64,000 bases of DNA from Dichetophora obliterata (taxonomy: Eukaryota; Arthropoda; Insecta; Diptera; Sciomyzidae), in the NCBI GenBank assembly GCA_963920525.1, contig OY986436.1, positions 28,781,318 to 28,845,317 on the forward strand, in the 5' to 3' direction. The position numbers and the translations under genes were made by a program. The notes under the pieces are model-generated. The model was not told the DNA's origin, made no database searches, and worked only from the letters and a program-made list of their open reading frames with translations. Below, in pieces: positions 1 through 64,000 of the stretch; the first letter of the stretch is position 1, and every line of letters begins with the position of its first letter.

Positions 1-190
1 GTGGTAACTCACAATTGCGCAGGCTCTGGTCGTCTGTGTTCTCACTGTCAGTCAACTCATCCAGGTCTGGTGGAATAATTATAAGGGATTGGTCTAAAGA
101 ATCTTCATTTTCTTCGCTTAATAAACAGTCGCTAGCCTCTTGGAGACCATTGAAGTCCTTCGAACCTTTAAAAATTTTCTGCGGTAACAT
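1..190 (-). CDS. N-terminus of piggyBac-like transposase (partial)
   Basis: On the minus strand an ATG at 188-190 opens a frame with no stop to the window edge (63 codons). The peptide begins MLPQKIFKGSKDFN and becomes rich in Asp, Glu and Ser, with a segment PPDLDELTDSENTDD. Acidic N-termini with a PP.(V/L)DELTD-type motif are typical of piggyBac/PGBD transposases ahead of the DDD catalytic core, which is not in the window. It sits just inside the TTAA-flanked end at 597, which supports the call. The start is the first ATG in the open frame. Whether the full transposase is intact is unknown. Confidence 0.5.
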   Translation of the reverse strand, partial: MLPQKIFKGSKDFNGLQEASDCLLSEENEDSLDQSLIIIPPDLDELTDSENTDDQSLRNCELP

Positions 191-597
191 TTTAAATTTT
201 CGATAGGGTTTTCGCCTATTGTACTTTTTAAAGTACACTGAACTTAAACATTAAATAAATTGGGTTTATAAACAAAAACTTCTAGACAAGTAGTTATAAA
301 ATCTTTTTCTTACCTTTTAAATTCTATTTTCCTTATATATTGCGGATTAAAAGTATAAATTTTCACTTTAAAATTCACAAATTCTGGAGCAACTTCGCAA
401 AAGCACTTACTATTGAAAGTACATAATTTTGGCACTTAAAACATCTTAGCCGAAAAAATGCTTAATGCCGTCAATTGATTTGTTTACTTTAAAATAAGCA
501 TATCATAGGGCAGGGAAAATATATGATTTTAAAGAAAATCAGTTTAAAGTCACAACATCTAACCTGTACTTTGAAAAGTACAATAGGCGGGAATGGG
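1..597 (-). mobile_element. piggyBac-like element, 5' end, runs off left edge
   Basis: The outer end reads TTAACCCATTCCCGCC on the minus strand, with TTAA at 598-601 as the expected piggyBac target site and the element starting at 597. Near the tip (567-592) and again inverted at about 211-238 lies a self-complementary block, CGCCTATTGTACTTTT followed by AAAGTAC, a plausible subterminal transposase site. About 400 nt inside the tip an open frame begins (see the next entry). Assignment rests on the TTAA/CCC end and the acidic N-terminal ORF. The rest of the element lies outside the window, so its completeness cannot be judged. Confidence 0.55.
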
Positions 598-2724
598 TTA
601 AATTAAAACATGAATTAAATTCCGAGCATTAGATCAAGTAAGTTGTTAAGAAGGCAACAACAACAAAAAAAAGTTATACAATAAGAAGAAATTATTTTTT
701 TCTATACGACAAATGATAGTACACATTGAGCACATTTATTTTTTTCTCAGTCTGAAAAAGTTTGGTGAAGCTTACAGTATGTTAATTTAATTAATATTGT
801 AAGCACCTATACGAAATACGCTTTATACGTTTTACTTCCGTACCACAAACATGCATGCATACACACGCACACAACAATATTGAAAATGCATTTATGCCAC
901 ACACTCAACCATATATTGAAAGCATGCCTTGACGCGCATCAATAAACGCTTTAATAATATGGCAGCACAGGCAAACAGCAAACCACAGCAAATCACCCTC
1001 TCTTTACCCATGCATATATCTAAGCATGAGGGTGGGATGCTGCCCCTTTTTTCTACTTAAAAGCAACAACAACACAAACGTAAACGTTTCCCAGTATGTA
1101 AGTCATGCTTCTAAGCCCTTTGGATGCGGAGAGAGAGAAAAAAAATAGGAATTGACATATGCATCACTTTAATTTTTACCCACAAGTATAGAATAACTAG
1201 GGAGCTAAGAAAATAAAAAATCCCGACATAGAAACATTTAAAAAAGAAACGGAATTCTGCATAACGAATGCATTTGGCGCTATAGCTTTGAATGACTGAA
1301 TGAGCGACGAGGAAAAAAGGTAAATTGATTGAAACATCACACTCGGCAGCGATAGAGGGCGAAAAAGTAAGACGTTATTTGGCTTGACTTTGAATTGAAG
1401 AAAGTTTTGTTGGTTTGTTCTGCTATTAATTTCGAAGAAATCAAGCAGTTGTATGTCAAGCAGCTGTCAAAGTCGAGTGTTACCAATTGTTGTTTTTGAC
1501 TTGACGAATTTTCCGATAGTGTGCTGTGAGCCAGATGCTGCTAAATGATTTCAACATTTCAGCAACTTTTAATCAAATGTTTGGGGAGTCAAGACTATTC
1601 TTTGCAGTTCAAAAAATTTCACTACATGAGTACTTATCGGTTTTTGATTTATTTCTAAGCCATAACCTATCGATTCCCTTAAAAAACTCGTAGTACATTT
1701 ACATTCTGTCAAGAAAGTACAGGGAGTTGATCATTTAAAAAACGCGCTTTAAGCTAAATTTGTTCAAAATTTTGAGCGCGATATGTCGTATAGTTCCATT
1801 TTTAAATTCTGAAACCAACATCAGCCTTCGCCGAGAATTATCTTTTAAGTCTTATATCGATTGAAAACGGGTGCCTCAGATTGAAAACGTATTAAAAAAA
1901 GAAATGCTAATTAGTGCTTTGGAAACAGAAAAAAGTCGTCCAAAGCCATATCAGGTGAATACGGTGGTTGTTCGATGGCATTTGTTAAGTTTTGAGCTTA
2001 AGTTAAGTAATTGTGGTGCCAAGGGGCAGATTGGCAACCTCAAACGCCGCAAATTTGGAAAATTATAGGCAAAAAATCCACGCGTTTGAGGTATTTAGTG
2101 ACTTGTGAGAATAAACTTTTTACTTAACTTTTTGCAATTTATACACATAAATTCAGTATACGGAAAATTTCATTTACAAGACATTTGGCCAAAGAACCTT
2201 CGGTCGTCAGTCATTTTAATGAAGATCCTAATGATCATATTTCTCCCTTCTATAAATTTTTTTTATGAAAGCTGTATGCAACCGCTAATAAAACCCATGT
2301 GTATATTTGGAACTCTATGATTTTTGGTAGGCAGATTAAGAATGTTCTTTAAAATAATCTTACATAAATTTTATTTTGCAATATTAAGCAATTACGCCAC
2401 AATCTCATAACACAAAAGTATATTTTGCTCCTTTGTAACGTATACCGATTGACTTCTATATACTACATAAATCTTATAGCTTCAAGTTTAATTTTTCTAC
2501 TTTAAAAATAACCTTTCTTGAAAAAAAAGATGAGTTGCTTCTAAGACTATAAATTCTTATAATTCTTCTTATAAATTTTATGTACAAAAACAAACAATTT
2601 TACTACATATTTTTCATATAATAAACAAACTATTTTCCATATGATTTCATCACATATTTTCCACAAATGCCATCTTTAAACTTCGTAAAACAAGGTTTTT
2701 TGACTACACATAAAAAAAAAAACA
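598..2724. other. AT-rich non-coding stretch
   Basis: No convincing gene. Open frames are short and compositionally random. A 65-codon frame at 1871-2068 has no recognisable motif. This is probably intron of the receptor gene, whose nearest upstream exon is not visible, or a mosaic of old repeats. Confidence 0.5.
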
Positions 2725-3080
2725 TTGAAAATGCTACAACATGAGTATTTTTATTTCTGAGTAGCTTTCTAAATCCATTACCAGAACTTTCTTTGACTTT
2801 ACATAGCGCAGTTCCTTAAAGTCATAATTTCGGGATGTAGAGTAACAGGCTCTTGTGAAGAAAAAAACCGACTCTGAGCTTTATAAAAACAGTTTTTATG
2901 TCTCGGCTTTGAAAATGCTGAAACACGGGTATTTTTATTTTTTACTAGCTTTCTGAATTCATTACTAGAGCAGATATTCTTCTTTAACTTTAATTATCGC
3001 AGTTTTTTAAAAGTAATAAGTTTCGGCTGTAGGGTATCAGACTCTGGTGAAGAACAACACACATAGCTGACATCAGTCTC
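2725..3080. repeat. Two-copy tandem duplication, unit about 184 bp
   Basis: The segment starting TTGAAAATGCTACAACATGA at 2725 recurs, diverged, at 2909 (TTGAAAATGCTGAAACACGG). The two copies share an ordered series of blocks, including TAGCTTTCT, a CATTAC core, CGCAGTT and CTCT(T/G)GTGAAGAA. Copy divergence is clear, so the duplication is old. Confidence 0.6.
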
Positions 3081-3384
3081 TTTCCTGAAGAATTTTATAA
3101 ATAAAACCCAAAATTGAAGTACTATATTATTAAGTATTAATATTGCGTTGTTCAAAAAAAACGTGCGTTTTTTTCTAGTAGGCATCACCGTTATCGTCAA
3201 TGATCTGTCATATGTTGACGTATACGTAATTTGTTGAGCTCTGCTGTTTATTTTAGTGATGCTAGTGTGCATCCTTAAGTGGCATAAATGCCTTACAAAG
3301 CCACACGGCTTTCACGTACAAGTCGTGTGTGTGAAGGTACCGAACTTCAAATTCAATAAAAGCAAGCAATCTTATACATACTAA

Positions 3385-3921
3385 CAGCCCTATTCTGGTT
3401 GTTAGCTTAACAAGAAATAGTTAAGGAGATCTTGTTAAGTTGATTGTTATGTTATGTAAATGTTGGTATTCTTAAAAATCATCAACAACATAAAAGCTTA
3501 AAAAGCTTTTAAAGTTCACCATGCATGGTGAAAATCGATATGTCTATTGAAAGAAGAGATGCGCTATATAAACAGATGCTTCGAGTGCAGCTTGTGACTT
3601 TGCAAGCGCTTGAAAAATTTGCCACGGCTACTGAAAGATTTCATTATCAACACTTAAAATAAGTAAAAAATTCTTTCGTTTTTCAGTTTAATGTATTTAA
3701 ACTCAATATTATATTATAATTTGTATTTTTTTATTATTTTCACAACAATTTTCTATCTAAGCACATACATTTCATTCGTTGTTAAGACTCTTTCTGTTAT
3801 TAACAATATTGTAAGGAAAAGAGCTTTTAAATTTGCAGCAGAATACCAAACCTTAACAAATTGTTAATATTAACTATTTTGTTAATGTGGTGAGCTTAGT
3901 TAAGCTGCCAGAATAGGGCTG
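3385..3921. mobile_element. TIR element with TAA target duplication (Harbinger-like)
   Basis: Both ends carry CAGCCCTATTCTGG in inverted orientation, extended inward by imperfect complementarity (TTAGCTTAACAAG against CTTAGTTAAGCTGCC). The element is flanked on both sides by TAA (3382-3384 and 3922-3924), the 3-bp target duplication expected of PIF/Harbinger elements. It is 537 bp long and holds a 45-codon ORF (3525-3662). The superfamily is inferred from target-duplication length only. Confidence 0.65.
3525..3662 (+). CDS. 45-aa ORF inside the TAA-flanked element
   Basis: An ATG at 3525 (second in-frame ATG at 3540) opens a 45-codon frame ending TAA at 3660-3662. The peptide begins MVKIDMSIERRDALYKQMLR and ends FHYQHLK. 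Composition is charged and leucine-bearing, with a probable amphipathic helix (QMLRVQLVTLQALEKFATAT), quite unlike the AT-rich noise nearby. I do not recognise it. It resembles in style the C-terminal helical tail of Myb/SANT-like accessory proteins of Harbinger elements, so it may be a residual last exon. It may equally be fortuitous. Expression is not indicated by any sequence feature I can see. Confidence 0.35.
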   Translation: MVKIDMSIERRDALYKQMLRVQLVTLQALEKFATATERFHYQHLK

Positions 3922-4080
3922 TAAGGCTGCTCGCAGAGTAAGCGCCGAAGCAGGCAGGCAGGCAGACAGGCGCAAGAAAACTATGTGAACAAGCGAGAAA
4001 AAAGTTATTTCTTTCTCGTTTCTTCGCAGGGCCTGCCTGCCTGCCTGTCTGCTTCGGCGTTTACTCTGCGGGCAGCCTTA
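3922..4080. mobile_element. Palindromic MITE, copy 1
   Basis: Arms of about 52 bp are nearly perfect inverted repeats: TAAGGCTGCTCGCAGAGTAA at the left matches TTACTCTGCGGGCAGCCTTA at the right, continuing through a GCCGAAGCAGGCAGGCAGGC block. The spacer is about 55 bp and includes AGAAAAAAGTTATTTCTTTC. It directly abuts the target duplication of the neighbouring element. A diverged relative sits at 37937-38062. Confidence 0.7.
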
Positions 4081-4089
4081 GGATAAGAT

Positions 4090-5230
4090 CCGTGCAGTGT
4101 AAGCAATTAGTTTAAAACCAGTCTGCATACTAGTTGAAAACTGGGTAGTACTAGTTTAAGATCGTATTTTATTCTTATACCCAACTGGTATTTTTAACAT
4201 GGCGATGTCATAGGAAATATTAATTGTCCTATTCTGAACAGATGAAAACTAGTTTATAATATATCGCTACCTTAATATAGAAAGGCCCTAACTCATTTTT
4301 TGTTACTTTAAGGAGATGATAAAAACTTAATAAAAATTATAATTTTGCGGGTCCGAATTTTATTGAAATGAATTTTTATTTAAGACACTAACAAATTCAA
4401 TGCTGTAGCAATATTTTTGCAACAATTTTGTTTCTATAGCAATTTTTTTTGGCAAAAATCTGTAAAAAAATTTATTTTGAAAAAAACTGAGTTAGGGCCT
4501 TTCTATTTTAAGGTAGCGATATATAGTTATAGTTAGTTAAATTCTAGTTCGTTGTGAATAGTTCTAAACAAATCATATATTGCCAAAAAAAGGAACACAT
4601 TATATGATAATTTAAGTAAATTTAACTTCAACGAATGCTTAAAAAGCAATTTTGGTGAGCTTAGCTTGGTTTAATTTGACAAAAGTTTAAACTCGTACTG
4701 AAAAACTGTTCCTCAGGCAGATAAATTGTCTTCACCACCATCGGGACTATATCTGAAAAAATTCACAAACGTCTGCGTGCTTATAAAAAGTTAGTCTAGC
4801 GAATCTTTGTTGCACTACCAAAATAGATGAGCGCTCGAAGATGTGTGGACGTTATTCATATGTTGTCAGGATTTGTTCATAATATAATTATTATCTTGGA
4901 ATCAAAAATTTTCAGTAATAAAGATGGTTCGAAATATTACTACCGTCGTGTCGAACGCAAGGATTATTGGTGGATTGAGTATTTTCAAAACTTTAAAGTA
5001 TTCGAAAAACTACCTAGCTCCAACTGGTTGTGGAACTGGTTGATTTTAACAATTTGTAATATAGTTTGATTTTGGCTAGTTTTAAAATTGGTTTATTGTG
5101 ACTTGACACAAACTAGTTGAATTTAAACTATTTTTGCAACTAGTAAATCGTGACAAAATATAAACTAGTTTGTTTTAACTAGTATAAGGACTAATAATTT
5201 TTTACTGCTGGTTAGTCTTACACTGCAGGG
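4090..5230. mobile_element. 1.1-kb TIR element containing a nested MITE
   Basis: The left end CCGTGCAGTGTAAG and right end CTTACACTGCAGGG are inverted repeats, and both subterminal regions are rich in ACTAGTTT/AAACTAGT motifs. The interior holds no transposase. A second TIR element (4259-4524) is inserted in it. A target duplication is not evident. Confidence 0.55.
4259..4524. mobile_element. 266-bp MITE nested in the 4090-5230 element
   Basis: Inverted ends of about 40 bp: ATATCGCTACCTTAATATAG and AGAAAGGCCCTAACTCA at the left match TGAGTTAGGGCCTTTCT and TAAGGTAGCGATATAT at the right. The interior is AT-rich and non-coding. Confidence 0.7.
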
Positions 5231-5633
5231 ATATTACAAATATTTTAATTTTCTTGTTTCTGCTTGTTTTTTTTAGGAATTCGTATTTTAAAATTGTTTT
5301 ACAATGAAAATTTTGATTAGCCAAAGTGCCTTATTTTGTCCTTTAACCCCAAAGAAAGCAAAGAAGCAACTGAAGCTAGACAACAATTTTATGGAAAATA
5401 TGCAATTTAAGAAAGACAATGCCAGAAGTGGTTTTCCCGTTTCCATGATTAAAATGTTTCAATCATGTAAGGCTCTCGGAGTTTAATGACGACCTGTGCT
5501 CTAAATATGTCCGTTGAAGAGTTCACGAACATTTTAAGTCCGCTGGTTTCAGAAAAAAGTTGGATGTCTAGGTTTTGCGATCGCCTCATGAAACGTGAAT
5601 AAAGGGACTCATTTCTCAAGCGTATGATTACGT
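5231..5633. other. Non-coding gap
   Basis: A 60-codon open frame (5304-5486) has no recognisable domain. Nothing else is visible. Confidence 0.4.
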
Positions 5634-6352
5634 ATGTCGGTCTTGGCCTCATCTACGAAATCACGCCAGCCATTTCTGTCTCTGCTTGCTGGTGTCAGTT
5701 GGATATTCCAATCTTTGTCAGATCTTTCCAATGAAGATGCGGTCGTCCTCTTCTGCGTTGACCACCACTGGGTACCGCATCGAATATTTTCTTCACTGGG
5801 GCATCGTCTTTCATGCGCTGAACATGACCTAGCCAGCGAAGCCCCTTGATTTTAATGTCGATGCCAGCGTACAGCTTATACAGTTCATGATTCCACCGTA
5901 TTCGGTATTCGATATGGACGCAGATTGGTCCGTAGATCTTACAAAGAATCTTTCTCTCGAATGCTCCTAAAGTCTTTTCATCTGAACTGCTCAGCGTCTA
6001 AGGTTGTGATGCATAAAGTAGGACGGGCATGATGAGCGATTTAAAGAGCGTAATTTTGGCTCTTCTAGAGAGGGTTCTGCTTCTCAATTGCCTGAGCCCA
6101 AAGTAACACCTGTTGGCACCTTATTCTTCGTTTGATCTCAATGCTGATGTTGCTGGTTGAGTTTATGTTGGATCCTAGATAGACGAAGTCTTTCACAACC
6201 TCGTAGTAGGTATTGTCAACTGTAGCGTCGGTTCCAAGACGCTGGGACTGTTTGTTTGTTGAAACCAAGTATCTCGTCTTATCTGCATTCACTGCCAGAC
6301 CCATTCGACTTGACTCTCTTTCTAATCTGGATCTATCTTTAAATCGCCTCAA
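5634..6352 (-). pseudogene. LINE reverse transcriptase C-terminal fragment
   Basis: Minus-strand translation gives the end of a non-LTR retrotransposon polymerase. It starts with a Leu/Asn/Asp stretch (GLAVNADKTRYLV) and YEVVKDFVYLGSNINST followed by EIKRRI (6065-6352, open). In broken frames come the downstream blocks SISNTEYGGIMNCI, LGHVQRMKDDAPVKKIFDA, and a terminal GVIS.MRPR-like tail near 5634. The YLGS and GHVQRM.DDAP blocks are typical of RTE/CR1-like arthropod LINEs. Stops and frameshifts show it is dead. The catalytic FADD box and endonuclease domain are absent, as expected for a truncated copy. Confidence 0.75.
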
Positions 6353-6594
6353 GTCGACTCAAACCTCCACGTGGTGTTTCCTGGGCAACGTCAAAACTGA
6401 CAACCGTCGGTTTGGCGGCTAATCTGAGCAGCGGGCCCCCTACGCTTAAAACAGGTTGTGCGTCGGGTTTGAAGCTCACCCGTAAAAACCCATTTCAATG
6501 AAAATTAAACGTATGATTATGGGTTACGAAAAGTGTATAACAATGTCTTAAACTATGTCAACAAAAAAAGAAGAATTTTGTCCAAGAAAAAATT

Positions 6595-6801
6595 GTGATT
6601 CGGCAAAAATTGGTCGAGTTCAGATGGGATGTTTTGCCCCATCCACCTTGTAGTCCAAACCTTGCACCCTCGTATTACCATATGTCTCGTTCCCTGCAAA
6701 ACTCGCTGAATGATAAAATCTTTGAAAATGAGGACCTTACCAAACAGCACCTTGAGAGGTTCTTTGTAGAAAAAAGTGGAGACTCTACCTGTGCGGAATA
6801 A
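6595..6801 (+). pseudogene. mariner transposase C-terminal fragment
   Basis: The open frame reads WDVLPHPPCSPNLAPSYYH and continues RSLQNSLNDKIFENEDLTKQ, then HLERFFVEK. This matches the end of mariner (DD34D) transposases, where the block is normally SPDLAPSDYH. Here the catalytic third Asp is replaced by Tyr and the first Asp of the block by Asn, so it could not be active. Upstream catalytic blocks are missing. Confidence 0.8.
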
Positions 6802-7061
6802 TAGAGAAGACGCAGACATAGGAGAAGCTAATTTAACAAAACGACGAGTATTTAATTGATAAAAGTTGATTTGAATTATCAATGAACTGAGATGTTATCG
6901 TTAAAAACAGGCGATGCGAGTGTTTTTGCTACTTTTTCCCCAATGTGCGTCGCATTCCTATCAGATAATATTTTTTGTTTACCGCCTGACATTCTCGCAA
7001 GAATTTTATTTATCCCTTTAAGAGGGCTTTTGAAATTATCAGAATATGTTTTCTTATAATG

Positions 7062-7572
7062 TAGGGATGGCCAAAACCGGTCGGTGTTTATGAGTGATCG
7101 TTTTTTTTTTTTTTTTGTAAAAACAGGTATTTTTTCTGTGTTTTTTTACAAGGAAAAATACTGCAACACCGGTGGGAAATGTGAAAATCCTACAACGAGA
7201 ATGTATCAAACGGCAACCCTGACAAAAAGACGGCGATGGGGAATGAACATTGCAAAACTTTGGTGCTAAATTTGCAATTTTAGTGCTAAACTTGCAAAAA
7301 ATAAAACAAAACAAGATATTATAAACTTAAATGAAGAGTGAAGTGTGGAGATATTTTAAAGAAGTGTTGAATGGTTTGGCAGAGTGTAACCTCCGCATAA
7401 ATAGGTTAAAAATTGGAGGTAACACTTCAAACTTGCGCCAACATCTACAAAAGAATCACTCGGTAAAGATGCATAAATCGGTGTTTCTCAGTTTTTAGTT
7501 TCGGTGGAAAGCCGAAATTTACAAAACCAGTATCCGAAAAGAAGGTCTTTTTTTAGAATGTGGCCATCCCTA
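7062..7572. mobile_element. hAT-type MITE with 8-bp target duplication
   Basis: The ends are TAGGGATGGCC and GGCCATCCCTA, a perfect 11-bp inverted repeat. They are flanked by an exact 8-bp duplication TTATAATG (7054-7061 and 7573-7580). Eight-bp duplications with short TIRs are diagnostic of hAT transposons. It is 511 bp long, has lost its catalytic domain, but retains a zinc-finger-like ORF (7331-7498). Confidence 0.85.
7331..7498 (+). CDS. BED-finger-like ORF remnant of a hAT transposase
   Basis: A 55-codon ORF begins MKSEVWRYFKEVLNGLAECN and includes KIGGNTSNLRQHLQKNHS. This has the layout of the BED zinc finger at the N-terminus of hAT transposases: an aromatic W.(Y/F)F block, a Cys pair, then an NL..H...H block. 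The second Cys of the usual C-x-x-C pair appears to be Arg (CNLR), so metal binding is probably lost. It lies inside the hAT MITE, so it is transposase residue rather than a host gene. The frame is otherwise intact, which suggests a fairly recent element. Confidence 0.6.
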   Translation: MKSEVWRYFKEVLNGLAECNLRINRLKIGGNTSNLRQHLQKNHSVKMHKSVFLSF

Positions 7573-7949
7573 TTATAATGATGTTAGATCCTTAAAAGGA
7601 GATTATATAACTACAATGTGAATAAAATGAATCTAATATACATTCGAAGAAAAGAAATTTGATACAAAACTTATCTATTAAATCTCTTTTTGACAAGAAA
7701 AAATAGAAAATCTTACAAAACTTTACAATTCTTAACTGCACAAAAGTCTTTTCTTAATAAACGCATCAACTGTTTAAGACAATTCTGCTCTAAATAAGTT
7801 GTTAAACTTTTTTAAGCTGCCTCGTTTCTTGCCAGCTGAAATATTTGGACACATTTTTAGAATGGCTATTTTTCATAGCAAAAAACTTGTCGGCCTTTTT
7901 CTCTTGAGCATTTTAGCTAAAATGTAAAATAATTTTGAAACCACTTAAC

Positions 7950-7950
7950 C

Positions 7951-7981
<31 letters not shown>

Positions 7982-7990
7982 AAAAAAAAC
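7950..7990. repeat. Poly-A tract
   Basis: About 29 uninterrupted A residues follow CACTTAACC, then a short T and more A. No target duplication was seen, so it cannot be assigned to a retroposed copy. Confidence 0.8.
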
Positions 7991-8092
7991 CAGAATAAAG
8001 AAGGAAAGACAATGAAATGGAAAATAATTTTATGAGCAACAAAATTTTAACGCGTGTTTTTTTTTTTTCTTTAATTTTCAACACTTTTTCAG

Positions 8093-8266
8093 TGCCTGCT
8101 GTGGGAAATTTCACAGACGAACAGGAGCAGCGCTCGACAATGTCGTTGGATACGCGCGAATATCCTCTGCAGAGCAATGAATATAATAAAAATGGCCAGA
8201 ATGTGATGACAAATGGCGGCAGCGGCAGTGGAAGTGGCGAGCGAACTTATAATAATGGACCACAGT
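8093..8266 (+). CDS. smal: Receptor exon: extracellular juxtamembrane region
   Basis: The exon is bounded by a strong acceptor (long T-rich tract ending TTTTTCAG at 8092) and donor T|GTAAGT at 8267. It is 174 nt with phase 1 at both ends. It encodes a hydrophilic segment beginning PAVGNFTDEQEQRS and containing SLDTREYPLQSNEYN and a Gly/Ser run GGSGSGSG. The NFT sequon is a likely N-glycosylation site. The last T joins TA of the exon at 19998 to give a Leu codon. This is read as the end of the ectodomain, after the discoidin domains, which must be encoded left of the window. An ATG at 8017 gives an apparent longer ORF, but its first codons are the polypyrimidine tract of the intron. Gene identity is inferred from the downstream exons. 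Confidence 0.6.
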
Positions 8267-8555
8267 GTAAGTAGAATTTAATGTTAAATGTTTGTGCATT
8301 AAGCGAAATTGTTCTAAGAATTTATTATAGAAGAATTGAGAAAAAGCATATTTTTCTTATTTTTTTTATTGTAGAGTATTGTGAAGGGAAGTGGAGCTAA
8401 GTTTAGGTTTTAAAAAGATGATTTTATTGCAGGGAAAAGTTGGGGTGGAAAAAGAGAGAGTTGGTTATAGAGGCTTTAAAGCTGTAAGCGTCATTCGCAT
8501 TACTTATGGCAGCAAATAAAGCTTTTCCGTATGTATTTACTTGCTAGTGTAAAAA

Positions 8556-9190
8556 CCCAGTGTGCCAAACGGATCCATTACGAATTCGAGACGGACTTAC
8601 TTCTTCGTATTGTTTATCCGAAGCGGGTTGCGTTTCGCATTCAGAAATGATCCTTTTTTGTATGAAATTTCACTCAAAAATACGAATCACTTTTTCCACT
8701 TTTTCGGATTCGTCACGGACTCGGAATGGACTTCATGTACGAATCCGTTTCGGAATCTGTTTCTAAATAATGCGAATTCGCAACGGACTTGTTTTTAAAA
8801 ATAGTTTGGATTCAAAACGGAACAATAAGGTTTCTGCTACATAAAACATTTTCTTATTCTTTTGTTATTTCGGTTCTTACATTCTTACATAATACATTTT
8901 AAATAAATAAGGAAATGAAAATGTATTTTAAAAATGATATAGGCAAGTACCTAATGTTATAAAAGAAGTTATTTAAAATGCAAATAAGAACACAATTCTA
9001 TTTCGTATCTCTAATCCACTGAAAATAACAGATTTTATAACACATTTAAGACTTTCTTTTATGTTAACGCTGTGACCATATTTTGATGGATTCGTAACGG
9101 GTTTGAAACGTTACGAAAAAAGCTAAATGCGAACTGACGGACTCTTAACGGGCTCGAAACGGATCCGCATCCATCTTTGTGCACATTGGG
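8556..9190. mobile_element. 635-bp TIR element
   Basis: Ends CCCAGTGTGCCAAACGGATCC (left) and, inverted, CCCAATGTGCACAAAGATGG followed by GGATCCG (right) are imperfect inverted repeats. The interior has repeated CGGACTC/ACGGACTT motifs and no transposase. Confidence 0.55.
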
Positions 9191-9816
9191 AATGCCGCTT
9201 ACTGCTTTAAAAGCAATCTAAGCACAGCTGATGATGTGTTGCGTATCAACATTTATAAGGGTGGGTTTTTCAAGTACTATAAAGTTGGGTGATACTAAAA
9301 ACTTTTCTTCAATTCTTCGAAATGTTTTTAAGTAGCTGAGAAACTTAAGTGGTAAGCAAAATCATAGCAGCAGTTAAACAAAAAAAAAAAACCATACAAA
9401 AAATCATTAAAACATAACAAAATAAAAATATAATTTTAAATAAAAACAAAACTAAAAAATTAATAAAAATAAACACAGACATAAGCACTAGACAGAACCA
9501 ACAAAAATTTACGGTCTAAGTTTTTGGAGCCTTTTTGAAAAAAACTTTAATGACTTTAAAAACCACTTCCTATAATTTTTTCGGTGCGAATTTCCGATTA
9601 TCGGAAATCTTTTCTTTACTCGTAAGAAAACTATTACTGCCATATTTTGAAAAAGAACGCTCAAAAACCCATTTGTATAGAATTTTGTCCTGAAGCTACC
9701 TGTTTTATAAATAATAATTCTACATTTGAAATTTGCGTAAACAAAATTAAAAAAATGATTCAATTAATTTGGTTTAGCTGAATAAAAAATTGTTTAAACC
9801 AAAATAAATACTCCCA

Positions 9817-10355
9817 TCTATATTATTATAGAAAATTAAAGTGAAGATTTTTTGTTCAAGGAAAACTCCGAAAGTAATGGGCCGATTTTGATAAGCAATA
9901 TTTTAAAATATAATGTATTTGCTACATCACTTTTAAGAGGTGTTTTCCTTTCAAAAATTTTAATAATAATTCTATTTATTTGAAGTGTTAAAATAATTAT
10001 TTAGGAAATCATCTCAATTCATATCAAATCATAAAAATTTTCTAGCATTGAGTGCATAGTAAAGAATCAAACTTATTTGCAAAATTTGAAGCCATTGTTC
10101 TCAATTGTTTGGTAATAAAGGAGATTTTACAGTTTTTATACAGTACTGGTTTTTATCCGATTTGGCACATTTTCAAACTTGATCGGTATTTTTGAATATA
10201 ATACAGACAGACGGACATGACTAAATCGACTCAGGAGGTGATGCTGATCATATATGCTTTTGTATACCTGCCACGCCTTCTTATCGGTGTTACAAACGAA
10301 TAGACAAAGTTAATTTACCTCTTTCGCAGTTTTTTTATGCGTGGGAGTATAAAAA
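9817..10355. mobile_element. Possible Helitron-like fragment
   Basis: The start TCTATATTATTATAGAAAAT followed by CTCCGAAAGTAATGGGCCGA strongly recalls the 5' terminus of arthropod non-autonomous Helitrons. The right part (10201-10310) has GACAGACGGACATGACTAAA and GGTGTTACAAACGAA, a motif string recurrent in fly repeats. No CTRR end with a hairpin was identified, so the right boundary is arbitrary. Confidence 0.3.
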
Positions 10356-11053
10356 ATTCATTTATGTAAAGCCATGAAACAAAAACAAAATATAGTATGA
10401 AAAAAAAATATCTTAAACTTTTCTGTATTTTACTCGTAGAAAGCTCTAAAAACCGGAGCTGGGATGTAATCAATTACTTTAGTAATTACTTTAGTAATTG
10501 ATTACATATAAATTACAATTTCAGCTACAAATTATGATCGTAGTCTTAAAAAATAAAGATTACGATTACTGTAATCATAACCGAAATATTTTCAATAACA
10601 ATTGCAGTAATCGTAATTATTAAAAAATTACAATTTAATTACTGTAGTCGTAATAAAAAATTTCTTTATTATGATTACAGTAATTAAAATTCAGAGGAAT
10701 TATTATTACGATTACAATAATCGTAATCATTTTTTTTTAATTATTTGAAAAAACGTGATTAGCCACATGATCTAAAAAATCGGGTTTTTAGGCTTGATAC
10801 ATTACTCAATGCATTGAAGAGATTTTGGCTAGTTTTTATTAAATTTCGAACCTATTTGTAAAAGTTTCCGTGTTCAATTCCATTTCTACACACAAAAATT
10901 AATTTTTTAAAACTTTGGAGTCGATTATTTCCAAATATTTTTTATGTGGCTTATCATGTTTTTGCAATAAGCCCTTCAATTGAATTACTGCATAAATCTT
11001 TCTTTTTCATGATGCAATTTACAAAGAAGATCTTTTCTAGAAGCTTTATTTAT

Positions 11054-12807
11054 ACACTCAGAAAAAAAACACCTGTCTTTTTGTGATAAAAAATGTCTCT
11101 ATTTTCGATAATAGAAATTTTCTTTATTTCAAATAAAATTTACTTTAATTATAATAAATTTTCACATATTTGAAGAAATACTTCCTTCCTTGTGGGAAAT
11201 GAAAATATTTCATCTCTCTAATAATGATAAGTATTTTTCTCTCACTGAAAAAATCTCATTTATAGAGAAAAAAAATATAGAAAATGAGAAATGTTCTCTA
11301 TTGTTGATAAATAATTCACTATGCGAAATATTTTCTTCAAAAACAACAAATACTTTCTCAAAAATTAAAAAGGCTTCTTTTCAAAAATCGATATATTTTT
11401 CTTATATTGAAAGAGATACGAAAAATATAGAAAGCGTGAGAGCAATTGATTAATACTGTGAAAAGCAAGTGTTGCATATTCTGCATATTATGAAGATTGT
11501 TCCTTCAGAAGTTTTTTTTTACTTAATATAGCTACAAAAACTGATGTTGTTTCCCTGTAAGAAAAATCAACTAATTTAAAAGTAGTTGAAAAAGTATTTT
11601 TTTGTCAACCACAACTAGTTGAAATTCTGACTTTTTTCCATAGAACGAACTAACATATTTTGTATGGTGATGTCCGCTAAATAAGTCAATTAACTTTCAT
11701 CTGCATATGTTTTCAACTAATTGTTAAATTAGTTGAATTAAAATAATTTTTTTAACTTCTTTAAAATAAATCAATTGAAAACTAGTTAATATTCAACTTA
11801 CTGAAAATGAATTTAAAAGCATAAAAATTTTAAATTTCTATACATCAAAGAGATCATTTATTTTATTGTTTTGAAAAAAAAAATACATAAATTCATATTA
11901 GTGAAAGCCAATATGATATTTGATATTAATAATATTTGATGAAATAGCATGGTTAAATATGTATAAACTTGTAATCCAATAAAAATTTTTAATAAAAACA
12001 TGTCAAAATCAATAAGCCACTTGTTTTGAAGTAGTTTTTGAATTACTTCATATATAATGCAATAAAAACTATTCAAAATTGAAGTGGGTGCCGCCTTAAT
12101 ATAATACAAAGTAGTTCATAAACTAGTTTATTCTAAATTAGTTTTTTAATTAGTTGTTTTTAAAAACAAGTTAGTTTGTTTCTATAGGGTTATTACTACT
12201 GTTTCTTTGGATGCATTTAGAAAATCGCTTTTCAGAATAAATTTCTGAAATATTTATAAAGAGTCCCGAAAAACAATGCCACAGCAATAAATCTACCTCT
12301 TAATACATTTTTAACTAATATTTTTAAAACCGAATCACAATTTGATATTAATACTTCTACTATGCGTAGAACTGAGTTAAAACAAATGTTTGATAAAAAT
12401 AATTTTTTAATCGTAATTGCGGATCTGTGTTTTAAAGAAATATGTTGTATCAGTGTTAAGATAATATATCTTTCATTAAAAAAAGTGTTATTTTTTGTGA
12501 GAAACTATAAACGCAACTTAAAGAAAGCATTTATTAAAATTAAATAAATATTTCTCTGTTTTCGAGAAAAATTTACACAATAAAGAAAACGGTTGAACGT
12601 ATTATAAAGAAATATTTTTCTATTAAAGAGAAGGTGTCTTTTATTCATGAGAAAATATTTCTCTTTTTCATGGAAGCTTTTTGCCATTTTTAGGGAATTT
12701 TTGGGATCACATTTAGAGAAAAGCATTCTCTGGAGCAAAGTCAATACCATTTTTCACTTAATATGATGCCTTTTTTCTCATATTCTGATAAACTTTTTTC
12801 TGAGTGT
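11054..12807. mobile_element. 1.75-kb TIR element nested in 10454-13322
   Basis: Ends ACACTCAGAAAAAAAAC (left) and AACTTTTTTCTGAGTGT (right) are inverted repeats, with TTCTCT/AGAGAA-rich subterminal regions on both sides. A further element (11553-12188) lies inside. No transposase is seen. The open frame at 11190-11453 is only low-complexity subterminal DNA. Confidence 0.55.
11553..12188. mobile_element. Innermost TIR element of the nested set
   Basis: CCCTGTAAGAAAAATCAACT at the left is matched, inverted and with gaps, by CCCTATAGAAACAAACTAAC at the right. Both subterminal regions are rich in ACTAGTT and AGTTGAA motifs, similar to those of the 4090-5230 element. No coding potential. Confidence 0.45.
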
Positions 12808-13990
12808 AGTGGGGCTCTGCTGGAACTATTCTCTTTGTAATTCTTTATTTTTAATGCCGTACACGGCGACACTCTCTTTCTGATTTTTCATCCGAAATGT
12901 TAGTCTTATTTAAGGCAAATATTGCTTTTTAATATTTCAGAATTAATTGGTTTTTCTCTCGCATGAATTTATACATTCCTTATTATTCAGTTCGTTTTGA
13001 TTTATATCATTAAAAAAACGTATTGCTCAAAATAAAATAGTTTCGGAATAAAATTTAATACAGTAATAAAAAAATACAGTAATTTTAATTGTCATTTCCA
13101 TTAATTACGATTGCTGCAATTGTAATCAATTGATTTTTTCTATTACAATTACAGTAATCGCAATTGTAATTTGCGTGTATACCGATTACAGTAATCGTAA
13201 TAATACTTTTCTTGCATTACAATTACAGTTTACGATTTACGATTACGATCGTTAATTTTTAAAAATTACGATTACTGTGAGTGTAATTGGAAAGTAATTG
13301 TAATCGCAAATAACCAGCTCTGCTAAAAACAACAATAACATTTGTTTGACAATTCGCAAGCTACATTTAAAATCGTCCTGACCTCGATCAAGCGATTCTG
13401 AAAGTAAAGACAAAAAAATTTGTACTTGTATTGGCTTTACGTGTAAAAGTTTACTTCTGAGTCATTTTTAATATGCAATACGTTATAAAAAACATATACA
13501 AGATTTACAAACATTTAAAGAAATACATCTGCGGATCTGTAAAACCCTTCCTTGAGGATGTGGATGCGGGTAAATAAAATTTATATCCTCGGATGCGAAT
13601 GTTTTACATTTTTTATTGCGAATGTTTTATTTTTATAGTTTTACTTTTTATTTAAAAAAAACTATATATATTTATATTTTTTAATATTTATTTTTGTAAG
13701 TAAAAACTCTTTTAAGGTATAAAATAAAAAACGCATTCATTTACTAATAAAAATTTTTTAAAATTGCACTATCTGTTGGAGCAATTGCAAACTTGAAACG
13801 AAAACCAAACTTCAAATAGACTTAGCTAAAAGGCTGATATAGCAGCTTATTGTTATTTTAATAAATTTTTTTTTAAGTTGTTTTGATTTTTTAAGGCATT
13901 ATTTAGTAACCGAAAATTTATTGTTTCTTTAAAAAATGATTAAAAAAGCAGATAAATCTTTAACAAATTTAAATTTTTAATTTGCCGACG

Positions 13991-14019
13991 TTTCGCAGAT
14001 TGTTTTTCTGCTTCATCAG
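13991..14019 (-). ncRNA. Hammerhead-ribozyme-like core motif
   Basis: On the minus strand the order is CTGATGA (14013-14019), a GCAG/CTGC stem with a 9-nt loop, then GAAA (13991-13994) followed by CGTCGGC. CUGANGA, stem II, GAAA is the conserved hammerhead core, known from Penelope-like and other retroelements. Here stem II starts with an A opposite C mismatch, and I do not find a good cleavage-site strand, so it may be a degenerate copy or just the widespread repeat motif related to it. Confidence 0.3.
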
Positions 14020-14474
14020 GGCGTCTTTATTTTAATTTTTAATAAGGGTTGCAAAAAAAGCGTACCTACGCACACGAATTTAGCGCAAAGTGCGTATTGT
14101 TGATAATAAAAAGTTCTCATTAATGCAGATCTTATATGCGGATAAGGAAGCTTATGCGAATATTAAAAAATTAATAATACAGATTCGGATGACAAAATTA
14201 TGAGAATGCTTCTCGGATGCGTGTTTTAAATCTTCTTACATGTTTTTTTTTGAGATGTTCCTAGTATGGCAGAAAGCAGTATTCACATGTGATACTGCAT
14301 CTGAGGCAAGTAATATGCCTCAGTCAAATCAAGCTGAGTCCTCTTCATAAACTTTTCCTACCAGCACCAACTTAAAAATTTTTCGTGTTGTGTTTTTGTG
14401 TTGTGTAAAAATAGATGTGGTCTAAGGTTCTTTGGATTAGAAGCAAGAAAAGAAATGATAAAGTATAGAAACAT

Positions 14475-14548
14475 GGCCCGGCCAGAATTCGAACCAGGGT
14501 CCCCTGGGTAACAGTCAAGCGCGTTACTACTAGATTATCGCGGCCGAG
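14475..14548 (-). repeat. tRNA-like cassette (a)
   Basis: The minus strand carries an A-box-like TAATCTAGTAGTAACGCGCT and a B-box-like GGTTCGAATTC at tRNA spacing, then a tail CCGGGCCATGTTTCTATACT. This is a tRNA-derived repeat rather than a functional tRNA: no clean acceptor stem was found. The tail is shared with the copy at 38990. Confidence 0.6.
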
Positions 14549-15151
14549 ACAACCTTTTTAGTTGTTTTTCTGTTCCTACAGTAAAATTTTATAAGAAATA
14601 CTTTTGTTGAATATTTTGACACTCTTGCTCCCTTTTTTATGGTCTATGTTCCATTATGAAAAAAGGCTTAAAAAATATTCAGTTTTAAATAATTCATTAA
14701 AAAAATGTAACCTCTGCATAAATATTTACCATGAGTCCTTGGAATAAATTTTCAAAGCAGAGTTAAGGGAGTTTTTATATAAAGTTTGCTCTTTTTGACT
14801 TAAAGCTCAATAAACATTTAGAATTTGTATTTAAAATCAAGTATGATTTAAACTATAAAACATTTAGAATTTGTATTTAAGTCATATAAAATCAACATAA
14901 TCAATAACAAGGTCATTTAGGAAAAAACTTTAATTTTTCTTCATAGACATATGGTTCAGATAAATCTTGTTCCAAAAGATCATAGTGATATTTTCAAAGA
15001 AAGTTTTTTATTTTTAAAAAATTTTTTAATGGTTAAAAATTGACCCATAGAAAAGGATCTAAAGGCTAAAAATACTATACACAAATATTTCTCATTTAAT
15101 TTTACCATAGGTTTGTGTACACAACGCCTATGCAAAAATCATATATTTAGT

Positions 15152-15765
15152 ACACAGTTAGAAATCTTTTACTAAAATTGAAACTTTTCTGTACTACATA
15201 CATGTAACACCAGCTTTGGTTTCAAATCTAGTATTTGCTTAAATGGTTTTAATACAGCTTTAATTTAAAATTTAGCACAAGCTTGGATTAAAATACTAAA
15301 AAAAAAATAACAAACGAGATTCGATCACACAACATTCAGTTTGTAAACTCACTACTCTAACCACCGGGCTATTGGCCCACACATAAAAAGCACGATAAAA
15401 AAACAAATGAACAGAGTTGGCTAATATTGAGTCATAGCCATTGCCAGGCCAACTTTTAACTGGTCTTTATCAACATTTAGTATCCAAATGCACTAGAAAT
15501 TAGTAAAAATTGTATTAAAAACAAAAAGTAATACAGAATTGTACTTAAATTTAAACCAATAAGGATAAAATTGAAACCAAAAAGCTAAATTAAAACCAAA
15601 AAGCTAAAATGGAAGCTGTAATATTTCTTTTATTTTAAATTCTAGTACAGAGGACTTTTAATTATGAGTTAGTATTTGCAAAGTTTACATTTTAAACCGG
15701 AAGGTTAAAAAAAGGCAGTAATATGTTAGTGGGACTAAAATTTAGTCCAAGATTTTTAACCGTGT
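15152..15765. mobile_element. 614-bp TIR element carrying a tRNA-like cassette
   Basis: Ends TACACAGTTAGAAATCTT and AAGATTTTTAACCGTGTA are imperfect inverted repeats. The subterminal AAATTTAGTCCAAGATTTTT is closely similar to the end of the 42815-43405 element, so both belong to one family. A tRNA-like segment lies at 15310-15383. Confidence 0.55.
15310..15383 (-). repeat. tRNA-like cassette (b)
   Basis: Minus strand: GGCCAATAGCCCGGTGGTTA with A-box GGTTAGAGTAGTGAG and B-box GATCGAATCTC at tRNA-like spacing. It sits inside the 15152-15765 TIR element. Confidence 0.55.
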
Positions 15766-17949
15766 AGTATTCTTAAATTTTATGTTAGTAAATAGCTAAA
15801 TTTAGATTAAACTTAAAACTTACATAAAAAATTATCCTCTCTAGCTTATTTTACTCTATTCTTAGTAATCTATTGGATTGGCCTAACTAAACTGTCAGTT
15901 TGCTGTCAGTTTTGAACAGCTCACAGTTTTTCTAACTGACAGTGTAATTAAAACGATGTAACATCTTGTCAAGTAAATGGATTTTTGTCATATGGTTTAG
16001 AAACCTATATGGTAGCTTCTAAAAGTTTTCTCAAACATGTCATCCACCTGCTTTGCTGCTATTTACTTCACATAAACATATAACGTGCGGACATGTATAA
16101 GCTTTATCCCAAGGCAGCTGTCAGAAAGTCCACTGATGAAAGTGGACAATACGAGTAAAGGAGATTTTTTCTAGATGTTAAAAAATCTAACCTTATGGAG
16201 CATTTTTCAAAATAAAAATAAGAAACGACAGAACAGTAAAACATATTTGAAATATCACACACATTTGACCGTTATAAGCAATCAATGTTACACTGAAAAA
16301 AATCAACATGTCTTCAAGTTGTAGACAAATGCCATCTTTTATAAATTTTTAAATATAGTTATAACGCAGAGTTGTAAAAAATTGCATTCATGCATTAAAA
16401 ACCTGACACTGAATGCCAAAGAAATAATTAAGGTCATCCAATAATTTTTTTATTTCAGATTTGAAGTTTTGAAATCAGCAATCATTTTGAAGTCATGACT
16501 TCGAAAACAAATGTTAAAAATTTGTATTCTTTTCATTCATAAATAAATTCATAGATAAATTGTAGTCTTTTCATTCATGATTGAAGTTGTGCTCTTTGAA
16601 GTCATTAATTCCAATAGAATTGCAATCAATTACAATAAATTTAAAATCAATGAAATCATTCGAAGTTAGTTTGAAATCGCTGAAATAATTTGAAGTGAAT
16701 TGAAGTCTTCAAATAATTGCATTAAAAAATCTTCTTGCATTCAAAAAATTTTTGAAGTGATTTTTATGTAGAAACCATTTTTGTTTAGTCAACCAAAATA
16801 AGGCCTTGAAAGTAAAGGTAGAACCAAATTTTTTGTTTTCTGGGGGAACACAGGAAATAAGTTAGAAGTTCTAAATTGTTTTACTAAAACTATGAAACAA
16901 CTTATATGTTTGCTAAGATTAAAAATACAAAACTAATTGGAAAGATGTCTTAGTTATTTAAAAAAAAACTAAACAATTACAATGTTCATTGAAATATAAT
17001 TAAATTTATTTTTAAAGGTTTCAATCATTTGACTTCAACAAAGACTTAAGGTGATAAATATCTTTTTAAAAGAATTGAGCAGTGCAATCAATTTTGTTTT
17101 GCACTCATGACTGCGATTTCAATTTCAATAAAATCAACAATGACTTGAATTTTTTATGTGCATTTAATAACTCAAAATTGATTTCAGAACTAGTGTTGAA
17201 GTCATTGCAATTGAAAACTATTTAAAGATTGCTATCATGACCCGAAGTTATTTGCTATGAAGTCACTGATTGCATATATTTTTATTTTATATAGATATAT
17301 ATTTTTTATTTTTTACAATAAATAATAACAAAGTTCATAAGAAAGCAACAAAAAAAATTTTTAAATAACTATATATCGTGGCTTTTATGATTTCTCTCGG
17401 CCATGATTTTAATAATTTTGAAAGATTACTATCATTTGACTTTAATGACTTCAAAGATTTCAGCAAAGACTTTAGGTGATTCCAATCTTTTTACAAGAAC
17501 TAAGGAATGCAATCAATTTAGTTTTTCAGTCCTGACTGCGATTTCAATTTCAATAAAATCGACAATGACTTAAATTTTTTTGTGCATTCAATAACTAAAA
17601 AATGAGCGTTCAATTGCAATCAAAAATTATTTAAAGATTGCCATCATAACCTGAAGTCGTTGGATATGAAACCAATGGTTGCAATCATGTACTACTCTGG
17701 CATTTAGATATATTTTTTATTTTTTACAAACAAAACAATAAAAAAGTTCATTAGAAAATTAAAAAAAAAGGAATTGTGACGTAGTTTTATCAAAGACGGA
17801 GGTAAGACTCAGCTGCTCCAGGGTCTTGTGAAAAGGTCCACTAACTCTCACAAATTATTTTGAAAATAAAAGACGCAGGGTTCTCAGTAATTCGCAAAGT
17901 TACTTAATTGAATACGTTATCCTTATTATAACCTCTTAGTTATTCAGCT

Positions 17950-18215
17950 TCGGTTAGTCGCTAGTGGGCTTAGTAATCAGTTGGTAATCGCTTTACTACT
18001 CGGTCATCAGTTGATAATTGCTTTAGAAGCCAGTAATCAGTTGGTAATCACTTCGGTAATCGATAATCAGTTGGTAATCGCTTTGGTAATTGGTTGGTAA
18101 TCGCTTTGGAAATCGATTGGTGATAACTTTAGTAATGGTAATCGATTAGTAATCGCTTCGGTAATCGGTAATCGGTTGGTAATCGATTCGGTAATCGGTT
18201 AGCAATTACTAAAAA
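17950..18215. repeat. Minisatellite of GGTAATCG(A/G)TT-type units
   Basis: Roughly twenty irregular units of GGTAATCG and AGTTGGTAATCGCTTT, in head-to-tail order. Non-coding. Confidence 0.7.
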
Positions 18216-18270
18216 CGAATGCTCCGTTATTTCTAATACGACATAATAGAGTAGAGAGGTCAACCACGCC

Positions 18271-18465
18271 GTGGTGGCGTAGCAGAAAGTGCCTGCGTCG
18301 CAGTCCCTGTGATAGGCCTTGCGGTCAACCAGGGTAGTGACGTGGCTTCATAAAACAACAAAATCTGACTATAGACGACGCTTTAGTGGCGTGGCCGTAA
18401 ATGGCTACGTCGCAGTCCCGGTGATAGGCCTAGCAGTCAACCGAGGTAGTGACGTGGCTTCGAAA
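18271..18465. repeat. GC-rich tandem repeat, two units plus a partial one
   Basis: Two diverged units share GTGGCGT, CTGCGTCGCAGTCCC or CTACGTCGCAGTCCC, GGTGATAGGCCT and GTAGTGACGTGGCTTC. A fragment with GACGATAGACCTGACGGTCA follows at about 18550. Composition contrasts with the AT-rich surroundings. Confidence 0.6.
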
Positions 18466-19380
18466 ACAAAAGAATAAAATTAAAAATAATAAAAAAAATA
18501 ACTAACTACTCTTAAAAATAACCAAAAATTACCGTTCGCCACCCTCCCCGGACGATAGACCTGACGGTCAGCCGAGGAATAAGGAATGCTACCTTAGCTG
18601 CTTTTGTCGTATCTATTTATTCGTTCGCTTTCAGAAAGAACTAATTAGGAATTATATAAGTCGTCTGTTGTATGGCGTATGAAAAGAATGTTTAGCGGCT
18701 GTTTTATGGCTACTATACTGTAAGTATTGTTGTTTTGGCTGGTAATTTATGTAGGTCACGTTGTTGTTGTCAAAGTTGTCAAAGTTACCTACTCTATGCT
18801 GCATATGCTGCAGTAACTATACTTAATTTATCGTAAGCCTAATTGTAACGTCTTGTTACAGAATTTATTTTGAAAGATTACTATCATTTAACTTTAATAA
18901 CTTCAAATTGACTTCGAAGATTTCAACAAAGACTTAAGGTTATTGGAATCTGTTAAAAAGTGTTAAAGAATGCAATCAATTTAGTTTTGTAGTCATGACT
19001 GCGATTTAAATTTCAATGAAATCTGTTCTTTTAAAAATATTTCAATCGCCTTAAGCCTTTTTTGAAGTCTGTGCAATAATAAAAGCTTTTTTTTTAAATA
19101 TCAAAGAACCAAGACATGCGCCTTTTACAAACAACGTTTGGCCTTTGACATGAAAGGGAAGGGATAGATTATTATAGGATGAATTGATTTGAACCATACG
19201 TGGATTATCGATTAGGCGGAACAAACGTGCAAGACAATTTGATTCGCTTATAACCTCGGCAAGTATTTCCAGCTCTCAGTTGTTCCTGTCCTTTAATTCA
19301 ACATTCTCCACAGTTTAGTTGTGGATTTTTTGTTTCAATAATTCTTAAATATAGTTAAGAGCAAAGAAATCGAAAATAAC

Positions 19381-19458
19381 CATGCCCGAATCCGGACTCA
19401 AACCTGGGACCTCTGAGTTGATAGTCTAGCGCACTCTTCACTAGACTACAAAGGCCGA
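19381..19458 (-). repeat. tRNA-like cassette (c)
   Basis: Minus strand: GTCGGCCTTTGTAGTCTAGT, A-box-like TAGTCTAGTGAAGAGTGCGC, B-box-like GGTTTGAGTCC, tail CGGGCATGG. Layout matches cassettes (a) and (d). Confidence 0.55.
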
Positions 19459-19997
19459 CAATCATTTACAACTTTGGTATTCAGATATATTTTAAATTCA
19501 TTGGCTGCTACTTTCAAGAAATCTGTTATATTTATATGTAAGCATATGATTTTTTTTTAAACTAAATATTACAAAAAACTAAGAACTAATGCAATATTGA
19601 AAATGTATCTTAAGTTTGTAAAAAAATCAACTCTTCTGATTTAAATTTTTTAAAAGTGTTGATTTTTTCAGTGTAGTCCCTTCAAGCTTTATAAGCCTAA
19701 AAAAAAGCACATTTTATTACATCAACACTCTACCACCTCAATTGTTGGGAATTTAATTAAAACCTCTGTAAGTTGGGTGTTAACATAGTTATTTCACATC
19801 GTATATTTCAGATCTCATAACTTTTAAGCCGGATCAATTTAAGTTGATCACCATGCAATTAAGTCAAGACTTAAAAATTTAAGTCTTTTGCTCTATTTAA
19901 ATAAATTGTTCTTTCAACTATCTAACTAGCATTAATGTGTATGTTTCCTTTTCTTCTCTCTTCCTCTTTCTCTATTTCTTTCGCTTTCATTTTGCAG

Positions 19998-20230
19998 TAA
20001 TTGCACCGAAACCCATCGATCAAGAACCATCTGAGGAGAATTTCATTGGTGTTGTTATTGTTGTACTAACAACTATTATAATCCTACTTGTGGCTGTTAT
20101 ACTATTTATTGTATCGCGTACGAAACGTGCTCGTGGTAGCAACGTCTTGGATGCATTCCAATATAGTTTTAATCCGAATACACTTGGCGGCAATGTGGAT
20201 AAACATCGTCCAAATGGCACTGGCATTAAG
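19998..20230 (+). CDS. smal: Receptor exon: transmembrane helix
   Basis: Acceptor CATTTTGCAG ends at 19997 and donor AAG|GTAAGT begins at 20231. The exon has 233 nt, entering at phase 1 and leaving at phase 0. It starts IAPKPIDQEPSEEN, then an uncharged stretch of about 24 residues beginning FIGVVIVVLTT (codons 20042-20113), a single membrane pass. A basic stop-transfer SRTKRARGS follows, then SNVLDAFQYSFNPNTLGG. A 16-residue link between the ectodomain exon and the membrane, with a basic cytoplasmic flank, fits a type I receptor. Acidic residues outside and basic inside match the positive-inside rule. Family assignment comes from the next two exons. ORFs extending beyond the splice sites are intron sequence. 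Confidence 0.75.
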
Positions 20231-22782
20231 GTAAGTTGTCCTTGTTGTTTTCGTTTTTGCTATTGTTGTTCTCTGCTACTCAAACTATTTAGTTTATTTA
20301 TTTTTTGTTATTTTTATTTTTTTATTTTTTTTTTGTTATGTAGTTTGCCAGTTTTAGCTTGTGGCAGTGTGTTTGTGTTCTAGGATACTTCCAGGATACG
20401 AGCGCATTTGTCGTTAATGAGTGTTTTCAGCTCATTCGTGCTTTATTTTAAGCACTTGGTTTATTCTGTTGTTTTCAGTTCTTTTGGGTTTTTTGCTTGG
20501 AAACATAGCACATTAGAAATTAAAGTTCCTGCACGGAATTAGAAATATTTTGGCAAACTAGGTTCTATCCTGTTTTTGAAGAATTGGCGAGGATATTAAA
20601 ACAGCAGTAATAAATATTAATAGACTTGCAAAGTTGAGTGTTACATAAATATTTTAAAATTTTTTTGTAGTAATATATAAATTTAACCCTAGATACTAAC
20701 CTTATTTTACTATATATTATTACTTAACATGAGTAAGATTTGCTCACTTGCTCTGTCTTATTGTTGCAACAATTCCTTATGTTGGACACGTTTACAAGTA
20801 CATATTTTTTAATTGAAGAATTGTATAATTTCATTACTTTAAATAAACATAAACTTTTATTTTATATTTTAAAAAAACTGCTACTCATATATATTTAACT
20901 TCGTAGATATGAAAGCTTTTTAAACAAGGAGTGAGTAAATTTTACGTAGGTTAGTATTTTAGTCTTAAGGAAGTCTTTCCGAACTTGGAGAAACATTTTG
21001 GTTTGAGTCACAGAATTTAGAGTAAGGACTCTGCCCATTTACGGCATGTAACAAAACGACAGTAAAACGGCGACGAAAGGGCAACGTAATATTCAATGCA
21101 CACCTACAGGAACAGCGGCAAAGATTTTAATGAAACAAAAAAAATCAGGAACATGAGCGCAGGATTTTCTAATAAACAATTAGCTTTAATAGCTTTGCTA
21201 TAAGATAAAGCAGATACCGAAAATCAATGAAATAATAGATATTGGATTCATCCAATTCTTTTAATTTTATTTTGCTTCAATTCCATTCCTAAATTGAGTT
21301 TTGAGTATTAAATTACTATATTTTTGGGACTCATGTATTACAAAACATCATTTTTGCGCACAAGTTTAATTAATTTTTCGGATTCCATATTAATTTTTGT
21401 AAGCAAAGCGAACGACAAGAAGGTCCGAATTCTTTGCAAGGATGCCAGCGGCTTTTTCGTCGGCGTCAACAGTCGTTGCCGTTAAGTTTGCATGTATACA
21501 TAAGAACACAGGGTAGTTGTAGTTTCGTGTCATTTCGTTACGTGCAGCAGGTGGGCAGAGCCCTTAAAGTAAAAATGAGTATTTGCTGAAATAAGTTTAA
21601 GAACCTCAAATAAGTTTTTATTATATTCATGTAATTTTATTTTCTTTTGAAAAATAATATATTTTTATTAAATTAATAGGTTAATTGATTTGAAAAATAA
21701 TGGAACTTATATCGGGGTGTCATCATAGAAATCTCTTATGATAGTTCTGAAGAAGTTATGATAGTTCATTAGACTAGTTTAATGAAGAAATTGATCTATA
21801 ATTTTTCACGAATATATATAACCTTTATTGTATATAGTTAAAATTTATTAAAAAAATACGCGATGAACATTTTTATTAAAATGATATATACTTACTGAAA
21901 TTGGAATAAAGAGGAATCGCAATGTCAATAGAAATACAAAATCGCGATCTGCTAAATGCTTGTGGATGTAAACTCCATATTCGACCATTTTGTTTGTAAA
22001 CATTGCAGTTTAGGTCAAAATTTGCATGATATAATGGTAAAACGTTTTCATCCTCTTCCAAGCGAATCGGCAAGTTGAATTTTCTAGGGAATAAGTTTAA
22101 ATCTTTGACAAAAATTTGACAAATATGAATAATTTAGTATCATTTATAAAAAATCACTTGCTTTGTGATGAATTTAAGACTTACATTATTTTTTTTTTTT
22201 TTATTTAATATCATAAAAGCGAAATAAATTTTGAAAACCACTCCTAGTTTTTTCCTGAGAAAAAAGATTTTATACGATTTAAATATTTTTCCTAACTTTT
22301 AAAAAAATTTCTGGGTTCATTTTTGTGTGTCAAAAGAAAGTTTCTTGCCAAACAATTTTAATAAATCTCTTTTAACGAAGACAGTTCTGATTCACTGGTA
22401 TAGTTGTAAACTACCCCTATTAAAACTTACGTTAACTCATTTCTGAACAAAATTACTAATGAATTCAGTAATTGAACTAATGAAACTAATGAATTCAGTA
22501 AGTTCTGGTTCACTGGGTTTTATTTTTACTAAACATTTCTACAGAGATATAAAGAAACACAATTTAAAAGTATTTTTAAAAAAAAAATTTCTCCAAAAAA
22601 TTCCAAATGTTAATATTTTCTCCCCCACTTATTTAAGTTCATGCACTAAAATTACGTTTTAAGCCTTATATTGATCTCTTTTTCATATCTACTCCTTGTC
22701 TATCCTTACGATATACCATCAATTACTTAATTGCAAATTTATTTACTCATGTTACGTGTGTATATGTTCCAATTTATTTCAG
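20231..22782 (+). other. Intron (2.55 kb), phase 0
   Basis: Donor GTAAGT, acceptor TTTATTTCAG. Holds one TIR element (21024-21565). The rest is AT-rich without recognisable features. Confidence 0.65.
21024..21565. mobile_element. 542-bp TIR element
   Basis: Ends AAGGACTCTGCCCA and TGGGCAGAGCCCTT are inverted repeats, and inner blocks such as GTAACAAAACGACA and TGTCATTTCGTTAC are also complementary. No transposase. Confidence 0.65.
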
Positions 22783-22921
22783 GCCAATGTTGATGACAGC
22801 GATTCGATTGGCAAAAATAGCCTCTACCATGAACCCTTCAACGTGAACATGTACACCAGCGGCGTCAATGGATATGCAGCGGTTAATGATTTACAATGTA
22901 ATATGACGCCCGACTATACAG
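22783..22921 (+). CDS. smal: Receptor exon: cytoplasmic juxtamembrane segment
   Basis: Acceptor TTTCAG ends at 22782 and donor G|GTGTGT begins at 22922. The 139-nt exon enters at phase 0 and leaves at phase 1. It encodes ANVDDSDSIGKNSLYHEPFN and NMYTSGVNGYAAVNDLQC, ending TPDYT with the next codon split (G|AT, Asp). The tyrosines in LYHEPF, NMYTS and PDYTDVP are plausible phosphotyrosine docking sites. The LYHEPF.VNMYTS...PDYTDVP order is what I recall from the region just inside the membrane in insect discoidin domain receptors, and it is the main reason for the family call. This is knowledge-based, not from a search. Confidence 0.75.
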
Positions 22922-24015
22922 GTGTGTAAACAGCTCAGCCAAAACCTAACCGAACTGAACACTAACCAGACTTTGTGTAACACTGACTCCCACTGGCGCA
23001 CGGTGAATCATTTAGTACAAGCTAGAAGGACAAAATTATTTTATGACATACTTTTTATTATTGATTGAAAAAAATTATTTATTTTTTAAAATTATTTTTA
23101 ATTGTATTATAAAAATATAATTATATTTGAGCCTCATGCCAAATAAGTTAGTGAAGCAACATTTTGCAAAACACCAAATTATCAAGTTATGACGTTCTTG
23201 TACTTATGAGAATAAAACAAAAAAAAAAAGTAGTTTTGGAGAGAGGTTCGGGTATGTACAGTTCGCCTGCTATCGCCCCTTTTAAGGATTTATGAGGAGT
23301 TTAGGGTTACACGCTTAGGATAAATTCAACTGTTGCAAATGCAAACGTCATCTTGCACATTATAAAGGCAAAGTAATAGCTAGTTCAAAAACGCGTGAAA
23401 TAGACCGAAAACCAAGCCTCATTTATATAAAAAATTGAAATTAATTGTAAAAGCAATACCATCATATTAACCCTCGAAAGCCTGACAAGTTTCAAATACC
23501 TTAAGTGAAAATTAAATTGAAAAAAAGAAAATAATAAACATATTTTTCATATTTAAGTTGCTATAAATTATTCCATAGTTAAAAATACCAAAAAACTTTA
23601 ACAGATATTAGTTAACTTATTAAAAAGTTTTAAAAAAACCGTTTCAAAGAGTTTCCTATCTGTAGTACTATTTGAGTTATTGCATTAAAAATGATGACAC
23701 ATCTAAATGCCATATTTTGCTTTACTTCCGCTTATAGCTCGAAGCAAGGGGGAGATGGAGCCCCACTGCCATAACATTTTTGTTCGTCTTGGCCCAAGAA
23801 ACCAACCAGCGCCGGATTGAAACGTTGATCTGGGACACCCCTTTCTGAGAACTGTTAAAGTGCCAGAAAATCAGTAAAATTTTACTCATACTACGTCTAT
23901 CTCCAATACAAAATGAAGTAAAAATCAATAAAATTTGCAAATATGAAGTTTGCAAAAAAACAGCAAATATGAAGCTGATGAATGAAAATTTTGTACATAA
24001 GTTTTCTAAGGCTTT

Positions 24016-24795
24016 TTTAATTCTAAAACTTTACAGAAAACCATGCTTGCTTTCCATCATATAAGGGATGTAGGTTATAAAAACTTGAACCAGTAAAAGT
24101 GACAAAAATTAGGTTAAAAACTTTTACTTATTTCTGTTTAAAATTAATACCAATTAAGTGAGTATTCCTTAAACGTAGGTCTCGTTATTAAAGTGATATC
24201 TACCTTGTAGTTGACATCTCGCAATGGTACAACCATTCACATAGTGACCTCTAGGCCCGTAGCCAGAATTTTATATAGGAGTTAATGCTTGGATTACAAA
24301 ATTTTTTTGATACTATACCTAAAGTAAGGGGTTTTCTTAAATATTTATTACATTCTAAATTAATATTGAATATGGCGACCCTAAAAATTTACCAAAATCA
24401 GCTGATTTGGTAGGCCTCGAATTTTTAACCAAAATGTGTGCTAAATGAAAGTTTATGATGTAAAACAACACTTCGAGAAGTTTCAAGTTTAGATGATGTT
24501 ACTTTTTTTGTGAAATGAAGCCTAAAAGTTGGCTAAATCGGCTTATGTAAATTTCTGGCTGCGGGCCTATAGGTCACTATGAGCATGGTTTTACCATTGC
24601 GAAATGTCAACTACCAGAAAGATATCACTTTCATAACGAGACCTACAGTTAAGAAATACTTAATTGGTTTTAATTTTAAACAGAAATAAGTAAACGTTTT
24701 TGACTTCATTTTTGTCACTTTGGTTCAGGTTTTTATAAGCCGTTTGATATGATGGAATGCAAGCGTGGTTTACTGGTAAGTTTTATGAATTAAAA
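24016..24795. mobile_element. Foldback/MITE element next to the TATGT array
   Basis: Arms of roughly 260 bp (24016-24290 and 24540-24795) are inverted repeats, for example GTAGGTCTCGTTAT against ATAACGAGACCTAC and GGTCACTATG against CATAGTGACC. The spacer of 250 bp is non-coding. Its right end stops about 11 bp before the pentanucleotide array. Confidence 0.75.
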
Positions 24796-24806
24796 TAATA
24801 TAATTA

Positions 24807-26176
24807 ATGTTATGTTATGTTATGTTATGTTATGTTATGTTATGTTATGTTATGTTATGTTATGTTATGTTATGTTATGTTATGTTATGTTATGTTATGT
24901 TATGTTATGTTATGTTATGTTATGTTATGTTATGTTATGTTATGTTATGTTATGTTATGTTATGTTATGTTATGTTATGTTATGTTATGTTATGTTATGT
25001 TATTTTATGTTATGTTATGTTATGTTATGTTATGTTATGTTATGTTATGTTATGTTATGTTATGTTATGTTATGTTATGTTATGTTATGTTATGTTATGT
25101 TATGTTATGTTATGTTATGTTAAGTTATGTTATGTTATGTTATGTTATGTTATGTTATGTTATGTTATGTTATGTTATGTTATGTTATGTTATGTTATGT
25201 TATGTTATGTTATGTTATGTTATGTTATGTTATGTTATGTTATGTTATGTTATGTTATGTTATGTTATGTTATGTTATGTTATGTTATGTTATGTTATGT
25301 TATGTTATGTTATGTTATGTTATGTTATGTTATGTTATGTTATGTTATGTTATGTTATGTTATGTTATGTTATGTTATGTTATGTTATGTTATGTTATGT
25401 TATGTTATGTTATGTTATGTTATGTTATGTTATGTTATGTTATGTTATGTTATGTTATGTTATGTTATGTTATGTTATGTTATGTTATGTTATGTTATGT
25501 TATGTTATGTTATGTTATGTTATGTTATGTTATGTTATGTTATGTTATGTTATGTTATGTTATGTTATGTTATGTTATGTTATGTTATGTTATGTTATGT
25601 TATGTTATGTTATGTTATGTTATGTTATGTTATGTTATGTTATGTTATGTTATGTTATGTTATGTTATGTTATGTTATGTTATGTTATGTTATGTTATGT
25701 TATGTTATGTTATGTTATGTTATGTTATGTTATGTTATGTTATGTTATGTTATGTTATGTTATGTTATGTTATGTTATGTTATGTTATGTTATGTTATGT
25801 TATGTTATGTTATGTTATGTTATGTTATGTTATGTTATGTTATGTTATGTTATGTTATGTTATGTTATGTTATGTTATGTTATGTTATGTTATGTTATGT
25901 TATGTTATGTTATGTTATGTTATGTTATGTTATGTTATGTTATGTTATGTTATGTTATGTTATGTTATGTTATGTTATGTTATGTTATGTTATGTTATGT
26001 TATGTTATGTTATGTTATGTTATGTTATGTTATGTTATGTTATGTTATGTTATGTTATGTTATGTTATGTTATGTTATGTTATGTTATGTTATGTTATGT
26101 TATGTTATGTTATGTTATGTTATGTTATGTTATGTTATGTTATGTTATGTTATGTTATGTTATGTTATGTTATGTT
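24807..26176. repeat. Pentanucleotide satellite (TATGT)n, 274 units
   Basis: About 1370 bp of TATGT repeat with only two substitutions visible, G to T at 25004 and T to A at 25123. Because TATGT in any + frame lacks stops, three long spurious ORFs of MLCYV repeats result. These are not genes. It lies within an intron of the receptor gene. The true length in the genome may differ from the assembled one. Confidence 0.97.
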
Positions 26177-26580
26177 CGCCTAACATTTTTTACGCATTGT
26201 CTAAAAAACAGAAAAAGTTGCAAGAAAAACCTTTTCTTACCCAAAAATTTCCTTAAAGAAAATCAATACGAACTTTGATAATTTCGCTCTTATGAATTTA
26301 CTTTAAATTGATCGTTATTAAATAATCAAAAAGTTTTGAAGGGCTCCACGAATTTTTAAGACTTCCAAATGGCAAATCATATTCTCTTTTCTATGCTCCT
26401 TTTTTTTAATGTCGGATGTAGTTTTAAAATTTGCTCAATGTGCAAATAAGCTAAACTTTCAAGGCTTTATTATTGCGTGATCTCGATGTTATTGCGTGAT
26501 CTCGATGCATACGTATTTAATAATGCAGATTTTAATAAAATCTTGTTTGGTTTCAAGAATTTTAAAATTTTTAAATTGTA

Positions 26581-27794
26581 AGGCTGTGTGTCAATCGGAA
26601 ACTTTTCAGTCGGATGACCAAATTTTGACAGTTGATAGAGCAATTTTTGGCATTTGTGAGGTGAATATAATTGTCAAGTTTTGTGCTAGCCCCAGGGGCT
26701 ACTACAAATTTTGACAATCGAAAGTGAATTTTTGACACACACAAAAATAAAGAAAAAAAAACAGCACATCAATTTCCGCGACGTATTTAATTCGAGTGCT
26801 TTTACTTGCAACTTATTTCGTAAACTTGTAATATTGTAAACTTAAAAAAATTAAAAAATAGCAAAATAATAAAAATAAAAAAAACTAAAGTGCTTGAGTT
26901 TGTGTTTGCGTGTGTGTGGACCAACGATCTCAGGGTACATCAACATGTCCAGCAAAGTTAAGTTGGCTTTCTTTGCTGGCGAACGTCCTCCAAGTGCCAC
27001 CACCAGCGGAACAAGCAATTGCAGTGCAAAATTTCTTGCTAGCCAACATCCTCTAAGTGCCATTACTAGCAGCATAAGCAAATGAAGCGCAAATTCTCCG
27101 CTTTCAATTTATTTAATTCACGCCGAAGTATAATGGCAGAAATTTGCCTCTGCGCTTGAGATATGCTGAAATGGTGCTTCTGAAATATTGGAGAGTTGAC
27201 CAGTCAATTGAATTGTGCTGCACTTGCAGGTGCTGCTCGTGGCGACTCTCGGAAAAAGTTGGCAAGCAAAAGAATCAGGAAATTTGCGCTCCACTTGCTT
27301 GTGCTGCTGGTGATGGCACTTGGAGGATGTTGGCTAGCAAGAAATTTTGCACTGCACTTGCTTGTGCAACTGGTGGTGGCATTTGGAGGACGTTTGTCAG
27401 CAAAGAAAGCCAATTTAACTTTGCTGCACTTGCTGATGATGCACCGGGAGATCGTTGACTCACACACACGCACAAACATACTCAAGCACTTTCGTTTTTT
27501 TTTATTTTTATTTGTTATTTTTTATGTTTACAATATTACAAGTATATGAAATAAGTTGAAAGTACAAGCACTCGAATTAAAAATGTCGCAAATTGAATAG
27601 AATGCAAATTAAATAAAATATTTGCGCTAAAACACGACCGAAATGTGAAACGTCAAAATTTATAATTGTCAAAATTTCATCGTCCATTTGACACAGCAAA
27701 AAAAGACAATTTTATTTCAACACACACAAATTTTATTCAACTTGATATTTTCTATCCTACCACGACTGAAAAGTTTCCTTTTGACACACAGCCT
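26581..27794. mobile_element. FB-like foldback element with arm subrepeats
   Basis: Tips AGGCTGTGTGTCAA and TTGACACACAGCCT begin arms of over 500 bp that pair across a short centre (about 27090-27200). Matching blocks include CAGTCG/CGACTG near the tips, TTACTTGCAAC against GTTGAAAGTAC, and CAAAGTTAAGTTGGCTTTC against GAAAGCCAATTTAACTTTG. The right arm has about three head-to-tail subunits of about 75 bp (27220-27440, CACTTGCTTGTGCTGCTGGT type), as in Drosophila FB elements. Open frames within are by-products of this repeat. Confidence 0.75.
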
Positions 27795-28211
27795 AAATTT
27801 TAATTATAAAAAATTAATTTGAAGTACTTGACAGATTTTTTACCAAATCATTTTTAAAAAATTTTTTGGCGATTTATCGTATTAAATTGAATTATACATA
27901 TTTATTCCTTTGGAACCAATGGGTGGTTTTGAGCCCCGAAATCTGCCCTTTGGCTAAGGGCCTTATGTACTTTTTTTTGTGTTTTAAGAAGCTTTTTGCA
28001 TCTAAAAATTTTCATTAAGAAATCTAACGACGTTTGTAAAAATAACCAAATACTATTTACGCACTTTAACGCAATCCAATCGTTTGCGTTTTCAAAATTG
28101 CGCTACTTATTCAGCAAAATATATGGGAATAGAGCAGGTATATTGGGGTAATCATAGTAAATATGTCCAGTCAACATGAATCACTAGGAACATTTTTGCA
28201 CAAAAACTACT

Positions 28212-28790
28212 ACCCCAACAACACTCAGTTCGTACGCCAGAATATTTTTTAATATCAACACTTTCAACTTATATTTATATTAAAAAATCAATGTTTTGAT
28301 ACAACATAATTTTTTTTATTCTTAAAGCTTGAAACCGCATTTCTAAGGCCGCCTTCATAATGGACGCTTTGGCTGAAGCTGACTCGTAAAGCAGCGTTTC
28401 GAGCTTTTTTTGATCATAGTGAACGCTTATTCAACGCTTCACAAAGTAGCTTCTTGAGCTTATTGGTGTTTACAGTGCTCGCTTTCTGATTGTGTGAGCA
28501 AGCGAAATGGAGATGTAAGCGCTGAAAACCATTTTAAAACTAGCTTTATGCTCGGAGTCAGCTTGCACTATAAAGACTTAGCTTTTTCATATGTTTATAC
28601 TCAAAACATTTTCCAGCGAAACTTCTCAGCTCTGCAAAAAACTATTAATGCGTCCTTAGAAATGAAATTCCAAGCTTTAGGAATACAATAAACTTTATTT
28701 TCTCAAGAACATTGATTTCTTAATATAAATAAAAATTGAAAGTGTTTATATTAAAAAATATTCAGGCGTACGAAATGAGTGTTGTTGGGG
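28212..28790. mobile_element. 579-bp element with about 90-bp TIRs
   Basis: The left arm (28212-28300, starting CCCCAACAACACTCAGTTCG) is complementary to the right arm (28700-28790, ending ATGAGTGTTGTTGGGG). Inside are GC-richer segments and a 65-codon frame (28494-28691, GTG start, AENHFKTSFMLGVSLHYKD) that I do not recognise and do not call a gene. Confidence 0.75.
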
Positions 28791-29339
28791 TCTTATATAA
28801 ATCTTATATACGATTTGACGCGACTAACTGTAGCCAAAATAATGACAAAGAAATGTACAAGGGCAATTTGATAAGTCAATGAATTTTCGAATAAAAGGTA
28901 TTTTTTCGGCAAAAACGCATTTAATTTCTACATAAAACCTACACTAAGACCAGCGTTTTTCCAATTTGTTATTTCTTTCAAATAAAAGCTTTTGTCAAGG
29001 TTCTGACAATAGACGTTTGTTACAGTGATGGCCTTTTCATTCGACCCCAATCTCTTACCGCAGAGTAATTTTTCGGGTTTGGAAATATTCGCAGGGGGCT
29101 AAATTTGGAGAATATGGTGAATTAGGTTGCAGTATTTATGTAGCAGTTGTAAATGCATTACATTTCATTTCGCATGACATTTCGACTACAGACGTGTGTG
29201 CCGGTGCGTTAAAATGGTAAAAGAGCACTTTTTTGTCGCCAAATGCGGCCGTTTTTAATTTAAATCGATGTCAAATCTGAACAAAAGCTTTGAATAATTT
29301 TCGTCGGTGATTGTTTTACTCTTTTCAAGGTAATCGATG

Positions 29340-29830
29340 TGAATTACTCCACATGCAACTCAAAAAACTGTCGCCATAACCTTGTTGGCCGACAGAGACC
29401 CAACTTGGCCTTCTTTGGTGCACGTTTACATTGAGAAATCAACTGTTTTGACTGTTCCTTGATCTCTGAAGTATTGAGATATATCCATTTTACATCTACA
29501 GTCACGAAATTGCACAAAAACTCCTTCGGATTGCGTTTGAACATCATTTTTGAAGTTGTCACACGGCTGCGCTTTTGGTCGAGTGTAAGCAATCACGGCA
29601 CCCATCGCGCGGATAGCTTCTTCATGTAAAATGTGATGTGCCACTCAGTTAAGATGTCTGTAGCCTCAGCCACCTCACACACTTTCATTCTCAGACCGTC
29701 CAATATCATTCCATGGATTTTATCGACAATTTCTGGCGTGGCGACCTCTTTTGGGCGACCTGAACTTGTTCTGGTACGACCACAGCGGAATTCAGTAAAC
29801 CACTTCTAAACTATTAAAATTTATGGTGCA
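29340..29830 (-). pseudogene. Dead mariner transposase
   Basis: Minus-strand fragments include DVKWIYLNTSEIKEQSKQ followed by APKKAKLGLC, matching the D.KW.....ETKEQSKQW..... APKKAK block around the first catalytic Asp of mariner transposases. An adjoining frame (29426-29644) and the antisense of about 29640-29830 continue upstream transposase in broken frames. A sequence ACAAGGGCAATTTGATAAGT at 28861 and a similar CGAGGGAAATTTAAAAAGTC at 30066 are in direct, not inverted, order, so the element ends are unclear. Confidence 0.7.
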
Positions 29831-31006
29831 GAGTCCCATGTTTTTTGTCAAGCCTTTCCTTGGTTGCAGCGATGGTTTTTTACGCAAAAAATAATGCTTG
29901 ATTAGTACAAGAAATTCACTTTATAACATTTTCGTCGAAATTCACGTATTGTTTGCTTTCAAAGTCTGTCAAACACAAACAAAATTACGCAGTTTGCTCA
30001 AAATTTGACAGTAGTCTATCAACATATGGTTGCTAACAGAAAAAGTATTGCATTTCAAGTTACTACGAGGGAAATTTAAAAAGTCACTGACTTTTCAAAA
30101 TACCTACGTATTAAAATGGCGATGTTTTATTAAAAATGACAAAAATTGATTTGAGGAAATAATAATGGTATTTATCTAAGCGCGCAAATTTCCCATTTGT
30201 GAAAATGTGAATTTTTAACTGAACGCACCTTCACTTTTTTAAGCAATTATTGACAGTCGATGAACATTTGCGAAAAATGTCAGTACTGAAGAAATAAAAA
30301 TGCCAAAATAAAGCGAAAAAAGTAAATTAATAAAATTATTTAGATAACAACTTAAATGGTTGTTTTTCAATTTAATTAAAATCACAGAAGAAGGATTTGC
30401 ATAATTAACACCGCAAGTTTTCTTGACGAATTGGTCGTGCATACTTATTAGGTTTGTGCAAAAGGTTTTCCATATGATTTTTGACAGCTCATTTGCGAAG
30501 GTGGAAAAATGCACAGTTTGCACAGTATACGAGGGTTTTGGGCGTTAAGATGAATACCATCTTAAATATATTTAGGGTTTTTTTATGTTTAAACTCTAAA
30601 TTTTTAAAGATTTTTTAGTCGGATATGAAGATTTTGAGGCATATTCAAATAGCAGACTCTATTCGATTCACTGTGCGCCACTCTCACCCTAATTCGCACG
30701 AAGTTACCAGTCAGCCTAGTCAATTTAATACCTTCTATAAAAGCACTAACAAAAAACGAACAACACCCACACAAACCCTAACACCAACACTAGAAACAAA
30801 TAGCCAGCTATGTATGTATATACAGCAGACCTTGAAAGCACATTAATATTACTTAAACTACGCCGTAGAAGCAATTCCTGCGGGAATCCTTATAACTATG
30901 CAATATGACTAAAAGTATTTTTTTTCTTTTTCTCTCTTTTTACTCTCCTCCTCTATTACGCTTTTTCTTGCTGTATTTTCATTACCGCATTTTTTTGACC
31001 GCACAG

Positions 31007-31434
31007 ATGTTCCGGAAGGTGGCTATGCTGTGCCTCATATGCAGGATTATATGCCCACAAAAATGGCCGCTGCCAGTGGCTATGTGAATGTTAGACGTAC
31101 TCCTCCGCCACCACTAAGCAGCATATTTCCAAGGCCACCATCGGTGCCGCCACCACCCATGGAAAAATACTATGCCACAACAGCGATATTTAAGCCCATA
31201 AAACAAGGTGCTGCCAGTAGCAGCAGCAGCAATAATAGCGGCGTAGGTGTTGGCGATCGCAAGATTGGCGGTAACAACCTCAACACCGGTGAACATAATA
31301 CTTTCGACGATGGCATGGGTACCATGAATACCCAGTCTACGGCGCCCATGATTAGTCCGTACAGCAGCAGCGATACAATGCAATTTCAACGCGCCAGAAC
31401 TTATAATTTCCGCAGCTATCCTGATAATCTTTAG
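31007..31434 (+). CDS. smal: Receptor exon: proline-rich cytoplasmic tail to the TAG
   Basis: Acceptor GACCGCACAG ends at 31006. The first two bases complete Asp from the previous exon (PDYT-D-VPEGGYAVPHMQDYM). The sequence continues with a proline-rich tract (PPPPLSSIFPRPPSVPPPP, about 31100-31160), EKYYATTAIFKPIKQG, a Ser run, and ends ARTYNFRSYPDNL before TAG at 31432-31434. The YAVPHM and EKYYA.TAI motifs are those I associate with insect DDR-type receptors, where a tyrosine kinase domain would normally follow. None follows here. PPPP blocks could bind SH3 or EVH1 domains. The frame after the stop remains open (next entry). An apparent Met start at 31030 is internal. The four visible exons encode about 323 residues. 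Confidence 0.75.
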
Positions 31435-32148
31435 TTTGAATTTGGCGCCAACGGTGTTGTTGTTCTAGGTGGTGGCGGTGGTATTATTGGTGGAGATGGT
31501 GTTGGTGGTATTAGTGTTGGGGGTGGTGGTGGTGGTATCGGTATTGGTGGTATGGTGCGTACAATGCCGCGCAAGCAAAAAAGATTGCAACTGCTGCAGC
31601 AGCACCAGCAGCAACAGCAGAAGCTCAACGAACAACAACAACAACTGCAGTTGGAACAATCGGAGCAACCTAAATATAGTTTGACTTTATGCAAAAGCAT
31701 TCATATAAATACTATAAACAATCGTAAAGTGAACAATCAGCAACTCCTACAAAAACAACCACAACAGCAACAGCAGCAATACAACAATCATGCTCAACAA
31801 CAACATCAAGAACAACAGCAGCAGCAGCAGCAGCAAAAAGAACAACATAAAAATCAATTAAACATTGTTGATGATGTTAATCATTATCATCAACTACAAC
31901 ATCATCTCGATAACACAATAACAACAATGCGAGCAACAAAAACACTTTCATGCGTTGGCGACAACACTGCTGCTGTTGCTAATACAGATATTGATGATAA
32001 GAACCTATTAAAGAGAACAACAACATTAAATGGTAGTTTAATATCGGCTGCATCAAAAACAAAAACAGCAACAAAATCATTAGTAAACGATAACTATAAC
32101 GATAACGTTAACGAGCTAAGAACCCAAAATAGGCTGTGGTATCATTGA
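31435..32148 (+). CDS. In-frame 237-codon extension beyond the receptor's TAG
   Basis: Immediately after TAG the same frame is open for 237 codons to TGA at 32146-32148. It starts FEFGANGVVVLGGGGGII, is glycine-rich to about 31550, and then becomes a basic and Gln-rich region beginning RTMPRKQKRLQLLQQHQQQQ and continuing to about 31850. It ends as an Asn/Asp/Thr-rich stretch (DDVNHYHQLQHHLDNTITTM). Codon choice is gene-like: GGT/GGC runs and CAA/CAG runs stay in one frame. An ORF beginning at the internal ATG 31552 could be read alone, but its exact phase with the receptor exon suggests one continuous reading frame interrupted by TAG. Candidates are stop readthrough, a nonsense allele, or 3'UTR that happens to be open. 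Confidence 0.5.
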   Translation, partial: FEFGANGVVVLGGGGGIIGGDGVGGISVGGGGGGIGIGGMVRTMPRKQKRLQLLQQHQQQQQKLNEQQQQLQLEQSEQPKYSLTLCKSIHINTINNRKVNNQQLLQKQPQQQQQQYNNHAQQQHQEQQQQQQQQKEQHKNQLNIVDDVNHYHQLQHHLDNTITTMRATKTLSCVGDNTAAVANTDIDDKNLLKRTTTLNGSLISAASKTKTATKSLVNDNYNDNVNELRTQNRLWYH

Positions 32149-33229
32149 TGAGATATGAAACCAATGGATTTGAGGTGAGTTTGAGAATTGTTGGTGAAAT
32201 TTATACTTGCGATAAGAAACTTTTGTGCATACATTAAGAAATTTTAAGTGTCTCTTGTTGCCATGGGTGTCAATAAGATTGAGTATAATTTAAAAAAAAG
32301 GAACATTTTTGGATAAGTTTTATTATGCACAGTTTGTAAAAAGTTTATTATAAATGCACAGTTACAGTATTTTTTTAGAAAACTCCTACCTTTTTCATAA
32401 AAACAATGCAATACATTTTTTTCGAGTGGTTTATTAATGGTTAAATTTTTATTCAAATATTATAAATATTAAGTTCCTATTTGTTTATGAATACTTAGAA
32501 GAAAGTCTCAGCAAATCCATTTTAAACTTACCGGCCTTACGGAATGACCATATCCGATTTGGGTAAAATTTTGCGTGGAGCATCACTGACAAAAATAAAA
32601 AACTTAGTTTGGAGGAAAAAGTTTGGCGTGATTTTTTGCGTAGTTACGGCGTGCACAAAATTGACAAAAATCGGCAAAAAAGTCGAAAACAGCTTTTTAT
32701 GAAAATTCATATCTGAAATACTTTTTAGCCGAATGTTAAGTTTAAACTACCGTTGGAACGATATTAACCAGACTTTAATCTTAAAATAATTTTGAAAAAT
32801 TTTGGTGGTTGGCGGTTCCATCCCTTGTGGTAAGGTAATTTATTTCCAAGAACACCATTTAAATTTTTCTTAAAGCATTCATAATTTTTTTCTTAAGGCT
32901 GGCAAAATTACCTATTTAACAATAAAAAATTAGGAACTCAATGGCCTCATGAGATATGGACATTTTAACATCTGGTATGGATCTTTTTTCTAAGAGCATA
33001 TCCTGCTAAATGAACAGCCTTAGCAGTAATGCTGCATGCATCTTATGGCATTAATGCTGCATTCATCTCACGGAATTAATTCCAATTAAAACTAGTTTGT
33101 TAGTTTTAAAGTGGCCCATGTGCACTGCGATCCATGGAATCTATTGTGTATTCCCTTGATTAGCTCTCTTGATTTTGGCTTTAAATAAATTTTAGCACTT
33201 TTACTGGCTTCGTGTTCCATTTTTTTGAT

Positions 33230-34130
33230 GGAGGCACTACTGCCCCTCTAAAGTAAAGAAGTCTTAGACTGCAGATTTCCGGCCACTCACTTAGACTGTG
33301 TTATGGGTTTTTTCCTCCTTGTCGCATAGTCTGCAAACATCTAGTTCAGTTAAGCCCATCTTTTTAAGATAGTGTCTAAGTTAGAAAACAGCTAGAAGAT
33401 AGCTAGAAAATAGTTGACCTGTAAAATAGCTAGTTAAAATTCTAAGATTCTGCTTTAGTTAGCATAAGTAAATCATTCGATTTAGCTTTATTGAGAGTTC
33501 AAAATTTTTTAGCTTGTCTCTGGCCATTAGTATAGTTCCAGTGACACTGAAATACAGTGACTGTTTTTTTTTTTTTGTTTTCTCTTATCTTAATCTTGTC
33601 GAGAATGTAGCCTTAAGCCTGGCTACAGAATGGTTCTGGGTCAGTAAGAGTTCGAGATGATCTTCTTTTGGCAAGGCCATCCGCCCTTCCGTTGCCTTCA
33701 AATCCTTCGTGACCTGGTACCCACCACAATTCTGTTCCATTGCTTTGTCTCAGAGTACATATTTAACAGTTCGACGCAATTGAAAACTAGTCTTGATTCA
33801 AACTCGTAAGCTTGCATAGCCGTTAAGTTCGATTGACTTCTGAAAGTATGAAGATATGTGCTCCCTACGAGTTACTACGGAGACATTCCCTGACACTTAC
33901 CTCAATGGTATATACTTCCGCCTAGATGTGGTCGGCATGCATCGCATTGGAAAAGCTTTTTGAAAATTGGGACCACATATCCCCACTCCCATTACTCCAT
34001 TTTCAAGTTTTGACCCATTAGTATACCATATCTGTGAGCCAGGATCAACTGTAAAGCAATCACTCCATCACAATTACCTATTGGGTAAAACGACCCGGTA
34101 AAATTTCAAGAAGTTTACCTTTGACACAGC
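33230..34130 (-). pseudogene. LINE C-terminus: RNase H and zinc-finger remains
   Basis: Minus-strand translation around 33600-33730 gives WVPGHEGFEGNGRADGLAKR, the conserved last block of the RNase H domain of Jockey/I/R1-type LINEs (GH.G..GN..AD..A). Further downstream (about 33300-33380) it reads LRHYLKKMGLTELDVCRLCD followed by KEEKTHN, the post-RNase H Cys-Cys-His knuckle. Frameshifts and stops mark it as dead. The polymerase domain is not seen. Confidence 0.75.
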
Positions 34131-34716
34131 ATCCTGTCTGGGATTTTAAGAAAGAGCCTTCATTGGCAGGTCTGCTTTGTTATTCATCTGGGATGGCTAA
34201 AATTTATGTTTTTCGTTTATTATTTTCTCAAGTTTAAAATTTATAATATATTTTAGAAAAATATAAAACTTAAACATTTTTTTTCTGATCTCTAAGGAAA
34301 TAAAACCAGTGAAAACAAAAAAAAAAATTAAAGTTTTTAGATGTTTGTGTTAAAATTTTTTCAGTATTTCTTTTATATAGATCTTGCTAAAAGTTAACAG
34401 TTTTTTACTGTTTCACCAAAAAAAATTTTAAATTTATGTACTTTAGTTTTATATCAAATTAAAAAAATGTTAGCCTACGGCAGCTGAAAGAAAAGATTTT
34501 TCTTAATAGCAATAACAAACAAGATTATTCACAGTTATCTAATAATGAAGTGTCAAATTAATTCATAGAGAAAATGAAGTTGTGGTTACTGAGAAGTTGT
34601 TTATTTTAAACAACAATATACAGCAAAAGAACTAAGAAGTGCAATATCTCTTAACAATAAACCCTAACGAATTACAATGTAGTGAAAGAACAAAGTTTTT
34701 CTTTTCTTGCTGGCAT

Positions 34717-35310
34717 AACATACTAAAACAAGAAGAGCGTACAAAAATAACGAAAAAACTTACTTAAAAGGGCTATTCTTACCATATCTGGACAACATCC
34801 GGACTTTAATAAAGTTTACCTTACTGCGTAGTATGTCTGTCATAACATACTTAAAAAAGTTGGGTGTTAAAAAAGGATGAAAAACTTACTTAAAGGGTCT
34901 AATCGTGCCTTATCCGAACAATATCCGGACTAAGATAAAGTTTTTCCTTGCTGCCTAGTACGTATAGAATAACATATTAAAACAAGAAGAGTTTATAAAA
35001 ATAACGAAAAATTTACTTAAAAGGTCTATTCGTACCTTATTCGGACAATATCCGGACTTTAATAAAATTTTCTTAACAGCATTCCACTTGTTCCAGCTTT
35101 TTACATCTACACCCGGACTAAGATAAAGTTTTCCCTTGCTGCCTAGTATGTATAGCATAACATATTTAAATAAGTAGAGTGTATAAAAATAATGAAAACA
35201 TTTACATAAAAGGACTATTCGTACCATATTTGGACAATATCTGAACAATATCCGGTTTTTAATAAAATTTTCCTAGCTGCATTCCACTCGGTCCAGCTTT
35301 TTATAAGCTT
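34717..35310. repeat. Minisatellite, about four units of 125-186 bp
   Basis: Units begin near 34717, 34844, 34969 and 35155 with ATAACATACT(A/T)-like blocks and share TTACTTAAA, ATCCGGAC and AAGATAAAGTTTT blocks. The third unit carries an extra 60-bp piece with CATTCCACTTGTTCCAGCTT, which recurs at the right end. Confidence 0.7.
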
Positions 35311-35739
35311 TTTACAAATTTTTGTAGTTATGTGTGGTTATCTATTTGTAAATTCTTTAAAATCGAATAATTTATTATTTCTTGTATACTTTAGGTATTT
35401 TTAAAAGTTTTCAATCAATCTAGGTCAAAGTTGTAATTTCTAGAAGAATATACTACTTAAAATAACAAGACTTTTAAATTAGGTTTGTTCTGTTCGGTTT
35501 TATTGAATTTGAATATTTAGTAGACAAAAAAACAATAAGGAAGAAATGTGTGATTTGTTGCATTTTTACATATTAAAATAAGAAAATGGAGTAGGGGTAA
35601 ATAATTCTGAGATCAAATTAATTATAAATAATTATTTTACTGTTATTTCTTAGCCTAATATTTGCTGTTCCTGCTCTTGCTCTTATAATCGCTATTCTTC
35701 TCGGCATAGACTCATAGAGGTTAGATTATTTATCATGTA

Positions 35740-36690
35740 TCGATTGTGAGTTCCAGACTTCCTCTATTATTTTCTTGAGATCTGCTACAGTTTAAGGTGA
35801 TTTTTCCTTGATTTCACGGCCCATCATTGACCATAAGTTTTCAATAATGTTTAAGTCTGGGCTATTTAAAGGCCAACTAAGAGATTGAATGCCAAGTTCA
35901 TCCTTTAATTTTGATACCGACGGCATGGAGCAGAATCATCCTGGGGTATGACACAATAATTCTTCAATGGTTGGTATAAGACGCTCAGATATTATTTCTG
36001 AGTATTTTTTTGCATTTACGGAACCACTTTGCAGTGAAATTCGTCCAACGCCGTAGAATGTTATGCATCCCCAGACTATTACATACGGTGAATGATGGTA
36101 TAATGCAATGACAGTTGGTAGAATGCGTTGACCGGAGTATCGTTTTTCTGTTTGCCTGCGCACTACGGATCTACCATCGGGTCCACTTAAACTGAATTTA
36201 GACTCATCTGAAAATATAATTTTTTTCCAATCATCAACGGTCCATGGATTGGCGATTTTTTGCCCAAAGTAGCCTTTTTTTCTTCATTGAATTGGACAGA
36301 AAAGGTTTTTTAGTAGATCTATATGCTTTTAAGCCCATTTGTGTGAGTCTTCGGGCCACAGTGCCAGTGCTTATTTTCACTGAATGTGCTTCCTCGAAGT
36401 CCCTTCTCAATTCTCTAGCAGTTTGAAACCGATTTTAGAGACTCATCCGTTCCAAAAGCCGATGTTCTCTTACTGTTGTTTTTTCGGCCTTCCGAATCCT
36501 TCCCTCCTCTCTGTAGAGCCAGTCGAAGAAAATTTCTTTAAAAAACGACAAACTGTGTTTTGGTTATACCCCACTTATTGTGAAATTTGTCAGGTAGAAA
36601 AACTTTTTTCACTTAAAGCTAGAAAACTGCCTTTTTCTTTTGCACTTAAAACCATTCTAACAGATAGCTACTGTTTGAGCCTTAAAATAA
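35740..36690 (-). pseudogene. Dead Tc1-like transposase
   Basis: Reading the minus strand from about 36690: MVLSAKEKGSFLALSEKSF and a helix-turn-helix-like segment, then FQTARELRRDFEE. After broken frames comes VIVWGCITFYGVGRISLQSG (35936-36163), the block containing the WG.(F/I).YYG.G motif. The last block near 35830 reads NIIENLW-like in degraded form. At least five stops are present. The sequence CAGTGATGCGTTTTTATTGG at 36830 may be one TIR, but I found no partner on the left. Confidence 0.7.
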
Positions 36691-37253
36691 ATAAAATAAA
36701 AAAAAAATATACTGAATGAAAACTGAATGCAAATAACTTCAATAAACAAATAATAAGTAAAAATGGATAAAATTTTTGAAAATTTTGGGAATACAAACCT
36801 AAAAAACTAGAAAATCATATAATATATGCAGTGATGCGTTTTTATTGGCACGGGGTGAACGTTATTATATCTTCTATGCATTTTTACAAAAAAAAAATCG
36901 GCATTAAAAAACTGATTTTAATTTTGCTTTTAACCCGTAACTGGTACACCACAAAAAAATCACACTAACAGTACATCTGGTCTCAGGGGCCACACCGAAT
37001 TAAAATGCTAAAAAACACAAATGTAGTAAGAACTGCAGTTTTAATACACAAGTATTAATAAGAGAAATATACTCTTGTGTTATTTTGTTCTGGTCCTATA
37101 GACCAGGTGTACCAGTTAAGGGTTAACATCGATCTTTGCGATGACAGGCAAACAAAATCGTTATCGATTAGTGAACTTGAAAGTTATGTAAATGAATAAA
37201 AGTATTTAATAACAAAACGTTAAGGATTTATATGTATGACGAAAAGCTGTAGA

Positions 37254-38775
37254 GCTGGGTACGGAAAAATTCATTCGCAATTGATTAAAACACGATCTTC
37301 GTTCGTTTTTTTTGTGTGGGTGAATTTTTAAAACGAAAATTCAAAAGCAGACGAACGTTCGCAATCGAAAGAGGAACACTCTGCTTGCGTCGTTTTTTTC
37401 ACTGAAAAATTTGTCAGCTTCGTATTTTTTCGAACGCATTTTTCACACAACAACATAAAGCAACAAACGTTCGATGGCAATCGTTCATCAAAATTAGCGT
37501 TTGAAGAAAAAATTCACGAGCGTTCGTTTGTACGTGGAGTTATTAGACAAAATATAAGTATGATGTTGTATTTTGAAGTGAAGATCGTTTAAATACGATT
37601 TTTTTCAATAAAACTAGTCTACAAATTTTGAAATTTTCTCGAGAACTGGTTTCAGGTGCTGTTTTTATAACTGATAAATTGACAGCTTCGAATTTTTACG
37701 CATCTTAAGGTTTCTTCCAGACTGAATTTCTTTAGATGCGTTCTTATTGTTTTCATTTCTTAAAAATATTTGCAAGCAACAACAATACAAACCGCGCTCG
37801 ATACGCACCCGCAATAATCTTGTTCGCGATAATGCAAAAATAAAAACGTGTACAAGAAACAACAACAAAAACCGAATTCGATGACTCATGCACAACACCA
37901 AATAACAACTCCCGTTCGACGATGTTGATAGACCAAAGATTGCAAACAGAAAACTATTTAAACAACAGAGAAAAAAGTTATTTCTATCTCGTTTCTTAGC
38001 TGGTTACTACCTGCGCCTGTCTGTCTGCCTGCCTGCTTCGGCGTTTACTCTGTTTGCAACCTAACGCTGTAAACAAAACTTTGTTTTTTAGAAACGAACG
38101 TTGCTGAATTTTTCTTCAAACGCTCATCTTTAACCCTTTCAATGGCTGGGCTGAGCCAAGAAAAACATAATTTTTTTTTGAGGTAATATTCCTATCATTT
38201 AGGTCATATGAAGATGAAAACAACATAAATTTAATTTTTACCTGCGCTACTTACGTTTTGCAAGCTTGTAAAAAGAAAAAGTTATTTTGCTCCTGTTCGT
38301 CGACAAAAATAATTTTTTAATCCCTTGAATGTTTTTTAACCCTTTAGATCTTTGTTTTTTAAACCCTCTTAATATTATTATCATTAAAGCATTAAAAATA
38401 TAAAAAAACATAAATAGGATTTTGGTTCGGTTGATTTTTTCTTATAATAGACCAAAAAAAAAAAAGATTCACAAAATCGAAAGCTCAACTGACTTCAATG
38501 TCAAATATTTCTCTAAATGTATTTTTATCATGTTGGTTCATCTTTTCTTCACAGAATCAAATGATTTGATTTAAAAAAAGCGTTGCAAAATAAAAATATA
38601 AATTACTTTCTGACGTGTCCAATATATTGCGCAAATCCACTGAAAGGGTTAATGAATGATTAAACGACGCCAGCAGAGCGTTCCTCATTCGTTCGTGAGA
38701 ATTTGCGAGCACAATTTTATATAAGGAGAACGATAATTGAGAACAATCGTATTTCAAACGTTCTCCGCACCCTGA
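37254..38775. mobile_element. 1.5-kb foldback/TIR element with nested palindromic MITE
   Basis: Left GAGCTGGGTACGGAAAA and inverted right CTTCAGGGTGCGGAGAACG resemble each other. Inner blocks pair well, for example GAACACTCTGCTTGCGTCGT against ACGACGCCAGCAGAGCGTTC (38668-38688). The interior is CGTTCG-rich and contains a second copy of the palindromic MITE. Confidence 0.5.
37937..38062. mobile_element. Palindromic MITE, copy 2
   Basis: Shares AGAAAAAAGTTATTTCTATC, CTGTCTGCCTGCCTGCTTCG and GCGTTTACTCTG with the element at 3922-4080. The left arm is truncated to AGATTGCAAACAGA, matching TCTGTTTGCAACCT at the right. Confidence 0.6.
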
Positions 38776-38989
38776 AGTAGAGGAATATAATGTCCGATCA
38801 ATTTCCAAGTTTTAGGCCTTTGCCTCATTCATATCAAGTCATAAGCTATTTTTACCACTAACTCTCTACCGTAAAAAATAAATCTTACTCGTAAGTTGTA
38901 AATTTAGATAAATTAATTTAGTTCAATTGACTTTCATTTTTACAGATTAGAATTAAGATAAGAAATAAGATAAGTAAAGAGCGTAGAAA

Positions 38990-39052
38990 CATGGCTTGGA
39001 TCCTCTTAGTTATAGCCAAGCACGTTACCACTTAGGCTATCGAGGCCGTTAC
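38990..39052 (-). repeat. tRNA-like cassette (d)
   Basis: Minus strand: AACGGCCTCGATAGCCTAAG with A-box-like TAGCCTAAGTGGTAACGTGC and tail AAGCCATGTTTCTACGCT, the same tail as cassette (a). The B-box is degraded (GGATCC). Confidence 0.5.
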
Positions 39053-40879
39053 AAATGCATCTGTGAATAGTGCATTTTTCTGTTGATTTTATAAGTATTT
39101 TGTCCCAACAACGTTTCTTCAAAAGAATTTATTATTTAAAACTGTATTTAGCACAAAAGAAGCCATTAAAAAATCTTTTTTCTTTTCTTCATCATTACAG
39201 CGCTAATCTCGGAAAAGCAAAACTTACATAGTTAAATAACGATAACTGGTTGCAACGTGATGACCTACTCGAAGAATTTAATCAATCAGCTAGAAATGCA
39301 CTGAAAAAGTAAAAACAAAGGAAAACCGTAAAAAAAAAATTACTCCTAAGATTATAAACTCTTAAACATATTAAATTAAAGACTTAAAATTTGCAAGTAG
39401 CATAAAAATTCGAAAAAGCAAACCCACCACCAACTAATTCACATATTCGTACACGACACAAACAAGCAAATAAAATTTCTAAAAAATATTTTAAAAATGC
39501 TTTTCTACAAACACACAAAATAAAAGCCCAACACAGTTAAAAAAGATTTGTTCCATAAACAACAAGATAAAAACTTTCAGAATCTTCAAATATAAAAAAA
39601 CACAATAATTCAATAAAATAAAATAAGAAATAAAATAAAGCAAAAAACAAACTAATAAAGAATTTAAAAACAAACTTAATAAAAAAGCAGAGACCGAAAA
39701 AATGCCAACGAAATTAGAGAAATTAATACTTATGTAGAAGCAAAAAAAAAATGTTTGTAAATATATGATAAATAGCGATAAAAAGCAAAGATAAAATATA
39801 AGCTTTTAAAGCGGTAATAAAAGCAACCGTTTAAACACACACACACACACACACACAAACAAACAAACACATCCATTATAACTTCATGTTTATGAAAAAC
39901 GAAACGAAGGCTAAACGTCGTGAAAGAAACGAGCAACAATATTTTTTAATATGAAAAAATGTGATGCTTACCGTGTCTCGCACTACGTTCGGCATTCGTT
40001 TCGTTTTACATAAACATGCAGTAAGTCACAAAGCATACACGAAACAAAAAAAAAATACACTGAGAAAACCCGATATAACTTTGTCTTGAATTGTAGAGCA
40101 AGTAAAAAAAAAGAGCATAGTTACTCAATTATAATAAAAATTTGTACATTTCTTGTAAAAACCTTAAAAGTACACTAACAAAACAAATAAATATTCATTA
40201 AAGAATTAATAATAAAAACTCTTGCGCAAAACTGTGTATAAGCTAAATACTAATAAAAACTCACTTACAAAAGCGCCCACTCTCTAAACTATATAACCTG
40301 AACCACGCCCAAAAAAAGAAAAACTGCGAAGAAATATGACAAAAATACTTCCCAATACTACCCACTATGCAAAAAACGGACCAAGAGACGAGTCGCCTAA
40401 TCTATTGAAAAAAAAAAATAAAATATAAAAAAGTTAATATGCAGAGTTTCTCCATCAATGATTTGTGATTCATAAATAATTATTTAGAGAAGAAAAACCT
40501 TAAAAAATATCATTAATTTTCAAATACTTAAGATATTAAAAATAACGAGGTAAATAAAAACTTTCTAATAATTGATGATATGTAAAAAGTAAAGATATAG
40601 ATATATACCTATAATAAAACTAAATTAAGTATTTAAAGTATGAAAAACTGTATATGTTCCTTTTTTAAATTATGTAGAAAATAGGGGTAATAATTAATTA
40701 CTTATTGTTAAGCAAGATTTTATAATATAACTAAATAGATACAAAACAAACATAGAAAAAGCGCTAATTGAGTGCAAAAGTGATGAAAAACGACGGTAAT
40801 TGAAATTTAATAAAGCAATTAGCAGGTAATAAAAGAAATTACGAACTTTTCAAAAGTGCTAAGGTACTCAAAAAGCGTG

Positions 40880-41097
40880 TTTAAACTAATGTAAAAAGTG
40901 TTTAAATTGTGTTAAATCTCTTTTAAAATTCTTTTTGCATTAATTAAATACTTCAGTAATTGAAAGTAAATACTTAGCAATGATAAACTAATTCAAACTA
41001 ATGTGAAAAGTTCTTAAATTGTGTTTAATCACTTTTAAAATTCTTTTTGCTTTAATTAAATACTTCAGTAATTGAAAGTAAATACTTAGCAATGATA
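40880..41097. repeat. Tandem duplication of about 109 bp in the putative 3'UTR
   Basis: TTAATTAAATACTTCAGTAA followed by TTGAAAGTAAATACTTAGCA occurs in both units at a spacing of about 109 bp, with CAAACTAATG and AAAATTCTTTTTGC upstream in each. Identity is high, so it is fairly recent. Confidence 0.8.
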
Positions 41098-42060
41098 ATT
41101 TTTACTATAATCTTTGTTCGGTTGCTTGCTGTTTAACTTTTTTCCATACAAATTTTTTTCTTACATAATTGCATGCCTGTGTTCAATTAATGCCACACAT
41201 TCGAAGCAATAACATCACATTACTCTTTATGTTGTAACGCATCTTTTTTTTACTTATGTTGCTGTCCTTATCAATTGCTTGTGTACTTAATTAGCGTTTT
41301 TATAGCAATAGCAAGCAAGTAGCGCAATACACTTAAAGAAAAAATTTTTAAATTTTATTAAATGTAAGCGTTTTTTGTCACATTTTTTTTTAAATAATAT
41401 AAACACACACCGTTCAATAAGTAACACACTCAAAGTACTCAAAGATTTCGCATACTCAAAATGAGTGCTGCAACTTTTTCACCCACACTAAGAAAAATGT
41501 TCTTTCTCAATCTTCAAATAGAAGACATTTTAATTTCACTACATTTTTGTTTCCATATAAATTTTTTTTCACGCCCATTTCGACTATAAAACCAACTCAC
41601 AAGACTTGTAAAAATTAGCCTTTAAGTTAATACTAAACTAGGCACAAACATTTAAACATGTTTGTGTATAATTAAGCTACACTGTACAAAATCAATGCTG
41701 TATATTTTCAATTGTTTTTATTTTTTTATCACTATTTGTTAATGCCTCATCTATTAGTAGTTAATATAAAACATTAAAAATTATAATAATATTTATAAAA
41801 AAAACAGATTACAAGTAATAGTATTAAAGAAAATAATTCTTAATTATAATAATTAATTCTAATTAATTATGAAATTAATATGAAATTGTAAGGATATTGC
41901 AAACAATCGTTTTAGCGCAAAATATATAAATTTAAATAAATACAAGTAATTATAGTAAATATAAAAATATATATATATATACATACATATATATGTAAGC
42001 ATAAAAACTGAGAAAAACAATATAAGTGAATAAAATGAAAATACAAGAAACAAAAAAAAA

Positions 42061-42066
42061 AATAAA
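42061..42066 (+). terminator. Candidate poly-A signal
   Basis: AATAAA followed about 40 nt later by a GT/T-rich element GTGTTTATTTTTTTATT. It closes the A-rich stretch that begins at 39201, after which composition changes. Other AATAAA hexamers exist upstream, so shorter 3'UTRs are possible. Confidence 0.4.
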
Positions 42067-42950
42067 ACTTAATAAAAATATTTCAAAAAATGATTCTGAA
42101 AATGTGTTTATTTTTTTATTACGGAAAGTAAAGGTGATTTTTATTTAGAATGGACAGAGGTGGGAAAGATGTGATAAAACATAACATATTTTTTTTATCA
42201 ACTGTCAAGGCAAGTTTCCGTCGCACAATTTTTCAAATGCTATGTATAAATGTAATTAGAAAAAATATTCGAATAAACATGTTCGTTGCATCTTAATAAC
42301 ACAAGTTTGTAGTTAAGAATGAAAAGATGAAAAAATTTAGATGAAAAAAGTAATGAAAAAATTATTTTACTTTTAGCTATTTGGTGATATTAAAAAAAAA
42401 TAGTTTTATGACAACGAACGCTGAATATAATGGGACAATTCACGATCTTATTTAGCAAAATTATGCAATTTCAAACATTTGATATTAATTGTGAACCGCT
42501 ATTATTGGTCTACTCTGAAATACTTATAGCAAAAATAAACAAATCTGCTTTGTAAAGCAAATAATGATTAGGGTTATTCTATATGTCTAGTAGAATTGCA
42601 TGAATTGTAATATTCCTCTACTAAAATATCCAATGGATCGAGATCGCTCTATTATACAAGCATAGCAAAGCTAAATCAACAGCTAAAAAACTCTATAATA
42701 CGCTGCACTTCCTTACTTTTGAAAGGAGGCTCCGTCTCTCACTTTTTGATATATTTTTGGGCATATCTTTTTTGTCTATAGTTTTTTCCATAATTGCTTT
42801 GTTTTTAGTTTTTACACACGGTTAAAAATTTTTGACTTCTTTTTAATCCAAGCTTTGGTTTAAAGGAATTTTTAATCCGAAACTTATTACTTTTTAATCC
42901 AAACATTAGTTTAAATAAAATTAGTAAAAATAAGCGAAACTATACTAACA

Positions 42951-43022
42951 ACTGAGTTGGACGAGTAGATAAGGTATTGGACCAGCACAACAGAGGACGT
43001 GTTTTCAAATCATGAACTGGTT
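42951..43022 (+). repeat. tRNA-like cassette (e)
   Basis: GTTGGACGAGTAGATAAGGT and CAGCACAACAGAGGACGTGT, then TTTTCAAATCATGAACTGG, resembling A and B boxes at tRNA spacing. Confidence 0.5.
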
Positions 43023-43145
43023 AGAACACTTTTTTCATTTTACATTAATTTAGCTAGGTCTTGAACCATCGTTTCTGCTTGCTTGCTTACTTACTGCAAG
43101 CTTACTTGCATTCGTTATGATGCAAAATAAGCTTAACTTTCTTAA

Positions 43146-43216
43146 CAAATGAGATGTACGAGTGAATAAGGTGTTGGACCAGCACAACAGAGGACGTGTG
43201 TTCAAATCATGAACTG
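43146..43216 (+). repeat. tRNA-like cassette (f), direct duplicate of (e)
   Basis: Shares GACCAGCACAACAGAGGACG and TTCAAATCATGAACTGGT with the copy about 190 bp upstream, so the cassette and some flank were duplicated in tandem. Confidence 0.6.
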
Positions 43217-43405
43217 GTCAGAAAAGTTTTTTATTTTAAGTTGATTTTTATATTGCTTTTTTTGACTTTTTTCGGATTTAAAACTATTCTTTATTGGATT
43301 GAAAAATTTTAAACTTTTCCTTGCATTAAAAAGTTATATTTTTTGGTGTTATCCTATATGTAATCCAAAAAAATTTAAATTTAATCCAAGATTTTTAACC
43401 GTGCA

Positions 43406-44449
43406 CGGAGTCAATCAATTGCAAGTAAAGCGAGAAGCAAGTTTGAAGTGAAGTGGGAAATGGTTGGTAATTTATTTGAAGTGCGGCCAATTCAGCTGTT
43501 TTAATGAAGTGTTGCTGAAATACCCAAGAAGACAAGTATCTTATTTTCTTAAGTTGTTAGCATAATTTTAAGGAAAAGTAAGAAAACTGTATTTCCAAAT
43601 GTCAACTTTTTAAATACCCCTAAAAAAACCCTAAAAACATTAAATCTCCCTAAAAAACCCCTAACGATTTATTACCCCGATGATCCCTCAACTCAGTTAA
43701 AAAACCCCTTAATCTAGGGGGAAATCCCCTAACCTGGCCACACTGGTTTCAGTGTTGCATACATAGGAAATATTGTACGGTTTTTTAACTTTTGTTTTGC
43801 TGTTGCGGAAGTGTACGGATTGCATATTTCCCATTCTTGCCCCGTGTAACGGCATATCCTAGACATAGAGATTACCCCTATTGTTTATCAGTTTGTAAGG
43901 TAGGTATTAATTTTTTGTATTTTTTTTTATATCTGCAATATTATGATGAAACAAGTTAAAAAGAAAACAATTATAGACTAATAAAAGCACTCCTTTTTTT
44001 GTTTCTTTTCATTTAAATTCTGTCTAATAGAAAAAGACACTTCATCGCAATTGAACAAAATTGATTTCTTCGCAAATTTTTGACATTTTTTTTATCTTCA
44101 GCTGGAAGCAATTGATCAGCTAAAGATATTCAGTTGTGCATTTTTGCAAAAATGTAGAAAGTGCAAATCTGCATATTTTGTAAGCGTAGTGGAGATATAT
44201 GCAATAGTATTTTGAAAATGCACTCATGCAAGGCCATTTGTACTATATCGTGAACTCCACTATTATGTGTGCAGTGCATTTCATCGCGATTCTTGATTAG
44301 AATATATTTAAAATAGATTGAACAATATTCCATAAAGAACTTTGGAATAGAGTTGCTTTGAAAGCAGCGTTTAAAAACTTCTAATATTTTTTCTTTCCTT
44401 TGCTGCTGCTGAAACTTATGCTTTTAAAAATAAACAGTAGCAGTCAAAG
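43406..44449. other. Intergenic stretch with C-rich short repeats
   Basis: Between 43610 and 43745 there are several CCCCTAAAAA, CCCTAAAA and AACCCC motifs, ending ACCTGGCCACACTGG. Otherwise non-coding. Confidence 0.5.
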
Positions 44450-46097
44450 CAAAAGCAAAAAAAAAAAAATATGAAAGACGGCGAAGCACTTCAGCAGTCG
44501 ACAGTTTCAGCAGTTTTGTTTTAATTGACTGAAACTGTGAACAAAATCGAAAGCCGGAGCAACAGCACGTGTTCAACTTTTGAAAGTCGAAGCAGCATCA
44601 GTTTTTCAACAGTCGTAGCAGACTGTTGCTTTGTGCTGTTACATTTCATTGATCACTTTCGTACCAATTTTTTTGCTTTTCGATCGTAGATCGCTTTTCG
44701 ATTGGACACTAGAGTGGACCCTAAAAAGGTGCTTTTTTTATATTATACTCTTTGTGTATGTGCTCTCAATATAAAGGGTGATCCAATACGAGTTGCCTTT
44801 TTCAACTGGGATGTTTTGACAGCTGTTATCTGTCAAATGGCTTGTCCATATGACGATTGTGTTCAGTATCAATACGACTCAATCATGAATAGACTTACTC
44901 CTGAACAAAATTTAATAATTGTGCAAACTTACTATCAAAATCAGTCATCAGTTAGAGTTCTTCAATATCATTTTGGTCGTTTTGAACGTCCACACCATCA
45001 AACCATCACCAAATTTCAAACCAATTTTACATTATTGGGCATTCATCATTCAAGCTGAGTGCATAGACCGCGTCATTTTGAGAATATTGCTGCAGTAGCA
45101 GAGAGTGTTCGTGAAAGCTGTAAACAATCGATTCGTCGCTGATCTCGAATTTTGTCGAAATTTGAAAATTGGACCCACAGAATGGACCATTTAAGAGCTA
45201 GTCGTGGTCAAAATTTGAACGAAATAATTTTTAAACATTGAGTTGTACACAGTAAAATATATGAGCATAAATTTTATACTATTTGGTATACATATAAATC
45301 CAAACAAAAATGTTTTAAAAGTTATACTACCATCAAATCTTATAAATTCTTCCACACCATTTTTCTCGTCAGACAAATCGAAACCACTATATTTTTAAGT
45401 TTCCCGATTTCGGTGAATTTTTTACTTTCGAACCAGAATATATTTTGATTAACACATGATAACACATGATTTGTAAATCTTATTTGTTTTATTATTTTTA
45501 TAATATTGAGTTGTATAAAATTTATAAATTATTTGGAATAAAAAAGTTTATACCACACAAATGTTATAAAAAAGATAAAACTTACCCTCAAATTTGTTAC
45601 CCTGTAGGAACCGAACTATCATTCCAAATAAAGATTTGCAACAATATATTGAATTTTATGTATTTTATTTAGAAAAAAACAAAGTAAGAAGCTCTTATTG
45701 GATCACCTTTTATAAGGGGTCGCTGATTTCTTATCTGATGTGAGAATTTCAAAAAGTTGTTTTGACACATAGGTTGAGTCTAAAAATATGTTCTTGTGTC
45801 AAAAGTGTTAAAGTAAACTTTTTGAAATTCGTACATCAGATTCTGCCAGCACATTTAGAAACTCATTTTTAGGCCCCACCCTAGTGTCCAATCGAAAAGA
45901 TATTTGCGATCGGAACTCAAAAAAATTGGTACAAAAGCGGTCAAACAAGTGTATAAGCACAAAGCATAAAAGCAAAACAGTCTGCTACGACTGTTGAAAA
46001 ACTGATGCTGCTTCGACTTTCAAAAGTTAAACAGTTGCTGAATCTGTCGACTGCTGAAGTGCTTCGCAGTCCATCAGATATTTTTTTTTGCTTTCCC
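44450..46097. mobile_element. 1.65-kb foldback element with a mariner-like insert
   Basis: Left arm about 44450-44720 and right arm about 45870-46097 are inverted repeats. GCGAAGCACTTCAGCAGTCG faces CGACTGCTGAAGTGCTTCGC, TTTCAACAGTCGTAGCAGAC faces its complement, and CGATTGGACACTAG faces CTAGTGTCCAATCG. The 44774-45710 element sits between the arms. Confidence 0.75.
44774..45710 (+). mobile_element. Mariner-like deletion derivative keeping the N-terminus
   Basis: TIRs AAGGGTGATCCAATACGAG and, inverted, AAAGGTGATCCAATAAGAG are flanked by TA. A + frame encodes MNRLTPEQNLIIVQTYYQNQ and HFGRFERPHHQTITKFQ, then after a stop FENIAAVAESVRESCKQSIR. This is the paired helix-turn-helix DNA-binding part of a mariner-family transposase. 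The catalytic domain is replaced by AT-rich DNA. The ENIAAVAESV block is of the type found with DD41D/rosa-like transposases, as at 55621-56536. Confidence 0.75.
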
Positions 46098-46957
46098 ATG
46101 ACATTTTTCAATATTTTTCTGTGACATGCTGCCTTATTTTGACAATTGAATGGGTTTTATATAAAAAATTTCAAATGAAATGGCAAAATCATGATAACAC
46201 CATATGCAGCAGTAAGTTTCGAATTTATGGAAACAGTGATTGCTTTAAAAAGCAATCATTTTACGACTTTTGCTACTTTGACTGGTAGCAATTTAATCAC
46301 TGTTTAAAAGTATAAAACACAAATTTGCTCAAGTAATAATTGTCTTAGTAAGACTTTGTATAGATATGTATACATCGAAAAGCATATATGTTTATCGATA
46401 GCATCCAATAGATGAAAACCAAATCATAAATAAAACCATTTTATGAAAAAGTCAAATACATTACCTTTTATTCGAATAAACAGAAATAAGACGGTTAGCA
46501 CTCAAATTTCAAAACTTAAGAGAAATTCATTGAAAATGTTTATTTTAATGTAATAAAACTACCAACAGAGATTGATTTAATATAACAGATATACAGATAA
46601 ACAGGTATTGGTTGTAAAAAATAAATTTTAGTTAATTATTAAAATATCAGGTAAAACATAAGGTTAGAGGTAGTATCATTTTAGTATAACTTTTGCTATA
46701 AATTTACTGATTACTAAAAGACAGATCAAGAGATTGTTTGTGCAAAAAACAAATTCTTGAGACTGACATCTATTAGTGACGTTTGATTTTTTTGTCATAA
46801 CTAATTCATTAATTTATTCATTAAGTCATGCAAAGATGGCTTGATAAAATATGAAGTGTCATAAAAGCTTCTACAAGGAAAATAGTACTAATTTTTTTAA
46901 TACCGAGAAAAAATAGTGCCTTTGTAAAACCAAAGAAACGCACTTGGCCGCAAAATA
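46098..46957. other. Intergenic, nothing recognised
   Basis: AT-rich. Open frames are short and without motifs. Confidence 0.5.
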
Positions 46958-47172
46958 TTTTTTGGGCGATTGTTCTTCGCATTTTTGGGTGATTGTACAT
47001 TATAAACAAAAGCCCAAATTTTTTTGGGCGATTATTCATTTCACGTTTTGGGCGAAAGTCTGCAGTTTTGGGCGATTGTTCATCGCTTTTTTGGGCGATT
47101 GTACATTATGAGCAAACGCCCAACTGTTTTTGGGTGATGGTTCAGTTTTGGGTTTTGGGCGATTATTCGCAC
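46958..47172. repeat. Irregular tandem repeat of TTTTGGGCGATTGTTCAT type
   Basis: About eight copies of TTTGGGCGATT(G/A)TTCA or TTTGGGTGATTGTACATTAT, partly also as the complement AAAGCCCAAA. No coding function. Confidence 0.7.
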
Positions 47173-47367
47173 AGCTGTTAACTCAGGCCCCAAAGATATA
47201 ACTACTTTGTGACAAAGACGAAATTTAATTGAATTAAGAAAGGCACTTGCTTAAAAATGCTAAGGAAGAGTACAATTAAGAGTATGCAAGAGTACAATTA
47301 TTTTTATTTTTATTTCAAAGATTACACTGTGCAACACATATATCTAACGGAAAAGCGGATAACATAG

Positions 47368-48960
47368 GATGATAGTACTTGTGTGTAGTAAGAAAACTCT
47401 AAAAGGAATTTGCAAAGTTAACTCGCTTTTAAAAGATATAGGCATTAAATGTTTGCCTCTTGCAGATTATTTTTTAAAAATAAAGTGCTCATTGAGTCGT
47501 ATCGAATTACAATTTTTTCGAAATTCACATTCTAAGAGGTCTCAAAAGTTGCATGGTGGTCAAGATCTACCAAAAAAAAAATTAAAGAGAAAAAAAAGGA
47601 TGTCTTTCTCTTACACATGGACAAAGTTGTTTTTTGAGATTAATAGTAAAAATAACGATCTATAAATGCTTTGATTTTTGTAAGAAAAACTACATATGTC
47701 TTAAAGCAAAATTAAATACAGACTTTAACTAAGAATATCTCGCCAAACAAGATGCAACTCACGATTTCTACCCTCATTGTCCTGTGTGAGAGATACTCGA
47801 ATCCAAAGGTACACTCGAAATAGCACAAAACTTTTGATTGTTATCTGACTGTCTAAATGTTGGTGTTATTGATTGAAGTGTTAACGTTTTCTTTAAATTT
47901 GGAGAATTAAATATTTGGGTATTTTTTTCAAATGCATTTTCTTGTTTTCGAGAAATGTATTTTGAATGCAATATTATGATAAGGTTTTATATATTTTTGG
48001 CATCAGAAGTGGTACCGAAGATAATTTTGTGAATTTGGGTTCTTAAAATATTTCTGAACGAAACACTGTCTGAAATTATCTTTTAAAACACCAGGTTAAG
48101 ATTCTTTTTTGTGTTTTGATTTTTTAAAAAAATTTTTCTTCCAAAAATTATTTCGTCAAAACAACTCACTTCATCATTTACCAAAATGTTAAACTAAAAT
48201 TTTGAGTTTCTGAGCCTGCCATTCGATGAGTCTCAATTGATTTAACAATTGTTTTTAAGATGTTTTTAAAAAAATAATAACCTCAAAGGAGATATCTGAA
48301 GAATTTAAAAAAGAGAAAAATATTTTCGGTACCACTTCTGTTGCCTGAAATGTAAAGCCTTATATTAATTTTTTTCAAAAAGTTGAAAAATTGTGTTCAA
48401 GTATGCTTTTCTCAACGAATAGTAGATGCAAAGACAAAAAATGTGCAAATTTTAAATGCACAAAATATAAGGAAAACGTAAGCATTTTAATAAATACCAC
48501 TAAAATTAACACAATCAGATAACAATCAAAAGTTCTGTGCTATTTCGAGTGTACCTTAAGATTCGAATATCCTTCACACAGGACACTGTGAGTAAAAATC
48601 AAGAGTGGCATCTTGTTTGGCGAGATATTGTTATTTAAAGTCTATATTTTCTCATATGTAGTTTTTCTTACAAAAATCAAAGCATTTATAGATCGTTAAT
48701 TTTTACTGTTTTTCTCAAAAAACAACTTTGTCCTTGCGGGAGAGGGAGACATCCTTTTTGGAAGACCACCCTATAGAACTTTGGAGAGCTCTGGAGATAA
48801 GAAATTACAAAAAGAATTTTTAACTCGGTACGCCCTTATGAGCACTTAATTTAAAAAAAAACTCTGCAAGAGGCAAACTTTTAATGCCTTTATCTTTTAA
48901 AAGCGAGCTAACTTTGCAAAACCCTTTTAGGGTTATGTTGGTCTAGATCAGTACCATCGA
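47368..48960. mobile_element. 1.6-kb foldback element with about 650-bp arms
   Basis: The left arm (47368-48030) and right arm (48316-48960) are inverted repeats along most of their length. Examples are GATCTATAAATGCTTTGATT against AATCAAAGCATTTATAGATC, CGAAATAGCACA against TGTGCTATTTCG, and AGAAGTGGTACCGAA against TTCGGTACCACTTCT near the centre. A 98-codon frame in the left arm (47369-47665) has a counterpart broken in the right arm and no known domain. Confidence 0.75.
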
Positions 48961-49419
48961 TCTGTGTTAGTCGCTTTTTCGTTAGATTCCATGACCCTTG
49001 AATTGTCGCATAGTGTTAGTTAACAGTTTTTTATAGACAGTTTTTCTTTGATTTTACGGATTTCATTTCTCACGGTGTTCTTACTCACTTATTGAAGTTT
49101 ATTATTGGGTCAAAGAAACTCAACGACTTTCGGCATTACAATGCATTGGCTAGATCCATGCAAGCATAATAAAGACATATTCTTTGTATGTCAAAACAGT
49201 CCGATTGTGAGTTTAAATAGGTTTAGGCGTAAATGTTTCCAGCATAAAGGATGCCATCAGCCTTGCTGCCAGTAACGCATTCTATTGAACTTTCAGTACC
49301 AACTTTATCAATATGGAGGTCAACAATAAATGAAAGGACAAAAACCTATTTCGAAGGTACAACATCCACCCGTTCGGAAGCTTAAATAATCTTAATCAAA
49401 GGCTGAAATTTTCGCAGCA

Positions 49420-49740
49420 GATTTAAGAAGTCGGTACTTGTTGGCACCTGGAGCTAAGGTGAGAGCCTACCGAAGCCGGCAAATAAATTATTTACCTTAT
49501 TTTAAAGACAATACTTTTGTCTATTGCAACAACATGAAAAGCTATAAAGTAGAAGAATGGCGTACTTTTATAGATTCTGTAGCATGCAACGGTTTAAATG
49601 CTTTTTTAAAGATTTTGAATTTGCTGACAGGAAGCGGATGCACGCATTATATCCGGCTAGGGATCGTCGGCTTGTGGGGTGGAGTTCTTGCACCCTATCA
49701 GACAATGATTTACCTTGCTACGTAAAAATTATTTTAATTT
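49420..49740 (+). pseudogene. Degraded repeat-encoded protein fragment
   Basis: The + frame reads LAPGAKVRAYRSRQINYLPY then FKDNTFVYCNNMKSYKVEEW and RTFIDS, followed after a frame change by CFFKDFEFADRKRMHALYPA. The YR.R......F....N.VYC.N......EEWR.FIDS order is one I recall from an uncharacterised, multi-copy protein family in arthropod genomes, probably borne on a mobile element. It is frameshifted and incomplete. No function is claimed. Confidence 0.4.
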
Positions 49741-49799
49741 GCGTGCGAAGTATGTAACTTAAATACATATATAGAATCGGACAAGATGTGTAGAAGAGA

Positions 49800-52700
49800 T
49801 AACTTAGACAGGAAACGGAAGTGACCTAATTTCGGACGGACATATTAGAAAAGAACTTGTTAGCAAACAACCTTCTGCTGCAAGACATATATGAAAGATA
49901 TTATGTTGCTTGATGATGTTAGTGCAACATATATATACCCTTCCAGCCATGATCCTAATTTTAACACCAAAAATTAAAAAAAACAAACTAAATAGGATCC
50001 CTATCTTTCATCACAAACCAACTACCTTATGCTGAAATCAAAAGAAAATATTTAACTTTCCATGATAATAAAATTTTTATTTCATATAAAAGAGATAAAC
50101 ATTATTGTTAAATAAAACTAAATTATATGTTAATTTTATTAACATTTAAATCCTATAAAAATATTTATATTAGGTACTTAGACCAGAAAACGAGAAATAA
50201 AAAAAAAGTTCTACCAAAATGGTTATGGAGAAAAAGAATAAGTATATAATACAAAAGAATTAAACCGGGGTCAACAAACTTTAGCTATTGCTTATATACT
50301 AAGTGTTGTTTTTGTTTTTCGTATAAAATAATACAGAATGGCAAGTGTTACCATTTGAAAATTGTGTGTTCAAATAATTTTAATGACTGTGACGTTTATG
50401 CACTATTATACATAAAACAACCATTATAAACGGCTAAAAAAAATTACAAACAGGAAATTTTTCTTTTTTTTTCTTTTAGCTTTAAATTATTAGATTTAAA
50501 TTATTCATTATTTAATTTAAATGAAGAAAATAAAGTTTGAGTAGCTAAGTGCGAACAAAACAACATCTTCGTTTGCAATGCTAATAAAAGAGTAATTCTC
50601 ATGCATTCTTTATAATAAAAAACTTGATTTCAACTCACTTCTTTTAACGCCGCTGCTCCCACGATGAAAGATCTTTCAGCGTTGTGCTGCGAGAGAGCAT
50701 TTGATGATCTGGAAAATTATTTAAGAGAATTTTTCTCTTTCATTGCAAAGCACGACATATACACATTTGTAACACACATTCAATAAAAAAATCATTAAAT
50801 GTTCAGCTTAACTCACCACTATGGCAATTAACTTTGTTAGCATTATTGTTAACATATATATATAAAAAAATAAAAAACCTACATTCATGTAATTACCTTT
50901 TAATTTTTGAGAATGTTAATCTGTATTTTTTCCATCAAATTTTCATTTTTTTTTTTTAATTATTCACAACATTAATTTTTTTTTTCATCACTTTTTACTT
51001 AAGTAGTTAATAAGTTTCTTTTCTTTAACTTTAAGTGTGTATATAATAGAAATTGTTGTTGGTTACATGAATGTATGTTGTTTTTTTTCACTTATATTAG
51101 TTCATGATGTTTTAATTATGCAAATTAGGTCTTTATTTAATATTTTTAATGATTTTAGATTTTATGAATGTATGTTAGGTATTAATGTTAGCAGTATATA
51201 TAGGTTTTCTTCACTATTTTCTAATTTTTAAGTATTTTTAATTCACTTTTTAGATTTAAGCAGTATGTATGTAAAAAATTATTTTTAAAGTGTTTCTTCT
51301 TTAATTTTTGTAAATTACTAAATTGTTATTGATTTTATTTAACCATTGTTAAAAGTTACTACTTTTCACTTTTTTGTATGTTTAGTCTGGTCAAATATTT
51401 CTAACTTTTATTATAGACCACATGTTTAAGTTTCTACTGCTTACGACTGCCGACTGAAGCCAAACTCACGAAGCCAATTTTGCCTAGATTTCTGGTTCGG
51501 CATAAAAACTCGTTCTCAGCATATACAGAAATGTTGATATAAATCGAAAAGAAATGACGAATAGAAAATCCACTTTGGGATTTTTAATTAGGCGCCAATC
51601 TAGTTAATAATTTTTAATTAGATTTTGATATAAAATTATGCAAAAATTTTACCCGGTTTGGAATTGACGCCAGGAAAAGTTAATTTTTCAATCCTGTAGG
51701 ACAGGTGTCATCAAATCTTAACCTTTCAAAGGTTATAAGATAATTTTAGTTCAATAAGCTTAGATGACAGTAGATTATTTCTACAATTAAACAAATTTAT
51801 TTAATTAAAAAAGAATGATTATAATTTTATCTCTTTTTCTCTATTATTTTAATTTAATAAAAAAAATGTAACTTACTTCTTTTCCAATTTATTTGCATTT
51901 ACTACTTTAAATTAAAGTGGCAAAATTAAGTAAATAAAACTTGTTTCCAAAATTTGATTGGTTTTAAAATTTTAAAAAAACACCTTGAAATTATGATAAT
52001 TTTTCGACTTTTAAATAAGCACTTGTTTCCTCGTTGGCTTCTGGATATAAAAAGGTCGAATCACTGTACAGGAAATTACTCGTTTGGTAATAAAAACAAT
52101 CTTAAAAGCATGTTTAAGAAAATTTCGAGATAGATAATAATATTTATTCAATTTCCGGTACAGTGGTTCGTATACAAATTCAATTATTTGACCAATAGAT
52201 GGCATTAAATTCATGACTAAAATTTATGAATTTTCAGTAACATTTATTTAGAATCAAAAATAAAAATTTCTAAAAATATTAGAGAAATTGAGCTCCAAGT
52301 CCCCTACAATTCTTCTAATAAAAGTCTTAAGGCAGTGCTTCTTTATTGCGATAACTCCGAACCTCTAATTCCTTTAGCTTATGGAACAAAAAGTAAAGAG
52401 AGTTATGAGTCTATGAAATATATTTTGGAAAAAATTGTAATATAGAAAACATAATTGGAACATATGCTGTAATTCGTAGGAATGCAGGATTTTGACAAAT
52501 TGCTGCTGAAATTTTGACAAACTAGAAAAGCAAAATGCTTGGATTTGCCTAAAGGGCATCATCAATAATTTTCTTGGAAAGACTAGATCCTCAGATTTCA
52601 GGATAATTATAAAAATATGCTAGACGCTTTTGAAGAAATAAGTGTCCATATGTAGTATCCGACCGAATATTCCGAATATTTTGGTTGTGGCCAGTTTCAG

Positions 52701-53030
52701 CCCTTTTTTCTCAGTTTCGGCTATTCGGCCTCAATATGGCCGAAACTTTTGGTAAAAACTTCTTGCATCGGTCATTTAATTCATATATAAAAATATTGAC
52801 AACGCATTTGTAAAAATTTGACCAGCTTTCAAGCTTCAGAACTGCAATACTTGGTTGCGATTTGACAAGTTACCTTAATGCTAGAAACTGTATTTACCTA
52901 CATAAAATAATACATGAAAAAACGCCACACAATTTTTATGAAAAATTACAGTTCAGCATATCCAGAAGAAGTTATGTTCTTATAGTTCCTAAACATTGTT
53001 CTTTAACTACTTCCAATCTTTTTTCATTAA
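49800..53030. other. Intergenic, mostly featureless
   Basis: Very AT-rich (50.0-52.6 kb). A short GC-richer piece at 52650-52750 has CCGAATATTCC and CGGCCTCAATATGGCCGAAA. No gene seen. Confidence 0.5.
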
Positions 53031-53620
53031 CCCTAGGCTGCTTATTTGGGCTTTTTGAGGCCCATTTTGAATTTGACTAGTCAGCAAATTTTCCTTTTAG
53101 GTCTGAACGCCTAACGGTCTTTTGTCAACTACTGGTCATGGTTTCTGAATGCAACAAAACTAAAAACGAGTCATTTGCGATGCTTACGCAGAACAAACCT
53201 TGGTTGTTTATATAGCAACATTGGAAACGCACCTGCTGGGCCTCTCGAGGCCCATCTGTAAACGTATGAAAATTGTGTCAAACATAGCAAGCCTTGCAAA
53301 TTTTTTGTAAAATATTTCAAGATTTCCAAATTTATGCTTGGAATGCAGCTATTTCGTGTTCGTTTCGCATTGAATTCGTCCGGTATTGAATTTTTTGGGT
53401 GTTTTTTGTTGGTTTCTTGAGTTAATTTTTGTTTTTGTTTGAAATGGCTGGAATAAGCTATGAACTGTGCGACGAGGTCGATATGGTCATAAATATGCGT
53501 CAACTATTGTCTCGGCTCTCATCAGAAGGGCAGGAACTAGCTGGCCGCATTTTTAGCGAGTTAAAACATCGTAGAGAAGGACGATCCATTTGGGGGCGAC
53601 GATGATGGTATGTATACTAG
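53031..53620 (+). mobile_element. piggyBac-like element, 5' remnant
   Basis: TTAA (53027-53030) followed by CCCTAGGCTGCTTATTTGGG is a piggyBac-type end. A subterminal motif GGGCTTTTTGAGGCCCAT recurs as GGGCCTCTCGAGGCCCAT at about 53238. An ORF follows at 53444-53605. The right end and catalytic region are missing. Confidence 0.6.
53444..53605 (+). pseudogene. N-terminal ORF of the piggyBac-like element
   Basis: 53 codons beginning MAGISYELCDEVDMVINMRQ and ending EGRSIWGRR. One base shift after the run of A and G residues would read EKDDPFGGDDDG, the acidic stretch expected near a piggyBac N-terminus, so a frameshift is likely. ATG is in good context and lies about 410 bp from the TTAA end. 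Confidence 0.4.
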
Positions 53621-53880
53621 GGTGCATTTTTTTTTAATTCACTTCTAATAGCATTTTTCTGGTGCTTTAATTCATAAATAAAAAACCTGTGCAAGGAGAA
53701 GGTCCGCAATTGATTTCTTCAGGTGGCGCCATGCCTTAGAATGTCTGCATATCGTAAAAATTCGACTTGCTCGTAGTTGTTTGATATATATTGATTTCTA
53801 TAAAAGCGTATACACTGAAGATCAGTGTTTATATTATTGAAGTATATGTTTACTATTTGAAAAAAAAAATTGAATATATA

Positions 53881-54868
53881 CAGTAATAATCGCTTATAAG
53901 CATAACCTCTATTTGCTTGTTTTTTTCTGCTTATAAGCGGGAAATCATATATTAAAACTCGGTTCAATGCCTAAACGAAGCATATATAAAAATTGGAAAA
54001 TTGTTTCAATAAAAATTGTCTAATGAATTGGTTTTATTTTTAGTTATATTTATTACAAATTAGAGTTTGTCAAATAAGCTTTATTAAAATATAAAAAATA
54101 GATTAAATTAAATTAAATTAAATTGCCGCTTCTAGCAGTCTTATATCACTTAAGGGTTTTTAAAATATATAGACAAAATAAATTTTAATAAAACAAAGTC
54201 TTAAGCTTAATAACAGTCAGATTTGACTTAAATTAATTTGAATTGGGGCTTCTACCAGACTTATGCCACTTATGGTTTTAAAAAAATATATATAAAAAAT
54301 ATGGTTACAAAACAAAATTAAATTTAAGAACAGCCAGGTTCGTACTACATAAAACTTAACTTAATTTTTTTAATTTTTGAAGTCCTTTCAATCTCGAAAA
54401 AGGTCAGTTATTTTCTTTTGTACTTTGCAGAATTCTTGGCTCATATGTACTTCTATCATATTTAATTTGTCTCAACTTCCTTTACAATTGAAATTGTTTG
54501 TTTGAGCGAAAAGGTTATTTTTTATTTTTGTTAATTTTAAAACTGCACAGGAAAAAGTTAAGAAACTTTGACACTTTCAAAGACAGTGACGGGCTATTTC
54601 ATATTTGACAGCTCAATAGAGACGTGAAATTTATAATCGGAATTTTTATGATATTTCGGTAGGGATGCATATAACTAGTTAGTTTTTTATTACTTTAGTT
54701 TCAAAAAATTCCTAATTTTGATGCCTATAAAAGAGAAACTCATATAAGCGAAATGCTTATAAGCGAAAAAATGCTGGCTATTTCAAATGAAAAAGTTAAA
54801 TATCTCAAGTTCGTATGCATATAAGCGGGATATGCTTATAAACATAGTGATATAAGCGATAATTACTG
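53881..54868. mobile_element. 988-bp pogo-like MITE
   Basis: Ends CAGTAATAATCGCTTATAAG and, inverted, CAGTAATTATCGCTTATAT resemble the Drosophila pogo TIR (CAGTATAATTCGCTTA). The left flank is TA, the right flank CA. GCTTATAAGCG motifs recur just inside both ends. There is no transposase. The interior is AT-rich with two partly repeated blocks around TGCCGCTTCTAGCAG and TTGGGGCTTCTACCAG. Confidence 0.65.
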
Positions 54869-55620
54869 CACACAATTCTATTTTTCAGGACGATATTTCG
54901 AACAGATTTTAGGAAAAAATTTTTCAAATTCGTGAGACTATCGCACTTTCTGAAAGAGTGAGCCAAAAAAGTAATGTATTCGGTATAAGTTTTAGTAGTA
55001 CTATTCAACACGTTCACTTGAGGAGTTTTTAGAAGTCTTTAAGTGCTCTAGAATCAAATTTATATTATTTTTAAGATTTTGTAATTCTAGAGTTTTCAGA
55101 TCTGCGAACGCTCAATTTTCATCTCTAGATATTTCAGATCCAGAGTTAAGTACGTAGAATGTAAAATTTTACATATTTTATCGATTTTAAAACAATATTT
55201 CTGAATTAATATTTTTTCATTTCACTCTTATAGTATTAAGATTATTATTATAATTAGTTACACGGTGCTACAGTGCAAATGTACTTTTATTTTTTTTTAA
55301 GTGACGTAGTTTAGGTTATAGGTCTGGTCGAGTACAATACGAAACCATATTTTAAATTGTAAATATACCCCCAAAATTTGATTTGACTGTTAAAAACACA
55401 ATTTTTTTGGTACAGACACATTACACAATCCGCAACTCAGCAAGTTTTCAACCGATTTTCAATTGAACGGTGTTGGTGAGATGAGAGATAATACTTTCTT
55501 TAATACAAAATTTGCGATTGCTGAAGTGGAGAGTGATAATGAAGAATAGGAAGAAATTGCTCAGGCTACCAAAGGAAGAGCGGTTCCTGTGAATTCGGTT
55601 TCATGCTGTCGAATTTTATA
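54869..55620. other. Intergenic, nothing recognised
   Basis: AT-rich DNA, no motif or repeat that I can support. Confidence 0.5.
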
Positions 55621-56536
55621 CAGGGTCCGCCAAATAACTTTTTTTTTTAATATTGTATAAAAAAAAACTACTAAATATTTTCTCAAATTTCTTTTTTTAT
55701 TTGAAAGTACAATCCTTCCGGTTAATAATGGAAAATAATTCCATTCAAATGGCTGCCTCGGTTGGCCATGCAGTAGCCTACACGATCGGTCCAATTTTTA
55801 AGCACATTATCGATTGTGTGCAGCTGTATTTCACCAATGGCTTCACGAATATTGTCCTTTAAAGCGTCAATTGTCTCTGGCTTGTCGGCGTAACACTTAT
55901 CTTTGAGGGCACCCCACAAATAAAAGCCCAACGGTGTCAAATCGCAGCTCCGAGGTGGCTAAACGACATCAGCTTTGCGGCTGATAATGCGATCTTCAAA
56001 AACAGGGCGCAAAACATCGATTGTAGCTTCGGCTGTGTGGCACGTAGCGCCGTCCTGTTGAAACCAAATGTTGCCAATATCTTCCTCTTCAATTTTTGTG
56101 AACAAAACTTCGTTCAACATGGCCCGATAACGATCGCCATTGACTGTAACGGCCACTCCTCGCTCATTTTCGAAGAAAAATGGCCCAATTATGCCTCTGG
56201 ACCAAAATCCGCACCAAACAGTGACTCGTTTTGGGTGCAACGGCTTTTCAATGTATGCGTGCGGGTTTTCTGTGCCACAAATGCGACAATTTTGCTTGTT
56301 AACATATCCGCCAAGATCAAAATGAGCTTCATCTGAAAAGATGATTTTTTTGGCAAAATCGGCATCTTCTGTAAGTCGATCGCAGGCCCACTTCTCAGCG
56401 ATGTTCAAGCGTATACACTACTATATTCTTTCAGCGGAAGAATAAAACTAATTATCTGTCAAATCAGACATGAGCTAAGTGTTACCATTCACGAAATAAG
56501 CACTAGTTGAAAAAAAAAGTTATATGGCGGACCCTG
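55621..56536 (-). mobile_element. Mariner-family (DD41D-like) deletion derivative keeping the C-terminus
   Basis: TIRs CAGGGTCCGCCAAATAACTT and, inverted, CAGGGTCCGCCATATAACTT differ at one of 20 positions and are flanked by TA on both sides. The minus strand encodes most of the catalytic domain of a transposase (next entry). The DNA-binding N-terminus has been deleted near 56410. Confidence 0.9.
55722..56408 (-). pseudogene. Transposase catalytic domain, DD41D/rosa-like, inactive
   Basis: Reading on the minus strand: EKWACDRLTEDADFAKKIIF then SDEAHFDLGGYVNKQNCR, giving catalytic Asp 1 (FSDEAHF). Catalytic Asp 2 lies in IWFQQDGATCHTAEATID. A TAG replaces a probable Trp after RKADVV, then PPRSCDLTPLGFYLWGALKD and KCYADKPETIDALKDNIREA to the end GSHLNGIIFHY. 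If the third catalytic Asp is that of the usual LTPLDYY block, the spacing is 41 residues, which is the DD41D signature. Here it is Gly, so the protein is doubly dead: nonsense codon and missing catalytic residue. The family name is inference from this spacing. Confidence 0.8.
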
Positions 56537-56794
56537 TACATCCAAAGCGTGTATAAAAATCAACCATTCACGCACCTCACCACCACCTCATCATCGAGTA
56601 CTATCACACCGAGCACCATCTACAACGACAGAATCAGCGAAAAAAACGGAAGTACGTTGCATATGCATAGTGCAACTCCCATCAAGACAATAAATAAAAA
56701 GTAAAATTTTTTTTTTAAAAATTCCTTTATTTAAAAAAGACGTTAACTAAAAAGAAAAAAATAAATTTAAGTGACATTTGTCATATATGTATAT

Positions 56795-57425
56795 AGTAGA
56801 TATATTCTAGGTGCAGAAGAGTCCCTCTCTTGGTTACCTATCATCATAATATAAACGTATGTAAATTGGTAAGTTCTAAGGACTTATATAAATTTAGAAT
56901 TTTTCCAATACACCTAATCCTGTTTTTACACGGTACATACGTTCCAGAAAATATCGTGTAAAAAAAAATCAAAACGTGAAAATAACGTGTAAAAACAGGA
57001 TAAGTTTATTTCTGTCGACCGTGTTATTTCAAAATCGTGTAAAAAAAGACCGTGCAAAAACAGGATTAGGTGTACATTTATATTTAAAAGCTTAAGGCAC
57101 TGATATTGTGTAGAAAATCTGTATAATAGATCGCAGTTTATGTACAGGTAAGCTTACTAAAAGATTCAATGCCACTGATAATGTGTATTAAACCTGTATA
57201 ACAGACCGCGGACATCAGTGCCGCAAGCTTTTAAATATAAATTTATATAAATTTATTTATATAAATAAAAAATTTATTTGAAAAATTCTAAAATTATATA
57301 AGTCTTTAGATCTTACTTATTTAAGTACGCTTATATTATGATGATGAGTAACCAAGAGAGGGGTTCTTCTGCATCTAGCCGATGAGTAACCAAGAGAGGG
57401 GTTCTTCAGCATCTATAATATACCA
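56795..57425. mobile_element. Foldback element with nested palindromes
   Basis: The outer left arm (CCCTCTCTTGGTTACCTATC, TAAGTTCTAAGGACTTATAT) pairs with 57290-57425. At the right tip the segment GATGAGTAACCAAGAGAGGG plus GTTCTTC(T/A)GCATCTA is duplicated in tandem. Between the arms lie a palindromic MITE (56909-57076) and a further inverted repeat (about 57085-57240, TTAAAAGCTTAAGGCACTGA against TCAGTGCCGCAAGCTTTTAA). Confidence 0.7.
56909..57076. mobile_element. 168-bp palindromic MITE
   Basis: TACACCTAATCCTGTTTTTA at the left and AAAACAGGATTAGGTGTA at the right are inverted repeats. Inner copies of ACACGG, CGTGTAAAAA and AAAAACAGGATAAG suggest a composite of several short palindromes. 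Confidence 0.7.
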
Positions 57426-58581
57426 ACTATATACGTATATGACAAAGTTATATACTTAAAATTATTTTTTCGTTCAATGATATCCGTTTGTGTTGATGGT
57501 TCATGAGGACTCATGAGGATTTAGATACCAAGAGCAATAATAAAATTTGATAAAAGATTAAAAATGTTTGAATTTTGTATTTAATTTTAAACAATTGTAT
57601 TTTATAACTGCTATTTCTTTTCTTCAGCAGATTGTTGTAAAATTTTGCTAGCCAATTTTTTTTAAAATGTTTGATCCGAAATATTTCCTTAAAAGGTATT
57701 TATTTTTTTAAAAGTGTAAAAAATACCCAGACAAAAAGGCAGGTGCATAAGGGTTAAAATTTTTTACAAAAATATTACAGACTCAATTTTCTTCACTGAA
57801 GCAAAAGAAAATATTAGAAGCGAATATTTCAAGTTTTTTAAAGATTTAAGAATTGCAAATTGTTGAATTGAAAATAATGTCAACTTGTAGCCCATTTTAA
57901 AATTTATTTAGACATAAGCTTTTTAAAACGCCGAAATACGTGTAACTTATTCTTGTCTGCTCTACCAGAACCTTTTAACAGAATTCTATCATTTTAAAAA
58001 ACCATTAAATTTTTTACTGTGTAATTTAATACTTTAATGGGAAAGTTAAGGGAAAATAAATTCACCGTAAACATATTATCCCGAAACGTTTTTTCTTATG
58101 CTAAACTCACACTTATGCTAAATTCATTTACTCTATATATTTGTCCCTGTTTTTCCTACAACGAGTAAAGGGCCGTTCGTAAAAGTGAATTTCGTAAATG
58201 TGCATTTAGCTCTCAGTGTGAATATAGCATTAGAATTTAACGTAGAATACAAAAATCAATAATTCAATGAAAAAAATGTCTTTTCGAACAAACTGATTCA
58301 CTCTTATGTTTGTTTAAATTGAAATTAGACTGGCTCTAACCTGTTTTTTAAAGCAAGCAACAAAAATAATGATATTGAGTCTGAAAAAAAAGTTGAAAAT
58401 TAATGTAACATTTAAAAAAGTTATAAAAACAGCACTTCCGGCAGGCAGGAATTAATTTAAGTTAAACACTGAAAGTAATATAAACAATGCCGCCCACTGT
58501 GTAAAGGCGTTGCCAAAACAAGCAACAAGCAACGACAAAAAAACACAGTCTTTAAAAACAGACATCAGAACATACACCTGC
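57426..58581. other. Intergenic, one small TIR-like pair
   Basis: ATGCTAAACTCACAC (about 58099) and GTGTGAATATAGCAT (about 58217) form a loose inverted pair enclosing 135 bp, a possible small MITE. Otherwise nothing. Confidence 0.35.
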
Positions 58582-58618
58582 ACCATTCATTCAATCAATC
58601 AATCAATCAATCAGTCAA
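58582..58618. repeat. (TCAA)n microsatellite
   Basis: About eight TCAA-type units (CATTCAATCAATCAATCAAT) in DNA that otherwise looks single-copy. Confidence 0.85.
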
Positions 58619-59106
58619 TTCATGATTCGCCCCTTATAACACTGCATCGAAATAACCAACTTCGCCCCGGTGAAACACCACCCACAGTGGGCTTAATGCA
58701 CGCAGCTGCACCAAAATTCACTGCAAGTGTGCGCATTTATTTTTAAATGTGTTGCAAAAATAGCACTAAGAAAAAAAACAAACAATGAAAGAATTATTGC
58801 AAAGTGCTGTAAATTAATATTGACAGTAGCGTGCGCAAAAGTTGGCCCACCTCGAGCAGCAGCAGCAGTCATGTGCTAGCTAGTTGTGAACGTCACCATC
58901 AATATCAGAACTTTGAGCCTGTCGAATTGAAATCAATTGAATTTTCTGCATACATAACTATATGTATGTATAAATGAAAATACAAATAAAAATAAATGCA
59001 ACGACACAACGTATTCAAACAATTCGATTGAGTTCGATACACTTAAAATGTTGTTCGAAAATGGCGTGCAGTGGGCAACATTTTGGCATATAGCGTGCCA
59101 CAATCA

Positions 59107-59334
59107 TTGAATTTGGCCACTCATGTCAGCAAATGGATTAAGTGCGCTCGATTGTTTGTTTGTCGATTTCTGTTGTTGCTGTTGATGTTGTTGGATTTTG
59201 CCCAATTGACACTTAACGACGACAGTTGAACAAATAATCGACAGCAGTAGCAGCAACAATAACAAACAAGTGTTATTGTTGTTGTTGTCATTGGTGATAT
59301 TGGCATTGTCAAAGAGTTTAACTAACATTTTCAT
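59107..59334 (-). CDS. Possible small secreted or membrane-anchored protein (76 aa)
   Basis: Minus-strand ATG at 59332-59334 in fair context (AAATGTAATGAAAATG). The peptide begins MKMLVKLFDNANITNDNNNN, then has a hydrophobic core TCLLLLLLLLSIICSTVVV, then KCQLGKIQQHQQQQQKS and ALNPFADMSGQIQ before TGA. The layout, N-region, Leu-rich core and small residues before Gln, suggests a signal peptide or signal anchor. It lies in DNA with fewer repeats, and Asn and Gln runs are typical of fly coding exons. It may be a complete small gene or the first exon of a larger minus-strand gene, though I see no strong donor before the stop. I recognise no homologue. Confidence 0.35.
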
Positions 59335-59660
59335 TACATTTATTTAATTGTATTGTTGGTTTTTGCTCACATTTGCCACACTTCAGCAAGAAGCTTTTTC
59401 ACGCATACAAATAAAAATGCACACACACTTCCATACAAATATGTTAATGTATTTTTTGGCTGTAAGTGTCAGCTTAGCCAATTTGTTATGCTTTGTTCAT
59501 TTAATCATTTGATGCTTTTTTTTTTGTGTATTGACTGCAAACTTATTTATTTGAGTGCATTTTTTTGCAACTTATACTGATTGGTCAATAGTTTTGATTA
59601 TGTCTTTATCAGTAAAAGATTATGTTTTTTATTTAATAATATGTAATTTAATTTTAATAA

Positions 59661-60211
59661 GGGTATTCACTTCACTGCTGAGATTTCCGAAATGCTTAAA
59701 TTCACGAAACTTCAGTGCAATTGTTGTTGTTTTGGTTTTCCAAAGTTTGCTTAAATTAAATCACCTATTGAGCTGATGAAAAATAATCGTCGGAAATTTG
59801 CAGAGAAAGGATGTGTTCAGTAACCATAAGCCAATATGTTGAATGAGTGTGAGTCATTGTGAATATGATAATTTCGATAAGAAGAAGAGCATTCTGACAA
59901 AATCCATCCTAAAAGCTGATGCAATGTATGCGAGCAATAACAAAGTTATTATTAATTCTATTATAGCCGACTCATAATTTAGTTTTGCTACTTGTTTTTG
60001 CATTATTTTTTTATTAAGAGACAAAAAGCTCAAGTTTATTAACATGACCAAAATTTTTGTTTTGGTAAAAAGGGCACCAACGAAATGAAGCATTGGCGAT
60101 TTTAAGTTTGACACATGCATGTAAAAAAAAACCAAACATTACAAACGGGCGCTCACTTCAACTTGTCGTAAATTTCAGATATCTGAAATTTCAGTATTGA
60201 AGCGAATACCC
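59661..60211. mobile_element. 551-bp TIR element
   Basis: GGGTATTCACTTCACTGCTG at the left matches the inverted right end GGGTATTCGCTTCAATACTG. Both continue with GAAATTTC-type blocks. No transposase. Confidence 0.6.
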
Positions 60212-61218
60212 TTAATATTTTTTTTAAATAAGCATTGCGTAGGCTTACTTGTTCATTTAAAAGACAATCACAATAAAACAATGCCAGAAATATTTTTTTT
60301 GCAAGAAGAGATTTTATGCTATTGTTTTGAAATTAAAAGAACAAGTTTTATAAAACTGTGTATTCAGTTTTTCTGCAGAATATCATATATGTATTTTTTT
60401 TAATAACGTAAAAGTTTTTAGCACTTAAACTTTTTATATAAATACATTAATGAGTAGAAAAGACTTACCCATCAGGGAAAAAATATATATTAATAGAGCA
60501 AAAATCGGATACCTGTTTTATTTTTTATTCAAAAGCGTTTGCATGGATAGTGACGGTTTTTATTTCAAAAAGTTTGTTTTTAATATTATGGGAATTATTT
60601 CAGTATTGCATAGAACTACTATAAATTCTTATCGAAAAGTTTTAATTTTGAAAAATATACAAACTAAAACTTTTCCAAACCGAAATTCATATCGATAACA
60701 AAATGAACTTTGCACTATCATTTACTTTTTTACAAGGTTGCGAGCCACCTATAGCAGAGAGAATTTTATGACACTTTGATCGTCAAATCAATTCACTTGC
60801 TTAAGAGGAGTAGGGTTCACAACATCAAAATCAGCTTAAATTTTGAATACAACTCTTACAGCATTTAATTTTTACAAAACAAAAATAATATAAAAAAGTT
60901 TCAAATTTAAAATAAAAACAATCAAAGGAGCATTCCAATGTCACGTACAGACACATTCAACTATTTTTTTAAGTTACTTGTACAGCTAATTCAAAATGTA
61001 CACATTGGAAGTTGAAGTGCTTTTGTCTAATTAAATAGATTGCATTCTGTGTCTTTATTGTATGTTTAAATTTTATTTAAATTTTATTAAATGCTAGAGA
61101 AAAAAAATGAGGTATCTACAGTCACGTGTCGGATGGGTCCATTCAACCAACGTTGCAAATCGTTGTGTTCGATTGCAATTTTCAGCGAAAGTAACTAATA
61201 TAGGGAAGAGGTATTTTA
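60212..61218. other. Intergenic, nothing recognised
   Basis: AT-rich. Frames at 60197-60403 and 60450-60698 lack known motifs. Confidence 0.5.
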
Positions 61219-61568
61219 AAGCCAAATTTTTATTTCTCAAAAACATGCTTTCGGCGTAAAAAGATTTTAAATATAATCACGCTTTTGGTGTAAAAAAACA
61301 AAATTTGGCTCTTCCGAGTACAAAATTTTTCAACAGGTGATTGAATTTGAAAAAATTATTCAACTTGTTGTAAACAGTAAAAACTAACGGCCAAATTTTT
61401 ATTTCTCAAAAACATGCTTTCGGTGTAAAAAGATTTTAAATATAGTAACGCTTTTGGTGTAAAAAAACACAATTTGGCTCTTCCAAGTATAAAATTTTTT
61501 AACAGGTGAATGAATTTGAAAAAAATTTTCAACAACAAGCTGAATAATTCCACAGTAAAAACTAACGG
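61219..61568. repeat. Tandem duplication, two units of about 171-179 bp
   Basis: Each unit starts CCAAATTTTTATTTCTCAAA and contains ACATGCTTTCGG, ACGCTTTTGGTGTAAAAAAA, AATTTGGCTCTTCC and AGTAAAAACTAACG. Copies are highly similar. Confidence 0.85.
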
Positions 61569-61632
61569 GGTTTTTCTCATGAGCGGGAGTTGCATATGTT
61601 TATTATTACATTGTTTGTTAGTCTCTCGAGGA

Positions 61633-61850
61633 GCTTCTCCGGATTTAAATCCTATCGAGAATATCTGGCAAACCCTTAAACACCATGTTTACCTTCGGAA
61701 TAACCCTTCCATAAGTATTTTGAAATAAAATATCATTGATGTTTGGAGAAATTTTTCGGATATAAAATTATATATTAAGACTTCGATTGATAGTATTCCC
61801 AATACAGTGCGAGCTGTCCTAAAAGCTAGAGGCGGAAATACTCGTTACTG
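61633..61850 (+). pseudogene. Tc1-like transposase C-terminal fragment
   Basis: Reads GASPDLNPIENIWQTLKHHV, the block carrying the catalytic Glu of DD34E transposases, then a stop and, in frame, IIDVWRNFSDIKLYIKTSID and VRAVLKARGGNTRY. Earlier catalytic residues are absent. The neighbouring TIR element starts 21 bp downstream. Confidence 0.85.
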
Positions 61851-61870
61851 ACAAAACTGTCATCAAAATA

Positions 61871-62732
61871 CAGTGACGTTCAAAGAAATAGGGACACCTG
61901 TAATTTTATATTTAAAAATGCATGAATTATATACAAGGTGCCCCAGATATAGCATTTATTCCCTCGGGTGGTGATTCTCCTAGATTAGGCGAGCATAAAA
62001 CTTTATGAATGACGATAAGCCCTCGCCCCCTTCGGTGCAAGAAAATGAAAACTTGAAAATATGTGTCATTACGTCTTACTCTATACTTTATTTATCTCTT
62101 AACTGATCTCCGAAGTCATTAGCATCTTGAAAAAGACTCTACCTGACCTTCAAACCAAAGATACAAAACCCGTTTTCTAATTGCATCACACTAAATGCTA
62201 ACTGTTTTACGTGTAGTGATTTACAATAAAAAAGTAGTTGTATTTGCGTTGAGTACGCAAGTACTATGGCAAGATAAAAAACCAAGTCAATAGAAAACTT
62301 TATCATTAAAAAACAGATTACATCATAAAAATGTTGATTAATTGTTTAATATTTGAGATATTTATTGTCAAAGTTGAATTTAAAAGTTTGTTAGAATTAA
62401 GTTGCTCATAACTTTCTTAATGGTGACTTTTTGCAAAATGTTTTATAAACAACTTAATGTTAATTAATTAGCTTCTCAATCGAACTTTGGAAATAGGTAG
62501 GATAAAAGATACATTAAATATGGAGTAAAATATAATCACACTTATTTTCCCGTTTTTCCACTCTAACTCCCAAAGGAGGGAGGGGTGACCATCATCCTTG
62601 CATTTTTTTACTCAAATAATTATAGGGAGTCACAATTCGAGAAAGTGAATGCTATATCTGGGCACTTTATACATAATGCATGCAGTTTTAAATAGAAAAA
62701 TACAGGTGTCCCTATTTCTTTGCACATCACTG
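61871..62732. mobile_element. 862-bp TIR element with TA duplication (Tc1/mariner MITE)
   Basis: Left CAGTGACGTTCAAAGAAATA and inverted right CAGTGATGTGCAAAGAAATA begin arms of over 100 bp that continue through GGGACACCTGTA and CCCAGATATAGCATT. It is flanked by TA on both sides. Interior non-coding. Confidence 0.85.
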
Positions 62733-63457
62733 TACTTTCTAACGACAGTCAATTAATGTTTATAACTTATTCATTTAAATTTTTTTAGCATTGAAATAAA
62801 AACAAAATTATAATTTGACTTCGAACTTGAAAATTTCGTTTAATTACTCTGCGTTCTAAAAGCTTGACCCCTACTGTAATTGGGTAATTTAGTAATTAGG
62901 TAGTAAAATAATTATGTAATTTATTTATTAAAAAAAAATTTAATAGTTTTCTTTCCTTGCATCAACTATTTTTTTATTATCTATAGCCAATGTCTTCCAT
63001 TTTTACTGAAACAATAAAGCTTACGAAACATTTCCTAAACATTTACGAAAAAGAAAAACTACATTTGTGAAACAGTGCAAACGATTTGATCATCATGGTA
63101 AATGATCTATGTATAACTTGCTTAAATTAATAAAATTAAAATGTTTCTCTTAGATAATATCATAAAATAATTTTGTAATAAGTTTTAAATTTTTGGTCAC
63201 GGTTGATTTTTCTGTGGAACGCCCCCAAAAGAATTGTGTGACATAATTTTATGAGTATGAACCGTTGTATTTTGTTTATTCGATTTATTTTTAAAGTCTT
63301 CACTGTCCCTTTATGTAGAGACAACACATGCAAGTTGGTCCCGTTATGTTCATATGAGTTTGTTGTTGGTGTCATAATTTAACATTTTTTAAATGCATTC
63401 AATTTTTAGTCATTACCTGACTACAGCGAACAAAATTAGAGGTATATGTTTTTTTTT
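62733..63457. other. Intergenic, nothing recognised
   Basis: AT-rich, no supported feature. Confidence 0.5.
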
Positions 63458-63709
63458 TTATTTTATTCGCGAAGGAGGAACCTTCAAAAGGCCCCACCGT
63501 GCAGGTGGGAGTGTACGATTTTTACGCACTAAACCTACATGATACCTCGCGGTATCATAACCTCCGCATTGAATCTTCGACCCTATAGGACCCCGCGGGA
63601 CCGCCATAAAGCATAACTTCGCGGGGCTTGGGAACAGCACTAGGCTGGAAACTGTTTGGCTACTGCCGGGTTCTACTGTGGGATGGTCGTCGGGTCAACA
63701 ACCTTTACC
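63458..63709 (-). mobile_element. 3' UTR of an R1-type LINE
   Basis: Follows the stop codon of the LINE ORF (minus strand). It is GC-richer than its surroundings, has CCCCGCGG and GGTATCATAACC blocks, and ends near a T-rich run at 63450-63460 that is A-rich on the element strand. Confidence 0.55.
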
Positions 63710-64000
63710 TCATCTATCTTGCGCGCGCTCAACTCTTCGCAGCTCTTCGGTTATTTTTCTAGCCAGGGTGCTAACCATCGACCAGTTCTCTTCGCTCTTT
63801 AGCATAAGAGAAACCATATTTTGCTGTGTTAACGTTTCGCCGAGACAGACCGAGGCCTCAAGTCTGGCGTTATGGAACATGGGGCACACAAAAAGAACGT
63901 GCGCCGCGTCTTGCAGCGTGTTTCCTGTGCAATTAGAGCAGTAAGGATCGATCGCGTGTTTATACTTGTGAAGGTATGCCCTGAAGCAACCATGTCCGCT
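63710..64000 (-). CDS. R1-type LINE ORF2 C-terminus (partial, runs off right edge)
   Basis: An uninterrupted minus-strand frame of 96 codons ends at TGA (63710-63712). It reads SGHGCFRAYLHKYKHAIDPY, then the zinc-finger block CSNCTGNTLQDAAHVLFVCP (C-x2-C-x12-H-x4-C) and NMVSLMLKSEENWSMVSTLA, finishing ITEELRRVERAQDR. SGHG.FR.YL and the CCHC block are the typical C-terminus of R1/Waldo-clade LINEs, just after the reverse transcriptase. The visible part is intact, so this may be a young copy. The polymerase and endonuclease lie beyond the window. Confidence 0.8.
   Translation of the reverse strand, partial: SGHGCFRAYLHKYKHAIDPYCSNCTGNTLQDAAHVLFVCPMFHNARLEASVCLGETLTQQNMVSLMLKSEENWSMVSTLARKITEELRRVERAQDR

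Follow-up and report, generated by a model that had tools for sequence, protein, structure and literature searches.

Stop codon readthrough is already known as a route to C-terminally extended proteins and is common in flies, and large comparative lists of readthrough genes exist for Drosophila and Anopheles. According to the available part of PMC4528330, 328 readthrough genes were annotated in FlyBase in 2015, the first stops of readthrough genes are 97% conserved, and Drosophila extensions mostly measure 8-300 aa, with low complexity and disorder features in many of the longer examples. Enrichment of D. melanogaster extensions in disorder and low complexity is reported in the available part of PMC4999894, and that of PMC5100048 describes readthrough regions as usually showing intermediate coding scores and fast divergence. 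UGA is the stop codon that is most readily suppressed, and positions +4 to +9 matter (PMC13170385, available part). C at position +4 counts as a readthrough signal.

The locus described here lies in a window of 64,000 nucleotides (the whole stretch of DNA that was analysed) on contig OY986436.1 of Dichetophora obliterata, the genome of which comprises 1.31 Gb in 76 contigs. A receptor gene in this window reaches a TAG stop codon, and its frame then stays open for another 237 codons. D. melanogaster caps (capricious) is like this gene in encoding a transmembrane protein with an in-frame extension of ~240 aa and in having a paralogue, and its extension is of the low-complexity, variably conserved kind, that of the window gene being also of low complexity (PMC4528330, available part). 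However, the caps extension is backed by conservation and resembles the paralogue Trn, according to the same part of that paper, whereas the second open reading frame (ORF) of the window gene resembles nothing that was found. Drifter/vvl (dfr) has a UAG stop and an in-frame C-terminal extension in the fly, as the window gene does with its putative extension, but positions +4 to +9 of dfr are CAAUCA, which is favourable, whereas those of the window gene are UUUGAA. The role of a stem-loop in dfr has been tested by mutation, whereas no significant structure is detected in the window gene (for dfr, PMC13170385, available part). Drosophila Ddr, a receptor tyrosine kinase, is like the window gene in the plan of its extracellular domains (PMC10112903, available part).

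The receptor gene and its kinase-bearing paralogue

Four exons of one gene are placed on the forward strand of the window by tblastn with the D. persimilis protein P0010 and the Glossina protein P0011. The exon at 8093-8266 encodes the end of a discoidin-like domain and the extracellular juxtamembrane region (SVPAVGNFTDEQEQR...YNNGPQ), and is flanked by the acceptor CAG/TG and by the donor AGT/GTAAGT at 8267. The exon at 19998-20230, which encodes the transmembrane helix and the start of the cytoplasmic region, is 91% identical to P0011 and is bounded by the acceptor TGCAG/TA and the donor AAG/GTAAGT. The exon at 22783-22921, which encodes a cytoplasmic juxtamembrane segment (ANVDDSDSIGKNSLYHEPFNVNMYTSG...MTPDYT), is 96% identical to P0011, ends in phase 1 and is followed by the donor CAG/GTGTGT at 22922. 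The fourth exon starts at 31007, behind the acceptor GCACAG/AT, in a phase compatible with the exon at 22783-22921. Its first-ORF part (31007-31431) encodes further juxtamembrane sequence with the Tyr motifs GGYAVPHMQDY and KYYATTAI, a Pro-rich stretch and the conserved C-terminus FQRARTYNFRSYPDNL. The introns are long (about 11.7, 2.6 and 8.1 kb). When all 3375 GT and 3087 acceptor sites on the forward strand of the window are scored with an approximate weight matrix, the real donors at 20231, 22922 and 8267 rank 3, 7 and 99 of the 3375.

Upstream discoidin exons are found outside the window, on the same strand of the contig at 28.69-28.76 Mb, with 85-95% identity, and the D. persimilis relative P0010 matches PF00754 and PF21114 (F5/8-type C and DS-like domains). 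The plan of a discoidin domain receptor is therefore present, with the extracellular domains upstream and the transmembrane exon within the window. A human DDR1 probe detects no kinase in the 32.6 kb of the window after the stop or in 210 kb downstream, and the same probe finds the paralogue. Kinase exons spliced behind the stop-bearing exon were considered and rejected, none being found in about 241 kb. The D. persimilis and Glossina models of the kinase-less type also end without a kinase. By these matches, the window holds the 3' half of the gene for a kinase-less paralogue of the fly discoidin domain receptor.

On the same strand, at 29.56-29.83 Mb, there is another group of matching exons, and the juxtamembrane exon of this second gene continues into the start of a kinase. 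The contig thus carries a tandem pair of discoidin-receptor paralogues, separated by about 1 Mb (28.69-28.81 and 29.56-29.83 Mb), one with and one without a kinase start, the former corresponding to Drosophila Ddr. The two genes share the juxtamembrane motifs YAVPHMQD and EKYYA and the Pro-rich stretch, but the juxtamembrane exon of the kinase-bearing paralogue runs into the kinase, whereas the window gene terminates without reaching a kinase. The window paralogue has apparently lost the kinase and ends in a shared RTYNFRSYPDNL C-terminus.

We take the D. melanogaster counterpart of the window gene to be smal (smoke alarm). No publication linking smal with readthrough was found among the matches listed by a search that covered publications without their supplementary gene lists, in which the gene may be included, and by title none of the listed publications deals with a fly discoidin receptor that lacks a kinase. 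In the available part of its main text, a ribosome-profiling paper (PMC3840789) names neither Ddr nor smal, and smal appears in PMC8906543 only as an example of polymerase profiles.

Other features of the window are a short tandem repeat of about 1.4 kb at 24794-26256, which reads MLCYV in three frames, and an open frame at 44690-45055 on the forward strand with a match to the DUF4817 helix-turn-helix domain (PF16087, E 2.9e-5), which is of a kind found in transposons. Broken frames resembling mariner/Tc1-type transposases by eye lie on the reverse strand at 55962-56417, 35939-36283 and 29347-29805; none of these has a Pfam match at E 0.01.

The second ORF and the age of the first stop

The first frame runs from stop to stop over 30913-31434 on the forward strand, comprises 173 codons and is closed by the TAG at 31432-31434, in the context CTT TAG TTT GAA. 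The second ORF follows in the same frame (31435-32148), with 237 codons at 31435-32145 and a TGA at 32146-32148. A second TGA lies directly 3' of it (codon 32149), giving a double stop at 32146-32151. The second ORF is Gly-rich at about 31435-31551, Gln-rich at about 31579-31848, and ends in a distal tail of Asn, Thr, Asp and Lys at 31849-32145. The two stops and the 237 sense codons between them are as the original prediction had placed them, exactly to the base. Its further term prion-like describes no more than the composition of the tail.

The run contains no in-frame stop, whereas the two remaining forward frames hold 13 and 20. When it is simulated 5000 times under each of four models built from the run itself, the expected number of stops is 16.1 for a base shuffle and 12.3, 11.0 and 10.9 for Markov models of orders 1, 2 and 3, and no simulation of the whole run is free of stops under any model. 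The 171 codons that are left when Gln and Gly codons are removed contain no stop either (P about 1e-6 for independent bases), and the distal 99-codon tail is stop-free in 4, 0 and 9 of 5000 simulations under the Markov models of orders 1, 2 and 3. This tail was also compared with 64 control runs from other parts of the window, each free of stops over 75 codons or more; the known exons, the TTATG array and 30900-32200 were kept out. Its purine content at codon position 1 is matched by none of these controls, its low T content at position 1 by one, its period-3 power by two and its RNY score by three. The two controls with higher period-3 power come from the opposite strands of a single stretch (55.9-56.4 kb), which by eye resembles a transposase. 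The distal tail thus has a coding-like bias of codon positions, and the run, as had been predicted, is more than chance would give.

Seven small tandem arrays in the run have periods of 27, 9, 3, 3, 8, 6 and 6, six of which are divisible by 3, as compared with 190 of 514 arrays in a background made up of the window outside the run plus 210 kb downstream (binomial P 0.012). Such periods would be expected if out-of-frame insertions and deletions are removed. The coding signature of the second ORF is weaker than that of the first: no period-3 signal is detected in its last 50 codons (0.79), and GC3 of the tail is 0.22, as compared with 0.46-0.52 in coding exons of the window gene and its paralogue (8 segments, 576 codons, two exons read in a wrong frame being left out). 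In the 210 kb downstream, 11 of 26,693 runs on both strands reach at least 237 codons; of the 12 longest listed, five are simple repeats, five resemble transposon proteins by eye and two are of uncertain nature. A 240-codon open run in this nearby DNA (L013:2596-3315, forward strand) is no obvious simple repeat.

The extension has only sub-threshold Pfam matches. No homologue of the distal tail (residues 138-237) with E of 10 or less is found among 17 word-sharing candidates, nor is one found in the nearby DNA or at the paralogue loci. The candidates were limited in length, short or strongly diverged frames escape the search, and the closest relatives in the searched collection share no more than 65-66% identity over the first-ORF exon; this negative result is therefore weak evidence. 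The 237-codon run is neither a product of chance nor mere repeats. The second ORF is very likely coding now, or was until recently.

The age of the first stop is indicated by 14 related proteins, nine of which were retrieved by a search with the first ORF and five with a fused query in which the stop was read as Tyr. Ten are of the kinase-less and four of the kinase type. P0007, which breaks off early, was left out, and all nine remaining kinase-less relatives, which reach the C-terminus, end exactly at F-Q-R-(A or T)-R-TYNFRSYPDNL (...RTYNFRSYPDNL). They include models from D. persimilis and Glossina brevipalpis and were compared as proteins, not as DNA; they represent about seven independent cases, since P0005 and P0008 seem to be copies of a single locus, and both P0002 and P0011 resemble Glossina on inspection by eye. 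A stop at the same place in fly relatives, which was to be checked, is thus seen at the level of protein ends. A sense codon corresponding to 31432 is seen in none of the five proteins, from 5626 candidates of likewise limited length, that match the fused query; this, too, is weak evidence. These are two longer kinase-less receptor models with the same end residue and three kinase-type paralogues.

A protein end that relatives share need not be a true stop. The four kinase-type relatives (P0009 and P0012-P0014) also share one end (...CETKGLR), and the kinase-type paralogue exon of D. obliterata ends at the donor GAG/GTAAGT (L010:1477), with the TAA falling in frame. The shared CETKGLR end of these protein models is probably a donor artefact without a true stop, and an in-frame TAA in a splice donor is a trap when protein ends are taken for stops. 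This artefact does not explain the TAG of the window gene, because the GT that overlaps it (31434) scores -5.2, ranks 2855 of 3375 and is no donor. From the protein ends, the first stop looks fixed and old, and the short form of the receptor is probably a conserved product.

Readthrough and its alternatives

Readthrough of the first stop leads among the explanations of the second ORF, with a probability of roughly 0.4, and splicing past the stop is its main rival. A small fraction of ribosomes would insert an amino acid at the UAG, and the receptor would thereby acquire a cytoplasmic tail that is disordered and rich first in Gly and then in Gln. The conserved free C-terminus, the PDNL end of which presumably fits the class-3 PDZ-ligand pattern, would be buried in this long isoform, and a receptor without its own kinase would gain a sticky low-complexity region. 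An isoform extended in this way had been proposed in the original prediction; the coding signature downstream and the old, fixed-looking stop are in its favour, but splicing around the TAG or initiation at an ATG further downstream would produce the same pattern.

Readthrough is placed first because Drosophila is well known to have long, disordered extensions rich in CAG. The length, low complexity and CAGCAGCA content of the second ORF and the long introns of the gene resemble those of published Drosophila candidates (available parts of PMC5100048, PMC4528330 and PMC4999894). CAGCAGCA is an 8-mer for which readthrough candidates are enriched in the region that starts 250 nt upstream of the first stop and reaches to the second, and it is present in 35.3% of D. 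melanogaster readthrough regions (PMC5100048, available part). It occurs 11 times in 31221-31828, three times before and eight times after the stop, but this count is not independent evidence, because the Gln-rich frame makes the 8-mer likely anyway. The stop context, the lack of a fold, the lack of a tail homologue, the low GC3 and a donor candidate at 32175 count against readthrough. The context UAG-UUUGAA, with U and not C at +4, is not among the favoured ones, and the folding of RNA after the stop is not significant as compared with shuffles (z of -0.38 to -1.76 in five overlapping stretches). A leaky context (UGA or +4 C) or a downstream RNA structure is thus not seen; these are enriched properties that are absent from some published candidates. 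Weak GC3 and missing homologues also fit a readthrough region, because such regions typically diverge fast and have intermediate coding scores.

The donor candidate, GAG/GTGAGT at 32175-32180, is the top-scoring of the 3375 GT sites and begins 26 nt after the second stop, such that an exon would end at 32174. Only three of 21,489 GT sites in 210 kb on both strands score as high. This site, noticed after the fact, makes it doubtful that the exon is the last one of the receptor gene, as had been predicted along with its correct start at 31007; the exon may span 31007-32174 and need not be the last. This arrangement would agree with a second stop that is actually used, whether reached by readthrough or through splicing. 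However, four of the top seven donors of the window (57148, 21551, 24776 and 49459) lie at no known exon, and 32175 may likewise be unused. The site at 57148 on the forward strand, CAG/GTAAGC, is the second-best donor-like site of the window.

Alternative splicing is a possible, if tentative, explanation, in which the second ORF would be translated as part of an isoform with no TAG in its mRNA and with its frame ending at TGA 32146. The exon at 22783-22921 would be joined directly to an acceptor at 31469, or a hypothetical in-frame exitron of 180 nt (31289-31468; ACCG/GTGAAC ... GTTGTTCTAG/GTG) that contains the TAG would be removed, and the donor at 32175 would then be used. The second stop lies 26 nt before the top donor of the window, which is a usual position for a genuine stop in a spliced mRNA. 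The AG of the hypothetical acceptor, placed at 31467-31468 from the coordinates, is preceded by a T-rich tract (GTTGTTGTTCTAG/GTG), and the acceptor is in frame both with the exitron donor at 31289 and with the exon at 22783-22921, since 31469 - 31007 = 462 = 154 x 3. The exitron donor scores 7.93 (rank 33 of 3375), which lies between the lowest and highest scores of the real donors (6.34 and 12.0). The odds shift slightly from readthrough to splicing, because the real donor at 8267 scores lower (6.34). However, the acceptor at 31469 ranks 402 of 3087, below four real acceptors (ranks 6 to 76), and an in-frame fit is a one-in-three chance. No such isoform is seen in the 14 relatives, most of which are single-exon frames that are unable to show one.

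Absence of translation, in which the second ORF is DNA of the 3' untranslated region whose triplet repeats (GGT, CAA/CAG and AAC/ACA) keep their phase by chance, is a possible explanation that is slightly less likely than splicing. It agrees with the large share of triplet repeats in the run, the 11 nearby runs of at least this length, the last 50 codons without a period-3 signal, the low GC3 and the tail without a homologue. On the other hand, the 171 codons other than Gln and Gly are free of stops, the non-repeat tail is coding-like as compared with the 64 stop-free controls, and six of seven arrays have periods of 3n.

It is improbable that the second ORF is a separate cistron of about 198 aa (ATG 31552) or 194 aa (ATG 31564), translated by internal initiation on the same mRNA. 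Both ATGs are in frame, that at 31564 has A at -3, and D. melanogaster has 159 annotated pairs of dicistronic genes (PMC4528330, available part). However, the 39 codons between the TAG and the first ATG are open in this frame as well, which would not be necessary for a separate cistron, and no homologue of the distal tail is found.

A-to-I editing of UAG to UGG (Trp), by which the extension would be made without readthrough, is very improbable. The stop sits in U-A-G, which is a favourable triplet for ADAR, but no inverted-repeat arm over the TAG is present within 30.7-32.4 kb. Complement matches to 31372-31491 in the whole window are just 11-12 nt long, and the single 12-nt match that includes the TAG lies 9.6 kb away and is at chance level (E 0.34).

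A nonsense allele or assembly error, which had been named as the main rival and for which a single assembly and the misleading common end of the kinase-type models leave some room, is the least likely of all and is set aside, because the proteins of all nine kinase-less relatives that reach this place, the models of D. persimilis and Glossina brevipalpis among them, finish at one and the same residue, and because the GT that overlaps the TAG is no donor.

Implications of a possible second C-terminus

If splicing bypasses the stop, the locus is a warning against calling readthrough from single genomes. If readthrough occurs, the choice at the stop might act as a switch, though this is rather unlikely: termination would expose PDNL to a PDZ scaffold, whereas readthrough would hide PDNL and the 237-aa Gly/polyQ tail would cluster the receptor, possibly in connection with splicing at the donor 32175. 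The long isoform, if it is made, would provide a testable case of how low-complexity tails arise. A receptor without its enzyme would then gain a second C-terminus, behind a stop that is apparently common to Drosophila and Glossina.
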